A DNA stretch of 64,000 bases from an uncultured Saprospiraceae bacterium (GTDB lineage: Bacteria; Bacteroidota; Bacteroidia; Chitinophagales; Saprospiraceae), in NCBI GenBank assembly GCA_937929945.1, contig CALFUK010000010.1, forward strand, positions 1 to 64,000, read 5' to 3'. Position numbers and translations under genes: made by a program. The notes under the pieces were generated by a model that was given only the letters and a program-made list of their open reading frames with translations, did no database searches and had not been told where the DNA came from. Positions 1-64,000 of the stretch are shown here, piece by piece. The first letter of the stretch is position 1, and each line of letters opens with the position of its first letter.

Positions 1-138
1 AGGGTTCTCTTATCTTAAAACTTTGATTATTTTTAAGAATATGATCGATAAGACCAAGCTTATCCAATTAGCCACTGGGCTAAGAAAAAATCAATTGAGG
101 AGGTTACGCTCAAGTATAATGATTAAATAAACTATTAG

Positions 139-1827
139 TTATTCCCCAAACAGAGGCGGAATCATTTTATGATTATCAGTGATACCCTGAAAATAATGAG
201 CAAAGGATAAGATATCACCCTCTCCGTAGAGCTGACCTAAGAAGCTGATGCTCATGGGATGGCCATCATCATCAAAGCCTGTGGGCACCGTGACCACTGG
301 ATGACCTGTGAGATTAGTGATCATCAGTTGTCTACCGCCAAAGGTAGGTGTGATGACGACATCATATTCTTTCATTAGCTCATGCATTTCTTCGATCAGC
401 ATTGTGCGAAAGCGGTTCGCCTGAATGTATTCTACTGCGGGAATGAATCTGGCCTGACGAAGAGAGTTAGCTCTGGACCTCATGGTCTGCTGCACCATCA
501 TGTCTACATCTCCCGATCTGACCAGTTCGTCAAAGAAGGCGCCAGCCTCTGCTCGGAGGATGACATCAAAGACATCGTAGGGGAAGTCAGTCGGTAGCGA
601 GAGCGAATCTATGACAATGCCCTGGGATTGCAGCAGTGCGAGCGACGAGCGGATCTGGTCTCCAGATTCAATGGTATCTTTTTCGATGAGTGATGAGAGA
701 CAGGCGATGCGCAGGCTGGTAATATCCACATTTGATCTGTAGTGAAGTGGTGCCTCAGTCGTGGTCTGGTCAGCTGGATCTTTGCCTTTGATTGCTTCGT
801 ATACGATGGCACAGTCTTGAGCACTTCTACAGATGGGGCCTACCTTATCCATAGACCACGACAGACTCATCACTCCATCTCGGCTGACGGTACCATATGT
901 GGGCCTGAGGCCAGTGACACCGCAGCGTGTACTGGGAGAAGTGATGGACCCTAAGGTCTCCGTGCCGATAGAGAATCCGACCAGTCCTGCCGCAGTGGCG
1001 GAGGCCGATCCTGCTGACGATCCACTCGCGCCCTGCAGGGTGTCCCACGGGTTCATGGTCTGGCCGCCATACCAGACATCGCCTCTGGCCAGCGCTCCTG
1101 ACACCAGCTTAGCGACTAAGACGGCCCCGGCATCTTCTAATTTTTTGATGATGGTGGCATTGTGATCTATGACTTGGTCTTGATAGGGCTGCGCACCCCA
1201 TGTCGTCGGATAGGATCTGACTGAGACAAGATCCTTCACACCGTAGGGTATACCGTGTAGCAGTCCGCGGTCTAGGCCAGCTGCCAGTTCTTCGTCTGCT
1301 TGCTTGGCTTGCGTCAGGGCCAGCTCCTTGGTGATGCTGATGGCACACTGCAGTGTCGGGTTGTAGCGTGAGAGTCGATCCAAGTACAGCTCGGTCAGCT
1401 CTACGCTATTGAGCTGGTCTGTTCTGAGCAGTGCTGCGAGCTCGGTGATGGATAAGAAAGCGATCTCATGGTCAGACTCAGGTCGTGTGACATGCTGTGG
1501 CAGGCTGATCAGGAGGCTGTCAGGGCCATCTGGTATGACATACCCTCTGGGGTGGATATCCAGAGTGAGCGCTGGCATCACTGCATCAGGGATAGTGTAA
1601 GCTCTTAAGCTGTCATAGGCGGAGGCATTACGCTGCAAGTAGGGATACATGGTGTCAATCTGCTGATCACCAAAGGCAAGTCCGTAGAGCTTTTGGGTAC
1701 TGTGGATGTCCTGCTTAGAGAAGGCAGCTGGACTCTCAGCGCTGTCAGTTTGCGTCCCTACAGGCTGTCTGGCGCAGCCACCCAGTATCATGATGAAGAT
1801 CAGTCCTGTAAGGTATTCTCGACTCAT
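139..1827 (-). CDS. Secreted lipoprotein amidase (amidase signature family)
   Basis: Amidase-signature hydrolase, related to GatA and fatty-acid or aryl amidases, that hydrolyses a carboxamide; the substrate cannot be told from sequence. The Ser-cisSer-Lys triad is visible: Lys198 in GIPYGVKD, the Gly/Ser-rich loop [10 protein letters not shown] at 266-275 with cis-Ser270, and Ser294 in [10 protein letters not shown]. The N-terminus is an SPII signal with lipobox LGGC (Cys18), so the enzyme is exported and lipid-anchored, which rules out the cytoplasmic tRNA amidotransferase GatA. About 100 residues precede the catalytic domain. Its ATG overlaps the stop of the upstream GTPase gene obg by 4 bases (ATGA), so the two are probably translationally coupled although functionally unrelated. 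The family assignment is firm. Confidence 0.9.
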
Positions 1828-2822
1828 GTTTCGCTATTGATGGCTTTCCAGATGATGTCTTTCAGAGCCTGGACACCGTCCTGAGACACGGAGGAGAAAA
1901 AGTGATGGGGCAGTTCTGTAGGGATATCTGCCATCAGCATTTCTTTCAGCTCTTCATCGATGAGATCGCTCTTGGAGATGCCTAAGATTCTGGGTTTGTC
2001 CATGAGCTCAGGATTATACTTCTCCAGTTCGTTGAGCAGGATGGTATACTGCTCTCTGATGCTGTCAGAGTCAGCGGGTACCAGAAAGAGCAGTACTGCA
2101 TTCCGCTCGATGTGTCTGAGGAATCTGATGCCTAGCCCTTTGCCTAGGTGAGCATCCTCTATGATGCCCGGTATATCAGCCATGATGAAGGAGCGATTGT
2201 CCCTGTATTCTACGATCCCCAGATTCGGGACCAGCGTCGTGAAGGGGTAGGCGCCTATCTTAGGCTTAGCTGCGGAGATGGATGACAGCAGGGTGGACTT
2301 GCCAGCATTGGGGAATCCGACCAAGCCGACATCAGCCAGCACTTTGAGTTCTAGGATCTTCCATTCTTCAGCCCCTTCTTCACCGGGCTGCGCGTAGCGG
2401 GGTGACTGATTGGTGGATGATTTGAAGTTTTCATTGCCCAGGCCACCTCTTCCTCCAGCGACCAGTATGATCTCCTCACCATCTTCCATGATCTCTGCCA
2501 CCTGCTCCGAGGTCTCTGCGTCTTTCGCTATAGTGCCCAGTGGTACCTCTAGTATGATGTCATCACCATCTTCACCAGTCTTCATGCTGGAGCCTCCGTT
2601 CTCGCCACTGCCAGCTTTGATGTGCTTGCGGTATTTGAGGGGTAGGAGTGTCCAGAGCTGAGCATTGCCTCTGAGTATGATATGACCGCCTCTACCTCCA
2701 TTGCCGCCATCAGGGCCACCCTTGGCGGTCAGCCGATCTCTTCTGAAGTGAGCGGATCCTGCACCACCTCTGCCTGATCGACAGCATATCTTGACGTAGT
2801 CTACAAAGTTCTGTTCTGCCAT
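1824..2822 (-). CDS. obgE: Obg/CgtA GTPase
   Basis: Essential ribosome-associated GTPase acting in 50S assembly and stress control in the cytoplasm. The N-terminal Obg fold (about residues 1-158) shows the expected glycine-rich repeats ([23 protein letters not shown]). It is followed by a G domain with G1 GFPNAGKST near 169-177, G3 DIPGI near 216 and a G4 variant SKSD near 283 in place of NKxD. At 332 residues it lacks the C-terminal OCT domain of the longer Bacillus type. It is the first gene of a two-gene unit with the lipoprotein amidase, sharing a 4-base overlap. The start is the ATG giving [10 protein letters not shown], the usual Obg N-terminus. Confidence 0.97.
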
Positions 2823-2945
2823 ATGGATATGAAGGTAAAATAAACTAATCTAATGGTTCAGAATATAATCTCGAAAGTACATGTGGATGCAGCTCAGCTT
2901 GTCATTATTAGGCTCTGTAGATAGATGGAATGGAGAGAGCTTTTC

Positions 2946-3623
2946 TTACTTTGTTTCAGCATTGAGTTTTTTGACTATTTCATAGATCTGTTCGACTGTC
3001 ATATTCTTTATCTCCTCTTTACTATAGTTCGAATGCAGCAGATGATTAAAATTTTTTGGTTTTAGCTGTGCGCCTAAAGCATTGTCAATGCCGTCGATGA
3101 TCGTGGTGTTGATGATCATGATGTAGTGAGAGACACCTTCCTGGTCGTAGAAATTAGTCTTGGCGTCTCCAGACTGTTTTAAGAGCTGGGGCAGGATACC
3201 AAAGCCATATTTGAGCGCAGAAGATTGCCGATTGAGCTCTAAGGCATCCGTATCGCTGATGGATATCAGGCAATAATCTCCCGCAATGTTAAATCTGATG
3301 AAAGCCTTCGCCAGACGTAGAGATGGATTGTCTTGATATCGCAGATTAAAATAAGGTATGCCGCTCACTTCCATAGCCCAAATTTTGCGTAAATATCTTT
3401 CGGGTTTCTCCGACTCTAAATCGAATAGCTTTTCCATGATGGCAATATCCGTTTTAGATTCTCGGAAAGAGGTGTAAGCCTTGCCGACTGTTTTTTGTTG
3501 ATGCCTGAAATGATCAGATGTGAAGTAATAATCTATGAGAATTCGATCCTCTTGTGGAATAGCTTTATACGCACATGAGCTAAGCCAAAGCACAGATAAT
3601 AGGGCTATTAGTAATCTTCTCAT
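2946..3623 (-). CDS. Hypothetical lipoprotein
   Basis: A 225-residue predicted lipoprotein that I do not recognise. The first 17 residues form a hydrophobic signal ending in the lipobox LSSC, so the mature protein would start at Cys17 and be membrane anchored. The rest is soluble, mixed alpha/beta in look, with no obvious catalytic motif or repeat. A lysine-rich C-terminus (KEEIKNMTVEQIYEIVKKL) looks helical. It stands alone, with about 120 bases on each side separating it from obg and the FadL-like gene, all on the minus strand. Confidence 0.7.
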   Translation of the reverse strand: MRRLLIALLSVLWLSSCAYKAIPQEDRILIDYYFTSDHFRHQQKTVGKAYTSFRESKTDIAIMEKLFDLESEKPERYLRKIWAMEVSGIPYFNLRYQDNPSLRLAKAFIRFNIAGDYCLISISDTDALELNRQSSALKYGFGILPQLLKQSGDAKTNFYDQEGVSHYIMIINTTIIDGIDNALGAQLKPKNFNHLLHSNYSKEEIKNMTVEQIYEIVKKLNAETK

Positions 3624-3739
3624 ATGTTAGCCAGAATGTCAGTTAATAAGTGAGAAAGCTGAATCATTGTAAAGTGATTATGATAAAACGATAGGCGCTC
3701 TGAGGTCCTAAAATAGTCATTTAATTTAAATAAGATGCC

Positions 3740-5128
3740 TCATTGACTAAATGACTCCCACAATAAGGAGTAGTTAAAAAACACTGTAATGGTCTGGTAG
3801 GTAGATGCATCTGATGAAGTAGGTATATCAGATATCCCGATGGAATTATAGACCTCTTCGAAAGGATTGAAGACCCTCTGGTCTCGACTCTTAGAGAATG
3901 AATAGCCCAGGCCAGCGGAGAATTTTAGCTTGCGCAGACTGAAGTGGCCACCGAGGGTAAAATTGTAGATGTCCCATGCAAAATTATAAACATCTCTGTC
4001 ATACTCTTGCTCCAAGTCATAGACAGCATTCGCATCAAAGTCAGTTCTGAAGCCGGTGAGTAAGATGAATTGATCAGACATTGTCTTCTCGAAGCCAATG
4101 GCTACATTCAGCACTGACTTACGCGCATCAGTAAGTCTGAATGGAGAGCTACCCTGTTCATCTTCTAAGATCACAAATGGATTTTGAGCCAGAAAGTACT
4201 CGCTACTGAAATATAATTTTGCCAGATTTTTAAGTGTGTACACGCCGCCTACTCCAAAGGACCAGGGCGTGTTGTAGTGGGACGAAAGGTCAGACTGTGT
4301 ATCCTCTAGATTGCCCAGCAGTGTCCCCCTCATGAGTTCTGGTTGGATGTATTGGAATCTACCAGAGTTGAGTATAGGCAGGTAGGTGGGTGTCGTGATG
4401 GTGATGCCCAGAGCAAAGTCATCTTGATGGATTAGCGCACCGATCTTAGTGGATAGACTGGGGTAAGAGGTAGAAAACTCAAAGAAAGAAAAGTAATCTC
4501 GCTCACTGATCATCCCGTTGCTGTTGTTTCGAGACTGTCCATTGATTAGTAGGGTCTGGGTCTGGCTGCGGAGATTGAGGCTCTGCGTGATGCCCACCTG
4601 GATGTGCTCTGCTATCAAGTAGGACAGGCCAAAGGCAAAGAAGTCTTCATCTATTTTATTTCGATAGTTCACCACGCCAGTGAAGTCTTGATTTGCATTC
4701 ACATCTATCCCGAGCTGAGAGGCAAAATCAAGATCAAAGCTCCGCTTAGAGAATATACCAATCGATGATCTGATCTTAGAACTTTTGAAAAATGGAAAAT
4801 CGATGACTGCCATATTCGGCAGTAGGTCAAAGCTACTCAGTCTGGCGTCATTCAGCTGAGTCGAATTGGTATTGATGACGGAATAGGATGGAGAGAAGAG
4901 GCTCAGAGAGACGCCTCCCACGGTATCGCAGCCAATAGCTGCTGGATTATAATACAACGAGCTATTATCATCCACACCACCGATCACGGAGCCATTCAGC
5001 AGTTGTGCCTTAGTGCCATAGTTCAGATTCCAATAGTTACCACCTAACTGAGATATGCCGAGCATGGGTATCAGCAGCACCAATCCCAACTGGATGTACT
5101 TCTGGGCTACAGGGATGCATCTCATCAT
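3740..5128 (-). CDS. FadL/OmpP1-like outer membrane transport protein
   Basis: Predicted outer-membrane beta-barrel of the FadL/OmpP1/TodX family, which imports hydrophobic compounds. After a signal peptide ending near GISQ, the mature N-terminus has the family hallmark of a small-residue region followed by DDNSSLYYNPAAIG. Long alternating beta strands follow, and the C-terminal strand ends in an aromatic-rich TITVFFNYSLLWESF. The frame stays open 13 codons further upstream to an ATG at 5167. I prefer the double ATG at 5128/5125 because it directly precedes a normal signal peptide. The substrate is unknown. It is monocistronic by position. Confidence 0.75.
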   Translation of the reverse strand: MMRCIPVAQKYIQLGLVLLIPMLGISQLGGNYWNLNYGTKAQLLNGSVIGGVDDNSSLYYNPAAIGCDTVGGVSLSLFSPSYSVINTNSTQLNDARLSSFDLLPNMAVIDFPFFKSSKIRSSIGIFSKRSFDLDFASQLGIDVNANQDFTGVVNYRNKIDEDFFAFGLSYLIAEHIQVGITQSLNLRSQTQTLLINGQSRNNSNGMISERDYFSFFEFSTSYPSLSTKIGALIHQDDFALGITITTPTYLPILNSGRFQYIQPELMRGTLLGNLEDTQSDLSSHYNTPWSFGVGGVYTLKNLAKLYFSSEYFLAQNPFVILEDEQGSSPFRLTDARKSVLNVAIGFEKTMSDQFILLTGFRTDFDANAVYDLEQEYDRDVYNFAWDIYNFTLGGHFSLRKLKFSAGLGYSFSKSRDQRVFNPFEEVYNSIGISDIPTSSDASTYQTITVFFNYSLLWESFSQ

Positions 5129-5252
5129 ATGCTTCACGGTCAAAATCAAGATGGTACTTTGTCCCAATATATCATTTATATAGTGCTTTGCTGATGCTTC
5201 ATTTGATGATTTTGTTGGGAGGGAGTCGACTCTTCACTGCAGAGCTCTCATG

Positions 5253-5290
5253 AAAAAGCCGAATAACTAGGTGTAGTTATCCGGCTTGTA
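5253..5290 (-). terminator. Rho-independent terminator after adk
   Basis: On the minus strand an inverted repeat (AGCCG and ATAACTA paired with TAGTTAT and CGGCT, one mismatch, 4-base loop) is followed by five T residues. It lies about 30 bases past the adk stop, so it should end the adk transcript. Confidence 0.8.
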
Positions 5291-5319
5291 AAAAAGCAGT
5301 CTTTGGGATATTTTCTTAT

Positions 5320-5895
5320 TTAGATGCTGTCGATCTCTTCACATAAGCGGTTGAAAATCTCATCGATGGTACCGACTCCATTGACGGAGCTGGATTTACC
5401 TTTAGCATCATAGAAACCATACACGGGGGATGTCTCTTTCTTATAGACATCGATCCTGTTCTGGATGATCTCTTCATTACTGTCATCAGTTCTGCCTGAT
5501 GTCTTGCCTCTTTCGAGTAGGCGATTGATTAATTCACCGTCACTTACAGTGAGTGCAATTAATCTGCCAATTTTTTCATTTTTAGCTTCTAAGAGTTGAT
5601 CTAATGCTTCAGCTTGCGGAATTGTCCGCGGAAAGCCATCGAATATGAAGCCCTTAGCTTCTGGAGAGGCGTCCACTTTGTTCTTTAGCATACCGATCAC
5701 GACTTCATCTGGCACCAGCTCACCCTTCGCCATGTAGGCTTTAGCCTTGAGTCCCAGTTGTGTATCATGACTCATTTCGTAGCGAAAAAGATCTCCAGTA
5801 GATATTTGTATGATGCCGTATTTCGCCTCTAATTTTTTGGCCTGAGTGCCTTTACCGGATCCTGGTGGTCCGAACAGTATGATGTGTTTTCTCAT
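5320..5895 (-). CDS. adk: Adenylate kinase
   Basis: Cytoplasmic kinase interconverting ATP + AMP and 2 ADP. The P-loop GPPGSGKGT lies at residues 9-17, followed by STGDLFR (AMP site), FDGFPRT and RLLERGKTSGRTDD. The LID is the short, zinc-less type, and the 191-residue length fits short adenylate kinases. The frame extends 23 codons upstream to 5964, but the ATG at 5895 gives the canonical MRKHIILFGPPG start, and the extension would run almost into the upstream NlpC/P60 gene. That gene (5967-6584) may be co-transcribed, and a terminator follows at 5253-5290. Confidence 0.97.
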   Translation of the reverse strand: MRKHIILFGPPGSGKGTQAKKLEAKYGIIQISTGDLFRYEMSHDTQLGLKAKAYMAKGELVPDEVVIGMLKNKVDASPEAKGFIFDGFPRTIPQAEALDQLLEAKNEKIGRLIALTVSDGELINRLLERGKTSGRTDDSNEEIIQNRIDVYKKETSPVYGFYDAKGKSSSVNGVGTIDEIFNRLCEEIDSI

Positions 5896-5966
5896 TTCAC
5901 TTTGATTTTCTGAACTCGTCAAGGTAAATATATTTCTGATTAACTGAAGGATATTTCGAATCATAG

Positions 5967-6584
5967 TTAATCCAATATGCCTCTAACTTCTGCCACTTTA
6001 GGTCGCCAGTATGGTGAATGTAATATTTCATCTTTGACGACACCCCGGGAAGAAGTACTATGTACAACCCATAATTCATCTTCAGAGTTCTCCGCCACGA
6101 TACTAACATGGACGATGCGGCCTTTGTTTTTGAAAAATATCAAGTCTCCCGCCTCAGCCTCGTTCAGTGATTTTGGCTTACCCAGCTTGACTTGATCTCT
6201 TGTAGATCCCTGCAGGCTGATGCCATGCTGCCTGAAGACATAGGAGGTCAGGCCCGAGCAGTCAAAGCCAGAGGGCGACTTCCCGCCATAGACATAGCTG
6301 ACGCCTAAGTGTGTCATGGCTGAGCGGACGAGCTTATGTCTGCTCGTGGATGCTGTATTGGATTTATAAGATTTTGCTTTGGATCTTGATGCAGATGTGG
6401 CAGGTCTGTACGTTTTCTTCGATGTATTAGCGCTGCGCTTTGCATAGGCTGTTTTTCTCTCCTTTTTCTTTCTGGCTGAGATATCTTTGTATTTGCGAGT
6501 AGAGCCACAGCCAGATATGACAACACCGATGAGACATAGGATAATAAGTGGTTTCAGATTCAAAAGCATGGATTTATACATCAT
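5967..6584 (-). CDS. NlpC/P60 (C40) peptidoglycan endopeptidase, lipoprotein
   Basis: Cell-wall hydrolase cleaving peptide stems of peptidoglycan, expected in the periplasm and lipid-anchored. The signal ends in the lipobox ISGC (Cys26). A basic, Ser/Lys-rich linker (about 30-85) leads to an NlpC/P60 domain with catalytic Cys109 in FDCSGLTSYVF, His159 in GRIVHVSIV and His175 in WVVHSTSS, a complete Cys-His-His triad. It resembles Spr/MepS-type enzymes. It lies directly upstream of adk on the same strand with a gap of about 70 bases. Confidence 0.92.
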   Translation of the reverse strand: MMYKSMLLNLKPLIILCLIGVVISGCGSTRKYKDISARKKKERKTAYAKRSANTSKKTYRPATSASRSKAKSYKSNTASTSRHKLVRSAMTHLGVSYVYGGKSPSGFDCSGLTSYVFRQHGISLQGSTRDQVKLGKPKSLNEAEAGDLIFFKNKGRIVHVSIVAENSEDELWVVHSTSSRGVVKDEILHSPYWRPKVAEVRGILD

Positions 6585-6647
6585 GATTAATCATAATATA
6601 TCAAATCTCATACCAAGATAGAAGGGTTATATCTGAGTGATCTGTAC

Positions 6648-7286
6648 TTACTCCGCAGGAGCAGCAGCTTCTGTTGCCTCAGCCTCGCCACCTGCCGCAG
6701 CAGCAGCTTCCTCTTCTTCAGCCATCGTAGCACTCTTAAGTGCTCTCGGGACTTCTACTTTAGCTACCGGAGTAGCCGCAGGGCTCAAGACATGTATCTG
6801 ATCTGTGATTTCCAGATCTTTTACTCTGATCGCTTCTCCGAGCTTTACCTCACTGATGTCTGCATAGAGTTCGTCTACGATATTTTCAGGAGTCGTTTTG
6901 ATTTTCACCTTTCTCATGGTCTGGATCAGCTTGCCGCCTTCCTTGACACCAGGAGATGAACCTTTGAATCTGACGGGGACCTCCACTTTGATTTGGACAC
7001 CAGGCTGAAGCTTGATGAAATCCAGGTGCATGATCTCGTCAGTGACTGGATGCATTTGTAAGTCCTTTACCATTGCCTGATGGGTTACACCGTCTATTTC
7101 AATGCTAGCGAGCTTGAAGTTAGGTGTATACACCAGATGCTTCACTTCGTTATGTGTGGTAGAGAAAGTATAGTTGACATCACCACCGTACATGACAGCA
7201 GGGATTTTACCTGTTTTTCTCAGATCTTTGTTAGCTTTTTTGCCAGTTCCAGTTCTTGGCTCTACTTTGATTGATATAGTCTCCAT
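6648..7286 (-). CDS. rplY: 50S ribosomal protein L25/general stress protein Ctc
   Basis: Long-form L25 (CTC/TL5 type) that binds 5S rRNA in the large subunit. Residues 1-95 form the 5S-binding domain (RTGTGKKANKDLRKTGKIPAVMYGG is split here as RTGTGKKANKDLRK then GKIPAVMYGG). The TL5 beta domain follows to about 185. An Ala/Glu-rich low-complexity tail (EEEEAAAAAGGEAEATEAA) ends the protein, as is common in Bacteroidota L25. The gene is followed on the same strand by the NlpC/P60 gene and preceded by prs. Confidence 0.96.
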   Translation of the reverse strand: METISIKVEPRTGTGKKANKDLRKTGKIPAVMYGGDVNYTFSTTHNEVKHLVYTPNFKLASIEIDGVTHQAMVKDLQMHPVTDEIMHLDFIKLQPGVQIKVEVPVRFKGSSPGVKEGGKLIQTMRKVKIKTTPENIVDELYADISEVKLGEAIRVKDLEITDQIHVLSPAATPVAKVEVPRALKSATMAEEEEAAAAAGGEAEATEAAAPAE

Positions 7287-7438
7287 AATTCAGACGAATT
7301 TTAAAAAGGAGTGCGAAGATACTATATCATTTTAATAAATGAAATGATTTCTTGTGTGGAGCACTATAATATTGTGATATGGGGGCAGATTTAGCCTACG
7401 CACAGGTTGTTTCAGTGTTGATAATCTCTATAATCGAC

Positions 7439-8371
7439 TTATTTTTCGACGAATAATGCTGCGATCGATCTGTATTCGTGGGTATTTCTGATGGCTCTGG
7501 CGAATAGCTTACCGCTATTGAGCACTGTAATCTTATCGCTCTTTTGCTTCAGCGGGATGGTATCAGTGACCACCAGCTCGGTCAGCTGGCTGTTTTCGAT
7601 ATTGCTGTAGGCATTACCTGACAGGACGGGATGAGTACACATCGCTCGGACACTTTTTGCCCCTTTATTGATGAGGGCTTCGGCAGCCTTGCACAGTGTG
7701 CCAGCGGTATCGATGATGTCATCGATTAAGATCACGTCGGCCCCGTCGACCTCCCCAATCACTGTAATGGCGGCTACTTCATTGGCGATTCTTCGTTCTT
7801 TATCACAGATCACCAAGTCTTTCTGGAAGTACTTAGCATAGGTCCGAGCTCGCTTCACTCCTCCTACATCTGGTGAGGCGAAGATGACATTGCTCAGGTC
7901 CCTGGTCTTTAAGAAGGGGATGTATATGGCGGGGCTCTGCAGGTGATCCACGGGGACATCGAAGAAGCCTTGGATTTGGTCCGCGTGCAGATCCATGGTC
8001 ATGATGCGATCCGCTCCTGCTGATTCCAGCAGTTTAGCTACCAGCTTAGCTGAGATGGGGACTCTCGGTTTATCTTTTCGGTCCTGTCTGGCGTAGCCAA
8101 AGTAGGGGATGACAGCTGTGATGTACCCAGCCGATGCCCGCTTCGCAGCATCGATCAGGAGTAATAGCTCTAATAGATTTTCGGCTTGACCGAAGGTAGA
8201 CTGAATGAAGAACACATAGGCCCCTCGGACACTTTCTTCGATGATGGGCTGCATCTCGCCGTCGCTGAATTTTTTGACCTGAAGGCTGCCGAGTGGGTAG
8301 CCATAATGATCAGCTATAGTCTCAGATAAATATTGAGAATTGGTTCCTGAGAAGAGTTTTATCTCTGTCAT
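7439..8371 (-). CDS. prs: Ribose-phosphate pyrophosphokinase
   Basis: Makes PRPP from ribose-5-phosphate and ATP, feeding nucleotide, His and Trp synthesis; the salvage enzyme HPRT encoded near 28 kb uses its product. Signature elements are DLHADQIQGFFDVPVDHL (cation/ATP site), the flexible loop YARQDRKDKPR and the PRPP loop VILIDDIIDTAGTL. At 310 residues it is full length for class I. The order prs-rplY is often conserved in bacteria, and the same order is seen here. Confidence 0.97.
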   Translation of the reverse strand: MTEIKLFSGTNSQYLSETIADHYGYPLGSLQVKKFSDGEMQPIIEESVRGAYVFFIQSTFGQAENLLELLLLIDAAKRASAGYITAVIPYFGYARQDRKDKPRVPISAKLVAKLLESAGADRIMTMDLHADQIQGFFDVPVDHLQSPAIYIPFLKTRDLSNVIFASPDVGGVKRARTYAKYFQKDLVICDKERRIANEVAAITVIGEVDGADVILIDDIIDTAGTLCKAAEALINKGAKSVRAMCTHPVLSGNAYSNIENSQLTELVVTDTIPLKQKSDKITVLNSGKLFARAIRNTHEYRSIAALFVEK

Positions 8372-8395
8372 GTTGGTTAGGGACTAATGTGAGCA

Positions 8396-8403
8396 CAAAA
8401 ATA
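8396..8403 (-). promoter_or_regulatory. Candidate -7 promoter element of prs
   Basis: TATTTTTG on the minus strand matches the Bacteroidota -7 consensus TAnnTTTG, 24 bases before the prs ATG. No clear -33 TTG is visible, so support is partial. Confidence 0.4.
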
Positions 8404-8541
8404 GTAAAATAGTAGACGCATATGTTGGATCGGATTTTATTTAATCCTTGATTGAACATTGTCAGATGGCTCTATCTCTATTTGAGATGATTATATTATC
8501 TGATTGTCTTCGTACATTTATCATACTAAACTTGGATTCAT

Positions 8542-9858
8542 ATGAAACACCTTATTCTCGTACTATCATCTTTCTGTCTGTTAGCAGCATGCAATACCAC
8601 AAAAAACACCCAAACTACGGTGGGCAATACTCAGTCGAATGCAGTACAAGAGGTGAAAGACATCATTGATATCCCTTCTGGTCCGACAGAGGATGAGATG
8701 CTGCGAGATAAAGCAGACTCACTGGCACATGCCTACATCATCACGGATGGGCACGTCGATCTGCCATACAGACTGAAGATCAAAAATTTTCGATTAGAAA
8801 AAGAATTTTTGGGGATACCCATAGAGACCGAGGAAGGGGACTTTGACTATGTCAGAGCGAAAGAAGGTGGACTAGACGCACCATTCATGTCGATCTATAT
8901 ACCGGCTGAAAATCAGAAGACACCAGGCGCATCCAAGCTCCTCGCTGACTCACTGATCACCATGATCGAAGGTATAGCTAGCTCGCTGCCCGATAAATTT
9001 TCCGTAGCCTATAGTGCCAGTCATGCAGAGAAGATCATCAGGGATGGCATGATCGCCTTACCCATGGGCATGGAGAATGGCGCTGGCCTGGAAGATGACC
9101 TGGCTAATGTCAGGCACTTCAAGGACAGAGGCATCAGCTACATCACCCTCACTCACTCCAAGGATAATCTAATCTGTGACTCCTCATATGACACCACAGG
9201 CACTTACGGTGGACTGAGTGAGTACGGAGAGCTCGTCGTAAGAGAAATGAATAAGGTGGGCATCATGGTCGATATCTCACACGTCTCTGACAATACATTT
9301 TACGATGTGATGGAGCTCACTCAGGTACCTGTGATCGCATCACACTCCTCAGCCAGAAAGTTTGTCCCTGGCTTTGAGCGCAATATGGATGATGCCATGA
9401 TCAAACGTCTCGGTGAGAATGGAGGCGTCATCATGATCAACTTCGGATCGACTTTTATAGATGGAGAGATAGCTGATCAGCGCAATGCGCAGCGAGACGA
9501 GATCGTAAAGATGCTGGATGAGAAAGGCCTGTCCTACAATGATGAAGCAGGGAAAAAGATGATCGAGGCTTATCAGAAAGCCAATCCAAGTCTATTCGCA
9601 GATGTTGAAAGAGTGGCTGACCACATAGATCTGGTGGTCGAACTAGCGGGCATAGACCACGTCGGTTTTGGCTCCGATTATGACGGGGTGGGTGACTCCC
9701 TACCGACAGGTCTGAAAGATGTAGCTGCTTATCCTAATCTGATCTATGTACTGCTGCAGAGAGGCTACAGCGATTCAGATATAGAGAAGATCTGCTACGC
9801 TAATCTATGGAGAGTCTGGAATGAAGTGGACCGAGTGGCTGCTGAGGTGCAGGAATAA
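8542..9858 (+). CDS. Membrane dipeptidase (peptidase M19), lipoprotein
   Basis: Zinc dipeptidase of the renal-dipeptidase family, hydrolysing dipeptides including those with a D-residue at the C-terminal side. The lipobox LAAC (Cys17) predicts a lipid-anchored exported protein. Metal and active-site elements are visible in order: DGHVDLPYR, a conserved Glu in MGMENGAGL, DISHVSD, SHSSARKF and GFGSDYDG. The 438-residue length is normal for lipoprotein M19 members. It starts a plus-strand run and is divergent from prs. Confidence 0.93.
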   Translation: MKHLILVLSSFCLLAACNTTKNTQTTVGNTQSNAVQEVKDIIDIPSGPTEDEMLRDKADSLAHAYIITDGHVDLPYRLKIKNFRLEKEFLGIPIETEEGDFDYVRAKEGGLDAPFMSIYIPAENQKTPGASKLLADSLITMIEGIASSLPDKFSVAYSASHAEKIIRDGMIALPMGMENGAGLEDDLANVRHFKDRGISYITLTHSKDNLICDSSYDTTGTYGGLSEYGELVVREMNKVGIMVDISHVSDNTFYDVMELTQVPVIASHSSARKFVPGFERNMDDAMIKRLGENGGVIMINFGSTFIDGEIADQRNAQRDEIVKMLDEKGLSYNDEAGKKMIEAYQKANPSLFADVERVADHIDLVVELAGIDHVGFGSDYDGVGDSLPTGLKDVAAYPNLIYVLLQRGYSDSDIEKICYANLWRVWNEVDRVAAEVQE

Positions 9859-9998
9859 TCGGTGTGAGAATTTTCAGTAGACGTGTATCACTGTCGACAC
9901 TGTGATGCCAGGCTGGTCAAAAATGAGTTGCGATATTTGACTTTTCCGTCCCCGTATTTTCAGTCTCATGACTCCCTTACCTAACAGAATTAGCTGAA

Positions 9999-10883
9999 TT
10001 GAAAAACGCAAAAGAATCTTCCATAGAGCTAAGAGACTGGCTCAGTCTTCTTCTGCTCAGCTGCATCTGGGGTAGCTCATTTATCTTGATCAAGAAGAGC
10101 CTCATCGGTTTCACTTTCTTTGAGATGGGCCTGCTGCGGATTGTGATTGCCTTTTTCGCCTTCACTCCCTTCATCTTCTATTTCTTCAAGAAGATCGACT
10201 GGTCTAAGTGGAAGGTGTATCTACTGATCGGAATGACGGGCAATGGCTTTCCAGCCTTTCTCTATGCCGTCGCTCAGACAGAGATCACGAGCATCGCCAG
10301 TGGCATTCTGAATTCGCTGACGCCACTGTTTACCATCGTATTTGGGTTGTTATTTTTCAAGGTGAAGTCCAGCTTGTACCAAGGGATAGGTGTGACTCTG
10401 GGGCTGATCGGAGCTGTGCTGATCATTGCCTACGGCAGTCAGTTAGAGTTTGGCTCTAATCCTGCTTACGGTCTTTTTGTGGTCTTGGGTACCATGTGCT
10501 ATGCCATGAATAGTAATTTTATCAAGACCTATCTCCAAGATGATGATCCTTTGCTTCTAGCTGCTGTCTCCTTCTTATTGATAGGCGTGCCATTCGTGAT
10601 CATCGCTTTAGTTATCCAGATACCAGCTAAGGTGATGACCAGTGAGGCAGCACAGCTCTCACTCATGTATTTGACCATTCTTTCCGTATTGAGCACCGTG
10701 TTCTCATTGATCGTCTATTACTACCTGCTGCAGCGGACGACAGCATTATTCGCATCCTCTGTGACTTACATCATGCCAGTGATTGTCCTATTCTGGGGTA
10801 TATTTGATGGAGAGGTGCTGCTCCTATTCCACATCGTTGGTTTACTGCTGATCATTGGAGGTGTATATTTGATCAGGAAGTGA
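9999..10883 (+). CDS. EamA/DMT-family transporter
   Basis: Ten-helix drug/metabolite exporter with two EamA repeats. The first repeat contains SCIWGSSFILIKKSL, the family entry motif, and the second starts near residue 150. The substrate cannot be assigned. The only usable start is TTG at 9999: there is a TGA in frame at 9969 and no ATG between it and the first transmembrane helix. Length 294 is typical. Confidence 0.88.
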   Translation: MKNAKESSIELRDWLSLLLLSCIWGSSFILIKKSLIGFTFFEMGLLRIVIAFFAFTPFIFYFFKKIDWSKWKVYLLIGMTGNGFPAFLYAVAQTEITSIASGILNSLTPLFTIVFGLLFFKVKSSLYQGIGVTLGLIGAVLIIAYGSQLEFGSNPAYGLFVVLGTMCYAMNSNFIKTYLQDDDPLLLAAVSFLLIGVPFVIIALVIQIPAKVMTSEAAQLSLMYLTILSVLSTVFSLIVYYYLLQRTTALFASSVTYIMPVIVLFWGIFDGEVLLLFHIVGLLLIIGGVYLIRK

Positions 10884-11023
10884 TGGATTAAAAGATGAGT
10901 CGAGTTTTGGTTGCATAATCAAATGAATTTATTAACTCATAGTCAATTCTTTCGATTGCTAAGATTTGCTTTCACAAAGATTTTTCTCGAACAATTATTA
11001 ACGGTTAGCTTTAATTTATCATC

Positions 11024-11770
11024 ATGAAAAATTTATTGATTCTATTCCTTTTAGCAGCACTTTATAGCAGTGCCTTTACTCAAAATTTTGAAGCAGAGCT
11101 TTCTGGAGAGGGTATACGTTTTCCTCATTTATCATCAGCTGATCGAGATCAGTTAAATCCCATCGCGGGACAATGCATTTTTAATACTGATGAACATGCT
11201 TTCGAATGTTATTTTCATGCAAATGTAGGTTGGGTGACTTTACAATCTTTACTCTCTGATGCCGATAGAAATACTATAGCAGGTACTGGTGCAGGTGGTA
11301 GAATATCTTCAGGTGAGAATAACACTTATCTTGGATACGGAGCAGTAGGTGCGAAGAATGGAAATAATAATGTCTTTGTGGGTCATAATGCAGGAGAAGA
11401 AATTACGACTGGTAATAGTAACGTCTACATTGGTGCTGATTCTGGAAGCGATGCCGATGGAGATTATAACGTTTTTATTGGTTTTCAGGCAGGAGGAAAT
11501 TTTAATACATCCAATAAATTGGTGATTGAGACAAATCCACCATCGAACAGTCAAAACAATCATAGTGGTCCGCTCATCTTTGGTGATTTCTTAGAGAACT
11601 ACGTGACCATCAATAATACCCTGAATGTATCTGAAGTGCTACGACTTGAGCCATTACAAACCGAGCCAAGCTGTGATGCGTCATCAGTTGGGTCAATCTA
11701 TATGAATGCTATGGATGATAAACTCAAGCTATGTACTCTTGCGGGCTGGAAATCTATTGCATTGGAGTAG
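11024..11770 (+). CDS. Secreted protein with YadA-head-like beta-roll repeats
   Basis: Exported protein of unknown function. A signal peptide ends near AFTQ. Residues 100-165 hold at least three repeats of about 20-24 residues with the pattern N-x-(hydrophobic)-x-(hydrophobic)-G-x-x-(A/S)-G: NTYLGYGAVG, NVFVGHNAGE, NVYIGADSGS and NVFIGFQAGG. These resemble the left-handed beta-roll repeats of YadA/trimeric-autotransporter heads and similar Bacteroidota surface proteins. The N-terminal part (about 20-85) and the C-terminal part (residues 190-248, with Cys in PSCDASSVG and LKLCTLAGW) look like separate small domains. No anchor or T9SS C-terminal domain is seen. Confidence 0.65.
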   Translation: MKNLLILFLLAALYSSAFTQNFEAELSGEGIRFPHLSSADRDQLNPIAGQCIFNTDEHAFECYFHANVGWVTLQSLLSDADRNTIAGTGAGGRISSGENNTYLGYGAVGAKNGNNNVFVGHNAGEEITTGNSNVYIGADSGSDADGDYNVFIGFQAGGNFNTSNKLVIETNPPSNSQNNHSGPLIFGDFLENYVTINNTLNVSEVLRLEPLQTEPSCDASSVGSIYMNAMDDKLKLCTLAGWKSIALE

Positions 11771-11831
11771 TAGGAAAGTTGGATTATCAAGCCTGATTTT
11801 TTATGTTCTTATGAGATTTACAGAAGGCATT

Positions 11832-11839
11832 TATCTTTG
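11832..11839 (+). promoter_or_regulatory. Candidate -7 element directly before the mpg start
   Basis: TATCTTTG is a perfect TAnnTTTG match ending 5 bases before the ATG at 11845. Transcription would begin at or next to the start codon, giving a leaderless mRNA. Confidence 0.5.
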
Positions 11840-11844
11840 CCATC

Positions 11845-12483
11845 ATGCCCAAATTATTGCCTAAGTCATTTTATACGCGAGAAGATGTGCTGCAAGTCAG
11901 TCAGGACTTACTCGGTAAAATACTGATCAGCCAAGTAGATGGTCATCTGACCTCAGGCATCATCGTAGAGACGGAGGCCTACCGCGCCCCTGATGACAAG
12001 GCTTCTCATGCTTATCAGAACAAGCATACTCCGAGGACAGAGACTATGTTTCGAGAGGGTGGCTGCGCTTATGTCTACATCTGTTATGGCATACATCATT
12101 TATTCAATGTGGTGACAGGGCCAGAAGGGGTCGCTCATGTGGTATTGATCAGGGCTGTCCAGCCTATTGTAGGAGAGAGCATCATGTCTCTTCGCAGAGG
12201 TGGAATGGGTTCTGATGCAGTCAGCCTGTGTAATGGGCCAGGAAAATTCACGGAAGCCATGGCGATCAGGAAGGCACACGACGGAATAAACCTGATGAGC
12301 CGGCCATCTAAGATCTGGATCGAAGATGCGCCAGCCATTCACACTGGAGCCATCATCAGCGGGCCCAGAGTCGGGATGAAGACTGCTGCGGAGAGTTCTA
12401 ATCTACCGTGGAGGTACCGCATCGCTGCTAATCGGTGGACGAGTAAGCCCGATGAAGTGTATTATGGTGAATGGCCACTGTGA
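11845..12483 (+). CDS. mpg: DNA-3-methyladenine glycosylase (AAG/MPG family)
   Basis: Base-excision repair enzyme removing alkylated purines such as 3-methyladenine. Compared with human AAG, the catalytic Glu44 and Tyr46 in IVETEAY, the YVYICYG segment (damage intercalation) and the LCNGPGKFTEAM segment are all present. Length 212 fits the bacterial family. It appears monocistronic, with a -7 element almost touching the start. Confidence 0.96.
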   Translation: MPKLLPKSFYTREDVLQVSQDLLGKILISQVDGHLTSGIIVETEAYRAPDDKASHAYQNKHTPRTETMFREGGCAYVYICYGIHHLFNVVTGPEGVAHVVLIRAVQPIVGESIMSLRRGGMGSDAVSLCNGPGKFTEAMAIRKAHDGINLMSRPSKIWIEDAPAIHTGAIISGPRVGMKTAAESSNLPWRYRIAANRWTSKPDEVYYGEWPL

Positions 12484-12614
12484 GCGAAGCGGTCCAAAAT
12501 TTTCACCTTGCTGGTTTGTTGATGTACCAATAAGCTTCAGAATACAGCTTATTAAGATTTCATTAAAACAGGTGAATAAGAGACAGAATCGAATACTTTG
12601 TAGTTATTTAGAAT

Positions 12615-13874
12615 ATGGATAAGCTGCTGCTCTTCATTTCCGCCTTGCTGTTGTCCTGGTCGCTTCCGGGTCAAGTGGACTACAATCTCTCTGATGATGT
12701 CTATCTGGATAACATCAAGTCAGTGCGCCTGCATCACGTAGGACTGCCCACCTCAGCACCGATCATCGATCTAAATTCTGGAGGTAGATTACTACTCAGT
12801 TTTGATGATCTCGAAGGAGGTGACATCACCTACCGCTACCGCCTCATCCACTGTGATAAGGACTGGAATCCCTCCCAGCTCGAGGAGCTGGACTACATCG
12901 ATGGCTTCAATGATGAAGAGATAGAGGACTCGTACTACTCCATCGGGACCTATCAAGACTACACACACTATGAGCTGACCATTCCTAATAATGATATCAA
13001 CTGGACACTGAGCGGCAACTATATTCTCTATGTGTATGAGGATGAGTATGATGAAGTCCCTGCCCTGACCAGACGGTTTATGGTGGTCGAACCCCTGGTG
13101 ACTGTATTGGGTCAAGTCATAGATCCTATGAATGTGCAAAAGATCAGAAGCCATCAAGAGCTAAAATTCAGAGTGAACTACAAAAATTTTAGAATCGCGA
13201 ATCCGATGAACGAGATAGAGCTGGTCCTGATGCAAAACCACCGCTGGGATACGGCCATCAGAGACGTGACACCCAGATTTGTCAATGGAGAAGACATCAT
13301 GTTTAATTATGTCGACCGGCATAACTTTCCAGCTGGCAAAGAATTCAGAATCGTCGATCTACGCAGTATCAGATATCGGGGTGAGGGCGTCCACTCCATG
13401 GATAAAAATAGGGATGGGGTAGATATGCTGCTCTTCATGGATCAGAATCGATACTGGGCTAACTACCATACCTACGCTGACATCAATGGTAACTACCTCC
13501 TAGAGTCGGCTGACGATAACAATGATGAAGTGAAATCTAACTATGTGAATGCTCACTTCTCGCTGCAGCTTAAGGATGTACTACCTGATGCAGACATCTA
13601 CGTCGTGGGTCAGCTGTCTGACTGGAAGCTGAGAGAAGAGTGTAAGTTGCAGTACGATGCCTTCAGAGGTATCTATACCACCTCAGTACTACTAAAGCAA
13701 GGATTTTACGATTACCAATATGTGATAGACTACGGAGATGAGAGGGACTACGGCGCTCTGGAGGGCGACTGGTACGAAGCCGAAAATGAATACACCATTT
13801 TAGCATACTACACAGAATTTGGTGCACGGTACGATCGACTGATTGGCCTGGCTACGCTCAATTCTAATCTATAA
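12615..13874 (+). CDS. Type IX secretion system plug protein (DUF5103)
   Basis: Secreted or periplasmic protein of the DUF5103 family. By family knowledge its members plug the alternative face of the SprA (Sov) translocon of the T9SS. A signal peptide ends near LPGQ. The N-terminal half has beta-sandwich character with the characteristic YRYRLIHCDKDWNPSQLEELDYIDGF (given here as YRYRLIHCDKDW then PSQLEELDYIDGF) and GNYILYVY. The C-terminal half includes a carbohydrate-binding-like sandwich (DIYVVGQLSDWKL and GFYDYQYVI). Length 419 is typical. The rest of the T9SS is not in the window. Confidence 0.85.
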   Translation: MDKLLLFISALLLSWSLPGQVDYNLSDDVYLDNIKSVRLHHVGLPTSAPIIDLNSGGRLLLSFDDLEGGDITYRYRLIHCDKDWNPSQLEELDYIDGFNDEEIEDSYYSIGTYQDYTHYELTIPNNDINWTLSGNYILYVYEDEYDEVPALTRRFMVVEPLVTVLGQVIDPMNVQKIRSHQELKFRVNYKNFRIANPMNEIELVLMQNHRWDTAIRDVTPRFVNGEDIMFNYVDRHNFPAGKEFRIVDLRSIRYRGEGVHSMDKNRDGVDMLLFMDQNRYWANYHTYADINGNYLLESADDNNDEVKSNYVNAHFSLQLKDVLPDADIYVVGQLSDWKLREECKLQYDAFRGIYTTSVLLKQGFYDYQYVIDYGDERDYGALEGDWYEAENEYTILAYYTEFGARYDRLIGLATLNSNL

Positions 13875-14126
13875 TCTCAACTTCTCCTGATTCAGGTATT
13901 GATCCCATCTGCATGAAAGATTCTAAGTGATGCAACTTTTTAGCGGGTATTCTCGTCTGTTCAGTATGGTATGAATAGCAATATTCTCATTGGTATGATG
14001 ATAGATCCATCCTATGAATGTGCATTTTGCTACATGAGCCAAAAGGAGCCCGGCAGGTTTGTTGATCGATCTAAGCACTAGATTCATATATAATTTACTG
14101 CTAGTTGGCCCCTTTATATTATCATT

Positions 14127-15572
14127 GTGATTATAAATAATTCGAACATGCTGAAGACCCTATCCACACTTATCATGAGTGTATTCTTAGTATCCAGCTT
14201 ATCTGCCCAAGAACAATGGGATTTGGAGAAATGCATCAGATATGCCTGGGAAAATTCTCTTTCGATCAAGCAGCTGGGCTATGACTACCAATCAGGAGAG
14301 ATCAATCAAGAGCTATCGCAGCAAGCCAAATACCCTAACCTAAGTGGATCTGGAGGAGCGCAGCTCAATTTTGGTCGATCACTGGATCCCACCACAGATG
14401 CATTCTCTACCCAATCATTCTTCTCTAATTCCTATTCTCTGAATACGGGAGTCACTTTATTCAATGGCTTCAGACTGAGAAATCAGCTAAAGCAAAGCGG
14501 ATTGATTCTTGAAGCTGCTGAAAGGGATATAGAACAAGCGAAACGAGACATCGCGCTGGATGTCGCAAGTGCCTACTTAGGTGCAATATTGGCAAAAGAA
14601 AATATGGCCACCGTCCAATTTTCCATAGACCTCAGCAAAGAGCAGCTCACCCAGATCGACAAGCTGATCGCTGCTGGTGCCAGACCTCGCAATGAGAGAC
14701 TGGATATTCTGGCTCAGCTATCGCTGAATGAGCAAGACTACATCTCAGCACAGAACAATCTGAATATCTCCATGCTCAATCTCAAACAACTCATGAACTA
14801 TGACGTCGAGAATGAGCTGACACTGGTGATCCCCGATGAGAATGTGATTACCCTCTTCAGTGATCCTGATAAACTCTCCTTTACAGAAGTATATGACCTG
14901 GCAGTCCAGAATCAACCAAACATCGAAGCTGGAAAAATCAGAATCATGAGTTCTGAAATGGATGTGGATATAGCTAAGTCAGCTCTCTATCCCAGTATTT
15001 TTGCTGGTGGATCCATCGGGACGAATTATTCCAATAAAGGCCAACGGGTAGATGCCATAGAAGAGACCATCAATAATACTCCCGTCCTGATCGATGGTGA
15101 TGCGGCGATCATTGGATTTCCCTCAGCTAATGTCATCACCTCAAAGAATCCATATTTCAATCAGATAGATGAGAATCTATTTTATGGCGTCGGTGTGAAT
15201 GTCAATGTACCCATATACAATAATTACCAAGCTAAGTCTGGCATAGAACAAGCTAAGCTGAATGTACTCCGAGCTAAAAACCAAAACGATCAGCAACTGC
15301 AGCGCCTTAAGACCTCAGTGCAGCAGTCACTTGCTGAAGCTCAGACGGCTAAGAAAGCGCTGGAAGTCTCTAAGACCACCGTGGAAGCCCAGCAAGCCGC
15401 TTTTGCCAATGCAGAAAAAAGGTTTGAGCTGGGAGCGATTAATACATTCGACTACATCCAAGCGAAAAACCAGTATGACTCAGCTACCATAAGAGCTCTG
15501 CTGGCCAAGTACGATTATATATTCAAAGTGAAAATTTTAGATTTTTACCTCGGCAAACCGCTAACTTTGTAA
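14127..15572 (+). CDS. TolC-family outer membrane efflux protein
   Basis: Outer-membrane channel of a tripartite efflux system. A signal peptide ends near LSAQ. Two OEP repeats with long coiled-coil helices (about 30-230 and 255-475) are seen, the second ending in FELGAINTFDYIQAKNQYDSA-type helix sequence, the family hallmark. The start could also be the internal ATG eight codons later (MLKTLSTLIM), which gives a tighter signal peptide. The periplasmic adaptor gene follows after 31 bases, so the two form an operon. Confidence 0.93.
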   Translation: MIINNSNMLKTLSTLIMSVFLVSSLSAQEQWDLEKCIRYAWENSLSIKQLGYDYQSGEINQELSQQAKYPNLSGSGGAQLNFGRSLDPTTDAFSTQSFFSNSYSLNTGVTLFNGFRLRNQLKQSGLILEAAERDIEQAKRDIALDVASAYLGAILAKENMATVQFSIDLSKEQLTQIDKLIAAGARPRNERLDILAQLSLNEQDYISAQNNLNISMLNLKQLMNYDVENELTLVIPDENVITLFSDPDKLSFTEVYDLAVQNQPNIEAGKIRIMSSEMDVDIAKSALYPSIFAGGSIGTNYSNKGQRVDAIEETINNTPVLIDGDAAIIGFPSANVITSKNPYFNQIDENLFYGVGVNVNVPIYNNYQAKSGIEQAKLNVLRAKNQNDQQLQRLKTSVQQSLAEAQTAKKALEVSKTTVEAQQAAFANAEKRFELGAINTFDYIQAKNQYDSATIRALLAKYDYIFKVKILDFYLGKPLTL

Positions 15573-15603
15573 GTATCAAGATATTCTGTATACTTACCAG
15601 CTT

Positions 15604-16944
15604 ATGACTAAACGAAAGAAGAGCAAGCGCCGATGGCTACTGCCACTGTTACTACTCCTGCTGCTTGCTGCTGCAGCTGCCATGTACTTTAAGCAGCAGT
15701 CCAAACCCAAGGGGGAAGAAGTGACCGTAGAAGAAGTCAAAGCCAGAAGTATTTCTGAGACTGTTTCTGCGAGTGGACGTATATTCCCTGAAGTCGAAGT
15801 AAAGATCAGCTCTGATGTCTCGGGCGAGATCGTCCAGTTGCTGGTAGAAGAAGGTGACTCTGTCGTGACTGGGCAGCTGCTGGCTAAAATAGATCCAGAA
15901 GCCTACATCTCCTCCGTCGAAAGAGGCAAGGCCTCTCTGGATGGACAGCGAGCACAAGTGTCTATATCCAAGTCACAACTACAAAATAACATAGCTCAGA
16001 AAGAGCAGATCGTGGCTAACCTGGAAAATGCTCAGCAGGTGCATAACCGCAATGCCAAGCTGAAGGAAGATGGGGTGATATCGCAGATAGAATACGACCA
16101 GTCCCTGTCCTCGCTTCGCGCTCTTCAGGCGAATCTTAAAGCAGCAGAAGCGAGTATCATCTCGGCTGAGGAGAATATCAAAGGCACAGAATTTCAAGTA
16201 GCCAGCTCCGAAGCATCGCTCAAGGAGCTCCGGACGAATCTGAACCGGACGACGATCAAAGCCCCGACCAGCGGCATCATCTCCAGTCTCTCTGTGGAGC
16301 AAGGAGAGCGTGTCGTAGGAACCATCCAGATGACGGGTACAGAGATGATGCGCATCGCGAATATGAATGACATGGAAGTGCAGGTAGAGGTGAGTGAGAA
16401 TGATATTCTGAAAGTCGCACCGAATGATAAAGTGGAGATAGAAGTCGATGCCTACATAGACAAGGTATTCACAGGGCAGGTATCTGAAATAGCTAATTCG
16501 GCCGCCAATTCGGGCAGCACAGGAGCGCTCAATACGGATCAAGTCACTAACTTTATCGTCAAGGCTAGAATCGACTCTGATTCATACCAAGGGCTAAAAA
16601 TACCTAACTCGAAGTATCCTTTCAGACCCGGTATGTCTGCCTCCGTCGAAATATTTACGGATGAGATGAGTGATGTACTCAGTGTGCCCATCCAGGCTGT
16701 GACCGTCCGGACAGAGGATGAAGAAGGAGCAGAAGCACAGGAAGTCGTATTCGTGATGGAAGCTGATACCGCCAGAATGATACCTGTCAGAACGGGCATT
16801 CAAGACGATGACTACATCCAAATCTTAGATGGCTTAGAATCAGGTCAGACGATCGTATCTGGTCCCTACAGCGCTGTGTCCAAGGTCATCGAAGAAGGCG
16901 CATTACTACGGCTGAAAGAGGAAGAAGACAAAAAGAAGAAATGA
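15604..16944 (+). CDS. HlyD/MacA-type periplasmic adaptor subunit
   Basis: Membrane-fusion protein linking an inner-membrane pump to TolC. Residues 10-28 form one transmembrane anchor after a basic N-terminus. The lipoyl half-motifs (GEIVQLLVEEGDSVVTGQLL and APTSGIISSLSVEQGERV) flank a long alpha-hairpin, followed by beta-barrel and membrane-proximal domains with SVPIQAVTVR. The C-terminus is Lys/Glu rich. It follows tolC by 31 bases. Unlike most MacA loci, no ABC permease or ATPase gene follows; the next gene is an unrelated DUF2064 enzyme 16 bases away. Confidence 0.93.
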   Translation: MTKRKKSKRRWLLPLLLLLLLAAAAAMYFKQQSKPKGEEVTVEEVKARSISETVSASGRIFPEVEVKISSDVSGEIVQLLVEEGDSVVTGQLLAKIDPEAYISSVERGKASLDGQRAQVSISKSQLQNNIAQKEQIVANLENAQQVHNRNAKLKEDGVISQIEYDQSLSSLRALQANLKAAEASIISAEENIKGTEFQVASSEASLKELRTNLNRTTIKAPTSGIISSLSVEQGERVVGTIQMTGTEMMRIANMNDMEVQVEVSENDILKVAPNDKVEIEVDAYIDKVFTGQVSEIANSAANSGSTGALNTDQVTNFIVKARIDSDSYQGLKIPNSKYPFRPGMSASVEIFTDEMSDVLSVPIQAVTVRTEDEEGAEAQEVVFVMEADTARMIPVRTGIQDDDYIQILDGLESGQTIVSGPYSAVSKVIEEGALLRLKEEEDKKKK

Positions 16945-16960
16945 TACACACGCCTAAGCA

Positions 16961-17566
16961 TTGACTCCTTTGGAACATAATGCTCTAATCATATTTGTGA
17001 AAAATCCTGTGTTAGGCAGGGTCAAGACACGGCTCGCCAAGACCATAGGTGATGAAGCAGCACTAGCTGCATACCTGCATCTTCTGGAGGTCACCCGAGA
17101 CATAGCTATTGGCTCGATATCTCACAAGTACGTATTCTACAGTGATGTGATAGATCATCATGACCTGTGGAATGGACATGGATGCACTAAAATGCTGCAA
17201 AAGGGTGATGACTTGGGCGAGAGGATGGCTCATGCCTTTACGACCGTCTTAGAGAGACATCAGCATGCAGTCATCATCGGCAGTGACTGTGGAGACCTTA
17301 CGACTGAGATCATCGAGAGGGCCTTTACGACATTAGCTGAGACGGACGTCGTCGTAGGTCCCAGCTTTGATGGCGGCTATTACCTATTAGGGATGAATGA
17401 GATGCAGCCACAGCTTTTTGGAGAGATAGAATGGAGCACTGATGAGGTCTTCAAGACCACACTCAGCAGAGCTCTGGAGGCTGGTCTATCTGTTACGGAG
17501 CTGATAGAGCTGACTGATATTGATCATGAGGCAGACTGGCTCCGCTACCAGTCCAAAAGAAAATAA
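16961..17566 (+). CDS. DUF2064/TIGR04282 glycosyltransferase-like protein
   Basis: GT-A-like nucleotide-sugar transferase family, often annotated as arsenosugar biosynthesis glycosyltransferase. That named role is by family only and arsenic chemistry is not shown here. Key elements are IFVKNPVLGRVKTRLAKTIG at the N-terminus (family signature), the GSDCGDLT metal-binding-like motif and GPSFDGGYYLLG. The start is TTG at 16961, giving MTPLEHNALIIF. It is tightly packed with the HlyD gene upstream and the membrane protein gene downstream (7-base gap). Confidence 0.8.
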   Translation: MTPLEHNALIIFVKNPVLGRVKTRLAKTIGDEAALAAYLHLLEVTRDIAIGSISHKYVFYSDVIDHHDLWNGHGCTKMLQKGDDLGERMAHAFTTVLERHQHAVIIGSDCGDLTTEIIERAFTTLAETDVVVGPSFDGGYYLLGMNEMQPQLFGEIEWSTDEVFKTTLSRALEAGLSVTELIELTDIDHEADWLRYQSKRK

Positions 17567-17573
17567 ATCCCCA

Positions 17574-17990
17574 ATGACCCTCTTAGCTAACCTCATAGTC
17601 ACCAGTATCATGACTGGGATCATCTGGCTGGTACAGCTAGTGGTCTATCCAGCATTTCGAGAAGTGAGCCAGGAGAGTCATAGCAGCTATCATCAGAGAC
17701 ACGTAGCACACATCGGACCACTGGTCGTACCGCTCATGGTGATAGAATTCATTTTGGCTGCACTCTGGACCTGGGAGAGTCCTGAGAAATTACAAATTAT
17801 ACACCTGTGCTGCGCAATATTCCTGTGGCTCAGCACATTCTTGATACAAGTACCGCTGCATCAAAAATTAAGTTTGCGTTTTGATCTGTCAGAAATTGAC
17901 GCCTTGGTCAGGACGAACTGGATCAGAACGATCCTCTGGACAATTAAATTAATCATCATCAGCTATGCAACTTTCCAAACGCATCAGTAA
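17574..17990 (+). CDS. Four-helix integral membrane protein
   Basis: A small membrane protein of 139 residues with about four hydrophobic segments (near 3-25, 45-65, 75-95 and 115-135). I do not recognise a defined function; its general look is that of the DUF1772-like small membrane proteins. The frame extends upstream inside the DUF2064 gene, but the ATG at 17574 gives MTLLANLIVTSIM and sits 7 bases after that stop. Its end overlaps the patatin start by 26 bases, so the three genes probably share a transcript. Confidence 0.65.
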   Translation: MTLLANLIVTSIMTGIIWLVQLVVYPAFREVSQESHSSYHQRHVAHIGPLVVPLMVIEFILAALWTWESPEKLQIIHLCCAIFLWLSTFLIQVPLHQKLSLRFDLSEIDALVRTNWIRTILWTIKLIIISYATFQTHQ

Positions 17991-18828
17991 AGACAACATC
18001 AAGAAGGCACTAACACTAGCTAAAAAGCCAAAGATCATCGTAGGTCGTGGACCTCTCGGAATAGTCCTCTCAGGTGGAGGCGCCAGAGGTGCCTATCAGA
18101 TAGGTGCCTGGAAGGCGATGGAGGAGCTTCAGATCACTGACCGAGTGGCCAGTATCTATGGTACCTCAGTGGGCGCCATCAATGCTGCATCTATGGCTCA
18201 AGGCGACTTTAAGAAAGCACATGACCTGTGGCAAGACATTAACTACAGTAAGATATTCGATGATTACACCTCCGTAGAGGAATCTGCACAGTATAATCCC
18301 AGAGCCATCTATTCCGTCGTCAAGAAGCTCTTCAGAGACAAGTGCCTCAGCATAGAGCCACTGAAAGAACTCTTGCATCATCACCTCGATGAAGAAGCTA
18401 TCAGAGCGTCTGATATTGAGTTTGGATTAGTCACATTTGACCTGACAGCGAAGAAGCCACAATACCTGTCGAAGGAAGATATACCAGACGGCGAATTGAT
18501 AGATTACGTTATTGCTAGCGCATCGCTTTATCCCATATTTCCAGCCCATAAGATCTCAGGCCATCGATATATTGATGGTGGTATATCTGATAATCGGCCG
18601 GTCAGGTTTTTAAAGAATAGCCAGAACATAAAGCACGCTCTATGCATTGACCTAACGAGCGCAAGGCATTTTTGGCTTAAAAAGGACATTCGGGCAGACT
18701 TAGTGGTGGATTATATTTTCCCTTCGAGATTATTAGGTTCTCCCTTAGTTTTTGATCCAGATAGGATTGAGAGAAATTTAAATTTGGGATATCATGATTT
18801 TTCCGAACAAATTAACTTTGTTGGCTAA
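17965..18828 (+). CDS. Patatin-like phospholipase
   Basis: Serine lipid acyl hydrolase of the patatin/RssA family. The oxyanion loop SGGGARGAYQIG (36-47), nucleophile Ser68 in GTSVG and Asp204 in YIDGGISDN form the complete Ser-Asp dyad. No signal peptide is seen, so it is probably cytoplasmic. Length 287 is compact. The start overlaps the preceding gene by 26 bases. From about codon 170 on, the sequence reads more AT-rich than the first half, like the downstream kinase gene. The substrate is unknown. Confidence 0.9.
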   Translation: MQLSKRISKDNIKKALTLAKKPKIIVGRGPLGIVLSGGGARGAYQIGAWKAMEELQITDRVASIYGTSVGAINAASMAQGDFKKAHDLWQDINYSKIFDDYTSVEESAQYNPRAIYSVVKKLFRDKCLSIEPLKELLHHHLDEEAIRASDIEFGLVTFDLTAKKPQYLSKEDIPDGELIDYVIASASLYPIFPAHKISGHRYIDGGISDNRPVRFLKNSQNIKHALCIDLTSARHFWLKKDIRADLVVDYIFPSRLLGSPLVFDPDRIERNLNLGYHDFSEQINFVG

Positions 18829-18914
18829 TGAGTGCAATATTTATTCTCTATGGTTTATATTAGTTATCGAGTCATGTGTAGTTGAATAAATTAAAAGCTA
18901 AGTAAACTCTGGAT

Positions 18915-20948
18915 ATGGGTAAAATTCGAGAAGTTGAGATTAGAGGAATTCGTCGTTTGCCTTGGATAATTGCATTATATCTATTGTCACTGCCTACAGT
19001 TGCTTATCTCATGGAGCCTGACTCATTAGATTGGGTACATATAGATGCTGCTTCTAGTGTGGCAGCTTTTGAAAAATTGGAAGCATATTATCCAGATAGC
19101 TATAATTGGCCTGTCTCTGATCGCGTGAGGATATTAACAAAATTATACCAAGGCTCTATGGAGCTGGATCAAGTAAGAGGTAAATTTTTCTATGCAGAAA
19201 AATTAGGTGTCCTCTACAGAGAAATGGACTCCTTAGATTTAGCACTCCACTATTTGAATGCAGCTGTCAATGAAGCATATGATGAAAAGTCGAGCCGAAT
19301 CGCTTTAAATTCTTCAGGCGGCTTGCACAGAAAAATCGGTGATTATGAAGGTGCACTAAAGTTCTATTTTTCTGCATTAGAAGAGGCCAGAAAATTAGAT
19401 GATGGCTCCGAGGCTTTTCCATTGGGCAATATCAGCGAAGTGTATAGTGCTATTGGTGACTTGCAAAATGCGGTCAAGTATCTTAAACAGTCGATTCAGG
19501 TATCACAAAGATTAGAGAGCCCAGAGAAGGAATACAGTCTAACCTATGATTATTCTTACCTGGCAGAATATTATGATGAGCTTGATCAGCGTGATTCTAC
19601 GGATCTGTACACGGAGTATATGCTAGAAAACATTCGTAAAATTGATACAGTCACCGGTAATAAATTTACGGATGCCAAGTTTGTCGCCTTCTATGCGCTG
19701 ACGAACATTAGCCTCAATAGGGCGAATAGAGCTGATGCAAGCAAGTACTTAGCCCTTAGTGAAAAATATGCACAGTCATTTTACATGTCATCCATCTATA
19801 TCTTGAAGGCTAGGCTCCTGATGCTTAAAAATGATTTTTCAGCAGCTCTCGCATTGTTAAATGAAGACGAAGTCAGACTAGATCAGACTATAAATGCTGA
19901 GACTCTTGCGCTAAAAGAAGAGTGTTACAGCTCACTTGGACAATTTCAAAAAGCGCTGGAGGTCAATAGGGAGCTGAGTCAATATCAAAAAACCATATTT
20001 ACAAATGCACAAGCCAGATTTGCCTCATTTGCCAATGTAAAATTTGAGACCTTAAAGAAAAATGAAGAGATAAATTCTCTGCGCCAAGAAAGTGAGATTA
20101 GTGAAATGGCGATAAAAAATCAAAGATATTTTGTACTCACTAGCCTCTGCTTATCCCTCCTGTTAATTGGAGGCCTATTCTTTCTTTGGTTGAGGTACAA
20201 GAATAAGCAGAAAGTGAATGCATACCTGCAAGAAGAAGTAGATCGACGTACCATTGATTTGAAAAAAGCAAATGACGAATTAAGATTGCTAAACTACGTA
20301 GCCTCTCATGATATTAAAGAGCCTCTTCGAACCATAGGTAGCTATTCTGGATTGATACAGAAGAAGATGAACGCATCAGAAGCTAGTAAATATCATAACC
20401 ACTTCTCCTTTATTAATAAAAGTGTAAAGCAAACCTATAGCTTAATCGAAGACATAGCTGCGATTCAAGAGGTTTATGATCTGAATGAATTCGGCCTTTC
20501 TGAGTTAAGCCTAAATGAATTGATCGATAATATTTTTGTAAGTATTGATAGCCTTGCAAAGGAAAAAAACGCAAATTTGACAAGGACAGATTTTCCAGAT
20601 ATCCTGAGTCATTCTTCCATGCTTTATTCGATTATTAAAAATCTTATCGAAAATGCCATCAAATTTAACGAGTCAGATAGACCAGAAGTAAAGCTAGATT
20701 ATACTATGCAGGAGAATAGCCACCTTATTTCCGTAATCGATAATGGTATTGGAATTGATGAAAAGTACAAAGAAGATATCTTTAAGAACTTCAAGACGCT
20801 GCATAACAAATCAAAGTATACTGGTTCTGGCTTGGGATTATCCATCGCTTCAGCACTCATAGCTAAACTTAATGGTGAGATCACCGTGGAAAATAGAAAT
20901 GATAAAGGCGGCAGTATATTTACCGTGCGACTCCCGCAAGTGGCCTAA
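18915..20948 (+). CDS. TPR-containing sensor histidine kinase
   Basis: Membrane sensor kinase. A hydrophobic segment (15-36) acts as signal or anchor. TPR-like repeats fill about 60-370, with typical pairs such as LALHYLNAAVNEAY and GALKFYFSALEEARKL. A transmembrane helix lies near 403-424. A short coiled coil then leads to a HisKA domain with the H-box SHDIKEPLRTIG (His near 467) and a HATPase domain with N-box NLIENAIKFNE, G1 DNGIGIDEKY and G2 GSGLGLSIA. No receiver domain or adjacent response regulator is present, so it is an orphan here. The gene is visibly AT-richer than most neighbours. Confidence 0.9.
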   Translation: MGKIREVEIRGIRRLPWIIALYLLSLPTVAYLMEPDSLDWVHIDAASSVAAFEKLEAYYPDSYNWPVSDRVRILTKLYQGSMELDQVRGKFFYAEKLGVLYREMDSLDLALHYLNAAVNEAYDEKSSRIALNSSGGLHRKIGDYEGALKFYFSALEEARKLDDGSEAFPLGNISEVYSAIGDLQNAVKYLKQSIQVSQRLESPEKEYSLTYDYSYLAEYYDELDQRDSTDLYTEYMLENIRKIDTVTGNKFTDAKFVAFYALTNISLNRANRADASKYLALSEKYAQSFYMSSIYILKARLLMLKNDFSAALALLNEDEVRLDQTINAETLALKEECYSSLGQFQKALEVNRELSQYQKTIFTNAQARFASFANVKFETLKKNEEINSLRQESEISEMAIKNQRYFVLTSLCLSLLLIGGLFFLWLRYKNKQKVNAYLQEEVDRRTIDLKKANDELRLLNYVASHDIKEPLRTIGSYSGLIQKKMNASEASKYHNHFSFINKSVKQTYSLIEDIAAIQEVYDLNEFGLSELSLNELIDNIFVSIDSLAKEKNANLTRTDFPDILSHSSMLYSIIKNLIENAIKFNESDRPEVKLDYTMQENSHLISVIDNGIGIDEKYKEDIFKNFKTLHNKSKYTGSGLGLSIASALIAKLNGEITVENRNDKGGSIFTVRLPQVA

Positions 20949-20981
20949 GTGCTATAGCTGACTCTTATGTTGGTACACGCC

Positions 20982-21869
20982 TTATCTGATAGCTATCGTA
21001 GCAGATACGAATGGGATTGCCAGAAGATTCCCTGTGTCTTCTAAGGGTCTGAACAGACCTGCATTCAGCGCTGAGCCTGATTTTTTAAAGTGAATTCTGG
21101 CTGCCAATGATATGAGTCCAGTACCTGTATTAAAATCAGTCTCAGTAAAAAATAAATTGTCAGAAACGAGACTGATTCGCTCCGATAGCCTAAACATGCA
21201 GGATCCGAATATTGGAATGATACCCTCTGTGGTAAGGCCATTGGTACTGTATCCAAATCCGCTACCAATGGTAAAATTATTATTGCGATCTCCAAAAGTG
21301 AGTGCGCCCTGCAAGATACCTACTCCTTCAAAACCGTCTTGGACGGAGGTGAAAAATGTAGTCCCTATACTGAGGTTGAGCTTGTCCTCCGTGATCGGGA
21401 TGCTGTACCGCGGAGCGATGTATATCACAGGTATACGACCTAGAATCAAAGAAAGTATCTCAGTTCCAGCTGTCAGGGAGAATCGATCCGTAATCCCGAC
21501 GGAATAGCTATTGAAAAAGATACCAATATTTTCATAGTAACTCTGCCCCTTCTTTAACGTGTATCCTGAAGGACTAACTAAATAGTGCGTCGAGTTATGA
21601 TCATCAATGGGATATCCATTATCATCAATATTCATTGATTGATCCATGGTGTTGAAGCGTTGTATCTCATCGACGGGTATTGTGATATTACCCAGCTTTT
21701 CAGTTTGCAGGAGTATGGTATCGTCAGTGATGGAGATGACTTTGCCAGTGTGCTGACTCCCATCAGTCAATTTGAGTCTGACTGTTTCATAAAGTGTGAT
21801 GCGGTCGTTCTGACCGAAACAGGTAGTACCGCAGAGGAATATAAGACTTAGGAGAAGTACGAGTTTCAT
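20982..21869 (-). CDS. Outer-membrane beta-barrel protein with N-terminal small beta domain
   Basis: Exported protein of unknown function, with a signal peptide ending near CFGQ. Residues 25-70 (VRLKLTDGSQHTGKVISITD then DTILLQT and GNITIPVDEI) look like a small SH3/LSm-like beta domain. From about 85 to 295, short amphipathic strands alternate with glycines and end in FVSATIAIR, as in an outer-membrane barrel of about 10-12 strands. It is convergent with the kinase gene (33-base gap). No enzyme motif is visible. Confidence 0.6.
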   Translation of the reverse strand: MKLVLLLSLIFLCGTTCFGQNDRITLYETVRLKLTDGSQHTGKVISITDDTILLQTEKLGNITIPVDEIQRFNTMDQSMNIDDNGYPIDDHNSTHYLVSPSGYTLKKGQSYYENIGIFFNSYSVGITDRFSLTAGTEILSLILGRIPVIYIAPRYSIPITEDKLNLSIGTTFFTSVQDGFEGVGILQGALTFGDRNNNFTIGSGFGYSTNGLTTEGIIPIFGSCMFRLSERISLVSDNLFFTETDFNTGTGLISLAARIHFKKSGSALNAGLFRPLEDTGNLLAIPFVSATIAIR

Positions 21870-22043
21870 CGGTATAAGTTTAAAGAGATAAGTCTGATCA
21901 GAGATTATAAAGTCATTAATGAATTTCTGACTTTCAATTAACGAAGTTGTTAGATGTTATATTTTTAAATATAGAGCTATCGTATGAAATAGGCCATAAT
22001 TGTATGTGTTATTTTTTTTCAGTTAGATGCCTGATCAATGAAA

Positions 22044-22061
22044 GGTATTCCTTTGAATACC
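22044..22061 (-). terminator. Possible weak terminator after the serine hydrolase gene
   Basis: A perfect 7-bp hairpin (GGTATTC, loop CTTT, GAATACC) lies about 40 bases past the stop of the minus-strand hydrolase. Only a short T run follows on that strand, so termination is uncertain. Confidence 0.35.
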
Positions 22062-22098
22062 AAGGAATTATGTAAAAGACTTGCCATGTAATAAAGAC

Positions 22099-23352
22099 TT
22101 ATCGGTCATGAGATCTTAAATGATCATAGAGCGCCTGATGCAGCTTAGGCCTGATCTCCATCGTGTATAATCTTCGATTAGCTCTGCTGGGGTATACTCG
22201 ATTACTCAGAAAGACGATCAAAAGATCATGTGTCGGATCAGCCCAAACGAAAGTGCCAGTAAATCCAGAATGTCCGAAACTCTCTGGGCTAGCCGACTGG
22301 GCGATGTAAGCACTCTCCGCATCATAAGTGAGCAGAGGCTTATCAAAGCCCAAGCCTCGACGATTATCAGCGTCTGGATACTGATATGAAGTGAAGAGCC
22401 GCACTGTGGCCTCAGGGATATACCGCTTGCCATCCAGCACGCCATAATTCATGTACATCTGAAAGACTCGTGCTACGCTTTCAGCATTGCCGAAGAGACC
22501 AGCATTGCAGGAGATACCGTCCAGCATCGCCGCCGCTTCATCATGCACCTCACCTGCGATCAGGCGGTGTCTGAAATAATCATCTCGCTCAGTCGGTACG
22601 ATCTCCGAGAGTGGATACTGAGTCAAGGGCTGATAGCAGAGTCTGTCTGCTCCGATGGGCTTATAGAAGCTTTGGTAGAGCTGAGTCTCGAAGTCTGCTT
22701 TGATCATTCTGCTGATCATGTCGGGCATCAGCAGAAAGCTCAGTCCGGAGTATCTGTAGCTAGTCTCCTGCAGCAGTGGCGATGCTTTGATTCGCTTTTG
22801 CATTTTCTTCTTGTACTTTCTGTGCAGCCACATGTCATCGCTCAGCCTGATGGGGTATCTGCGAGATTTTTTTGATTTGACTGATCGCCGCTTATAAGAT
22901 CCATCCTCCTTGATCATGTCCTTCCAGAAGACAATGTATGGCTCCAGCCGTGCCTGATGACTCAGGATCTCTCTGAAGGTGAGTTCAGATTTATTCGATT
23001 TTTTTAGTTCAGGTAGATACCGCTCAGCCGGGACATCCAGATGGAATGCGCCTCTGCCGTGCAGCTTCATCAGGATCGGTAGTCCGGAGCTGACCTTGGT
23101 GATGGATGCGAGGTCATACAGATGATGTGAGGCTACGGCTCGCTCTTTAGCATAAGTGTGATGTCCGTAGGACTGCTGGATGATGGTAGAATCTTGGTGG
23201 ATCACCAGTAGCTGTGCCCCAGGAAAAGCCATGGAGTCTATCGCATCCATAATGATGGAGTCCAGTACAGCACTGAGCCGATCATGCTGAGCTGCTGCAG
23301 ATGTCTGGTGCAGCATGAGGATGAGGAGAGCCATGATCTGGATAAAGTGCAT
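22099..23352 (-). CDS. Beta-lactamase-fold serine hydrolase (class C-like)
   Basis: Exported penicillin-binding-protein-like or esterase-like hydrolase. A signal peptide (about 1-20, ending SAAA) is followed by the nucleophile motif SITK (Ser83, Lys86) in LYDLASITKVSSG. A Tyr motif YSG lies near 207 in RYSGLSFLL, and the third motif HSG is in FGHSGFTGTFVW. All three active-site elements are present. A very basic insertion (KRRSVKSKKSRRYP and RKYKKKMQKRIK) near 155-190 is unusual for the family. The gene is alone, divergent from the DUF6702 gene. Confidence 0.9.
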   Translation of the reverse strand: MHFIQIMALLILMLHQTSAAAQHDRLSAVLDSIIMDAIDSMAFPGAQLLVIHQDSTIIQQSYGHHTYAKERAVASHHLYDLASITKVSSGLPILMKLHGRGAFHLDVPAERYLPELKKSNKSELTFREILSHQARLEPYIVFWKDMIKEDGSYKRRSVKSKKSRRYPIRLSDDMWLHRKYKKKMQKRIKASPLLQETSYRYSGLSFLLMPDMISRMIKADFETQLYQSFYKPIGADRLCYQPLTQYPLSEIVPTERDDYFRHRLIAGEVHDEAAAMLDGISCNAGLFGNAESVARVFQMYMNYGVLDGKRYIPEATVRLFTSYQYPDADNRRGLGFDKPLLTYDAESAYIAQSASPESFGHSGFTGTFVWADPTHDLLIVFLSNRVYPSRANRRLYTMEIRPKLHQALYDHLRSHDR

Positions 23353-23429
23353 ACACTAAGGTAAGGGTTAAAAAGCTCCTAAGAAAATCACGGTAGAAAC
23401 CAATCAACTGAAATGAACGTTATCATGCT

Positions 23430-23915
23430 ATGTTTCGCACGATCATCTTCAGCTTCTTTTTGTTAGTGTCCGTATCGCCGCTGCTTGCCCATGACATTCA
23501 TGTCAGCGTGGTCGAGATAGAGCAGCAGGAGAGCGGGGAGTGGCACTTCAGTGTGCGCATATTTTTAGATGACATGATGAATGCCTGTGGCCTGACACCA
23601 GGAGAAGAGCTGCCGGCAGGGTATAGCTCATCCGATGAGTTGATAGAAGCGTATCTGAAGAAACATCTCACAGTGACCATTGGCGGAGTCGAGCAGGACC
23701 TCTTGTATGAAGAGAGCATCGCCGACCAGATGTCGGTCTGGATCGACCTGGCGCTCCAAGTGGACAGCAGCGTCGCTGGAGAAGAAGTAAAAATCAAGAA
23801 CACCATTCTATTAGATCTCTTTGATGACCAGCTGAATTTACTTCACCTGCGCCAAGATGGACAGCGAAGAAGCTTCACTTTTGATCATGATGTTCGAGAG
23901 CTTGTGGTCAGCTGA
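23430..23915 (+). CDS. DUF6702 family exported protein
   Basis: A 161-residue exported protein with a signal peptide ending near LLAH. The conserved mature start DIHVSVVEIEQ and the FDDQLNLLHLR-like segment match DUF6702 as I know it from Bacteroidota, where it often sits near M1 peptidase or HupE-like genes; here it is not next to either. The function is unknown. It has a beta-rich, acidic composition, which suggests a periplasmic protein. Confidence 0.65.
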   Translation: MFRTIIFSFFLLVSVSPLLAHDIHVSVVEIEQQESGEWHFSVRIFLDDMMNACGLTPGEELPAGYSSSDELIEAYLKKHLTVTIGGVEQDLLYEESIADQMSVWIDLALQVDSSVAGEEVKIKNTILLDLFDDQLNLLHLRQDGQRRSFTFDHDVRELVVS

Positions 23916-24047
23916 GCTTTACATTTCATCAAGTAGTGTCTGTCGCTTAATGAGAACTGTATATATCTATTGGCATACAGTAACAAATCAGCAACCATTC
24001 AGTGGACGTAATCTGCCATCAACTTAAATTATGAACACAGGAATCAC

Positions 24048-24764
24048 TCATTTTTTCAGATAAGCAATGAGTTGAGCTTTATAAGATCTCGATACTGGCA
24101 GGCTTTGATTTTTGATATTGATCTTATTCATCGTCATATCGTAGCTGCTGATTTTCATAGGATTTACGGTGTAGCTTCTGTGGATCTGTATCAAGTGGTC
24201 CAGCTGATGCTGCTGTAAGAGGTCTGAAAGGGATGACCTGGTCTCGATGGGCAGGTCTGCGGACTCTTGATAAATCAGACAGGTTTTGTCTTTAATTTCT
24301 ATGTACTGAATTTCGGATTTATTGAGCCGCTGGAGTTTATTTTGAGCTTTGATAAATGTCAAATGTTCGGCATGCTGCAGTGCTTCCTGCCGTTGGGCCG
24401 TGCATAGACGCAGTACACGCATTAATTTGACTCGACTGATTGGTTTGAGCAGGTAGTCAAAGGGTTTGCTCTCCAACGTTGACTCAAATGTCAGCTCATC
24501 ATCCAGTGAAGTGAGGAAGATGATGCTGGCTGAGGATTTCTGCTCGACGAGTCTTTCTGCCAGTTCGATGCCAGATGTGTCACCCATGATATTGATATCC
24601 ATGAAGATGATGTCAGGATTCACGAGTCCTATTTTTTGTAGTGCCTCTTCTGCGTTATCGCTTGATCCGACACACCAATAACCCAGTTCTTCTAAATCGA
24701 TTTTTAGTGTATTGACGATCAGTGGCTCATCTTCCACTATGAATATTTTAATCTGTTCCTTCAT
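24048..24764 (-). CDS. LytTR-family response regulator
   Basis: Cytoplasmic two-component regulator. The receiver domain (about 5-125) has the acidic pair E11/D12, phospho-acceptor Asp56 in IIFMDINIM, Thr in IIFLTSLDD and Lys in FDYLLKP. The LytTR DNA-binding domain (about 140-238) includes IEIKDKTCLIY and IQIHRSYTVNPMKI. It lies downstream of, and on the same strand as, the TPR kinase gene with a 261-base gap, so they may form a pair, although the gap could hold a separate promoter. Confidence 0.94.
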   Translation of the reverse strand: MKEQIKIFIVEDEPLIVNTLKIDLEELGYWCVGSSDNAEEALQKIGLVNPDIIFMDINIMGDTSGIELAERLVEQKSSASIIFLTSLDDELTFESTLESKPFDYLLKPISRVKLMRVLRLCTAQRQEALQHAEHLTFIKAQNKLQRLNKSEIQYIEIKDKTCLIYQESADLPIETRSSLSDLLQQHQLDHLIQIHRSYTVNPMKISSYDMTMNKINIKNQSLPVSRSYKAQLIAYLKK

Positions 24765-25025
24765 GTGTATAAATTTCAGGACAAAATGCCAATCTGCAAA
24801 TAACTCCGATTAATCATTCATTCGGGTGTCTTAGTTATTTACGTCATAGATGTGTTTCATGACGGTTTTCGCTCTGGATTAATTCACAGGATTCGTCATT
24901 TTATAAAGGTGTTTGAATGAATAGAAAGTTTGCTTGTCAAAAAGTTATGGCATAAAAAATACGCATTTATATTTAGAGAGAACAATTAGTTACATAGTTT
25001 TTGTCATTGACAAAATAGCTCACGC

Positions 25026-27410
25026 TCATCCTGCTTTAGGAAGGAATATATGGACAATCGTTCCTTGGCCTAGGGTGCTGTTGATTAGCAGCTTGCCTTG
25101 ATTCATATGGATGAGTTCTTGAGACAGCAATGTGCCGAGACCAGTCCCTTTTTCGCCATTCGTACCTGTAGTGGTTTGTTTATTTATTATGAATAAATTG
25201 TCCAGCTGGCTTTGATTCATCCCGATTCCCGTGTCTTGTACCTTGATCAAGATTTCGTCATTCTCTTCTTGTATTGCAGTTTTGACCGAGCCACCTTCTG
25301 GGGTGAATTTTATGGCATTAGAATAGATGTTTCTAAGAATGGTCTGCACAGCTCGGACATCAGCATAGATGACCATTTCTGATTTTTGTATTTGATAGCT
25401 TAGATTGATAGATTTTGCTTTTGCGAGAGGATGAAATATATCGATGACCTCTTCTATTTCTGCTTCAATGTCCAGTTTGCGAGGGCGATGGGGGATCTGT
25501 CCCGTGCTTACCAGTGACCAATTAAGTAAGTTGTCCAGAAGCGTGTTAAGCCTCATCGATAGGTCCTCTATGTGGTGACACAGTTCTTCAAGCTTAGCTG
25601 CATCATCTCGCTGACTGTAATATTTGATCTGCTTACCGATCCCTTGAAAAGCGACTAATGGGCTGCGGAGATCATGCGCTATAATGCTGAAGAATTTATC
25701 CTTGGTGGCGTTGAGGGCTTGGAGTTCATCCTTTTGTGCAGTGATGTATTGATTCTTTGTCTGCAGCGTCTGATTATACCGATGACGCTGATATAAGAAG
25801 TAAGTGAGCAGACCAGTCAGGAAGAGCGCAGCCAGACCACCTGTTTGCAAGAATCTGTTCTTTTGCTGAAGAGATTCATTTTTGAGCTCAGCCATTTGTT
25901 GCTGCTCCTCTGCTCGCTGTACGTCGAATCTTGCCTTTTCTTGAGCCATCGCTCTTTGGTTAGATGCGGTGGAGATCTTCTGGTATAGCCGATGGTATTC
26001 ACTTTGAAAGCGTAAAGCAGCTGCATGTTGAGATTCGTTTTCTGCGATCTGTGACAGTGCCAGGTTAGCATTCATCATCGTAAGTACATCTTTGGACTGA
26101 GTCGATAGCTGCAGTGCCTGCTGCGCCTTTTCGTATGCAGTTGATGATTGTTGGCACTGCAGTAGTATGCGACTCATTTCTACTTTGGCTTGGCCCAATG
26201 CAGCTATTTTTTTACTTTCTTGCAATATGTCTATGGCATCTTTCTGATAGTTTAAGGCGAGGTCACAGTAGCCAGCCTGCAGTTCGATTAGGGCATAGAC
26301 ACGCTGCGCTCGAGCCAGTTTAACTTGGTCGCCGACTGATGTAAAGACTTCGATGGACTGATTGATTGTCTGACGAGCCAGGTCCAGTTTCTGCTGTCCC
26401 AGGTATGATTGGCTGAGTTCTACATTGACTCTCGCCTTTCCGATGTCATAGTCTACCTCCTTATAGATGTCCATCGCTTGTTGGAGGAAGTCGATCGCTG
26501 TCAGGTAATCTCCAGTGGCGTTATAGATCTTGCCTAATCTATGATATACACTTGCGGTATTCGCATCTCTCGAGCCTTGGTACATGTCCAGAGCTTCTTT
26601 TTCATAGCGGATGGCTTCTTCATATTGTCCGAGGTAGAATGAGCTATAGCCTTGGTACATTAGATTCGTTTCGATTCTCGTCTGCATGTTCAGTGGCCGA
26701 GCAATATCCAGAGACATTTGGCTATAGCGCATTGACTCGCTGTAGTTACCTTGCTCCAGTGCGATGCGAGAGTATCTTTCGTAGATGTTGGCGAGCATCT
26801 CTGGGTTTTCAGCAGGAATGATGGAAGCTGCTCGATCGATGCTCACATAGGCTGAGTCAAATGCACCCATGTAGCTATAGGCTTCAGCCTTCCACATCAT
26901 GTCGTAGGCCAGATCTTCTGTAGGCTCGATCCGATGAGTCTGCCGGATCTTTATGGCTCGGTCCAAGACATCGATTTGATCTTGATAACGGGCTTGGTGA
27001 TTATAGATAAAGTGGAGGTCTTCTAGTCCTGAGGCGATCATTTTGGGGAGATTGTGTTTTTCTCCCATAGCGACGACATCGAGCCCACATTGCTCTGCCT
27101 TATCAAACTGTGCACTGTTATTAAGATAGGCACACTGGATTTCCATCAGGTGCATTTTGGCGAATAGACTTTTGACAGAAGGAATTTTCGGTGCCAGCGT
27201 CTCACAGAATGCGCCTATTTCATCTGGACTGTATGTATTGAATAGGCTGTTGGCCAATGCTTCCATCCGTAGGCTTAGCTCTTCGTCTGAGTATTTATTT
27301 TGATGCACTATGAAATAGTGAATGGAGTCTCTCACGTCTGCACGAGTAGATAAGATCACGCCCAGCATGATGCATAAAATAGGAAGAAGTCTTTTTGTCA
27401 TTGACACCAT
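25026..27410 (-). CDS. TPR-containing sensor histidine kinase
   Basis: A large (794 residue) sensor kinase. An N-terminal signal or anchor (about 5-22) is followed by many TPR repeats from about 80 to 480 in the periplasm. A helical segment and a transmembrane helix near 528-548 come next, then a coiled coil. The HisKA domain has FFSIIAHDLRSPLVAF (His near 578), and the HATPase domain has NIYSNAIKFTPEGG, DTGIGMNQSQ and GTGLGTLLSQ. No receiver domain is fused. The likely partner is the downstream LytTR regulator. The start could be the fourth codon ATG. The gene is divergent from the small LuxR-type gene, with about 96 bases between starts. Confidence 0.92.
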   Translation of the reverse strand: MVSMTKRLLPILCIMLGVILSTRADVRDSIHYFIVHQNKYSDEELSLRMEALANSLFNTYSPDEIGAFCETLAPKIPSVKSLFAKMHLMEIQCAYLNNSAQFDKAEQCGLDVVAMGEKHNLPKMIASGLEDLHFIYNHQARYQDQIDVLDRAIKIRQTHRIEPTEDLAYDMMWKAEAYSYMGAFDSAYVSIDRAASIIPAENPEMLANIYERYSRIALEQGNYSESMRYSQMSLDIARPLNMQTRIETNLMYQGYSSFYLGQYEEAIRYEKEALDMYQGSRDANTASVYHRLGKIYNATGDYLTAIDFLQQAMDIYKEVDYDIGKARVNVELSQSYLGQQKLDLARQTINQSIEVFTSVGDQVKLARAQRVYALIELQAGYCDLALNYQKDAIDILQESKKIAALGQAKVEMSRILLQCQQSSTAYEKAQQALQLSTQSKDVLTMMNANLALSQIAENESQHAAALRFQSEYHRLYQKISTASNQRAMAQEKARFDVQRAEEQQQMAELKNESLQQKNRFLQTGGLAALFLTGLLTYFLYQRHRYNQTLQTKNQYITAQKDELQALNATKDKFFSIIAHDLRSPLVAFQGIGKQIKYYSQRDDAAKLEELCHHIEDLSMRLNTLLDNLLNWSLVSTGQIPHRPRKLDIEAEIEEVIDIFHPLAKAKSINLSYQIQKSEMVIYADVRAVQTILRNIYSNAIKFTPEGGSVKTAIQEENDEILIKVQDTGIGMNQSQLDNLFIINKQTTTGTNGEKGTGLGTLLSQELIHMNQGKLLINSTLGQGTIVHIFLPKAG

Positions 27411-27506
27411 ATGGAAGCTGCTTTACGCCATAGTTCGGGCGTTCCACGACACTTACTTTGCTACATAAGAAACAAAATTGAACTTAGAAATCAAAATCAC
27501 CAAAAA

Positions 27507-27716
27507 ATGAACTGTAGACAAATTTCCAAACGAGAGCGCGAGATCCTCAATCTGGTCGCCTTCGAATACACAACGAAAGAGATTGCTTCTCGATTATTCA
27601 TCAGCTGTAACACGGTCATCACTCATCGGCGTAACTTGATGGATAAGCTGGATGTAAAAAATGTGGCTGGCATGATCAGAAAAGGATTTGAGCTGAAGCT
27701 GATGGAGGTAGCTTGA
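27507..27716 (+). CDS. LuxR-type HTH-only protein
   Basis: A 69-residue protein that is almost entirely a GerE/LuxR helix-turn-helix: ISKREREILNLVAFEYTTKEIASRLFIS followed by CNTVITHRRNLMDKLDVKN (written as two stretches of the domain, residues 6-26 and 27-53). There is no receiver or sensor domain. The frame extends upstream to 27411, but the ATG at 27507 gives the natural domain start and the extension lacks protein-like sequence. It is divergent from the TPR kinase gene. Such stand-alone HTH proteins can act as regulators or accessory dimer partners; the role here is inferred only. Confidence 0.7.
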   Translation: MNCRQISKREREILNLVAFEYTTKEIASRLFISCNTVITHRRNLMDKLDVKNVAGMIRKGFELKLMEVA

Positions 27717-27761
27717 TTTTAGATGTGTCTTTGTAATACGACTTATGACAGTTAAAGGCAT

Positions 27762-27789
27762 AAAAAAAGCCTCTCCAAAGAGAGGCTTC
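27762..27789 (-). terminator. Rho-independent terminator after tRNA-Gln
   Basis: The minus strand shows a 9-bp perfect stem (AAGCCTCTC with GAGAGGCTT, 4-base loop) followed by a run of seven T residues, starting 4 bases past the tRNA end. Confidence 0.9.
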
Positions 27790-27792
27790 TGT

Positions 27793-27863
27793 TGACCCAC
27801 AAGGACTCGAACCTTGAATGTCGGTACCAAAAACCGATGTGTTGCCAATTACACCATGGGTCA
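27793..27863 (-). tRNA. tRNA-Gln (anticodon TTG)
   Basis: A complete cloverleaf can be drawn on the minus strand. The acceptor stem is TGACCCA with TGGGTCA, the D arm GTGT with ACAC, and the anticodon arm TCGGT with ACCGA around loop TTTTGGT (anticodon TTG, reading CAA). The T arm is CAAGG with CCTTG around TTCGAGT. The CCA end is not encoded. It has its own promoter-like -7 element and terminator. Confidence 0.96.
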
Positions 27864-27872
27864 ATCGCGCGG

Positions 27873-27880
27873 CAAAAGTA
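27873..27880 (-). promoter_or_regulatory. -7 promoter element of tRNA-Gln
   Basis: TACTTTTG is a perfect TAnnTTTG match on the minus strand, 9 bases before the mature tRNA 5' end. The upstream GGTTTTC about 18 bases away may act as a poor -33 element. Confidence 0.6.
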
Positions 27881-27941
27881 AGATATTTTCCAATCTAAGA
27901 AAACCTTTAGCCTGCTCTTTTTTTACAAATTATCGCTGGAG

Positions 27942-28484
27942 TCAGGTGGACAGGCAGTAGATGGCGTCTAAGTCTCTGCCCATACCATCAAAATCAAGAC
28001 CATATCCGATGACAAAATCATTCGGAATTTCAAAGCCGATGTAATCGATCGGATTTGGTTTTTGGACGGCATCAGGCTTGAGCAGCAGGCTGAAGACCTT
28101 GACAGACAGAGGCTTCTGCAAGCGTATTTTTTGTAATAAGAAGTCCAGTGTGATGCCCGTATCGATGATGTCTTCTACGATGAGGATGTGTTTGCCTTCC
28201 AGTTTGATCTTGTCGAAGCCCATCTTCTCCTCTACGACATGCGTGGTCTCCATGCCAGCATAGGAGGTGTATTTGACAAATTTGACGTCGACACTAGACT
28301 TAAGGTATCGGCACAGGTCTGCTAATATGATGAATGCACCTGTCAGATTGCCCACCATGAGTATGTCACTCCCCTCATAGTCTTGGTCTATTTCTTGCGC
28401 TAATTCTTTGATACGGGCCTGTATCTTCTCGCTCGAAATGTATTCTGCAAATGTCTTTCCGTTGACTGTTATTTTATTCTCCAT
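27942..28484 (-). CDS. hpt: Hypoxanthine phosphoribosyltransferase
   Basis: Purine salvage enzyme transferring phosphoribose from PRPP to hypoxanthine or guanine in the cytoplasm. The PRPP-binding motif HILIVEDIIDTGITL and the substrate elements KYTSYAG and IPNDFVIGYGLDFDG are typical of type I HPRT. Length is about 180 residues. I take the ATG at 28484 (MENKITVNGKTF); another ATG three codons earlier (28493) is possible. Either start overlaps the stop of the upstream M28 peptidase gene (11 or 20 bases), so the two are translationally coupled. Confidence 0.96.
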   Translation of the reverse strand: MENKITVNGKTFAEYISSEKIQARIKELAQEIDQDYEGSDILMVGNLTGAFIILADLCRYLKSSVDVKFVKYTSYAGMETTHVVEEKMGFDKIKLEGKHILIVEDIIDTGITLDFLLQKIRLQKPLSVKVFSLLLKPDAVQKPNPIDYIGFEIPNDFVIGYGLDFDGMGRDLDAIYCLST

Positions 28485-29910
28485 CGATTCCATATTTATC
28501 CAGTAAGTAGACGAGGCTTGACATGGCTGCTGCCCCGAGTTCGAGCTCTCGCTGATTCACAGCTTCGATTCTGTCGATGGCTGTGTGATGATAGTCAAAG
28601 TATCGCTGAGAGTCTGGCCGCAGACCGAATAAGAGGCCTCGCTGTGACTTTAGCGGATTGATGTCGGCCCCACCGCCTCCAGGCGTCAGCTCTACACCAT
28701 AGCTGCTCAGCATATCTCTCCAGGCCCTGACGGCAGGAAATTTTTGCTCGAAGATATCTTTATCTCCACCGACGGCCAAAGCTCTGGGCGTAAATCCTCC
28801 CGCATCTGACTCGATGGCTGCCATATGGTATTCTCCTTTCTGGTTTGACTCAGCGGCATAGGCGAGGGCGCCGCCGAGGCCATTCTCTTCATTCATAAAC
28901 ATGACGCACCTCCAGGTCCGCTGGGGCTCGTATCCCAGCTCGAGCAGTGTCACCATGGACTGGATGCTGTGCACACAGCCAGAGCCATCATCATGGGCTC
29001 CACCTCCGATATCCCAGCTATCCAGGTGTCCGCCGACGAGTATGATCTCTTCAGGGTATTTGCTGCCCTTGATTTCGCCAATCACATTGTAAGACTTTTT
29101 ATCTGCTTTCAGTTCACAGTGATTTTCCAAGTACAGTGTGACATCCTCGTGCTTCATCAGGGCAGACAGTTGGTCGGCGGCATTGGTACTGATGGCCATC
29201 GCTGGGATGAGCCGATCTCCTTCGCCGAAGACTGTCACGCCAGTATGCGGTATGTCATCAGCTCTCGTCGTCATAGATCTGACGATGGCAGCCGCTGCTC
29301 CCATAGAGCTTGCTTTCGCAGGACCTGAGCCTCGCTGATCCACTGCTCCACCGTAGGCTCTGAAGGTATGCAGCTGTGTGGGATCCATGGGCCGATTGAA
29401 AAACACGATTTTACCATCTACATCAGCAGGATCGAGCTCCATCAGCTCATCTAAGGACATCACTTCGATCACTCGGCCTGTGATGCCTCCAGGGCCAGTC
29501 CCGATCGAGTTGCCCAAGCTTGTCGCAGCTAATGTGATGGTCCCGATTCGCTCTGAATTGACGATTTTCGCGACCTCTGTATCACCCCTGACCCAGTGAG
29601 GGACCATGCATGGCTGCAGTGACACTGCAGCAAAGCCCTGCTCGCTCATCACCTGCTTCGTATATTCTACTGCGGCGGCAGCGCCTGGTGATCCGGCTAA
29701 TCGGCCACCAATATCCTCTGATAAGTGCGTGAGCCACTGATAACATTGGCCATTCTGAAGACTGTGGTCGTAAATATTCTTGATGAAGAATACGTCATCA
29801 TTGCCCTGAGCTATACATGGCGCGATCGAACTGGAGGTGATGACAGAGATCAGTAGGACGAAATAACAATAGTGCAGCTTGTGTATCATAAGGCGTGGTC
29901 TATGATTCAA
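28474..29910 (-). CDS. Exported M28-family zinc metallopeptidase (carboxypeptidase Q-like)
   Basis: Exported aminopeptidase/carboxypeptidase of family M28, with a signal peptide ending near PCIAQ. The metal-binding residues appear in order: His in GGHLDSWD, the bridging Asp in GAHDDGSG, the Glu pair in FMNEENGL, the Asp in IESDAGGF and the His in YFDYHHTAID. A PA-type insertion lies between about 130 and 240. The length of 478 matches PGCP/CPQ-type members. It overlaps the downstream HPRT gene. Confidence 0.92.
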   Translation of the reverse strand: MNHRPRLMIHKLHYCYFVLLISVITSSSIAPCIAQGNDDVFFIKNIYDHSLQNGQCYQWLTHLSEDIGGRLAGSPGAAAAVEYTKQVMSEQGFAAVSLQPCMVPHWVRGDTEVAKIVNSERIGTITLAATSLGNSIGTGPGGITGRVIEVMSLDELMELDPADVDGKIVFFNRPMDPTQLHTFRAYGGAVDQRGSGPAKASSMGAAAAIVRSMTTRADDIPHTGVTVFGEGDRLIPAMAISTNAADQLSALMKHEDVTLYLENHCELKADKKSYNVIGEIKGSKYPEEIILVGGHLDSWDIGGGAHDDGSGCVHSIQSMVTLLELGYEPQRTWRCVMFMNEENGLGGALAYAAESNQKGEYHMAAIESDAGGFTPRALAVGGDKDIFEQKFPAVRAWRDMLSSYGVELTPGGGGADINPLKSQRGLLFGLRPDSQRYFDYHHTAIDRIEAVNQRELELGAAAMSSLVYLLDKYGIDGE

Positions 29911-30042
29911 ATGTACAAGTAAGAATCAGGAAGGCTTTGCTTTTGAGCCGACAAATAGAGATCTGTGCGTGACAATTTGTAGGATGGATCAGGATGGGAT
30001 TAGAGCCGTTGAGGAGTATTAATTCAAAAAAAAGTCATATAT

Positions 30043-30050
30043 TAGCTTTG
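30043..30050 (+). promoter_or_regulatory. Candidate -7 element upstream of a structured leader or sRNA
   Basis: TAGCTTTG is a perfect TAnnTTTG match in the gene-free region ahead of the sigma-factor gene. No -33 element is seen at 19-21 bases. Its last two bases overlap the first hairpin described next, so the true start site is uncertain. Confidence 0.35.
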
Positions 30051-30132
30051 TGTCATTTGTACAATAAGTACGTTGACACATGGTTCCATTTGGTTAGGGT
30101 TGAGGTAATGCTTGCATTACCTCATTTTTATT
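30049..30132 (+). ncRNA. Candidate structured small RNA or attenuator leader
   Basis: Two hairpins lie in otherwise gene-free DNA between the divergent M28 and sigma-factor genes (29911-30317). The first (30049-30080) pairs TGTGTCA with TGACACA and inside it GTAC with GTAC around AATAA. After a 20-base linker comes a perfect 11-bp hairpin (30101-30124, arms GAGGTAATGC and GCATTACCTC, TT loop) followed by ATTTTTATT, a good rho-independent terminator. No plus-strand gene precedes it, so it ends either a small RNA of about 80 bases or an attenuated leader of the sigma operon. Confidence 0.45.
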
Positions 30133-30190
30133 ACAGCTTTATAAATGTAAATGCAGCGGTCAAAACGATCATTTATCTAAAGTTTTATGC

Positions 30191-30198
30191 TAACTTTG
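30191..30198 (+). promoter_or_regulatory. Candidate -7 element of the sigma-factor operon
   Basis: TAACTTTG matches TAnnTTTG, 60 bases past the terminator-like hairpin and 120 bases before the preferred sigma-factor start. It would allow the operon to be transcribed independently of the upstream leader. Confidence 0.35.
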
Positions 30199-30317
30199 TA
30201 ACTGTTAATTACGTTAATTCCCCCGTTCTGTAACTTTCTTATTTTTTTTCGTCTCAACTCATAGAGAGTGTGACACTAACCAAAATATGCGTTTTGAATT
30301 GCTATTTGTTTGCATTA

Positions 30318-30893
30318 TTGACTAAAAATATAAGTTTGACTATTTCTGACGAGGAGGCAGTTGATCTTTATTTGAAGACCCAAGACCAAAAATGTTTTGA
30401 TCTTCTATACAGTCGGTATTCATCCAAAATATTTGGTAAGTGTATCTCGATCTTGAAGGATGAGGAGAAAGCAGAGGATGCGACACAAGAGATATTTGTG
30501 AAGATCCTGCTTAATCTTTCAAAATTCAGCGGAAAGTCTAAGTTTTCTACCTGGATATATTCGATCACATACAACTATTGTATCGATTCTATTCGGAAGA
30601 GGAAGAAAGACAAAAGCGTTTTAGTTGAAGATCTGGCAAACCAGCATGATACAGCTGATGATGGTCTCGAAGATCAGTTTTTATTGGAATTAAATGTCAA
30701 AAGATTAAAAATAATCTTAGACAAAATACCGGTGACTGATAAGTCGATTTTGTTGATGAAGTATCAAGATGAATTGTCGATTAAAGAAATTAGTGAGGTT
30801 CTTGTAAAATCTGAAAGTGCGATTAAAATGAAAATTAAACGCGCTAAGCAGAAGTTCAAGAAGGTCTATAAAGAAAATTACAAAGACTCGTAA
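30318..30893 (+). CDS. ECF-type RNA polymerase sigma factor
   Basis: Sigma-70 family extracytoplasmic-function sigma factor. Region 2 covers about residues 30-85 (DLLYSRY, AEDATQEIFVKIL, FSTWIYSITYNYCIDSIRK) and region 4 about 130-185 (ILLMKYQDELSIKEISEVL and SESAIKMKIKRAKQKFKK). I prefer the TTG at 30318 (MTKNISLTISDEE); a GTG at 30270 would add 16 hydrophobic residues that ECF factors do not carry. No anti-sigma gene of a known family follows. A small unknown protein gene comes 9 bases later and an MscS-like gene after that. Confidence 0.93.
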   Translation: MTKNISLTISDEEAVDLYLKTQDQKCFDLLYSRYSSKIFGKCISILKDEEKAEDATQEIFVKILLNLSKFSGKSKFSTWIYSITYNYCIDSIRKRKKDKSVLVEDLANQHDTADDGLEDQFLLELNVKRLKIILDKIPVTDKSILLMKYQDELSIKEISEVLVKSESAIKMKIKRAKQKFKKVYKENYKDS

Positions 30894-30902
30894 AGTAACA
30901 CT

Positions 30903-31166
30903 ATGTCAAAGAATAGTTTTAAGGAATTAGCTAAAGACAATCAAAAGAATTTCGAGGGTAAGGAGAAGAGGATAAAGGAAAATATAAATCATTCGATTGG
31001 TTTTTTTCATTTCATCGGAGATATCATCGAACTGTTTGTGCCACGCGTGGTGCAAGTGTTTTTGGGGATATCAGGAGCAAAGGGCCCCAATAAAGATGCC
31101 GAGGAGGGAGGTTCAAGATCTTCCGACTCACAGGATACACCGAGGTATCCAAATACCTTAGAGTAG
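30903..31166 (+). CDS. Small protein of unknown function in the sigma-factor operon
   Basis: An 87-residue protein I do not recognise. It has a charged N-terminus (KELAKDNQKNFEGKEKR), one hydrophobic segment of about 27 residues (near 32-58, with IGDIIELFVPRVVQVFLG) and a polar Gly/Ser/Asp-rich tail. The hydrophobic stretch contains Asp, Glu and Arg, so it may be amphipathic or a single membrane helix. It starts 9 bases after the sigma-factor stop, where anti-sigma factors usually sit. That position is the only basis for suggesting a regulatory role. Confidence 0.65.
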   Translation: MSKNSFKELAKDNQKNFEGKEKRIKENINHSIGFFHFIGDIIELFVPRVVQVFLGISGAKGPNKDAEEGGSRSSDSQDTPRYPNTLE

Positions 31167-31291
31167 ATACTACACGCTTAGCTCATGATGTGCTATTGTA
31201 TTATTTACTTCCTGTTCACATAAGATTTTTAACACCTTCTTAATTAGATATTTCTAGTTATTATTTCAAAAAATTTTTAATACCGCTGAAC

Positions 31292-32092
31292 ATGTTGGAT
31301 GGATTTACTGCAGATTTACTAAAACAATTTTTAAGTGCAATTCCTAGAGTTGCTACGGCTATAGTCATTATTATCATCGGCTTTATCGTGGCTAAAATAG
31401 TAGCTGGGATCGTGAAAAAAATACTCCTGCGCATTGGAGTCGATAAGATAGGTGACAAGCTCGGCGAAATAGATATCGTCCAGAAATCAAATGTCAAAAT
31501 TGAGATAAGTAAAATCATCTCTAAGTTCATTTACTATATTTTGGTGCTATTCTTTCTGATAGCGGGTGCTGAAGCTTTAGGTATGCCAGCCATCTCTAAC
31601 TTAGTATCTGATATCATTAATTTTATTCCTAATCTCATCGTGGCAGTGATTATGCTGGTCTTGGGACTTTTATTAGCGGAGGCCCTACGGTCTATAGCGT
31701 TTACAGCGCTTAAGTCACTGGGTATCCCATCAGCAGGCATGATTGCCAGCTTTGTGTTCTACTTTATTTTGATCACTGTATTCGTCAGTGCGCTTAAGCA
31801 GGCTGCCATTCAGACAGAGTTTTTAGAGACTAACTTATCCATACTCATCGGAGGGGTCGTTGCGGCATTTGCGATTGGCTATGGTCTTGCAGCGAAGGAT
31901 GTCATCAAAAATTTTATTTCCTCTTTTTACAATAAGGGCAAAATAAATATTGGCGATACGGTGACTGTCGAAGGTGAGAGGGGAGAAATTGTAAAAATAG
32001 ACAGTACTTCAGTTACTATTCAGTCAAATGATCGTCGAATCTTATACCCACTTAGTGCAGTCTTGGGTGGGAAGATTATTATACATGATTAA
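31292..32092 (+). CDS. MscS-like mechanosensitive channel (CmpX-type)
   Basis: Inner-membrane channel of the MscS superfamily with conserved TM-helix repeats. Hydrophobic segments lie near 15-38, 70-95, 105-130, 145-165 and 180-205. A glycine/alanine-rich pore-like helix (VVAAFAIGYGLAAKDVIKNF) leads to a short cytosolic beta domain (GDTVTVEGERGEIVKI and TSVTIQSNDRRILYPLSAVL). The 266-residue length fits small CmpX-like members. The protein should respond to membrane tension or osmotic downshift by family knowledge. It is part of the sigma-factor operon. Confidence 0.88.
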   Translation: MLDGFTADLLKQFLSAIPRVATAIVIIIIGFIVAKIVAGIVKKILLRIGVDKIGDKLGEIDIVQKSNVKIEISKIISKFIYYILVLFFLIAGAEALGMPAISNLVSDIINFIPNLIVAVIMLVLGLLLAEALRSIAFTALKSLGIPSAGMIASFVFYFILITVFVSALKQAAIQTEFLETNLSILIGGVVAAFAIGYGLAAKDVIKNFISSFYNKGKINIGDTVTVEGERGEIVKIDSTSVTIQSNDRRILYPLSAVLGGKIIIHD

Positions 32093-32126
32093 AAAACAAT
32101 AAAATATTTCACTAATTACAATTACT

Positions 32127-33044
32127 ATGAAAAAGTTTACTTTAATACTTATTGCAGTATTTGCATACGTCGGCTTCGTAAATGGCCAATCTTTGGATGC
32201 AGACTTAAAAGCAAAGCAAGCTGAAATCGAGGCAGCAGAAAAAGCACTTGATATGTTGATCGAAGAAGAAGCTGCCATTGCAGCCTCAATCGAGACAGGT
32301 GCTGGTTGGTTGACAGGTTTCGGAGGAACATTAGGATTTAATTTTAACAAATCAAACGGATGGATAGCGAATCCTAATCCAGATGCAAGTTCTTCAGGAT
32401 TAGCAATTAACTTAAGCGGTTTCGCTAATAACATCACCGATGATTTTTTCTGGAGAAATAAAGGTATCCTGAACAAAGCATGGCAAGATATTGATCTTAG
32501 CTCTGCTGACGGAGTTGTAGATAATGATAAATTATTTGATAACGGTACGGTTGATTTACTGAATATCTCTTCACTTGCTGGTAAGCCGATTACTGATCAG
32601 TTAGCGATTTCAGCATTAGGTGAATTGAATACTTCATTAGGAAATTTTCTAAAGCCTGGTACATTTGACATTGGTGTTGGTTTGACTTGGACACCTAATA
32701 TAGATGACCTTATTGTTGTCGTACATCCTGTGAATTATCACTTTGCATTTCCAGCTGATGGAGCAGGTTTCGAATCTACAGGTTCTTTAGGTGCTAAGAT
32801 CAGAGCTGATTACACTCATGACTGGGATGGCTACGCACTGACTTCTACTTTGACATCATTCTTACCATACACCAGCTCAGAAGCTCCGACACCTTCACTT
32901 TTCGAGTGGACATGGTTGAATACGTTGACCTTTGATGTATGGAAAGGCGTTGGAGTAGGTATCTCTGCAGGTATCAGAAATGCAAAATTCGAATCACCTG
33001 ACGCACAATCATTCTATTCTGTAGGCCTATCTTACGCGCTATAG
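32127..33044 (+). CDS. DUF3078 outer membrane protein
   Basis: Exported protein with a signal peptide ending near VNGQ. Residues 22-55 form a Glu/Lys/Ala-rich coiled coil (LKAKQAEIEAAEKALDML). The rest is a DUF3078-like barrel with GWLTGFGGTLGFNFNKS, NKGILNKAWQDIDLSS, FDIGVGLTWTPN, VHPVNYHF, the ELNTSLG-type segments and a final beta strand FYSVGLSYAL. DUF3078 proteins are outer-membrane proteins of unknown function. It lies 34 bases after the MscS-like gene and is followed by a terminator at 33074, closing the operon. Confidence 0.75.
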   Translation: MKKFTLILIAVFAYVGFVNGQSLDADLKAKQAEIEAAEKALDMLIEEEAAIAASIETGAGWLTGFGGTLGFNFNKSNGWIANPNPDASSSGLAINLSGFANNITDDFFWRNKGILNKAWQDIDLSSADGVVDNDKLFDNGTVDLLNISSLAGKPITDQLAISALGELNTSLGNFLKPGTFDIGVGLTWTPNIDDLIVVVHPVNYHFAFPADGAGFESTGSLGAKIRADYTHDWDGYALTSTLTSFLPYTSSEAPTPSLFEWTWLNTLTFDVWKGVGVGISAGIRNAKFESPDAQSFYSVGLSYAL

Positions 33045-33073
33045 AATACTGATTGAACATATGACAGAATAAA

Positions 33074-33107
33074 CAAGCCCGCTCTTCCGTCGAGAGTGGG
33101 CTTTTTC
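33074..33107 (+). terminator. Rho-independent terminator closing the sigma-factor operon
   Basis: A 10-bp stem (AGCCCGCTCT with AGAGTGGGCT, one G-T pair, 7-base loop) followed by TTTTT lies about 30 bases past the DUF3078 stop and before polA. Confidence 0.9.
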
Positions 33108-33148
33108 ATTTCTATCCGTATCTTGTCCTCCATAACTGAGAAGATACC

Positions 33149-35926
33149 ATGAGTGAAAAAAAACTCTTCCTCCTTGACGGACATGCACTAGTCTATAGAG
33201 CACACTTTGCCTTTATTAACCGACCCCTGATTAATTCGAAGGGCATCAATACATCAGCCATCACTGGCTTTGTGAGGACGCTCTGGGACCTCCTGAAGAA
33301 TCAGAAGCCCAGCCACATAGCAGTCGCCTTTGACCCAAAGGGCAAGGTCTTTCGTCATACGGATTTTCCAGCCTACAAGGCGAATCGGGACGCTCAGCCA
33401 GAAGACATCGGTATCGCCTTACCCTACATTAAAAAGATCGTAGAAGGATTCAATATACCCATTGTCACTGTGGATAACTTTGAGGCGGATGACGTCATCG
33501 GTACACTAGCTAAGCAGGCAGAGAAAGAGGGCTTCGATGTCTATATGGTCACCCCCGATAAAGATTATGCTCAGCTGGTATCAGACAAGATATACATGTA
33601 TAAGCCCGCGCGCATGGGTAATGGCATTGAGATATTAGGCATCAAGGAGATACTGGAGAAGTGGCAGATCGAGCGGGTAGAGCAGGTCATAGATGTCTTA
33701 GGACTTCAGGGTGACAGCGTCGATAACATTCCAGGTATACCAGGCATCGGTGCGAAGACGGCAGTGAAGTTGTTAGCGCAGTTTGGCTCCATGGAAGGCA
33801 TCCTGGCTAATACAGACCAGCTCAAGGGGAAGCAGAAAGAGAAAGTCATCGAATTCTCAGAGCAGGGCTTACTCTCGAAGCAGCTGGCTACGATCAGGCT
33901 GGATGTCCCCATCACCTTTGATGCTGATAGATACATCATCGACCCTATTAATCGAGAAGTGCTGACTGAACTATTCAAAGAATTAGAGTTCAGGACCTTA
34001 GCCCAACAAATACTGGGAGCCTCCGAGCCCAAGCAGCAGTCACTTTTCGGGGATGCTGATACTCCATCCAAAAGTGTGACCGCCCCTAAAAAGGCCTATG
34101 CTGTCGCTGCTAAGAATATAGAGAATGTGGATCACGACTATGTGTTAGTCGAGACTGATAAGCAGGTGAGTGATCTGGTCAAGCGATTGTCAGCCGTGGA
34201 TGAGCTTAGCTTTGATACCGAGACGACTGGGATCGATGCGACTCAGGCATCACTAGTGGGTCTGGCCTTTGCCATCAAGCCACATGAAGCCTATTACCTA
34301 CCTGTCTCCGATGATTATGACGAGGCAAAGAAGCAAATAGCTCCATTCAAGGCGGTGCTGGAAAATCCAGACATTAAGAAAATAGGCCAAAATATCAAGT
34401 ATGATATCCTCATGCTGAAGTGGTATGACATTCAGGTAGCGGGCAGTTATTTTGATACGATGATCGCCCATTACCTATGCGAGCCTGATCTGAGGCATAA
34501 GCTGGACTATCTATCAGAAGCATACCTGAGTTATAAGATGGTCCCGATCGAACAATTAATCGGGAAGCGAGGTAAAAATCAGCTGTCCATGCGCGACATT
34601 GATCCTGCCAAAGTCAAAGAATATGCGGGTGAAGATGCAGACGTGACTCTACAAGTGAAGACCGTCTTAGAGTCCAAGCTGGATGAGCTAAATCTGAAAG
34701 ATCTATACTATAAGATCGAAGAGCCCCTCATCGATGTGCTAGCTCAGATCGAGTATGAAGGCGTCAGGATCAATCGAGATTTTTTAAAAGACTACTCTGC
34801 GGTCCTAGCGAAAGAAATCGAAGCCAAACAAAAAGCGATATTCAAAAAAGCGGGTGTAGATTTTAATATTGCCAGCCCCAGACAAGTCGGACAGGTCTTA
34901 TTCGATAAGATGAAGATACCCTACCGCTGGAAGAAGACTTCATCAGGTCAGTATTCGACTGATGTGGATAAGCTCAATGAGCTGGCAGTGGATAATGATA
35001 TCGTCAGCGACATCTTAGAGTTCAGAAAATTCTCTAAGCTCAAGTCGACCTATGTCGATGCCCTACCCAATATGATTAATCCCAGGACCGATCGTGTACA
35101 CAGTAACTTCAATCAGGCTCGTGCTGCGACGGGTCGCTTAAGCTCAGACAATCCCAATCTGCAAAACATTCCGATCAAAGATGATGCGGGCAGAGAGATC
35201 AGAAAAGCATTCGAGCCGAGAGACGTAGACCACATCCTGCTGGCGGCTGACTACTCCCAGATAGAGCTGCGGCTGATCTCAGAAATCAGTAAGGACGAAT
35301 CCATGCTACAAGCCTTCATCGATGGCAATGACTTTCACAGAGCGACGGCTGCTAAGGTCTTTGACACACCCTATGATGATGTCACAGCCGAACAGCGGCG
35401 AAGAGCTAAGACCGTGAATTTCAGTGTGATCTATGGGGCAGGAGCGACGAATCTCAGCCGGCAGCTCGGTATCAAGCGGGCAGAGGCGACGGAGCTGATC
35501 CAGACCTATTTTGACCAGTTTTCAGGACTGAAGAACTGGATGTCAGAGATCGTAGAGTCTGCCCGTGAACTTGGCTACGTGGAGACGATGCTGGGGCGCA
35601 AGCGAGTCCTCAGAGACATCAACAGTCGAAATGGGATGATGAGGAGCAATGCAGAGCGTATGGCGATCAATACACCAATACAAGGTACCGCTGCTGATAT
35701 GATTAAGATCGCCATGATTAAGATCCATGACATCTTTAAGCGGGAAGCATTCAAGTCTAAAATGATCATGCAGGTGCATGATGAGCTGGTATTCGATGTG
35801 CATCGATCAGAGCTGGAAGTCGTCAAGCCGATCATTGAGTCAGAGATGAAAAATGCTCTGCCTGATCTGACCGTCCCAATACTTGTAGGAATGGACGTCG
35901 GTGAGAATTGGCTCGAGGCGCATTAG
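33149..35926 (+). CDS. polA: DNA polymerase I
   Basis: Three-domain repair polymerase of 925 residues. The 5' nuclease domain (about 1-300) has LLDGHALVYRAHF, DNFEADDVIG and GLQGDSVDNIPGIPGIG. The 3'-5' exonuclease domain (about 325-520) keeps its catalytic motifs: FDTETTG (exo I), NIKYDILML (exo II) and YAGEDAD (exo III). Proofreading is therefore likely active. The polymerase domain has RLSSDNPNLQNIPI, DYSQIELRL, RRAKTVNFSVIYG and MQVHDELVFDV. The stop overlaps the stop of the convergent ddl gene by 4 bases. Confidence 0.98.
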   Translation: MSEKKLFLLDGHALVYRAHFAFINRPLINSKGINTSAITGFVRTLWDLLKNQKPSHIAVAFDPKGKVFRHTDFPAYKANRDAQPEDIGIALPYIKKIVEGFNIPIVTVDNFEADDVIGTLAKQAEKEGFDVYMVTPDKDYAQLVSDKIYMYKPARMGNGIEILGIKEILEKWQIERVEQVIDVLGLQGDSVDNIPGIPGIGAKTAVKLLAQFGSMEGILANTDQLKGKQKEKVIEFSEQGLLSKQLATIRLDVPITFDADRYIIDPINREVLTELFKELEFRTLAQQILGASEPKQQSLFGDADTPSKSVTAPKKAYAVAAKNIENVDHDYVLVETDKQVSDLVKRLSAVDELSFDTETTGIDATQASLVGLAFAIKPHEAYYLPVSDDYDEAKKQIAPFKAVLENPDIKKIGQNIKYDILMLKWYDIQVAGSYFDTMIAHYLCEPDLRHKLDYLSEAYLSYKMVPIEQLIGKRGKNQLSMRDIDPAKVKEYAGEDADVTLQVKTVLESKLDELNLKDLYYKIEEPLIDVLAQIEYEGVRINRDFLKDYSAVLAKEIEAKQKAIFKKAGVDFNIASPRQVGQVLFDKMKIPYRWKKTSSGQYSTDVDKLNELAVDNDIVSDILEFRKFSKLKSTYVDALPNMINPRTDRVHSNFNQARAATGRLSSDNPNLQNIPIKDDAGREIRKAFEPRDVDHILLAADYSQIELRLISEISKDESMLQAFIDGNDFHRATAAKVFDTPYDDVTAEQRRRAKTVNFSVIYGAGATNLSRQLGIKRAEATELIQTYFDQFSGLKNWMSEIVESARELGYVETMLGRKRVLRDINSRNGMMRSNAERMAINTPIQGTAADMIKIAMIKIHDIFKREAFKSKMIMQVHDELVFDVHRSELEVVKPIIESEMKNALPDLTVPILVGMDVGENWLEAH

Positions 35927-37017
35927 TATTTGACGGAGAGCGCATTAGTCTCCTCATGCTTCGCCAGTGCCAGCTGGATCAGTTGATCTATCAGCTCAGT
36001 CTTATCGATGCCCGATATTTGCCACAGGGTAGGGTACATGCTGATCTCTGTGAATCCCGGTAGTGTATTGACCTCATTGACAATGATGGTGTCATCGTCT
36101 TGGAGGAAGACATCCACTCGGCTCAGCCCTTCGAGCTCCAGGCATTGGTACACCACTACAGCCAGATCCTGCAGCTTCTTGACTTGCTCAGCACGCAGAT
36201 CAGCAGGAATCTCCAATGCAGCCCCACTTTCGTCCAAGTACTTTCGCTCATAAGAGTAGAATCCATCTTTGGGGATCACTTCTCCGGGGATAGAAGCTCG
36301 TGGTGCTTCATTGCCCAATACAGAGACCTCTATCTCGCGGCCTACGATTTTCTCCTCCACGATGACTTTAGTGTCAAACTGTAAGGCCAGCTCCAAGGCT
36401 GGTCTGAATTCGCTCTCTGATCGGACGCAGGAGATACCCACAGAGGAGCCCATGTTAGCAGGCTTGACGAACAGCTCCTTACCTAAGCGGGCGACGACAT
36501 CTTGGTATTGTAGCACATCGCTGTCATGCTGTCGCACTAAGATATAGTCAGCTATACCGATGCCAGCGTCTCTAAGGAGTCTCTTCATGATGTCCTTATC
36601 CATGCCTATAGCTGAACCCAGGATGCCAGGGCCGACGCAAGCTAGATTAGCGATCTTAGCGAAGCCCTGTATGGCTCCATCCTCTCCATAGGTACCGTGC
36701 AGTACGGGAAAGATCACATCAATAGTTGAGAGCGTAGAGGCATCATGACTGTCGATGATGCTGTGGTCATCAGCATTTTGAGACAGGTAGACTTTAGTGC
36801 CAGCTTTCATCTCTATTTTTGCAGGATCGTCTGCGTGTAGTAGTTGCATTGATTCACCGTGGTAATGCCATTGGCCATCATTATCTATGCCTATCAGGAC
36901 TGGTATATACTTAGACCTGTCTAGGGCAGCGACTATATTTTTCGCCGATCTCAGAGATACCTTGTGCTCTGCAGATTTTCCACCAAAGATGACAGCGACT
37001 TTAATTTTAGGATCCAT
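35923..37017 (-). CDS. ddl: D-alanine--D-alanine ligase
   Basis: ATP-grasp ligase making D-Ala-D-Ala for peptidoglycan in the cytoplasm. The N-terminal IFGGKSAEHKVSLRSAKNI, the ATP-grasp segments VKPANMGSSVGIS and VEEKIVGREIEVSVLG, and the metal-site motif INEVNTLPGFTEISMYP are all present. Length 364 is normal for DdlA-type enzymes. It is convergent with polA, sharing 4 bases at the 3' ends. Confidence 0.97.
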   Translation of the reverse strand: MDPKIKVAVIFGGKSAEHKVSLRSAKNIVAALDRSKYIPVLIGIDNDGQWHYHGESMQLLHADDPAKIEMKAGTKVYLSQNADDHSIIDSHDASTLSTIDVIFPVLHGTYGEDGAIQGFAKIANLACVGPGILGSAIGMDKDIMKRLLRDAGIGIADYILVRQHDSDVLQYQDVVARLGKELFVKPANMGSSVGISCVRSESEFRPALELALQFDTKVIVEEKIVGREIEVSVLGNEAPRASIPGEVIPKDGFYSYERKYLDESGAALEIPADLRAEQVKKLQDLAVVVYQCLELEGLSRVDVFLQDDDTIIVNEVNTLPGFTEISMYPTLWQISGIDKTELIDQLIQLALAKHEETNALSVKY

Positions 37018-37237
37018 ATGCGTCGAGTGATAATATAGGGCAAATTACAAATGCTATATATTAGAATTAACTTTTATATGATCTTATTTTATAAAAACTC
37101 TTGTGTCCCCTGGGGAATTGTGAAAACGCCGATCCATATGACTTGTTAGACTAAATCTCTTATCTTAGGATTGTTGATTCGGACCAAAGTGTATCGATCA
37201 GCTAAGGCTCAGATGGTCACACGCAGAGTATATGAAG

Positions 37238-37795
37238 CTATCCAATCATCAACATCGCAGCTACACCAGCGGCGGCTCCCGATATGAAGAGGGTCCACTC
37301 TCGCTGATTCACCTTAGCGAGGTCTATGAAGATCCAAGCTATGAGCATGACCACAGCGACGATGACGATTTGGCCCGCTTCTACGCCTACATTAAAGGGT
37401 AGTAACACACTGACAATATTCTCCTCCTGTCCGATCAATGCCTTGAAATAATTAGAAAATCCTAAGCCGTGGATGAGCCCGAAGAACAAGGCCAATATAT
37501 AATTCCACCTGACGCGGCGCTCTGACTTCTTTTTCAGCACATTGAATCCAGCAGTGATGATGATCGTCAAGGGTATGAGGAACTCTATCAGATCAGCATT
37601 CACACTTACCAGCTTTAGCCCTGAGAGCACCAGCGTGATGCAGTGCCCAATGGTGAATGCAGTGACGAGTATCAATATCTCTCTCCACTGTGACAGGGTA
37701 TAGATGGCACACAGGGCTACAATAAATAAAATGTGATCATAGGCTTTGATGTCCAGAATATGATCAAATCCCAATTCAAAATAGGTGGAAAACAT
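37238..37795 (-). CDS. HupE/UreJ-family membrane protein
   Basis: Polytopic membrane protein of the HupE/UreJ group with about six transmembrane helices over 185 residues. The family motif FGLIHGLGFSNYF is clear, and His residues in FDHILDIKAYDHILF and TIGHCITLVLSG are consistent with metal (nickel/cobalt) handling by family knowledge. No hydrogenase or urease gene is nearby, so the substrate is open. It is divergent from the esterase gene. Confidence 0.88.
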   Translation of the reverse strand: MFSTYFELGFDHILDIKAYDHILFIVALCAIYTLSQWREILILVTAFTIGHCITLVLSGLKLVSVNADLIEFLIPLTIIITAGFNVLKKKSERRVRWNYILALFFGLIHGLGFSNYFKALIGQEENIVSVLLPFNVGVEAGQIVIVAVVMLIAWIFIDLAKVNQREWTLFISGAAAGVAAMLMIG

Positions 37796-37851
37796 ATTTG
37801 TAATCTACTTTAACTTTAGTTTCATTACTTTAGAAACTGTAAAGATAGAAT

Positions 37852-38580
37852 ATGAGAGTTTTAATTACAGTTATTTTTTCAGCAGTTCTCCTCCATGTAG
37901 CATTCGCTCAGCGCCAAGAAGAACATCATTTTTCTGGTTCGAAAACGATGACTGTGGAATCTAAGTATCAATATCTTCTATACACGCCTGCGACGAAGGA
38001 GCTGGCTCAAGATGGGAAGCTACCACTGATCATCTTCTTACATGGATCGGGAGAGAGAGGTGCTGATATCTCCAAGGTCAAGGTACACGGTCCACCAAAA
38101 ATAGTGGAGACGAATCCAGACTTTCCTTTCATGGTGCTGTCACCTCAATGCCCTGTGCATCAGTGGTGGGATGCTCAGGCCCTTGATATACTTCTGGATG
38201 ATGTGATTAGCAATCATCCCATAGACGAAAGCAGAATCTATCTCACAGGACTGAGTATGGGCGGATTTGGCACTTGGGATTTGGCCATCCTGAGGCCAGA
38301 CCGATTTGCGGCCATCGCTCCCATCTGTGGTGGCGATCGGATGAATGCGATCGATGCCCCAATATACCTGAAGGACATGCCTACCTGGGTGTTTCACGGA
38401 GCGATGGATCAGGTGGTGAAGCTTGATGCCAGCAGTCGCATCGTGAAAGCTTTGGATGAGGCTGGTGGTAATGTACAGTTCACCGTATATCCGATGGCTG
38501 GTCATGACTCATGGACAGAGACCTACGCTAATCCTAAACTCTACGAATGGTTTCTGAGACATACACGCCCAAGAGAATGA
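37852..38580 (+). CDS. Exported alpha/beta-hydrolase (phospholipase/carboxylesterase-like)
   Basis: Secreted esterase-type hydrolase, with a signal peptide ending near VAFAQ. The oxyanion region LPLIIFLHGSGERG, the nucleophile elbow GLSMGG (Ser135), the acid in HGAMDQVV and the histidine in MAGHDSWTE complete the triad. It resembles the prolyl-oligopeptidase/LpqC-like predicted peptidase group of about 240 residues. Its stop overlaps the start of the amidohydrolase gene by 4 bases (ATGA), so the pair is coupled. Confidence 0.88.
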   Translation: MRVLITVIFSAVLLHVAFAQRQEEHHFSGSKTMTVESKYQYLLYTPATKELAQDGKLPLIIFLHGSGERGADISKVKVHGPPKIVETNPDFPFMVLSPQCPVHQWWDAQALDILLDDVISNHPIDESRIYLTGLSMGGFGTWDLAILRPDRFAAIAPICGGDRMNAIDAPIYLKDMPTWVFHGAMDQVVKLDASSRIVKALDEAGGNVQFTVYPMAGHDSWTETYANPKLYEWFLRHTRPRE

Positions 38581-40280
38581 TCAAATCATTGACCCTATTA
38601 TTCTTACTACTGGCTATCACTTTGCACAGTCAGGATCTCGTGATCAGATCAGTCCATGTCATCGATGTAGAAGCTGGGGCAGTCATCCCCAATCAAGATG
38701 TCATAATCACTGGTGGCATCATAAAGCAGATCCAAGATGCCAGTAACAAGTCAGAAGCTGGTGATATCAATGGGTCGGACAAATACCTCATCCCGGGGCT
38801 TATAGATGCTCACATCCACCTCTTTCAGTCTGGCGGGCTGTACACCAGACCCGATGCGATCGATCTCAGACACATCCGATCCTATGACGATGAGATAGCT
38901 TGGTGCAGGCAGAATGCTGAGGCCATACTGAAGCGATACCTCAGCTGTGGCATCACTACGACCATAGATGTAGGAGGGCCGATGCATAACTATATGATCA
39001 GAGACAGCCTGAATCAGGACCCAAGCTCTGCGACGGTCTACCTCACGGGCCCGCTGATCTCTACTTACCAGCCAGAGGAATTTAAGATCACAGATCCGCC
39101 TATCATCAAGGTGGATACCCCAGAAGATGCACGCACCCTAGTGCAGAGACAACTGCCCTACCGGCCAGACTTTATCAAGATCTGGTACATCGCGCTGAAG
39201 CCGCAAGATGCGCTGGATAACTACCCTATCATCGAAGCCGCCATCCAGGAAGCACAGCTGTATAATCTGCCCGTCGCAGTGCATGCCACAGAGCTGACGA
39301 CAGCTAAGCTGGCTCTGAGAGCAGGCGCGGATTACCTCGTTCATAGTGTCGATGATGTTCTAATAGATCAAGAATTTTTAGACTTAGTGAAGACATCTGA
39401 TGCGGTGATCGCTCCGACGCTGATCGTCAGCGGCCAGTATGACAAGACCTTTCTCTCGGAGTACGACTATACAGATGAAGACTACAGACATGCGCCTCCC
39501 GTACCACTCGGCACCATGAGTGATCTGCGTCATCTGGAACAGCCAGAGCTGGTATCCAGCTATAAGACCTACAGATCGCAGATAGAAGCGATGAATGCCA
39601 AGAGAGACAGGGTGAAGAATGAAAACTATGGCAGACTGGTCACTGAAAAATTCCCACTGGCATTGGGTACCGATGCTGGAAATATTGGGACGATGCATGC
39701 TTCTTCATACTACGCTGAGATCAGGGCAATGCAGCATCAGGGCACTGCTGATCACACCATACTTAAGAGTGCGACGATAGATGCGGCCAGGTCCATCAAA
39801 AAAGATAATGAAATAGGTAGCATAGCATCTGGGAAAGTAGCTGATCTAGTGCTGCTGCGTGACAATCCTCTCGAAGACATCATGGCTATCCAGCACATCG
39901 AATCCGTGATACATCGAGGAGTCGCCTACAATCCTGCTGATATCTTGGCACCAACGCCCGAGTCGCTGGTGCAGCAGCAGCTCAATGCATATAATGGACA
40001 TCAGCTGCAAGCTTTTTTAGAGCCTTATGCGGAGGATGTGAGGCTGTATCAATTTCCAGATCAGCTCATAGGTGAGGGGAAAGACGAGATGAAAAAGCAA
40101 TACCAATTCATCGAGGAAAACCCAGATTTGCATTGTGAACTGCGCAGCCGGACCATCGTAGGCAATACGGTCATCGACCATGAGCGGGTTATTTTTGATA
40201 AAACAAAAGAACCTATTGATGTTGTAGCTGTTTATAAAATTTTAGATAATAAAATTGCAGAAGTATATTTTATCAGATAA
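38577..40280 (+). CDS. Exported amidohydrolase fused to a SnoaL/NTF2-like domain
   Basis: Imidazolonepropionase/prolidase-like amidohydrolase with a signal peptide ending near TLHSQ. Metal-site elements are GLIDAHIHLF, the Lys-type bridging segment RPDFIKIWYIAL, AVHATE, VHSVDD and LGTDAGN. The deacetylase-type C-terminal strand ASGKVADLVLLRDNPLEDI ends the enzyme near residue 450. The last 110 or so residues (from SLVQQQLNAYNGHQLQAFLE to DNKIAEVYFIR) form a separate SnoaL/NTF2-like domain. The start is the ATG overlapping the esterase stop; an in-frame upstream ATG at 38547 is inside that gene. Confidence 0.85.
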   Translation: MIKSLTLLFLLLAITLHSQDLVIRSVHVIDVEAGAVIPNQDVIITGGIIKQIQDASNKSEAGDINGSDKYLIPGLIDAHIHLFQSGGLYTRPDAIDLRHIRSYDDEIAWCRQNAEAILKRYLSCGITTTIDVGGPMHNYMIRDSLNQDPSSATVYLTGPLISTYQPEEFKITDPPIIKVDTPEDARTLVQRQLPYRPDFIKIWYIALKPQDALDNYPIIEAAIQEAQLYNLPVAVHATELTTAKLALRAGADYLVHSVDDVLIDQEFLDLVKTSDAVIAPTLIVSGQYDKTFLSEYDYTDEDYRHAPPVPLGTMSDLRHLEQPELVSSYKTYRSQIEAMNAKRDRVKNENYGRLVTEKFPLALGTDAGNIGTMHASSYYAEIRAMQHQGTADHTILKSATIDAARSIKKDNEIGSIASGKVADLVLLRDNPLEDIMAIQHIESVIHRGVAYNPADILAPTPESLVQQQLNAYNGHQLQAFLEPYAEDVRLYQFPDQLIGEGKDEMKKQYQFIEENPDLHCELRSRTIVGNTVIDHERVIFDKTKEPIDVVAVYKILDNKIAEVYFIR

Positions 40281-40364
40281 GCATAGCGTATGACGCTCGA
40301 TAGGATTAGGTATATTCCTTAGGCTATTCCATCAGTAAAAACTATATTGAAGCACCAAATTTGT

Positions 40365-41879
40365 ATGAATAGGATGGGTAATATGTTATGTGAGGATTTT
40401 CTTAAAAGTTTCGAGAGTGATCTTGATACACTGCTTAAAGACAGAAAGCACGAAGAAATAGCAAGTGATAGAGCCAAAGCTCAGAATTTATTGACTGAGA
40501 TAGCGCAATTAAAGCCATTGAAAGTACTCATCCCAGAAGACTGTAATGGGCTCGGTGGTGAGATAGCTGATTGCATTAGACTTCTCTCCGTAGCGTCTTA
40601 TCGATCACTCGCTTTGTCACTTACCTTTGGGATCAATTGGGCGCTGTGCATACAGCCGGTGCAAAAATTTGGACAGTCTCCAGTCAGAGAGAATACCCTC
40701 AAGGACATGGCTGACAATGGTGAGCTGGGCGGCCTGATGATTACGGAGCCAGGCTACGGCACTGATGCCCTGAATATGAAGACCTCTGCCCAGAGGCGAG
40801 GGGATGTCTTTAGTATTAAAGGGACGAAGCACTGGGGTGGTCTTACAGGAAGGGCTAAGTACTGGGTGCTCACTTGTCGAGAGATGGATGAGAAGAATAA
40901 TCTGACAAAAGATGTGTCGATGTTTCTGTGTGATGTCTCACAGCCTGGCCAAAATATAAAAGTAGAAGAGTTATATCAAAATGCTGGTTTGCATATGATT
41001 CCATATGGTATCAATCAGTTGGACTTGAAAATTCCAGTCTCACATCGGATGCTCCCCGAGAGTACGGGGATCAGGATGATGCTGGACCTCTTGCATCGTT
41101 CTCGCATGCAGTTTCCGGGGATGGCCCTGGGCTTTGTCCACAGGATTTTAGATGATGCCATAGACTACTGCGAAGGCAGAATCATCGGAAAGTCTAGTCT
41201 GATCTCAATGGATCAAGTACAGCAGCGGCTCAATGAAATCCAGTCATCATATACCATCATTTCGGCATTGTGTCACTTCTGCTCGCGCACTTCATATGTC
41301 GACAGTGATCTTTCGACCATGTCATTCGAGGCTAATGCCACTAAGGCGGTCAGCACAGATCTGATGCAGGCTTCTGCGCAGGCAGGCGTCCAGTTATTTG
41401 GTGGTAAGGGCTATAAGCTTGATGAATTCATCGGAAGAGCCATCATGGATAGCCGACCATTCCAGATATTTGAAGGGTCTAATGATGTCTTGTTCACCCA
41501 GAACGGTACATTCATCTATAAGGACATGAGGCGAAAGAAAGCGGAAAGTTTCAAAGACTATCTACCTGAGAATAAATATTTCAAGCATGTCGTGAGTCAG
41601 GCCTGTGTTCCAGCGGATATATTATTTACCGATCGCCCTTCACAAGTAGAGCTTTATCATTTTGGCAAGATCGTTAGCTATGTATTCATCATAGGCGCGC
41701 TCCAAGAGCTGGGTCAGAGTGGATTTAGGTCAGATCTTATAGCGAGTGCCACAGCATATCTGAATAAGCTCATCCAGTATGAGACGATCTCACTGAAGAA
41801 TATAGATTCAAAAGGATTCGTAGTGGATTATCAGACTAACGCTACATGGCATCAGATAGCCTCTACTTTAGCGGTGTAG
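40365..41879 (+). CDS. Acyl-CoA dehydrogenase
   Basis: FAD-dependent acyl-CoA dehydrogenase family protein. Domain order is normal: helical N-domain, middle beta domain with GGLMITEPGYGTDALNMKTSA and KGTKHWGGLTGRAKYWV, then helical C-domain with GGKGYKLDEFIGRAIMDSR and FQIFEGSNDVLF, where the Glu is the catalytic base position of many members. At about 504 residues it is longer than classical ones (380-400), with an extra C-terminal helical segment of about 110 residues. The start is uncertain: ATG at 40365, 40374 or 40383, or TTG at 40347. The 3' end overlaps the convergent gene by 17 bases. Confidence 0.88.
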   Translation: MNRMGNMLCEDFLKSFESDLDTLLKDRKHEEIASDRAKAQNLLTEIAQLKPLKVLIPEDCNGLGGEIADCIRLLSVASYRSLALSLTFGINWALCIQPVQKFGQSPVRENTLKDMADNGELGGLMITEPGYGTDALNMKTSAQRRGDVFSIKGTKHWGGLTGRAKYWVLTCREMDEKNNLTKDVSMFLCDVSQPGQNIKVEELYQNAGLHMIPYGINQLDLKIPVSHRMLPESTGIRMMLDLLHRSRMQFPGMALGFVHRILDDAIDYCEGRIIGKSSLISMDQVQQRLNEIQSSYTIISALCHFCSRTSYVDSDLSTMSFEANATKAVSTDLMQASAQAGVQLFGGKGYKLDEFIGRAIMDSRPFQIFEGSNDVLFTQNGTFIYKDMRRKKAESFKDYLPENKYFKHVVSQACVPADILFTDRPSQVELYHFGKIVSYVFIIGALQELGQSGFRSDLIASATAYLNKLIQYETISLKNIDSKGFVVDYQTNATWHQIASTLAV

Positions 41880-43683
41880 CGCTGTCATTTACATCACCTA
41901 CTTTGTAGGCTCTGACCAGCACTGTGTCCTCTGGGATAGAGGATAGCATCACGGTCTCTGGCATGAAGCCCCACGATCCTCTCCCTTCTGGAAATTCATC
42001 AGCGAATCCCAAGATAACTCGCAGCAGTAAGACCAGATCAAGAGCTGTCGTAGCTCCATCACCGCTGGTATCAGCTGCAGCGATTTTAAGCTCAGTGCCA
42101 AGTGTATCATTGCCTAAAATATGATTCGATATCAGAACTAAGTCAATCGCCGAAAGGCCGTTCTCAAAGTTTTGGTCCTTGCTAAAGCTAATCTCTAAGC
42201 TGTCAAAAGGAACCTCGACCGAGACAGTCCACATACCCATCGAGTCGGTCTTAGTGTACACACTATCACCTATGATCACACTGACATCCAGGACACCCTG
42301 ATCATTAGGATCTATCACTTGACCTGAGATGGCTTCTGTTGTTATATTTTGAGTGACAGCATCTGAGCCATCACAGTCTTCATCCACACCATTATCAGGT
42401 ATGTCAGTGGCTGATGGATTAATCATCGGATTGTTATCATCACAGTCGCTGATGGCATTGAATCCGTCATTGTCTAAATCAGGCACAGTGACACTCAGGT
42501 CTATGATATCAGTGGAGCTACAGCCCTCTTGATCAGTGACCATAAGGGTATATCTGATGCTGCTCTCTGGGGTAGCGACAGGCTGCGCCGCTGTAGAGTC
42601 ACTGAGCCATCTCGCTGGGGTCCAGGTATAGGTATATCCATCGACAGCTGGAAATTCGCCTAGTCTGGTCGGTGGATCACCGACGACATATGATCTGCTG
42701 GTCCCCGCGTCAATGACGGGATTTTTTCTGATGGAGAAGTGTGTCTCACTACTGATGTCACCATCATTATCAGAAGTGATATACATGTGTGTCGCGCTGA
42801 GTACGATGCCCTCTGGCTTATACACACCTATGGTAGAAGATCGCAGATCACCGAGTGGGATGATATCGATAAAGTCTGGTCTGCCCAGATCGATGTGATA
42901 TAATTCTTGTCGAGTCTGAGACAGTAGGAGTAACTCACTTCGATAGGCAGTATCTAATATGCTGAGGTGAAATACATCAGAAAAATCGGCTCTGTTTCTA
43001 ATGAAATCCTGCTGATTGACAGCTGTCTGTACTTCCTCTAAGACGATCAATGATCCATCACTGAAGTCATTCAGCCGGTTAAAATTAATCAGTGATTTAT
43101 ACAGTGCTGGTCTGGCGGTCTCTTCATTTTCTTCCACGACGTATAAGAAGCCGTCTGCATCTATAGTCACACCTTCGAGTCCATCATTACCGACATAGCT
43201 CAGGCTGCTGCCATCACGCCTGCTGAATGATAGCCCATCTGGAGTCTCGACTCTGCACTCTCTTACACTTGAGTTAGAGCCTGAGTCGGTACTCATGACA
43301 AAGAATTTATTAGGGTTATTAGTCGAAGAGCCTTCGAGTAACACGCCGTAGTAGAATCTAAAATCTTGCTCAAAGAGATAGGTGATGCCTTCGTAGTCAT
43401 CGCCAAATTCATTGAGGCATGTGGCGATTGCATTATTTGTATTCTGAGCCAAGCCGAGTCCGTAGGTCTCTACTGTCTCTATGAGTATGGTGCCGTCCTC
43501 TGCCAGACTGACAATCTCATTCGGTGTGATGCCGGTATTCAGGGTGACCGAAGATACTTCAAAGGGAAACTGAACGATTTTGGCTTCGTCCACTCGACAC
43601 GAATATTCAATATCTGCTTGTGCGAAACAGATGGTGCTGAATAGTGTGCTGCATAGTAGGATATAATAATAGGTATACTTCAT
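41863..43683 (-). CDS. Secreted mosaic protein: propeller-like region, MopE motif, dockerin-like repeats
   Basis: A large exported protein of unknown role. A signal peptide ends near CFAQ. Residues 25-330 resemble SdiA-regulated/phytase-like beta-propeller proteins (GLEGVTIDADGFLYVVEEN is typical). A PKD/Ig-like stretch follows (YTYTWTPARWL, YTLMVTDQEGCSS). A MopE-type motif (LDNDGFNAISDCDDNNPMIN, then NGVDEDCDGSD) lies near 400-440, followed by a carboxypeptidase-regulatory-like beta domain (ISGQVIDPNDQGVLDVSV). Two dockerin-type calcium repeats (LSAIDLVLISNHILG and TSGDGATTALDLVLLLRVI) lie near 510-565. It ends with YKVGDVNDSATPLK and no T9SS sorting domain or anchor. Confidence 0.7.
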   Translation of the reverse strand: MKYTYYYILLCSTLFSTICFAQADIEYSCRVDEAKIVQFPFEVSSVTLNTGITPNEIVSLAEDGTILIETVETYGLGLAQNTNNAIATCLNEFGDDYEGITYLFEQDFRFYYGVLLEGSSTNNPNKFFVMSTDSGSNSSVRECRVETPDGLSFSRRDGSSLSYVGNDGLEGVTIDADGFLYVVEENEETARPALYKSLINFNRLNDFSDGSLIVLEEVQTAVNQQDFIRNRADFSDVFHLSILDTAYRSELLLLSQTRQELYHIDLGRPDFIDIIPLGDLRSSTIGVYKPEGIVLSATHMYITSDNDGDISSETHFSIRKNPVIDAGTSRSYVVGDPPTRLGEFPAVDGYTYTWTPARWLSDSTAAQPVATPESSIRYTLMVTDQEGCSSTDIIDLSVTVPDLDNDGFNAISDCDDNNPMINPSATDIPDNGVDEDCDGSDAVTQNITTEAISGQVIDPNDQGVLDVSVIIGDSVYTKTDSMGMWTVSVEVPFDSLEISFSKDQNFENGLSAIDLVLISNHILGNDTLGTELKIAAADTSGDGATTALDLVLLLRVILGFADEFPEGRGSWGFMPETVMLSSIPEDTVLVRAYKVGDVNDSATPLK

Positions 43684-43947
43684 TGATATAGATCACAGGT
43701 ACAGCAAGTTGCCTAATTTATCTACTAGAATCAATTATAGATATGACATCTACTGCATATTTAACATCTGACAATAGTGCTTGCGCTTATATATGACAAT
43801 CATCGTTCCGAAATGTAGAAAACGGACATGGACATCTAAGAAAATCCAGGTATAGCCTGAATTCTTATTTTGCAGATTAACATTTTATAGTCTGCATCGT
43901 TATCAAAGAGGATAATTGTAGTTATCATCTTTAGTTAGTAGTTTGGT

Positions 43948-45282
43948 ATGCATATGTCAATACGCACCATAATTATATTCGCCTATATGCTGCAGCTCGG
44001 CTCTGTCCTGTGTGCCCAGGAAAGTATTGCCATTCTGAATCCTTCCTTTGAGCTCTACTATGCCCAGACACAGAATAATCTGGAGAAATGGGAGTCCTGT
44101 GCCATCCGAGGATATACACCGCCAGATGTACATTCCACGACTAAGCGGTATTGGAATAACATCACAGAACCCTTCGCTGGAGACTCATATGTTGGTATGG
44201 TGGTCAGGCCTGATACCACATTCGAACAGTTAGCGCAGAAGCTGTCTCAGCCATTGCAGCGGGATGCATACTATACCTTTGAGATTCAGCTGGCTCTGCC
44301 ACAGCATTATATGAGTCCGCTGAAACCTAAGCCTGGTGTACAGCAAGATAAAGAGCTAGCCCCTACGCTGATGGATTTTGCTAATCCGGTGAATCTTCAG
44401 ATTTGGGGATTTTACGACCTGTGCGATCCAGGCCATAAGCTGGCAGAGACAGAAGCTGTGCATCATCGAGACTGGAAAAAATATGTGATCCAGTTTCAGA
44501 GCAAGGATGATTATGCATACATCGCTTTTATTCCATATTTCACATCTGATGAGACCTACGCTGGCTCCATCTTACTGGATGAGTGTTCTCCGATCTTCAA
44601 GACGGATTCGACATTTCAGTATAACTATGTGAAGCAGGATGTTGATTCTCTTTTTATGAAGTATGCCTCTACCTTCAATCCTGATAAAGAAGAATATTCT
44701 GTCAATCGGGATTTTGTCAAATACTTCACGACGGAAAACCCCACTAACTATTGGCTGTACGATTTTTCTAACCCTTCCTTTTATTCTAAGCGATTCGTGG
44801 AGAGGTCCAGCTATGCTCCCAAAGTGACTGAATACAGATACAGCTATGACAATGTACTAACGGATCAAGTCATCTTCTATAAGGATGCGGTGCATACCTC
44901 GTACTATGATAATGCAGCAGTAGCGAGTGTGAAGCGGTATGTGAATGGAGACTTCTATGGTAAGCAAAAGATATATTATCCTTCGGGAAATGAAATGATA
45001 GAATTCGAAGCGACGGTGGATAAAACCTACATCGGCAAAGGACAAAATCACAGAAATATATTCCAATTCAGACAGCGCATCAAAAACCTGAATATAGCTT
45101 CGAAAGATGGCCTGAAAATGTCAAAGTTCAAAATACCGAAGGACACTGATCTCGGTGACATCACGATCACGGCTGATCAACAATTAATCTTCTACCGGAC
45201 GAATGGCAGAATCATTGACAAAATGACCATCGACGAAACCCACATCAACAGCAACGAGCTGCTTTCCATCATCAAGAGATAA
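43948..45282 (+). CDS. Secreted protein with N-terminal CBM-like domain
   Basis: Exported protein of unknown function. A signal peptide ends near VLCAQ. Residues 25-215 look like a carbohydrate-binding or jelly-roll domain: it starts ILNPSFELY, continues with W, C and PPDVHSTTKRYW, then FAGDSYVGMV, and ends with GSILLDECSP. This layout is common in Bacteroidota cell-surface proteins. The second half (about 290-400) has short aromatic/charged repeats such as KRYVNGDFYGKQKIYYPSGN that recall MORN-like antitoxin or surface repeats. It precedes two sulfatases on the same strand. No enzymatic motif is seen. Confidence 0.6.
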   Translation: MHMSIRTIIIFAYMLQLGSVLCAQESIAILNPSFELYYAQTQNNLEKWESCAIRGYTPPDVHSTTKRYWNNITEPFAGDSYVGMVVRPDTTFEQLAQKLSQPLQRDAYYTFEIQLALPQHYMSPLKPKPGVQQDKELAPTLMDFANPVNLQIWGFYDLCDPGHKLAETEAVHHRDWKKYVIQFQSKDDYAYIAFIPYFTSDETYAGSILLDECSPIFKTDSTFQYNYVKQDVDSLFMKYASTFNPDKEEYSVNRDFVKYFTTENPTNYWLYDFSNPSFYSKRFVERSSYAPKVTEYRYSYDNVLTDQVIFYKDAVHTSYYDNAAVASVKRYVNGDFYGKQKIYYPSGNEMIEFEATVDKTYIGKGQNHRNIFQFRQRIKNLNIASKDGLKMSKFKIPKDTDLGDITITADQQLIFYRTNGRIIDKMTIDETHINSNELLSIIKR

Positions 45283-45407
45283 GTACAGCATAACTTCGCT
45301 TTTGTATAACATTTATATTATTTTGATTCAGCTACATAGTGTAGCTACCGGATGGATAATCGACGGTCTATCATGATCATCGCTCCAGCTTTCAATTTTT
45401 TAATTTT

Positions 45408-46892
45408 ATGAATCATACTCTTTGCCCTTTAATCTTCTTGGTATCAGTCATCATGTGCCTTATGTCATGCCAGCAGCATCATGAGGATGTAATGGAGCAT
45501 CAGCCTAATATTGTTTTTATTTTAGCTGATGACCTGCGTGCAGATGCCATAGGCGCGTATGACAATCCGATCATCAAGACACCCCATATCGATGAGATCA
45601 TCCATGGCGGATATAGCTTCATGAATGCCTATTGTATGGGCTCTCATCACGGAGCCGTCTGTGCGCCCAGCCGCTCTATGATGCTCACAGGTAAGACGCT
45701 GCATCATGTCTATGCAGATCTGGATACCGTCGATATATTGCCACAGTTTTTGCAGCAGAAGGGATACACCACATTTGCTACAGGCAAATACCACACTGAC
45801 TTTTATGAGCGCACTTCCAGAGATTTTAAAGGATGGGACGTGGGTAGTCATGTGATGTTTGGCGGGATGAGCGACCACAATAAAGTGCCCATACAGGATC
45901 AGATTACCTACGACTCTTTCACTACCAAACGTATAGAAGGGTTTTCCTCTGAAATATTTACTGATGCTGCTGTAGAGTTTATCACTCAATATGAATCGGC
46001 TGAAGATGGTCCATTCTATGCCTATGTGGCCTATACCGCTCCGCATGATCCTCGCACCCCACCGGATGATTTTATGGAGATGTACCAAGGGCAGGACATG
46101 CAGCTACCGGCTAACTTTAAGCCGATACATCCCTTTCACACAGGCTGGATGACTGGCCGAGATGAGATACTGACTGGCTGGCCCAGAGAAGAATCCGTCA
46201 TCAAGGACCAGCTCGCAGAGTACTATGGATTGATCAGCCATATGGATCAACAGATTGGTCGCATCACGGCAGCGCTGAAGGAGTCTGGGCAATACGAAAA
46301 TACAATCATCATCTTTGCAGCGGATCACGGGCTGGCTATGGGCAGTCATGGCTTGCTGGGTAAGCAGAGTCTCTATGAGCACAGTATGAAAGCCCCGCTG
46401 GCAATCATGGGGCCAGGCATTCCCGCTGATGCCTCCAGTGATGCCTTCGTCTACCTCTTAGATATTTTTGGTACGATCATGGATTTTGCAGGAGTCGACC
46501 GTAGTCTTCACAGGGAGAGCCTGGTGCTGAGTGATGCTTGGAAGACATCTGAGTTTGAGGGCCGTGAATATTTATTTACGACTTATGAGGATATCCAGCG
46601 AGCTGTCAGATTCGGAGACTGGAAGCTGATTCGCTATACTAAAATACATCACAATCAGCTCTTCAATCTTGCCGAAGATCCTCACGAATTAAATAACCTG
46701 GCTGAGGATAAGCAGTATGAAGAAAAACTGAATGAGCTATGGCAAGTGATGCAAGCTGCGCAAGAAAAGTATGATGATCCACATCCTTTGACCTCAGCGA
46801 AAAAGGAGTCGATGGTATTTGACCCGACAGGCTTCGTCCGTAAGGTGGATCGACATCAGCCTGACTGGGTGGTCAAAAAGTACTTTGATTAG
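45408..46892 (+). CDS. Sulfatase (Cys-type), lipoprotein
   Basis: Exported arylsulfatase-family enzyme. A lipobox near LMSC (Cys21) predicts lipid anchoring. The metal site starts with DDLRADAIG, and the activation signature CAPSR (Cys85, to be converted to formylglycine) is in HGAVCAPSRSMMLTG. The downstream metal and substrate elements include AADHGLAMGSHGL and GKQSLYEHSMKAPL. The C-terminal sub-domain contains QLFNLAEDPHELNNLA. Its closest general type is choline-sulfatase or iduronate-sulfatase-like; the substrate is unknown. A second sulfatase follows 98 bases later. Confidence 0.92.
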   Translation: MNHTLCPLIFLVSVIMCLMSCQQHHEDVMEHQPNIVFILADDLRADAIGAYDNPIIKTPHIDEIIHGGYSFMNAYCMGSHHGAVCAPSRSMMLTGKTLHHVYADLDTVDILPQFLQQKGYTTFATGKYHTDFYERTSRDFKGWDVGSHVMFGGMSDHNKVPIQDQITYDSFTTKRIEGFSSEIFTDAAVEFITQYESAEDGPFYAYVAYTAPHDPRTPPDDFMEMYQGQDMQLPANFKPIHPFHTGWMTGRDEILTGWPREESVIKDQLAEYYGLISHMDQQIGRITAALKESGQYENTIIIFAADHGLAMGSHGLLGKQSLYEHSMKAPLAIMGPGIPADASSDAFVYLLDIFGTIMDFAGVDRSLHRESLVLSDAWKTSEFEGREYLFTTYEDIQRAVRFGDWKLIRYTKIHHNQLFNLAEDPHELNNLAEDKQYEEKLNELWQVMQAAQEKYDDPHPLTSAKKESMVFDPTGFVRKVDRHQPDWVVKKYFD

Positions 46893-46990
46893 AGTTTAGA
46901 AAGTCATGGTGCCACAGACTGGATCATCAAGCAGCCTAAGCATAGTCTTGATTTCTGTCTTCATTTAATGGTGCCTTAAAACGTAAACAC

Positions 46991-48703
46991 ATGAAAAAAA
47001 TCATCTGTCTTTACCTCATCCTGCAGCTCTGTGCCTGCAGTAGTGTACAGCGTGTGGATCAGGACGCAGCACCAGCCGTAGAGCGAGCATTACTAAACGA
47101 AACGGCCAGCGAAAGACCTAACATCTTGTGGATTGTGGCGGAGGACCTGAGCGAGTACTTGCCGATGTACGGAGACTCCACTGTCAGCACGCCTAGCTTG
47201 AGTCGGCTGGCGCGAGAAGGGATATGCTATGATCGTTTCTTCTCTCCAGCGGCAGTGTGTGCACCTGCCAGGTCTTCGATAGCGCTGGGGATGTATCCAT
47301 CGCGCATAGGTTCTAATCACATGAGGACTGGTCCGTGGTTTCGCTCTAATCTGCCACAGAGTGTCATCGATAATTATACGAAGACACAGCTGCCCACAGG
47401 GGTCCATGCCTATGAGGCGATACCTCCAGCTGGTGCAAAGATGATGAGTGAATACTTAAGAGAAGCCGGATATTATTGCACTAACAATGCGAAAGAAGAC
47501 TATCAATTTGTCAAGACGATCACAGCCTGGGATGCCTGTGGCAAAGAAGCTCACTGGCGCAATCGGGATCAGGAAGACCAGCCATTTTTCTCCATCTTTA
47601 ATCTGGAAATCACACACGAATCCCAGATCTGGGCGAGAGCTAAGGATTCTCTCTGGGTGGAGCATGATCTTGAAGTGCAGGTGCCTCCCTATCTGCCAGA
47701 TACAGAGATCGGCAGGCGAGATGTCAGACAGATGTACTCTAATATCAAGCAGATGGATGCACAGGTAGGGGATATCATTGCCCAGTTAGAGGCGGATGGA
47801 CTCTTAGATAATACGATCATCTTTTGGTATTCTGACCACGGCGGCCCCCTTCCGCGACAGAAGCGGCTGCTCTATGATTCTGGTATCAAGGTACCCATGA
47901 TCGTGCGGTATCCTGATCAAAGACAAGCGGGCTCCAGAGACGGTGACATGACCAGCTTCATTGATCTGGCTCCTACAGTGCTCTCACTAGCTGGCATACC
48001 GACTCCGGAGCACATGGACGGCCATGCCTTCTTAGGTGAGTATCGACAGGATGAAGCACCATCTTATGTTTTTTCTGCTGCGGATCGCTTCGACGCCCTG
48101 TATGATACGAATCGAGCCGTGAGAGACTACAGGTACAAGCTGATCAAGTACTATCAGACTGACAAGCCGATGCTGCTGCCCGTGGCCTATAGAGAGCAGA
48201 TGCCGATCATGGCTGAGCTGCATAGACTGAAGAAGGCAGGCGAGCTGACCGCTGATCAGGCACTGTGGTTCAGAGAGACGAAGCCAGCCTATGAATTTTT
48301 TGATACGCAGAGCGACCCCCACGAGCTACATTCTCTATTAGATGATCCTGCCTATGCTAGTAAGATAGCTGAGCTAAAGGACGCACTGGATCTATGGCAG
48401 GATCGTATGTCAGACCCTCATATGATGGAAGAGACAGAGTACATCGCTACGCTGTGGCCAGATGGGATACAGCCTCAAGTCACAGCGCCCGAGATACATC
48501 GGACGGGTGAGCTAATCAGTCTCAGCACCACGACGGCAGGTGCGAGTATCGGCTATCAGCTCGTCAAAGCACACTCAGTAGACACGACACGCTGGATGGT
48601 GTATACTGAGCCATTCGACGTGTCAGGTGAAACAAAAGTCAGAGTCGCAGCAGATCGAGTGGGCTACAAGATGAGCCCCGTGGTCGAAGCCGAATTAGAT
48701 TGA
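46991..48703 (+). CDS. Sulfatase (Cys-type, CAPAR signature), lipoprotein
   Basis: A second exported sulfatase, with an N-terminal lipobox near LCAC. The activation motif is VCAPARSSIALG with Cys90. The first metal motif is AEDLSEYLP instead of DDxR, as in heparan-N-sulfatase-like members. The second is WYSDHGGPLPRQKRLLYDSG, with Asp/His and a Lys. The last 90 residues (from VTAPEIH to SPVVEAELD) form a small beta-sandwich (FN3/CBM-like, ASIGYQL and TKVRVAADRVGYK) that sulfatases in general do not need. The pairing with the upstream sulfatase suggests breakdown of a sulfated glycan. Confidence 0.9.
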   Translation: MKKIICLYLILQLCACSSVQRVDQDAAPAVERALLNETASERPNILWIVAEDLSEYLPMYGDSTVSTPSLSRLAREGICYDRFFSPAAVCAPARSSIALGMYPSRIGSNHMRTGPWFRSNLPQSVIDNYTKTQLPTGVHAYEAIPPAGAKMMSEYLREAGYYCTNNAKEDYQFVKTITAWDACGKEAHWRNRDQEDQPFFSIFNLEITHESQIWARAKDSLWVEHDLEVQVPPYLPDTEIGRRDVRQMYSNIKQMDAQVGDIIAQLEADGLLDNTIIFWYSDHGGPLPRQKRLLYDSGIKVPMIVRYPDQRQAGSRDGDMTSFIDLAPTVLSLAGIPTPEHMDGHAFLGEYRQDEAPSYVFSAADRFDALYDTNRAVRDYRYKLIKYYQTDKPMLLPVAYREQMPIMAELHRLKKAGELTADQALWFRETKPAYEFFDTQSDPHELHSLLDDPAYASKIAELKDALDLWQDRMSDPHMMEETEYIATLWPDGIQPQVTAPEIHRTGELISLSTTTAGASIGYQLVKAHSVDTTRWMVYTEPFDVSGETKVRVAADRVGYKMSPVVEAELD

Positions 48704-48880
48704 TTCGCAAGATTGGAAAGTACCTGGCAATGATACTTTATTGCATCGATTGCATCTCCTTGTTCAGATGCATTCTTCTCAAGATCTGAAAATTAAAAGT
48801 GAAGGAGTTCGTTAAAATTTAGACTTGCTGTTTACATTTTGTGTTCGGCTGTCGTCTTTTACATGCACGAACTATCTTGA

Positions 48881-51349
48881 ATGAAACAATTATCCATTTT
48901 TCTATTATTTGCATTCAGTATTTCACATGCCTGTGCCCAGCTTACAGGTACGGTGACTGACGCATCAGGTGAGCAGCTCGCATTTGTGAATATCTATGTG
49001 AAGAATACGACTCAGGGCACCTCTACTAACTATAATGGGGCATATTCGCTGAATCTTAAAGAAGGGGCATATGAGATCGTCTTTCAATATGTGGGCTATG
49101 AGACTCAGACAATCTCAGTGACGCTGACAGGGGCGGAGCTGATTCGTGACCTCGTCTTGCTGGAGCAGAAGTATCAATTAGATGAGATCGTCATTGCTGC
49201 TGATGCAGAGGATCCTGCCTATGCCATCATCAGGAAGGCGCAAGCTAAGCGGAGCTACTATAAAGACCTACTGGACAATTATGAATGCGATGTCTATGTA
49301 CGTGGATTCAATAAAGTAATGGATGCACCTGAAAAAATAATGGGCATCGAGGTAGGAGATATGGAGGGGATGCTGGATACGAATCGACAGGGCATCGTCT
49401 ATCTGTCCGAATCCATATCTCGGCTCTACTATAAAGATGGTAAGCGTAAGGAAGTCATGCACTCATCTAAAGTCTCGGGCGATGATCGTGGATACAGCTT
49501 CAATAGTGCTCGAGAGATGGACTATAGCTTTTATGAGAACAGATTGGATCTCAATCGGCAGCTGGTCTCACCCATAGCCAGCTCTGCCATGAGTCATTAT
49601 CAATATAAATTAGAAGGGGTCACCTATGGAGAAGATGGCCATGCCGTCAATAAAATCAAAGTCATACCGAAAAATAAATTCGGTAATGTATTCTTTGGCC
49701 ACATCTACATTAATGAAGATCTCTGGAACATCCACAGTCTCGATCTATACGCATCGAAAGAAGCGACCCAGTTGCCCTTTATAGATTCTCTTAATTTCAA
49801 GCAGCTTTACACGCCAGTAGCTGAGGATAATTGGGTACCCTTTTCTAATGTGATCAAATTCAAAATGGGTGTCTTCGGATTTTCGCTGGGAGGTAACTTT
49901 GTCGCGGTCTACACCGACTATCAGTTTGACGAGATCGATGACTCTATTTTCAATAGCGAAGTTTACAAAGTCTTAGAGGAGTCTAATGAGCATGATGAGC
50001 AATACTGGGACTCCATCAGACCGATACCGCTGACTCGGGAGGAGAGGGTAGACTACATCGAAAAAGACAGTATCCGTATTGTCAGAGAGAGTCCTGAATA
50101 CTTAGATTCGATTGATCGAGAGGCGAATCGCTTCACGCTATCGAATGTGATTTTTGGCTACAGTCATCAGAATTCGCAAAAGAGGACCAGCTTTAATTTT
50201 GATGCGCCCATCCAAATTATTGGATTAAATACGATTCAAGGATGGAACTCGGCCGTAGGCTTCAGGTATCATAAATACTACAATGAACCTCGCACGATCT
50301 CCTTCAATGCTGGGGCTAAGCTGAGCTATGGTCTATCAGAAAAGCTGCTTCGCCCTTCTCTCAATTTTCAATACAGAGATCGCAGATTCAACAATGTCTT
50401 ATATCGAATCGAAGGAGGTAAAGACCTAGTCCAATTCAATCGAAATCAGCCTATTTCTGCTTTGGTCAATACATTATTCACCTGGCTCCCTAATGAGAAC
50501 TATCTGAAAGCCTATGACAAAAATTTTCTGTCGCTATCGATGGCCAGAGACTTGGGCGTCACTTTCAGGATCAGGTCTTCGATAGACTATGAGGACAGGT
50601 CAGCCTTGGTCAATCGCTATAAATTAGATGAGCCAAAGTATAGCTCTAACAATCCGCAACTACCATTTGATGATTCGCCAGCCTTCATTGATCATCAAGC
50701 TTTTATCTTTAGAGTTTCGCTTGGATTTCAGTTTGGGAGGGAGCTGTGGTCTTATCCAGACAGAACATTTAAAAGCGCCAGTGACTGGCCCATCATCAGG
50801 CTGTATTACAAGACGGGTATCAATGCGCTTGGGTCTGATGTTGATTATCATCTACTGTATTCCAGTCTTTTTCAGTATCTGAACTTGGGCATTTATGGTA
50901 GCTCTACCCTGTATGCTATGGGTGGTGGCTATCTGGGCGAGTCCCCTGAATATTTTGCTGACTACTTTCATTTCTTAGGAAACCAAACACAGCTCGGGAA
51001 TTCTAATCGATATGATCAACAATTCCTATTGATGCCTTACTATGAGAATAGCACCAACGAAAATTTCTTGCAGCTACACTTCCAGCATAAATTCAATGGC
51101 TACCTGCTCAGCAAGATACCACTGCTTAAAAAAGCTAACTTTCAGCTTGTCGCTGGATATAAATACCTAAACACTTCTACCAGCGAGCCGTACGATGAAT
51201 ATCATATTGGCTTAGATAATCTGGGGATAGGTATTGCGCGATTTTTTAGATTGGATTTTGTTTGGGCGAGTAATCGGTGTGGGCCTCTGGAAGATTGTAA
51301 TGATCGACGATCATTTGGGGTCGTACTGGGATCATCGCTGTCATTTTAG
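48881..51349 (+). CDS. DUF5686 outer-membrane protein with carboxypeptidase-like regulatory domain
   Basis: A large (822 residue) outer-membrane protein. After a signal peptide (ending ACAQ), residues 20-105 form a CarboxypepD_reg-like beta-sandwich (TGTVTDASGEQLAFVNIYV, YVGYETQTI) as in TonB-dependent receptors. The DUF5686 region starts with DEIVIAADAEDPAYAIIRKA and LDNYECDVYVRGFNK. Residues from about 450 on are aromatic-rich barrel strands ending GVVLGSSLSF. No TonB plug is recognised. The function is unknown. Located after the sulfatases with a 177-base gap. Confidence 0.82.
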   Translation: MKQLSIFLLFAFSISHACAQLTGTVTDASGEQLAFVNIYVKNTTQGTSTNYNGAYSLNLKEGAYEIVFQYVGYETQTISVTLTGAELIRDLVLLEQKYQLDEIVIAADAEDPAYAIIRKAQAKRSYYKDLLDNYECDVYVRGFNKVMDAPEKIMGIEVGDMEGMLDTNRQGIVYLSESISRLYYKDGKRKEVMHSSKVSGDDRGYSFNSAREMDYSFYENRLDLNRQLVSPIASSAMSHYQYKLEGVTYGEDGHAVNKIKVIPKNKFGNVFFGHIYINEDLWNIHSLDLYASKEATQLPFIDSLNFKQLYTPVAEDNWVPFSNVIKFKMGVFGFSLGGNFVAVYTDYQFDEIDDSIFNSEVYKVLEESNEHDEQYWDSIRPIPLTREERVDYIEKDSIRIVRESPEYLDSIDREANRFTLSNVIFGYSHQNSQKRTSFNFDAPIQIIGLNTIQGWNSAVGFRYHKYYNEPRTISFNAGAKLSYGLSEKLLRPSLNFQYRDRRFNNVLYRIEGGKDLVQFNRNQPISALVNTLFTWLPNENYLKAYDKNFLSLSMARDLGVTFRIRSSIDYEDRSALVNRYKLDEPKYSSNNPQLPFDDSPAFIDHQAFIFRVSLGFQFGRELWSYPDRTFKSASDWPIIRLYYKTGINALGSDVDYHLLYSSLFQYLNLGIYGSSTLYAMGGGYLGESPEYFADYFHFLGNQTQLGNSNRYDQQFLLMPYYENSTNENFLQLHFQHKFNGYLLSKIPLLKKANFQLVAGYKYLNTSTSEPYDEYHIGLDNLGIGIARFFRLDFVWASNRCGPLEDCNDRRSFGVVLGSSLSF

Positions 51350-51412
51350 GGTGATCTGAGTGGTCTATGCTCAGCTAAAATGTAGCGCAGCATCAGGAGA
51401 GATTGTCGTCGA

Positions 51413-52657
51413 TCAGGCAGATTCCTCTTTCAGGTAGATCAACTCATTACAGTTTTCTTGGGTGAAGATTTTCTGAGCGACTCGCTGCACATCAGCTGTG
51501 GTCACATTGTTATATTTATCTGCTTGATGATTGATCATGGAGGCATCCCCTAGCCACTCGAAGAATGCCAGGCTGATGGCTTTATTCAGTACGCTTACCT
51601 CGGAGAAATAAAGGCTGCTCTCGATCTTGTGTTTTACCTTTTCCAGTTCTCTCTCTGTGACACTGTGCTGCTTGATGTCTTCGAGCTCTTTCCAGATGGC
51701 ATCTAAGCCCTCATGCACATTACGGTGTTTAGGCAGCTTCCCCTCAATGATAAAGAGGCCAGGATCAGCCGTGCCGCTGATGTATGCCTCTATGCGGCTG
51801 AAGAGATTAGCCTTCTTGTAGAGCCGCTGGTAGAATCGCGATGAGCGCCCATTACTCAGAATATCCGAGATGATGTCACAGGTGTAGTAGTCATCATGCT
51901 TTCTGCCCTCTGTATGGAATCCCAAAAATATTGCTTCAGCGGGAATGGCTGCTTTGACCGTTTCGCTGTGTTTCTCTGATTGAGCCGGCTCTTGGTTGAG
52001 GATTTTCTTTTGATGCCCCGCGCAGGGGATATCTCCAAACCACTTATCGATCATTTCCAACGTATGATCTGCTTGGACCTGACCAGCGATCACTAATATG
52101 GCATTGTCAGGACAGTAGTGCCTGCTGAAGAAGGCTTTCGCGTCATCAATGTGAGAATCAGAAATGTGCTCTGGCACCTTGCCGATGGTCGGCCACTTGT
52201 ACGGGTGGGTGCCGTAAGCCATCGACGACAGCTTATGCCAGGCATCACCATATGGCACATTGAGGCAAGTTTCTTTGAACTCTTCGACCACGACTTTCTT
52301 CTGCGTGTCGAAGCCCTTCTGATCAAATGACAAATCGCGCATGCGATCGGACTCTAACCAAAGAGCGATCTCAAAATTGTCAGCTGGCACGATGTCATAG
52401 AAATTGGTGATGTCATTATTGGTGAAGGCATTATTCTCTCCACCGGCTAACTGGATAGGCGTATCAAAATCTGGAATGTTTTTCGATCCATTAAACATGA
52501 GATGCTCGAAGAGATGAGCAAAGCCCGTCTTATCTTCATCCTCATCCCGAGAGCCTACATTGTACAATAAATTGAGGGCTACCAGAGGCGTACTCTGATC
52601 TTCATGAATCAGAACTTTTAAACCATTACTCAGGACGTGTCTTTCGTATTCTATCAT
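51413..52657 (-). CDS. M16-family zinc peptidase
   Basis: Insulinase-like metalloprotease of 414 residues. The inverted zinc motif HxxEH is HLFEH (residues 48-52) in GFAHLFEHLMFNGSKN, and a downstream Glu lies in VVVEEFKE. The substrate-binding half has FLGFHTEGRKHDDYY and ILSNGRSSRFYQRL. The single-copy length corresponds to the active half of the M16B type; the partner half is not in the window. No signal peptide is seen, so it is probably cytoplasmic. Divergent from the Rieske gene. Confidence 0.93.
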   Translation of the reverse strand: MIEYERHVLSNGLKVLIHEDQSTPLVALNLLYNVGSRDEDEDKTGFAHLFEHLMFNGSKNIPDFDTPIQLAGGENNAFTNNDITNFYDIVPADNFEIALWLESDRMRDLSFDQKGFDTQKKVVVEEFKETCLNVPYGDAWHKLSSMAYGTHPYKWPTIGKVPEHISDSHIDDAKAFFSRHYCPDNAILVIAGQVQADHTLEMIDKWFGDIPCAGHQKKILNQEPAQSEKHSETVKAAIPAEAIFLGFHTEGRKHDDYYTCDIISDILSNGRSSRFYQRLYKKANLFSRIEAYISGTADPGLFIIEGKLPKHRNVHEGLDAIWKELEDIKQHSVTERELEKVKHKIESSLYFSEVSVLNKAISLAFFEWLGDASMINHQADKYNNVTTADVQRVAQKIFTQENCNELIYLKEESA

Positions 52658-52664
52658 CGCATTG

Positions 52665-52672
52665 CAAAAGTA
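52665..52672 (-). promoter_or_regulatory. -7 element of the M16 peptidase gene
   Basis: TACTTTTG (TAnnTTTG) ends 7 bases before the ATG on the minus strand, implying a leaderless or nearly leaderless mRNA. Confidence 0.5.
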
Positions 52673-52737
52673 TCACTTCAACTCATATTCTGCGGGTCTA
52701 ATTGTAGTAAAAGGGATAGATATATTTTCTAATGTGG

Positions 52738-52769
52738 TTGTAATATTTTATCAGAAACCTGTAGCTTTC
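52738..52769 (+). promoter_or_regulatory. Candidate promoter of the Rieske oxygenase gene
   Basis: TTG at 52738 and TAGCTTTC at 52762 are separated by 21 bases, close to the Bacteroidota -33/-7 layout with one mismatch in the -7. Only 4 bases separate the element from the ATG at 52774. Confidence 0.4.
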
Positions 52770-52773
52770 TCTT

Positions 52774-53850
52774 ATGAAGCTGACCATTGATACAGATATA
52801 AATAAATCATATACACTACCGACTGATTTCTATACATCTACTGAATTTTACGAACAATCTAAGGAGACTATATTTTCTAAATTTTGGCAGTATGCGGGAG
52901 ATGCTGATGACATTGGTCATAGCGGCCAGGTGATGCCCACTACACTCATGAAGCATTTTTTAGATGAGCCCATAGTCAGGACTCGCGATAAGGATGGTAA
53001 GCAATACTGCCTCTCTAATGTATGCACGCATCGAGGAAAGATCATTGTAGAATCAGCAGGAACTCACCAGATGCTGTCATGTGGCTACCATGGACGCTGC
53101 TTTCGCATGGATGGGAGCTTCAAGAGTATGCCCGCATTCGAGACGACGGAAGCCTTTCCATCTCCTTCTGACAGCCTTCACCAGCTACCGTTAGAAGAGT
53201 GGATGGGACTACACTTTACCAGTCTGAATCCTGTAATTAGCTTTCAGGAGCTGGTGCGGCCGATACAAGAGAGGCTCTCCTGGCTGCCTTTTGATACCTT
53301 GACCTACATCGATGAGAAGTCCAGAGATTACATTGTGAATGGGCATTGGGCTCTCTATTGTGATAATTATTTGGAAGGATTTCACGTGCCCTTTGTACAT
53401 GAGGGGCTGAATAATGCATTGGCATTTGATGAGTACGAATATCATCTGCACCCTTACTGTAATCTTCAGCTGGGCGTCGCCAAGGACGGTGAGCCTTGTT
53501 TTGATATTCCAAAGGATTCTCCCGATCACGGTAGAAATATCTATGCCTACTATTACTGGGTCTTTCCCAATATGATGTTCAATATCTACCCTTGGGGCTT
53601 GTCTTTGAATGTCATAGATCCTAAAGCGAAAGACCTGACATTGGTGAGATTCAGGACCTATCAGTTCAAGGATACGCCCTTTGACTGGACGGCGAATCAG
53701 ATTGATATCACAGAGCTGGAAGACGAGGCAGTCGTCGAAAGTGTGCAGGATGGCATCAAGTCCAGATTTTATCATCGAGGTAGATTCTCACCTACGATGG
53801 AGAAGTGTGTTCATCACTTTCATCAATTGATTGGGAAGCAGATGGGTTAA
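52774..53850 (+). CDS. Rieske non-heme iron oxygenase, alpha subunit
   Basis: Ring-hydroxylating or choline/carnitine-type oxygenase alpha subunit. The Rieske [2Fe-2S] ligands are Cys84, His86, Cys103 and His106 (CTH and CGYH). The mononuclear iron site has His204 and His209 in CDNYLEGFHVPFVHE. Length 358 is on the short side but complete. The substrate cannot be told; no ferredoxin, reductase or beta-subunit gene is adjacent. It is divergent from the M16 gene. Confidence 0.9.
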   Translation: MKLTIDTDINKSYTLPTDFYTSTEFYEQSKETIFSKFWQYAGDADDIGHSGQVMPTTLMKHFLDEPIVRTRDKDGKQYCLSNVCTHRGKIIVESAGTHQMLSCGYHGRCFRMDGSFKSMPAFETTEAFPSPSDSLHQLPLEEWMGLHFTSLNPVISFQELVRPIQERLSWLPFDTLTYIDEKSRDYIVNGHWALYCDNYLEGFHVPFVHEGLNNALAFDEYEYHLHPYCNLQLGVAKDGEPCFDIPKDSPDHGRNIYAYYYWVFPNMMFNIYPWGLSLNVIDPKAKDLTLVRFRTYQFKDTPFDWTANQIDITELEDEAVVESVQDGIKSRFYHRGRFSPTMEKCVHHFHQLIGKQMG

Positions 53851-54011
53851 GACCCCTATACTGCTCTAATAGTAAAGGATGGGGCTATTCCATCAAATGT
53901 AGAGAACCAGACAATTAGGGCTTACTTTGACATAATTTTAATAGTTTACCCTAAACATATGTGCTCCAAAAGGGCTTAATATTGCAGTATCAATCATCAA
54001 ATAAAATAAAA

Positions 54012-54575
54012 ATGAAAAATTTACTTCTATTCATATGTCTAATGGCTGCGGCTCAATTGACGACGGCTCAAAAGGTAAACGTCGAATCAAGTTCAGTAGA
54101 GTGGGTCGGTAAGAAAATAACAGGCCAACATACAGGTACGATTCAGCTACAGTCGGGAGAGCTCGCGATGACTGATGGCATGCTCACAGGTGGCTCTTTC
54201 GTCATTGATATGACATCCATAGCAGTCACAGATCTCACCGGAGGTGGAGCAGAAAAATTAAAGGGTCACCTGATGTCAGATGACTTCTTCGGTACTGAGG
54301 CACACCCTACAGCTACGCTTACAATCACAGATGTGACTAAAGCTGGACTGAGAGACGAGCTTATGGTGAAAGGTGATCTGACCATTAAAGGCATCACCAA
54401 GCCGATCAGTTTTCCAGTCTTGATGAATGGTGATAAGGCTACTGCAGATATATTAGTCGATCGAACAAACTATGACATCAAGTACGGATCAGGCAGTTTC
54501 TTTGACAATTTAGGAGATAAGGCAATTGATAATGATTTTTCCTTGAAAGTCAATTTAGATATCAGTACCTTATAA
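54012..54575 (+). CDS. YceI-family periplasmic protein
   Basis: Exported lipocalin-like protein that binds isoprenoid-type lipids by family knowledge. A signal peptide ends near LTTAQ, and the domain runs from VESSSVEWVGKKITGQHTGT to DFSLKVNLDIST with the hallmark LMSDDFFGTEAHPTATLTI and GDLTIKGITKPI. The start is the ATG at 54012 (MKNLLLFICLM); the open frame begins 17 codons earlier without a better start. A terminator follows 26 bases past the stop. Confidence 0.94.
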   Translation: MKNLLLFICLMAAAQLTTAQKVNVESSSVEWVGKKITGQHTGTIQLQSGELAMTDGMLTGGSFVIDMTSIAVTDLTGGGAEKLKGHLMSDDFFGTEAHPTATLTITDVTKAGLRDELMVKGDLTIKGITKPISFPVLMNGDKATADILVDRTNYDIKYGSGSFFDNLGDKAIDNDFSLKVNLDISTL

Positions 54576-54600
54576 AATTATAGATAGTTTTTTCATGCTG

Positions 54601-54634
54601 AAGGCAGTCCTTGTAACGAGGATTGCCTTTTTTT
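54601..54634 (+). terminator. Rho-independent terminator after the YceI gene
   Basis: A 12-bp stem (AAGGCA paired with TGCCTT, extended by GTCCTT paired with GAGGAT with two G-T pairs, 5-base loop) is followed by a run of T residues. It ends 7 bases before the start of the GNAT gene. Confidence 0.85.
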
Positions 54635-54640
54635 GTGTCT

Positions 54641-55090
54641 ATGATTACGATACATAAGGCTGCTTCGGAAGACATTGAAGATTTGGCAGCGCTATTCAAT
54701 GACTACAGAATCTTCTATGAGCAAGCCTCAGACCTGAAAGCTGCTGCAGATTTTTTGCGCCGACGCATGGAGAATGATCAGTCTGTTATTTTCATTGCCA
54801 GGTTAGATGGCGCCTCAGTGGGCTTCACACAGCTTTATCCAGTGTATTCTTCTGTGTCGCTACTGCCACTGCACATCCTGAATGATCTATATGTATCTGA
54901 GCAAAGCCGAGGACTTGGCATCGCCACCCTCTTGATCAATGAGGCAAAGTCCTACGTCATGGGAGTGGGTGGTAAAGGGCTGACGCTGGAGACTCACCAG
55001 GATAATCCCGCTCAGAAGTTATATGAGCGTCTTGATTTTGTCAAGGATGAGACTTACTACCACTATGCATGGAAGAACACATCGATGTGA
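54641..55090 (+). CDS. GNAT-family N-acetyltransferase
   Basis: Acetyl-CoA-dependent acetyltransferase of 149 residues. The N-terminal HKAASEDIEDLAALFNDYR and the acetyl-CoA loop LYVSEQSRGLGIATLLINEA are standard, and the C-terminal ETHQDNPAQKLYERLDFVKD is the usual GNAT end. The substrate is unknown. I take the ATG at 54641; an upstream TTG at 54623 lies inside the terminator stem. The gene starts 7 bases after a strong terminator, which is unusual for a downstream gene with its own promoter. Confidence 0.92.
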   Translation: MITIHKAASEDIEDLAALFNDYRIFYEQASDLKAAADFLRRRMENDQSVIFIARLDGASVGFTQLYPVYSSVSLLPLHILNDLYVSEQSRGLGIATLLINEAKSYVMGVGGKGLTLETHQDNPAQKLYERLDFVKDETYYHYAWKNTSM

Positions 55091-55342
55091 TGTGATGATA
55101 GGTCTATCATATAGAAAAATGAGGCACACTGATGGATGATCTATTCACTTACAGCACGATAGCCTTAACTGAGGTTCGAATATTAGGCCGGTAGCAGCTT
55201 CCAATAGAATTTTTCAATCCAATCGGCGCACATTAAATTTAATTTTTCTATCGATAGCGTGATGTAGTTGGTCTATGCTAGTCGTATTTCTTTAATTATA
55301 GAATTAGTTTTAAACTCATCATAAGTTTTTGACTTGATAAGA

Positions 55343-56293
55343 ATGTTTCTGCTGTCGGCCATTTTAGTTTTCATACATGTCTCATGCGGCTCTTTTAGCT
55401 CGGAGGACTCACTCAGGTCTATTCTGATATCCAAGCATGATGTGGTGACCCAAGAAGAATATTATAATGGTGCATCTGCTGATGACCTCCAAAACGTGCA
55501 ATCCATTACTAAGAGTGTTATTACTATTTTGATTGGTGTCGCCATAGAAGAGGGATACATTAGTGATATTTCTGTACCAATCAAAGAATTCTTGGTTAGT
55601 GAATATGAGCAAATAGAAAACGCAAGTCAGACTATTACTATAGCACACTTGATAAACCATACTTCAGGATTAAAGTGGGATGGATACCAAGAGCATGAAG
55701 GCTGGATGAACTCCGATAATCCTATAGCATACTTTCTTCAAAAGCAACAGATACATGGGCCAGGCAAAGCGTATAATTATAATTCTGCTGGGACACATGT
55801 ATTATCCGTGATTCTAAGCAGAGCTACTGGGATGACGACCCTTCAGTATGCAACGAAGAAATTGTTTGATCCCTTAGATTTTGGAGAGGTCAGCTGGGAG
55901 CTAAGGCGCGATGGTTATCATGATGGAGCTGGATTTGGGCTATCTATGAGGTCTAAAGATCTTCTTTCGCTTGGACAGCTATTAATAAATGATGGCATAG
56001 TAAAAGAGCAGCAAATAATCCCGCTTTCCTGGATAGAGCTCATGCTGAATGATCCAGATAAAAGAATAACGAAGTGGGGGATGAAAAATTCGACTCATGG
56101 TTCTGGATGGTACACAGGTCATTCCATGGGTAAGGATATTCACTATAGTATGGGCTACGGAGGGCAGTTTCTATTTTTACTCCCTTTCGAGAAAAAGGTC
56201 ATAGTAGTCAATCATGATCATGATACAGCTGATGGTATATCCCAACAAGTTGATTTCCTTAAACACACACTGCCCTCGTTGCTGTCGGACTGA
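55343..56293 (+). CDS. Beta-lactamase-fold serine hydrolase, lipoprotein
   Basis: Exported EstB/class-C-like hydrolase. With the ATG at 55343 the signal ends in the lipobox HVSC (Cys15). The nucleophile motif SITK (Ser54, Lys57) is in NVQSITKSVITIL, the Tyr motif YNYNSAG is present and the C-terminal motif is GYGGQFLFLLP. A TTG at 55334 would add three residues. It is AT-richer than the flanking genes by eye. It is a different subgroup from the hydrolase encoded at 22.1-23.4 kb (no basic insertion, shorter). It is convergent with aat. Confidence 0.88.
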   Translation: MFLLSAILVFIHVSCGSFSSEDSLRSILISKHDVVTQEEYYNGASADDLQNVQSITKSVITILIGVAIEEGYISDISVPIKEFLVSEYEQIENASQTITIAHLINHTSGLKWDGYQEHEGWMNSDNPIAYFLQKQQIHGPGKAYNYNSAGTHVLSVILSRATGMTTLQYATKKLFDPLDFGEVSWELRRDGYHDGAGFGLSMRSKDLLSLGQLLINDGIVKEQQIIPLSWIELMLNDPDKRITKWGMKNSTHGSGWYTGHSMGKDIHYSMGYGGQFLFLLPFEKKVIVVNHDHDTADGISQQVDFLKHTLPSLLSD

Positions 56294-56297
56294 TATT

Positions 56298-56993
56298 TTA
56301 AGCAGGAGACCACTCCGCCCAAGACCTGGGGTCATGCTTGATCAGAGCATTTTGCTTTAGCTGAGATAGAAAGTCGGTGCGTGGTATTACATGGGCGCCG
56401 AGACTGGCCATGTAAGCTGTCTCTTGCTGGCAGTCAATGAGCTGGAAGTCATGCTCGATGAGCTTGGAGACCAGTGTGATGAAGCCCAGTTTAGAAGCAT
56501 TAGGCGCCAGATGAAACATAGATTCTCCAAAAAAGACTTTACCCAGCGCTACTCCATACAGACCTCCGACGAGTTCTTCGTCTTGCCATACTTCCACAGA
56601 GTGAGCATAGCCGAGAGCATGAAGCTGTGTGAATGAGCTGAGTATTTCGGAAGTGATCCACGTGCCCCCTTGACCTTTACGTTTGATGTTTTGGCAGTGC
56701 TCTATGACACGTTTAAAGCATTGGTCAAAGGTGACGGTATAAGTCTGCTTTCTGATCAAGCTTCTCATACTTTTAGAGATCTTTAGCTCATCTGGATACA
56801 GGACCATTCGTGGGTAGGGAGTCCACCAGAGTAGTGGGTCATCTTCATTATTCCATGGGAATATGCCAAACTGATACGCGAGGAGAAGTCTCTCTACGCT
56901 GAGGTTACCGCCCAGGCATAATAATCCATCTTCAAGACAGGTGAACGGATGAGGAAATACGACCTCATCACGATTCAATATGGATAACTGCAT
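56298..56993 (-). CDS. aat: Leucyl/phenylalanyl-tRNA--protein transferase
   Basis: Adds Leu or Phe from charged tRNA to proteins with N-terminal Arg or Lys, marking them for ClpS/ClpAP degradation. The signature FGIFPWNNEDDPLLWWTPYPR at residues 43-63 and the segments YTVTFDQCFKRVIEHC, TWITSEILSSFTQLHALG, HSVEVWQDEELVGGLYG and FFGESMFH are all present. Length 231 is normal. It follows clpS by 22 bases, an operon that groups the tagging enzyme with the substrate adaptor. Confidence 0.97.
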   Translation of the reverse strand: MQLSILNRDEVVFPHPFTCLEDGLLCLGGNLSVERLLLAYQFGIFPWNNEDDPLLWWTPYPRMVLYPDELKISKSMRSLIRKQTYTVTFDQCFKRVIEHCQNIKRKGQGGTWITSEILSSFTQLHALGYAHSVEVWQDEELVGGLYGVALGKVFFGESMFHLAPNASKLGFITLVSKLIEHDFQLIDCQQETAYMASLGAHVIPRTDFLSQLKQNALIKHDPRSWAEWSPA

Positions 56994-57015
56994 GAATGGG
57001 AAATTGCTTACAAAC

Positions 57016-57324
57016 TTAATCTTGCTCTTTGACAGACTCTATGACAGCCGAAAGACCTCTCTCGACTAAGGAGTCTTTCATGGGTTTGAGGACATCCATC
57101 GGGGCCGTCTTGACGATTGCTTTTCCTTTATAGTGGACGATGAGTGATAGCTGTTCTGCCTGCTCTGCACTGTGGTCACACACTTCGATGAAGCACTTGA
57201 TGACCCAGTCAAATGTATTGAAGTCGTCATTGTACACGATGAGTTGTGACTGTATGCCTGAACCAATGCTTGTTTCAGCAATGATCTCTTCCAGAATGTC
57301 AGTGTTATTGTCTAAATCCATCAT
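57016..57324 (-). CDS. clpS: ClpS ATP-dependent protease adaptor
   Basis: Adaptor that delivers N-degron substrates to the ClpAP (or ClpCP) protease. The N-end pocket residues are visible: Asn32/Asp33 in LIVYNDDFNTFDWV and His64 in LSLIVHYKGKAIV. An N-terminal extension of about 25 residues precedes the core, as usual. It lies between the peroxiredoxin (2-base gap upstream) and aat (22-base gap downstream). No clpA or clpC gene is in the window. Confidence 0.97.
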   Translation of the reverse strand: MMDLDNNTDILEEIIAETSIGSGIQSQLIVYNDDFNTFDWVIKCFIEVCDHSAEQAEQLSLIVHYKGKAIVKTAPMDVLKPMKDSLVERGLSAVIESVKEQD

Positions 57325-57326
57325 GC

Positions 57327-57794
57327 TTATAGAGATTTTACTGTTTCCTTTATTTTATTAAAATCAGGCTGCTCGCCAGCATTGTCTAACACCTCTGCGT
57401 ATCGAATCGTTCCATTTTTGTCTAATAGAAATGCTGCTCTCTTAGACACACCTTTCATATCCAGGACGAAGTCCTCATATAAGGCGCCGTATGATCGAGA
57501 CACATCCTTATTGAAATCTGAGAGCAGCGGAAAGTTATAACTCTGCTCAGCTTTAAATTTTTCTAAGGTAAATAGCGAATCTACGGATATGGCTACGACA
57601 TCGACTCCAAGGTCTGAGTACACAGACTGATCATCACGCACACTGCACAGCTCCTCCGTACAGACTCCAGTGAAAGCTAATGGAAAGAATAACACCAGTA
57701 GATTCTTGTCTCTGTAGTCTCCTAAAGACACTTCTTCTTTAACAGTATTTCTTAGTGTGAAATTAGGGGCTTTGTCGCCTACTTTGAGTGTCAT
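57327..57794 (-). CDS. Peroxiredoxin (AhpE/BCP-like)
   Basis: Thiol peroxidase reducing H2O2 and organic peroxides in the cytoplasm. The active site FFPLAFTGVCTEELC holds the peroxidatic Cys45 and a second Cys50 five residues later, a possible resolving cysteine in the atypical 2-Cys manner. The segments VVAISVDSLFTLEKFK and FLLDKNGTIRY fit the family. It is the first gene of the peroxiredoxin-clpS-aat transcript, with a -7 element upstream. Confidence 0.94.
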   Translation of the reverse strand: MTLKVGDKAPNFTLRNTVKEEVSLGDYRDKNLLVLFFPLAFTGVCTEELCSVRDDQSVYSDLGVDVVAISVDSLFTLEKFKAEQSYNFPLLSDFNKDVSRSYGALYEDFVLDMKGVSKRAAFLLDKNGTIRYAEVLDNAGEQPDFNKIKETVKSL

Positions 57795-57815
57795 GATTCT
57801 TTAATTATTGATCCG

Positions 57816-57823
57816 CAAAGATA
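57816..57823 (-). promoter_or_regulatory. -7 element of the peroxiredoxin-clpS-aat operon
   Basis: TATCTTTG on the minus strand (perfect TAnnTTTG) lies 21 bases before the peroxiredoxin ATG at 57794. Confidence 0.5.
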
Positions 57824-57908
57824 ACTAAATATTCATCGGGGGTTGATATATTTTTCCACAATTAGACGAATACGAATCACAATATCTACATTGCAAGCCG
57901 TAAAAAAG

Positions 57909-58814
57909 ATGAGCCAATTGTCGCCTATTACCAGATCATATGTCGAGCTACACATAGCTGTCATATTTTGGGGGTTCTCCGCTATACTGGGAGACCTGAT
58001 CGAGCTGTCTTGGTTTATGATCACCTGGTGGCGGGTGGTATTAGCTTCTGGGAGCTTGATCATCCTTTGTCGATTATTTCAGGCTGACCTGACTATGACT
58101 AAGACTCAGTTGATGCAGTACGCGGGTATTGGTATGATTGTCGCTGTCCATTGGCTGACCTTTTTTGGCTCTATCCAGTATGCTAATGCTTCGGTAGCGC
58201 TCATTACTTATGCGACAGCTGCGTTTATGATTTCCATTTTAGAGCCCCTGATTTTGAGAACTCAGATCAGCAAGATAGAAGTCTGTCTGGGTGTAGTCAT
58301 CATCCTGGCGATGGCTATGGTCGTACAGGGCATCGATCTCAGCATGCGACTCGGTCTTATCCTTGGTCTGATCTCAGCATTCTTATCTGCTTTATTTGGC
58401 GTGGTCAATAAGAAGCTGGTGACTAATGGAGACCCACTGGTTATCACCACCGTCGAAATGATTGCTGCTGCCTTGTTTCTGAGTCTCTTATTACCGATTT
58501 GGCTGGGACAGACACAGGACCAATTCCTGCCTGTAGGTTTGGACTGGGTGTATCTATCTGTTTTAGCATTTGGCTGTACCAGCTTTGCTTTTCTGATCAG
58601 CATCAGGACTCTGCAGCATATATCCGCTTTCGCACAGTCTGTGGTCATGAATCTGGAGCCCATCTATGGCATCATTCTCGCGATCATTATTTTAGGTGAT
58701 AATAAGGATTTGACATTTGGATTTTATGTTGGGGCCTTGATAATCATGTGCTCCGTTTTGGGATATCCCTACTTAAAAAGAAAATTGATTCGCACCAGTG
58801 AAATTTCCCATTGA
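57909..58814 (+). CDS. EamA/DMT-family transporter
   Basis: Ten-helix exporter of the drug/metabolite family, about 301 residues from the ATG at 57909 (MSQLSPITRSYVELH); the open frame reaches back to a TTG at 57843 without a membrane helix. The first repeat has HIAVIFWGFSAILGDLIELS, and GLISAFLSALFGVVNKKLV starts the second. Its stop overlaps the GTG start of the O-methyltransferase by 17 bases. The substrate is unknown. Confidence 0.9.
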   Translation: MSQLSPITRSYVELHIAVIFWGFSAILGDLIELSWFMITWWRVVLASGSLIILCRLFQADLTMTKTQLMQYAGIGMIVAVHWLTFFGSIQYANASVALITYATAAFMISILEPLILRTQISKIEVCLGVVIILAMAMVVQGIDLSMRLGLILGLISAFLSALFGVVNKKLVTNGDPLVITTVEMIAAALFLSLLLPIWLGQTQDQFLPVGLDWVYLSVLAFGCTSFAFLISIRTLQHISAFAQSVVMNLEPIYGIILAIIILGDNKDLTFGFYVGALIIMCSVLGYPYLKRKLIRTSEISH

Positions 58815-59436
58815 TCCCATCCACCATTATTGTGCTGAGATGACCAGTCCTCAGTCTGATCTACTCAGCTATATCGAGAAGCAGACATTTCTGAAGACCA
58901 TGGATCCCTTCAACCTATCAGGTCACTTGCAGGGGCGCGTCCTTGCTATGTGCTCACAGATGATACGCCCGCTGAGGATATTAGAAGTCGGTACATTCAC
59001 GGCTTACTCAGCGGTCTGCCTTGCTGAGGGGCTGCAGCCAGGTGGTGAGCTTATCACCATGGAGATTAATCCGGAAATGGAATATTTAATTAAGAATCAT
59101 ATCGGGCGATCACCGCATAAGGATCAGATCAGCTATCAGATAGGTGATGCCAGAGAGTTGATCTCCACCATGGAGGGCGGCGTTTTTGATCTGATCTTCA
59201 TTGATGCAGCTAAGCGGGAGTACGAGGCCTATTATGAGCTCTGCTTAAGTCGACTGCGGCAGGGTGGATTTCTATTGATCGATAATGTTCTGTGGAAAGG
59301 GAAAATACTGCACCAGAAGAAAGATCCGCGGACTAAGGCTTTAGACGCTTTTAACCTCATGGTTCGAAATGATCAGCGAGTGGAGAATGTGTTATTTACT
59401 ATAGCTGATGGTCTGCACATTGTACGTAAGCGCTAA
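58798..59436 (+). CDS. SAM-dependent O-methyltransferase (COMT-like)
   Basis: Class I methyltransferase of the caffeoyl-CoA/catechol O-methyltransferase type, about 212 residues. Motif I LEVGTFTAYSAVCLAEGL, the acidic loop ITMEINPEM, GDARELI, and FDLIFIDAAKREYEAYYEL with LLIDNVLWKGKI (metal-binding Asp/Asn) are complete. The start is GTG at 58798, which overlaps the upstream exporter gene by 17 bases, so translation is coupled. A methylated product exported by that EamA protein is an attractive but untested idea. Confidence 0.93.
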   Translation: MKFPIDPIHHYCAEMTSPQSDLLSYIEKQTFLKTMDPFNLSGHLQGRVLAMCSQMIRPLRILEVGTFTAYSAVCLAEGLQPGGELITMEINPEMEYLIKNHIGRSPHKDQISYQIGDARELISTMEGGVFDLIFIDAAKREYEAYYELCLSRLRQGGFLLIDNVLWKGKILHQKKDPRTKALDAFNLMVRNDQRVENVLFTIADGLHIVRKR

Positions 59437-59470
59437 GTGATACCAAGTGTGGCATAAGATTGGATGCATT

Positions 59471-59971
59471 CTATTTGGTCGCTCGCTCATAGGCGAATCC
59501 GCCAGCTTTCTTCATGGTCCAAGAGGTAAATTTGACCTGCAGATACTCGTCTTCGTCAATGAGGTGGAGGACTAAGTCTTTGCCTACGACATCCTGTGGG
59601 CTTCCTACGGCGTTTCTGAATGGCTTGAAGTCCAGACTGGCTATTTCATCAGTTTTACCAATAGCCCACTCCGTACCCACCGGACTGGCATCCTTATTTG
59701 CGCTACTTTCCTGCTTGATATTGAATATTTGTCCGCCTTCATTACCTCTGGTGATCCAGACATTATCTGTGATTCTATCTTGATTCGCTTCTTCTGACGG
59801 GTCTGACTCATCTGCTTTTGAGAATGCGATACTGCTACCTGTGTAAATGACAAAGTTCTCAGTTTCCATTTCTTCTGGCATCATCATGGCATCGCCAATG
59901 GCATCATCGCTACAAGACGCAAATATAATGATGAAAAAGAAGGATAATAAAATAGATAATCTGGAAATCAT
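59471..59971 (-). CDS. Hypothetical lipoprotein with aromatic C-terminal motif
   Basis: A 166-residue predicted lipoprotein with lipobox FASC (Cys20). The mature part begins with an acidic, Met-rich linker (about 21-37), followed by a beta-rich domain with VWITRGNEGGQIFNI, GTEWAIGKTDEI and a C-terminal DLVLHLIDEDEYLQVKFTSW and GGFAYERAT. Similar VKFTSW...GGFxY(T/E)R endings occur in Bacteroidota surface proteins. I cannot name a function. Confidence 0.65.
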   Translation of the reverse strand: MISRLSILLSFFFIIIFASCSDDAIGDAMMMPEEMETENFVIYTGSSIAFSKADESDPSEEANQDRITDNVWITRGNEGGQIFNIKQESSANKDASPVGTEWAIGKTDEIASLDFKPFRNAVGSPQDVVGKDLVLHLIDEDEYLQVKFTSWTMKKAGGFAYERATK

Positions 59972-60062
59972 AGCAAATGCATTTACGGGTTAAATATTGA
60001 TAAAAACCGACGGTTTAGTTCAAATGGATAAAATCAGAAATTGTTGTGTAGAGGAGCGGGAT

Positions 60063-60144
60063 ATCGTTCAATTGTCATGCATAGCTGATGACTCATCAGT
60101 GTAATCGTTCAATTGTCATGTATAGCTAATGACTCGTCAGTGTA
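60063..60144. repeat. Tandem 41-bp direct duplication
   Basis: Two adjacent 41-bp copies (60063-60103 and 60104-60144) differ at three positions only. The first copy contains a near-perfect dyad, CTGATGA-C-TCATCAG. The second copy overlaps the last codons and stop of the ATPase gene, which begins at 60137 on the minus strand. Confidence 0.85.
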
Positions 60145-61420
60145 ATGAAGTAAAGTAGTCGATGTAGCGAGCTAATTGTGTGCCCAGGTAGTAGGGGAGA
60201 TTCATGAGCAGGTGCTTTTTGCCGCCTGGTGTTTTTGCTGATTCGATCCTGAAGGGGCCGCCGTATATTCTGACGGCATAGTGATGGTCACATCGCTCGA
60301 TGTATTGGTGTAGGGACCTTAGCTTACCGTATTTACCTGATTTGATCTCTATTGGAATCATCAGGTCATGATGACGCATGACCAGATCTACTTCGGCGGA
60401 GCTTTGATTTTTGTCCCGCACCCAAAAATTTGGCTTAGTCTTTTGGTGGGTGTTCAGCGAGATCACTTCCTGCGTGATCATGTGTGGGATGATGGAGCCG
60501 CGATAGGAGGGACTGAGATCCTTTACTTGGATCATCTTACCCTGGATGCCAAGTGAATGATTGACGAGGCCCGTATCTAAGAATTGCAGCCGGGGTGACT
60601 TCTTGATGTTAGGGATGATGGGGGCTGCCAGATCAGTCGTGGGATAGATGAGCTGGATGATCTGTGCGGCATCGAGATGGCGCATGGCTTCGCCGACTTC
60701 TCTGGAGCGATAGTTAGAATTGCCAAAGTTCTGAAAGGTGATGCGCTGATCGACGTACAGGTGCGCTATGGCTATGACGTGCCTGATGACTCTCTGTTCC
60801 GTCTTGTTGTCAGTGTACTTGACGACGTCACTTTTATAGGTCTCCCAGATGCCCTCATACACGGGAGGCAGATTAGCGATGTTTCTGTCTTCTGCATATC
60901 TTCTGACGACTTCTGGCATACCACCGACGATCACATAGTTATTGAAGAGGTCCAGTAGGGTCGAGTGGATGTACTCTTTCACGGGCAGCTCCCGCAGAGA
61001 CTCCAGTACCAGCTGCTGGCCTATAGCATTTAGAAATTCGTCAAAGTTAAGTGGGTATAGATAGGCGTACTCTATTCTTCCGACGGGGAATGGTTCGACT
61101 TCTGATAATGCAAATTCTAAAAGTGATCCTGCTGCGATGACGTGGATGTCTGGGAGTTTCTCATAGAAGTAGCGCAGTAGCCTGATGGCTTGATGTGATT
61201 CTTGGATTTCATCGATGAAGAGAAGTAAGGTTTTGTTCTTGGCAAGGCTGATATTATGTTCTATGAGTATGGCATTCAAGATGTCTTGCACATTGTCTTT
61301 CTGCTCGAAGTGCTTGCGGTCTTGGCTTAGTTCTAGATTTAGGTAGATGTAGTGGTCATATGACATGCTGAATCGATCGACGAGAGTGGTCTTACCTACT
61401 TGTCGGGCGCCACGCAGCAC
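60137..61420 (-). CDS. AAA ATPase with DUF4143 (AAA_14, PD-(D/E)XK-like) domain
   Basis: AAA_14/DUF4143 protein. The P-loop GARQVGKTT is at residues 4-12, Walker B LLLFIDEIQES near 68, sensor-like VIAAGSLLEFA near 95, and the C-terminal DUF4143 region has EVDLVMRHHDLMIPIEIKSGKYG, a D...ExK arrangement like restriction-nuclease folds. Function of this family is not established. The first standard start is GTG at 61420, which leaves just two residues before the P-loop. Sequence homologous in style to the usual N-terminus (IKGFTRNIEIQLHEWK, then HRKPLVLRG) continues upstream to about 61492 without any ATG, GTG or TTG, before a TAA at 61504. The gene is therefore probably 5'-decayed, starts at a rare codon, or is misread. 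Confidence 0.8.
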   Translation of the reverse strand: MLRGARQVGKTTLVDRFSMSYDHYIYLNLELSQDRKHFEQKDNVQDILNAILIEHNISLAKNKTLLLFIDEIQESHQAIRLLRYFYEKLPDIHVIAAGSLLEFALSEVEPFPVGRIEYAYLYPLNFDEFLNAIGQQLVLESLRELPVKEYIHSTLLDLFNNYVIVGGMPEVVRRYAEDRNIANLPPVYEGIWETYKSDVVKYTDNKTEQRVIRHVIAIAHLYVDQRITFQNFGNSNYRSREVGEAMRHLDAAQIIQLIYPTTDLAAPIIPNIKKSPRLQFLDTGLVNHSLGIQGKMIQVKDLSPSYRGSIIPHMITQEVISLNTHQKTKPNFWVRDKNQSSAEVDLVMRHHDLMIPIEIKSGKYGKLRSLHQYIERCDHHYAVRIYGGPFRIESAKTPGGKKHLLMNLPYYLGTQLARYIDYFTSLH

Positions 61421-61537
61421 CAGGGGCTTTCGGTGCTTGGAGGTTTTCCATTCGTGTAGCTGAATCTCTATGTTTCTTGTAAATCCTTTGATATCAGATG
61501 TTTATGTGGTGTGATGCAGGCAGTTCATAGCGTATTA

Positions 61538-61654
61538 TGTAACATAATAAGGGCATTTGTAGCAAATTATTGTCACAAAATAAGGGTAAAAAAGCAAGAT
61601 TCTTGTAACATAATAAGGGTAATTATAGTAAAATCTTGTAACAAAATAAGGGTA
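61538..61654. repeat. 33-bp-phased repeat array, cluster 1 (four copies)
   Basis: Four copies of an 18-bp core, TGT(A/C)ACANAATAAGGG(T/C)A, start at 61538, 61571, 61604 and 61637, exactly 33 bp apart, with AT-rich 15-bp spacers of loosely similar sequence. The cluster lies 46 bp upstream of the likely N-terminus of the ATPase gene and directs no other gene. The remaining DNA between clusters (61655-61993 and 62078-62175) holds no gene I can support. Confidence 0.9.
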
Positions 61655-61993
61655 ATGTGGCGATCACTTACTTGATAATGGATTCATTAGGGGAGTTTAG
61701 AAGCCGATTATTAGCATAAATCAATCGATCAATCTGAAGCTACGAAACTGTCATGACTTCACTAAGCGTGGGCCTCCAGTTTTAACTTCGATTCTACTGC
61801 TAAAACATGAGGTTTTCATTATGACAGGCGCCATGGAATATGAAGATGCATGTATTATCAAATGGCTGATAATCAATATATTAGTTCAAATTATTTTATG
61901 TGGGCTCACTCTGTAATGAGCCTCATGACTCAGTCGATGCAGCTCAATTCTAAGAGCAATTCACTATGAATACGTCAGAAAGTCGAGGTGATT

Positions 61994-62077
61994 TGTCACA
62001 TAATAAGGGCAATATTTGCAAAATCCTGTAACATAATAAGGGTAATTACGACAAATATTTGTCACATAATAAGGGCA
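61994..62077. repeat. 33-bp-phased repeat array, cluster 2 (three copies)
   Basis: Three copies of the same 18-bp core start at 61994, 62027 and 62060, again 33 bp apart. The two spacers have the shape AT(A/T)-rich with CAAAT near the end. Confidence 0.9.
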
Positions 62078-62175
62078 ATTTTGGGATCATGGACTTGATT
62101 GTCTGTTGTTATTCGACCAGTATAGCTCTATTTTGAGATGAATCCAGTCTCATAAATAGAACAGCTGGGGCAGTT

Positions 62176-62259
62176 TGTCACACAATAAGGGTAATATTCA
62201 ATCAAATTTGTAACAGAATAAGGGTAATATCTGTCATATTTTGTCACATAATAAGGGCA
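62176..62259. repeat. 33-bp-phased repeat array, cluster 3 (three copies)
   Basis: Three copies start at 62176, 62209 and 62242, again 33 bp apart. Across all ten copies only core positions 4, 8 and 17 vary. Between this cluster and the YjbQ gene end (62260-62398) no further copy or gene is seen. Confidence 0.9.
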
Positions 62260-62398
62260 TTTAGGCTGATGAAGGTGATTTTTCAAAAGCTAATTTGGCT
62301 TAATTGAACTGATTGAATGCCCTTGTCTCTTGAATGTAGTCGCTTATGAGTTGCCTTTAGATCAACAAACACTGCGCATGGATTTTAGAAGAGATGCG

Positions 62399-62809
62399 CT
62401 AGCTGATGATACTGGCAATGATGATTCTGCGGTGCGGCGCATTCCGAAATTCACACAGATAGATCCCTTGCCAGGTCCCGAGCATGAGCCTGTGTTGATG
62501 GATGGGGATACTGATCGAGCTGCCTACTAAGCTTGACTTGATGTGTGCTGGCATATCATCAGGGCCTTCCATGTCGTGGATCACGAAGGGCTCGTTCTCT
62601 TTTACTATCTGATTGAAGAAGCTTTCAAAATCAATTCTGACGGTCGGGTCTGCATTCTCATTGATCGTCAGTCCAGCTGAGGTGTGCTTAATGAAGAGAT
62701 GGAGTAAGCCATCCGCGGGTAGATCTGGGAGTCTCTCCAAGATGTCTCTGGTGATGAGATGAAAGCCTCGCCCGTAAGCAGGCATGGATAGTTCAGTGTG
62801 TGAGGTCAC
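62399..62809 (-). CDS. YjbQ/UPF0047 family protein
   Basis: Small conserved cytoplasmic protein of 136 residues. The family core GRGFHLITRDIL, LLHLFIKHTSAGLTINENAD and MLGTWQGIYLCEFRNAPH is complete. YjbQ proteins have been reported to have secondary thiamine-phosphate synthase activity; the physiological role is unsettled. The start is GTG at 62809, giving 13 residues before the RGFHLIT motif, the same as in E. coli YjbQ. No ATG is available upstream. Confidence 0.94.
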   Translation of the reverse strand: MTSHTELSMPAYGRGFHLITRDILERLPDLPADGLLHLFIKHTSAGLTINENADPTVRIDFESFFNQIVKENEPFVIHDMEGPDDMPAHIKSSLVGSSISIPIHQHRLMLGTWQGIYLCEFRNAPHRRIIIASIIS

Positions 62810-62882
62810 GTGATAGAAATTATATGGTGAATCTTTTTCAGCTCTTACGTATCAGATTTAATCTTCCAAAATCAATAGAATC

Positions 62883-64000
62883 TTATTCGATGGTGTAACG
62901 ATTCTGGCCCGAGGTAAGTGGCAGACGCTTTCCGTTCCAGATGATGACACCTTTCATTTGCTTCGGGATCGTGATATCAGCCCTCAGCTTCGTTTTCGAT
63001 CGCTCTAAGTTAAATGTAATTTCTCCTTTTGAGGTGGGGAGCATGCCCTCGATTGACTGAAGTCTGCCAAAGGCGGGTTTGATCTGTATTTCTTCAAAGT
63101 CATGCTGGACTGATGTAATACCTGCTAAGTAGTGAAAATAAAAATAGGCTGGTGAGGCACTCCAAGGATGTACTTCAGAGCGCGTCGGCTTCTCCTTACT
63201 TTCGAAGCGTTCGAGAGTCGTCGTCATATGATCTGAGATCATGGTCTCCCATGGCCGCTGCGCTAGATCAAATAGCTCGGGCGCATCCACCTTCTTAATC
63301 GCTTCAAATAAGTAGTATCGATAATAATAAGTCGCCTGCAGTAGGTCCTCTTCCTCCAAAATCTTCTCCAGAAGTGCTTTCTGTTTACGCTCTTCGATAG
63401 CATCGGTGAGTACGGCCATAATATTCGTATGCTGATCATAGATCGTCTGGTCAGGCCGCTCTGCGAAGAGGCGGCGCTCAGAATCATAGCAGAGTTCGAA
63501 GACTGAGGCCTTGATTTCGGTGGCTCTTTGGTGATACTGATCAGCCATATCCGCTGCGCCGATCGCCGTAAATAATTGCGTCGCACTCTGTAAGGCATGT
63601 ACGTAATGGAGGCTCACGACGGCAGAGTTTTCTCCGTCATTATTAGTGGCTGTCCCGCTGCCATTTTGAGGGCCAGTATACCAGTCGATGAAGTAGCGGT
63701 ATTTTGTTTTATTGACCAGATGAAGCTCATTCATATTCTTCTCGAATCCCGCTAGTGTATGGATGATGCCATCCTTATATCGATGGATAAAAGTGGTGTC
63801 ACCAGTCAGCTCATAATAGTCATGAATCATATCGACCCAGACTAAAGAGTATGTCGGATAGATGAATGTGGAGCGGAGCGGATAAGCCCCCAGAATATTG
63901 CCTTCTGCATCTCTGGACTGATGAAATTGTTCAATGGCATTCTCTGTATGTGCCAGGCTGCCACTCATAGCCTGCCAGAGTAGCGCTTGGATTTTAGTGT
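62883..64000 (-). CDS. GH78-like alpha-L-rhamnosidase, C-terminal part (cut by window edge)
   Basis: C-terminal part of a glycoside hydrolase. The (alpha/alpha)6 barrel features SLVWVDMIHDYYELTGDTTF, RYFIDWYTG, NSAVVSLHYVHALQ and the conserved HPWSASPAYFYFHYLAGI, and a C-terminal beta domain ending ...KGVIIWNGKRLPL, fit GH78 rhamnosidases. The frame is open through the window edge at 64000, so the N-terminal domains and start are missing. The listed product is partial. It is on the same strand as YjbQ, 73 bases upstream. Confidence 0.8.
   Translation of the reverse strand, partial: TKIQALLWQAMSGSLAHTENAIEQFHQSRDAEGNILGAYPLRSTFIYPTYSLVWVDMIHDYYELTGDTTFIHRYKDGIIHTLAGFEKNMNELHLVNKTKYRYFIDWYTGPQNGSGTATNNDGENSAVVSLHYVHALQSATQLFTAIGAADMADQYHQRATEIKASVFELCYDSERRLFAERPDQTIYDQHTNIMAVLTDAIEERKQKALLEKILEEEDLLQATYYYRYYLFEAIKKVDAPELFDLAQRPWETMISDHMTTTLERFESKEKPTRSEVHPWSASPAYFYFHYLAGITSVQHDFEEIQIKPAFGRLQSIEGMLPTSKGEITFNLERSKTKLRADITIPKQMKGVIIWNGKRLPLTSGQNRYTIE

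Follow-up and report, generated by a model that had tools for sequence, protein, structure and literature searches.

To our knowledge few small RNAs have been described in the Bacteroidota. The FopS (GibS) RNAs of Bacteroides, as PMC11697453 describes them, are found in the Bacteroidaceae with 12-15 paralogues per genome (14 in B. thetaiotaomicron), carry the seed at their 5' end, bind near start codons, are bound by RbpB and have been deposited in Rfam. Rfp18 of Flavobacterium is a small RNA of the same phylum as ours and is conserved in its genus. Deleting it reduces the mRNAs of two metalloproteases, and its description, with pairing predicted to involve a third stem-loop, sets it apart from the RNA presented here (PMC9723704). 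Yfr1 of the cyanobacteria is alike in having a conserved single-stranded motif between two stem-loops and in being almost universal in its group, and its motif recurs in a second RNA, Yfr10, but according to PMC6778093 that motif is another one (UCCU lies in the part that was mutated) and the phylum is different as well. The open full-text literature yielded no small RNA of Saprospiraceae or Lewinella, and broader searching of it brought up FopS/GibS as the closest among the matches seen; subscription journals lie mostly outside that search.

The RNA we present lies in a window of 64,000 nucleotides from an uncultured Saprospiraceae bacterium, the window being the whole stretch of DNA that was analysed. 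It is set apart from FopS by description, since FopS is multicopy with a seed at the 5' end while the Saprospiraceae RNA mostly has one strong match per genome, including the window's genome, and places a hairpin before its core. A search of positions 29900-30340 against Rfam 15 gave no FopS-like family at E<=10, in a release that may lack FopS. At gathering score the only match in the window was a tRNA, and five loci gave none. That these loci form a small RNA family is well supported by comparison, and the library searched does not contain it.

An RNA starting inside the gap between an M28 peptidase gene and a sigma-factor gene had been predicted, either as a small RNA or as an attenuated leader controlling the sigma operon. 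Comparison across the family bears out the small RNA, and gene order together with the sigma operon's own promoter contradicts the leader. We consider it a well supported prediction that the gap encodes a stand-alone small RNA, about 77-82 nt long, with its own terminator. As read from the letters, the order of elements is promoter, 5' hairpin, mostly unpaired stretch and intrinsic terminator. The features are as follows.

28474 to 29910, minus strand: gene of a divergent M28 peptidase (Pfam PF04389), the conserved neighbour.
30038 to 30050, plus strand: -7 promoter boxes, from direct reading, positional enrichment and published box spacing.
30038 to 30045, plus strand: box TATATTAG, with one mismatch, aligned by eye with TATCTTTA of two sister species; RNA start 30050.
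30043 to 30050, plus strand: box TAGCTTTG, overlapping TATATTAG; RNA start 30055.
30050 to 30131, plus strand: predicted small RNA gene, beginning at 30050 or 30055, from the match to covariance model R1 and the fold z.
30050 to 30079, plus strand: 5' hairpin with loop AATAA, the loop position being common to 7 members of the window's clade.
30081 to 30099, plus strand: core TGGTTCCATTTGGTTAGGG, for the most part unpaired (folding from 30049 leaves 14 of its 19 bases free).
30088 to 30096, plus strand: ATTTGGTTA within the core, invariant in 79 of 79 distinct rows.
30101 to 30129, plus strand: intrinsic terminator, stem GAGGTAATGC/GCATTACCTC and then a T-run, from a motif scan and covariation.
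30230 to 30254, plus strand: GTAACTTT-N12-CGTCT, the sigma operon's own ECF-type promoter, which lies some 100 bases beyond the terminator.
30276 to 30284, plus strand: CTAACCAAA in the sigma leader, a 9-nt complement of the core; candidate pairing site, unconserved.
30336 to 30893, plus strand: ECF sigma factor gene (Sigma70_r2 and r4_2), a neighbour outside the small RNA; start codon uncertain.

The predicted TAnnTTTG match can be read directly at 30043-30050 as TAGCTTTG, yet it may not be the working box. The Bacteroidota -7 box is placed at -12 to -5 (in the accounts of PMC9723704 and PMC6847099), and G is described as virtually absent at -10 and -9 of promoters (PMC6847099), which disfavours TAGCTTTG. 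Put at -12 to -5, this box would also start the RNA at 30055 and cost it most of the outer hairpin stem; TATATTAG would start it at 30050 and retain the stem. A TAnnTTTG box stands 25-85 bases 5' of the core in 62 of the 90 loci compared (L107-L186 plus ten sigma loci, one genome entering twice as L003 = L111), against 5.25 expected from Markov sequences. By eye, many members have a TTG about 20 bases 5' of the box, and the spacer of many holds a TACACAAAG-like stretch. A wider regulon sharing this promoter was considered and rejected: a search of 100 genomes for TTTACACAAAG-N4-TAnnTTTG produced 18 rows, of which 8 match perfectly, and seven of these eight lie just 5' of the small RNA, G004:C74 being the exception.

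The hairpin behind the promoter is as it had been described, TGTGTCA at 30049-30055 pairing with TGACACA at 30074-30080 and, inside it, GTAC at 30059-30062 with GTAC at 30068-30071. In the window's clade (alignment A4, 7 rows) its loop is AATAA or similar, 84.1% of 69 cells are paired and 4 pairs have changed on both sides, levels reached by 3 and 35 of 500 shuffles respectively. The RNA folds better than its shuffles, with z -4.0 from 30049 and z -2.3 from 30055. Among 57 members the part from the presumed start to the core has a mean z of -1.6, and 32 fall below -1. In the fold from 30049 the core's UAGGG pairs weakly with the T-run, and in the fold from 30055 a larger share of the core is drawn paired.

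The terminator is an 11-bp inverted repeat at 30101-30111/30114-30124 followed by T at 30125-30129, which agrees with the original prediction (the terminator scan draws 10 pairs and a 4-nt loop). Terminator-like sites number 4 in 5 kb on both strands against 3.9 expected, so a single match is not beyond chance and comparison with relatives is needed to establish it. That comparison shows the covariation in relatives that had been proposed as a check. When 27 rows are aligned by MAFFT, with no fitting to the structure, 100% of 270 cells are paired, and in a structure-fitted alignment of 79 rows the figure is 99.7% of 788 cells; 8 of 10 stem pairs have changed on both sides in each, and 0 of 500 shuffles reach this level in either. 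Upstream of sigma orthologues, the 3' half in several relatives reads GGTTYCATTTGGTTAGGG-TGAGGTARTGC-loop-GCRTTRCCTC-T run. In the 79 rows position 14 is T in 59, C in 19 and G in 1, and position 27 is C in 59, T in 19 and A in 1.

The claim that no plus-strand gene lies upstream is upheld as well. None is plausible: the M28 peptidase gene starts at 29910 on the minus strand, and the only ORF overlapping it on the plus strand (28969-29328) runs antisense to that gene. No reading frame common to the members was seen by eye. A mobile or repeated element can be rejected, as a 281-base stretch of the locus matches once in the window's genome.

Covariance model R1 was built from 27 aligned members after a pattern search in 100 genomes of the family. 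It finds the window's locus as G000:C10:30074-30131 with 62.8 bits and E 3.3e-11, and it matches 64 of the 100 genomes at E<=1e-3, 58 of them strongly (E<=2.9e-8). The other six (G006, G007, G063, G066, G081 and G123) have weak matches alone, and the full core is absent from the four of these weak matches that were inspected; G123 carries an exact letter match to the core elsewhere in its genome, which R1 missed. In a search of 296 genomes of the phylum, 16 had a match and the 3 strong ones all belong to the family itself. The remaining 13 genomes have weak matches only, at 14 places with E from 2.7e-5 to 1e-3. By eye, L093, L095, L102, L103 and L106 among these weak places have TTTGGTT-like letters before a hairpin or T-run, and L096, L097, L100, L101 and L105 have hardly any, so we claim no spread outside the family. 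Also by eye, L104 at about 1440-1565, from a genome of the same taxonomic order, has two tandem TTTTTGGTTAAGGGTTGAGTAGTGGG-hairpin copies and is perhaps a distant relative. In named genomes the exact core pattern occurs in at least 119 stretches. The genera among the matches listed are Lewinella, Neolewinella, Phaeodactylibacter, Flavilitoribacter and Aureispira; other titles among those listed are Saprospiraceae, Saprospirales, Lewinellaceae, Chitinophagales and one Sphingobacteriales, and the rest read Bacteroidota, Bacteroidetes, Bacteroidia or bacterium alone.

The core, UGGUUYYAUUUGGUUAGG, is nearly invariant across members, although many rows were retrieved by a pattern containing it, so its invariance is partly a matter of selection. 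The 79 distinct rows, which are R1 matches from 84 chosen sources, have it better conserved than most of the terminator stem. Because the core is so widely kept and the RNA library searched holds no match, we believe the family is probably an undescribed regulator.

One could argue instead that this is a strong, conserved terminator or 3' element with no regulatory function of its own. We consider this improbable, even though the core with its terminator does stand behind protein genes in a few genomes. There is no plausible gene for it to end in the window, the promoter box is found in the majority of loci as given above, and the core outlasts most of the stem. Nor is the core's motif a generic terminator feature: TTGGTT precedes only 3 of 255 terminators by 30 bases or fewer (1.2 Mb of one genome), and one of the three is the small RNA. 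The copies behind protein genes follow the stop codons of metabolic genes in L226, L227, L228 (on the minus strand), L229, L231 and L234, as though the seed were repeated in those 3' ends. The host genes, named from sequence reading alone, are a hydrolase-type gene and putative PHA synthase (L226-L228), a putative thiolase-like gene (L234), an isopropylmalate-synthase-like gene (L229) and, in L236, a small heat-shock-type gene. L230 is a free paralogue of the small RNA with its own TACCTTTG. Among the six genomes listed with the 17-mer core of CCTAACCAAATTAAAACC, it lies in such 3' copies in three (L226-L228), ahead of the E1 and hexapeptide starts taken up below in two, and within coding sequence in one (L239).

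The idea of an attenuated leader, a cis element of the ECF sigma operon, deserves a fuller answer since it was half of the original prediction. In the window the RNA does share the strand of sigma and lies directly upstream of it; of the 84 loci where an ORF could be called downstream, 16 have sigma in first place; and the sigma leader holds the 9-nt complement of the core. However, the ECF-type promoter comes after the terminator, and the first downstream ORF of at least 100 aa has the RNA's strand in 47 loci and the opposite strand in 37, with sigma in that place in only the 16. For 21 of 30 sigma orthologues the preceding 330 bases lack the core, and in L013 it lies farther upstream. The pattern [ACT]CTTT-N11-15-CGTC, fitted after the sequences had been read, precedes 16 of the 30 against 0.39 expected, standing farther upstream in L020 and L024 than in the remaining 14; it replaced an earlier pattern with the wrong spacer (4 of 30, 0.21 expected).

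The conserved neighbour is on the other side. In 70 of 90 loci the M28 peptidase gene lies upstream in divergent orientation (68 once overlapping ORFs are removed), and the peptidase or the adjoining phosphoribosyltransferase gene is upstream in 75; seven of the 15 remaining loci have less than 1 kb of upstream sequence. Gaps without the RNA speak against the leader as well. Of 42 genomes with no or a weak R1 match 30 were taken, 28 of which have a relative of M28, and 24 loci from 23 genomes were scanned, leaving out the cut locus L405 and weak relatives. None has the core on the divergent strand within 600 bases (best 4 mismatches of 15), and by eye at least four (L384, L386, L388, L393) have an ECF-type promoter in the gap, L402 being similar. 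Gene order and promoters thus do not show the co-transcription with a conserved downstream gene expected of a cis attenuator, and we regard the leader as very improbable indeed. A post-transcriptional link between the small RNA and the sigma mRNA is possible. As a general feature, pairing in the sigma leader is rejected because orthologues do not keep it: the complement is 9 nt long in the window and 7 nt long in one sister, and is inconsistent among orthologues.

Some observations on the sigma genes stand apart from this question. The stretch 30270-33044 encodes in succession the ECF sigma, a small protein that matches no Pfam family, an MscS-type channel and a protein whose DUF3078 match falls below the cut-off; sigma next to an MscS-type channel is presumably arranged like SigX-CmpX in Pseudomonas. 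A second ECF sigma gene, G000:C48:70498-71034, is 69% identical to the window's. In L017 (1-92) and L021 (1-84) the contig starts partway through a 5S rRNA gene that precedes the sigma orthologue, and L016 and L023 look 5S-like by eye, with no Rfam match.

We favour, at a probability of roughly 0.55, a trans-acting, Hfq-independent small RNA that pairs near start codons and represses those mRNAs. Two features of trans-acting RNAs are in place, an intergenic position with a promoter and terminator of its own, judged by sequence and conservation, and a conserved unpaired seed, with fewer than the 14 of 19 bases free when the fold begins at 30055. The mode of action itself we infer. Transcription would begin at a sigma-A type Bacteroidota promoter and give a lineage-specific 5' hairpin, an exposed core of about 20 nt and a terminator immediately after it. 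The core UUUGGUUAGGG would pair in trans with CCCUAACCAAA-like sequences at translation starts, and in a phylum without a Shine-Dalgarno element such pairing may repress the mRNAs. It would do so without Hfq, possibly with an RRM-type protein; the expected targets are proteins with CCUAACCAAA at the start.

A protein could also be the whole explanation, the core offering an RNA-binding protein, for instance an RRM protein, a place to dock or a decoy, with pairing to mRNA unneeded. We find this somewhat unlikely. Most members have a tandem UUUGGUU-UUA-UUUGGUU-AGG as their core, and such a repeat is invariant where pairing partners could drift. Hfq was found in 0 of 100 family genomes (the control was positive in 5 of 14), and RRM_1 proteins were found in 14 of 20 relatives, the window's genome having one such protein. 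The tests for targets given below are weak, too. On the other hand, the first repeat is degenerate in the window and two sister species (AUGGUUC, CUGGUUU and AUGGUUU), six of the 20 relatives have no RRM_1 match, the RNA-bearing G002 among them, and the usual single strong copy per genome is few for a titrating sponge. The long complementary matches at start regions of G086 also count against a purely protein-binding RNA.

These matches belong to a search for targets in which pairing by the core is a lead only. The complement of the core contains CCUAACCAAAU. Its 7-mers are 1.7-2.0 fold over Markov expectation at the start regions of three sets, but reversed 7-mers are also enriched (1.37-1.61 fold), one of these belonging to the core's complement. 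In 1404 start regions from G086, sampled at 0.8 Mb where the replication design set beforehand had 1.2 Mb, and G008, perfect matches of at least 11 nt number 5 against 1.2 for shuffled cores (1 of 100 shuffles as high), and those of at least 12 nt number 4 against 0.29 (0 of 100). All five are in G086 and G008 has none above 10 nt; no such long matches occur in 4212 coding-sequence windows. Counts at 9 nt or more and 10 nt or more are within the range of the shuffles, 10 and 13 of which, out of 100, reach them. A third set of 673 starts has no significant excess, with 2 matches of at least 11 nt (13 of 100 shuffles as high) and 0 of at least 12. For 102 genes from RNA-free loci, a set too small to decide, the core gave 1 against 1.8 expected and the reversed core 6 against 1.9. 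Duplex energies yielded no signal specific to start regions.

A prediction set beforehand was that genomes with the RNA would exceed the reversed control for CCTAACCAAAT-N0-30-ATG and that RNA-free genomes would equal it. What was found is near equality with the RNA (143 against 127) and a deficit without it (47 against 88), so the Fisher test, by which the motif is commoner relative to its control with the RNA than without it (p 7e-4), is post hoc. In these counts one site may count twice, the RNA's own copies were removed only from printed rows, and clade and composition are uncontrolled. CTAACCAAATGA shows no excess over its reversed control, either in all 100 genomes (80 against 94) or in the 58 with the RNA (49 against 53).

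The sole CTAACCAAATGA of the window's genome covers the start codon of a gene for an aromatic amino acid lyase (PF00221), though chance alone would give about one such 12-mer. Other candidate sites are at an E1 dehydrogenase and a hexapeptide protein, L238 and L237, both carrying CCTAACCAAATTAAAACC, which exceeds the exact complement by one base, and at homogentisate dioxygenase, CoA transferase, a 3-hydroxyacyl-CoA dehydrogenase and a tricorn-type protease, the last with its site 46-58 bases 5' of the chosen start. The two testable orthologues, of homogentisate dioxygenase and CoA transferase A, lack the site. Directly 5' of the CoA transferase B start codon in L186 and L195 there is a CCCCTAAC repeat tract; the sites there are part of it and were rejected as target evidence.

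A larger scheme can be drawn from these names. In an undescribed post-transcriptional network, the small RNA and the 3' core copies of carbon-storage and acyl-CoA genes, the PHA-synthase-like and thiolase-like ones, would both pair with the start codons of catabolic genes, namely aromatic amino acid lyase, homogentisate dioxygenase, 2-oxoacid dehydrogenase E1 and CoA transferase. Pairing could cover the start codon itself because the phylum has no Shine-Dalgarno sequence and the family no detectable Hfq. We think such a network is unlikely.

Whatever its partners, the near-perfect preservation of the core across 58 genomes, which represent nearly as many genera, suggests that the RNA has a central role. 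The pattern of presence and absence offers natural comparisons, and named strains of Lewinella, Neolewinella and Phaeodactylibacter carry the RNA, which makes it testable. The family could show how base-pairing RNAs choose their targets without a Shine-Dalgarno sequence and without Hfq.
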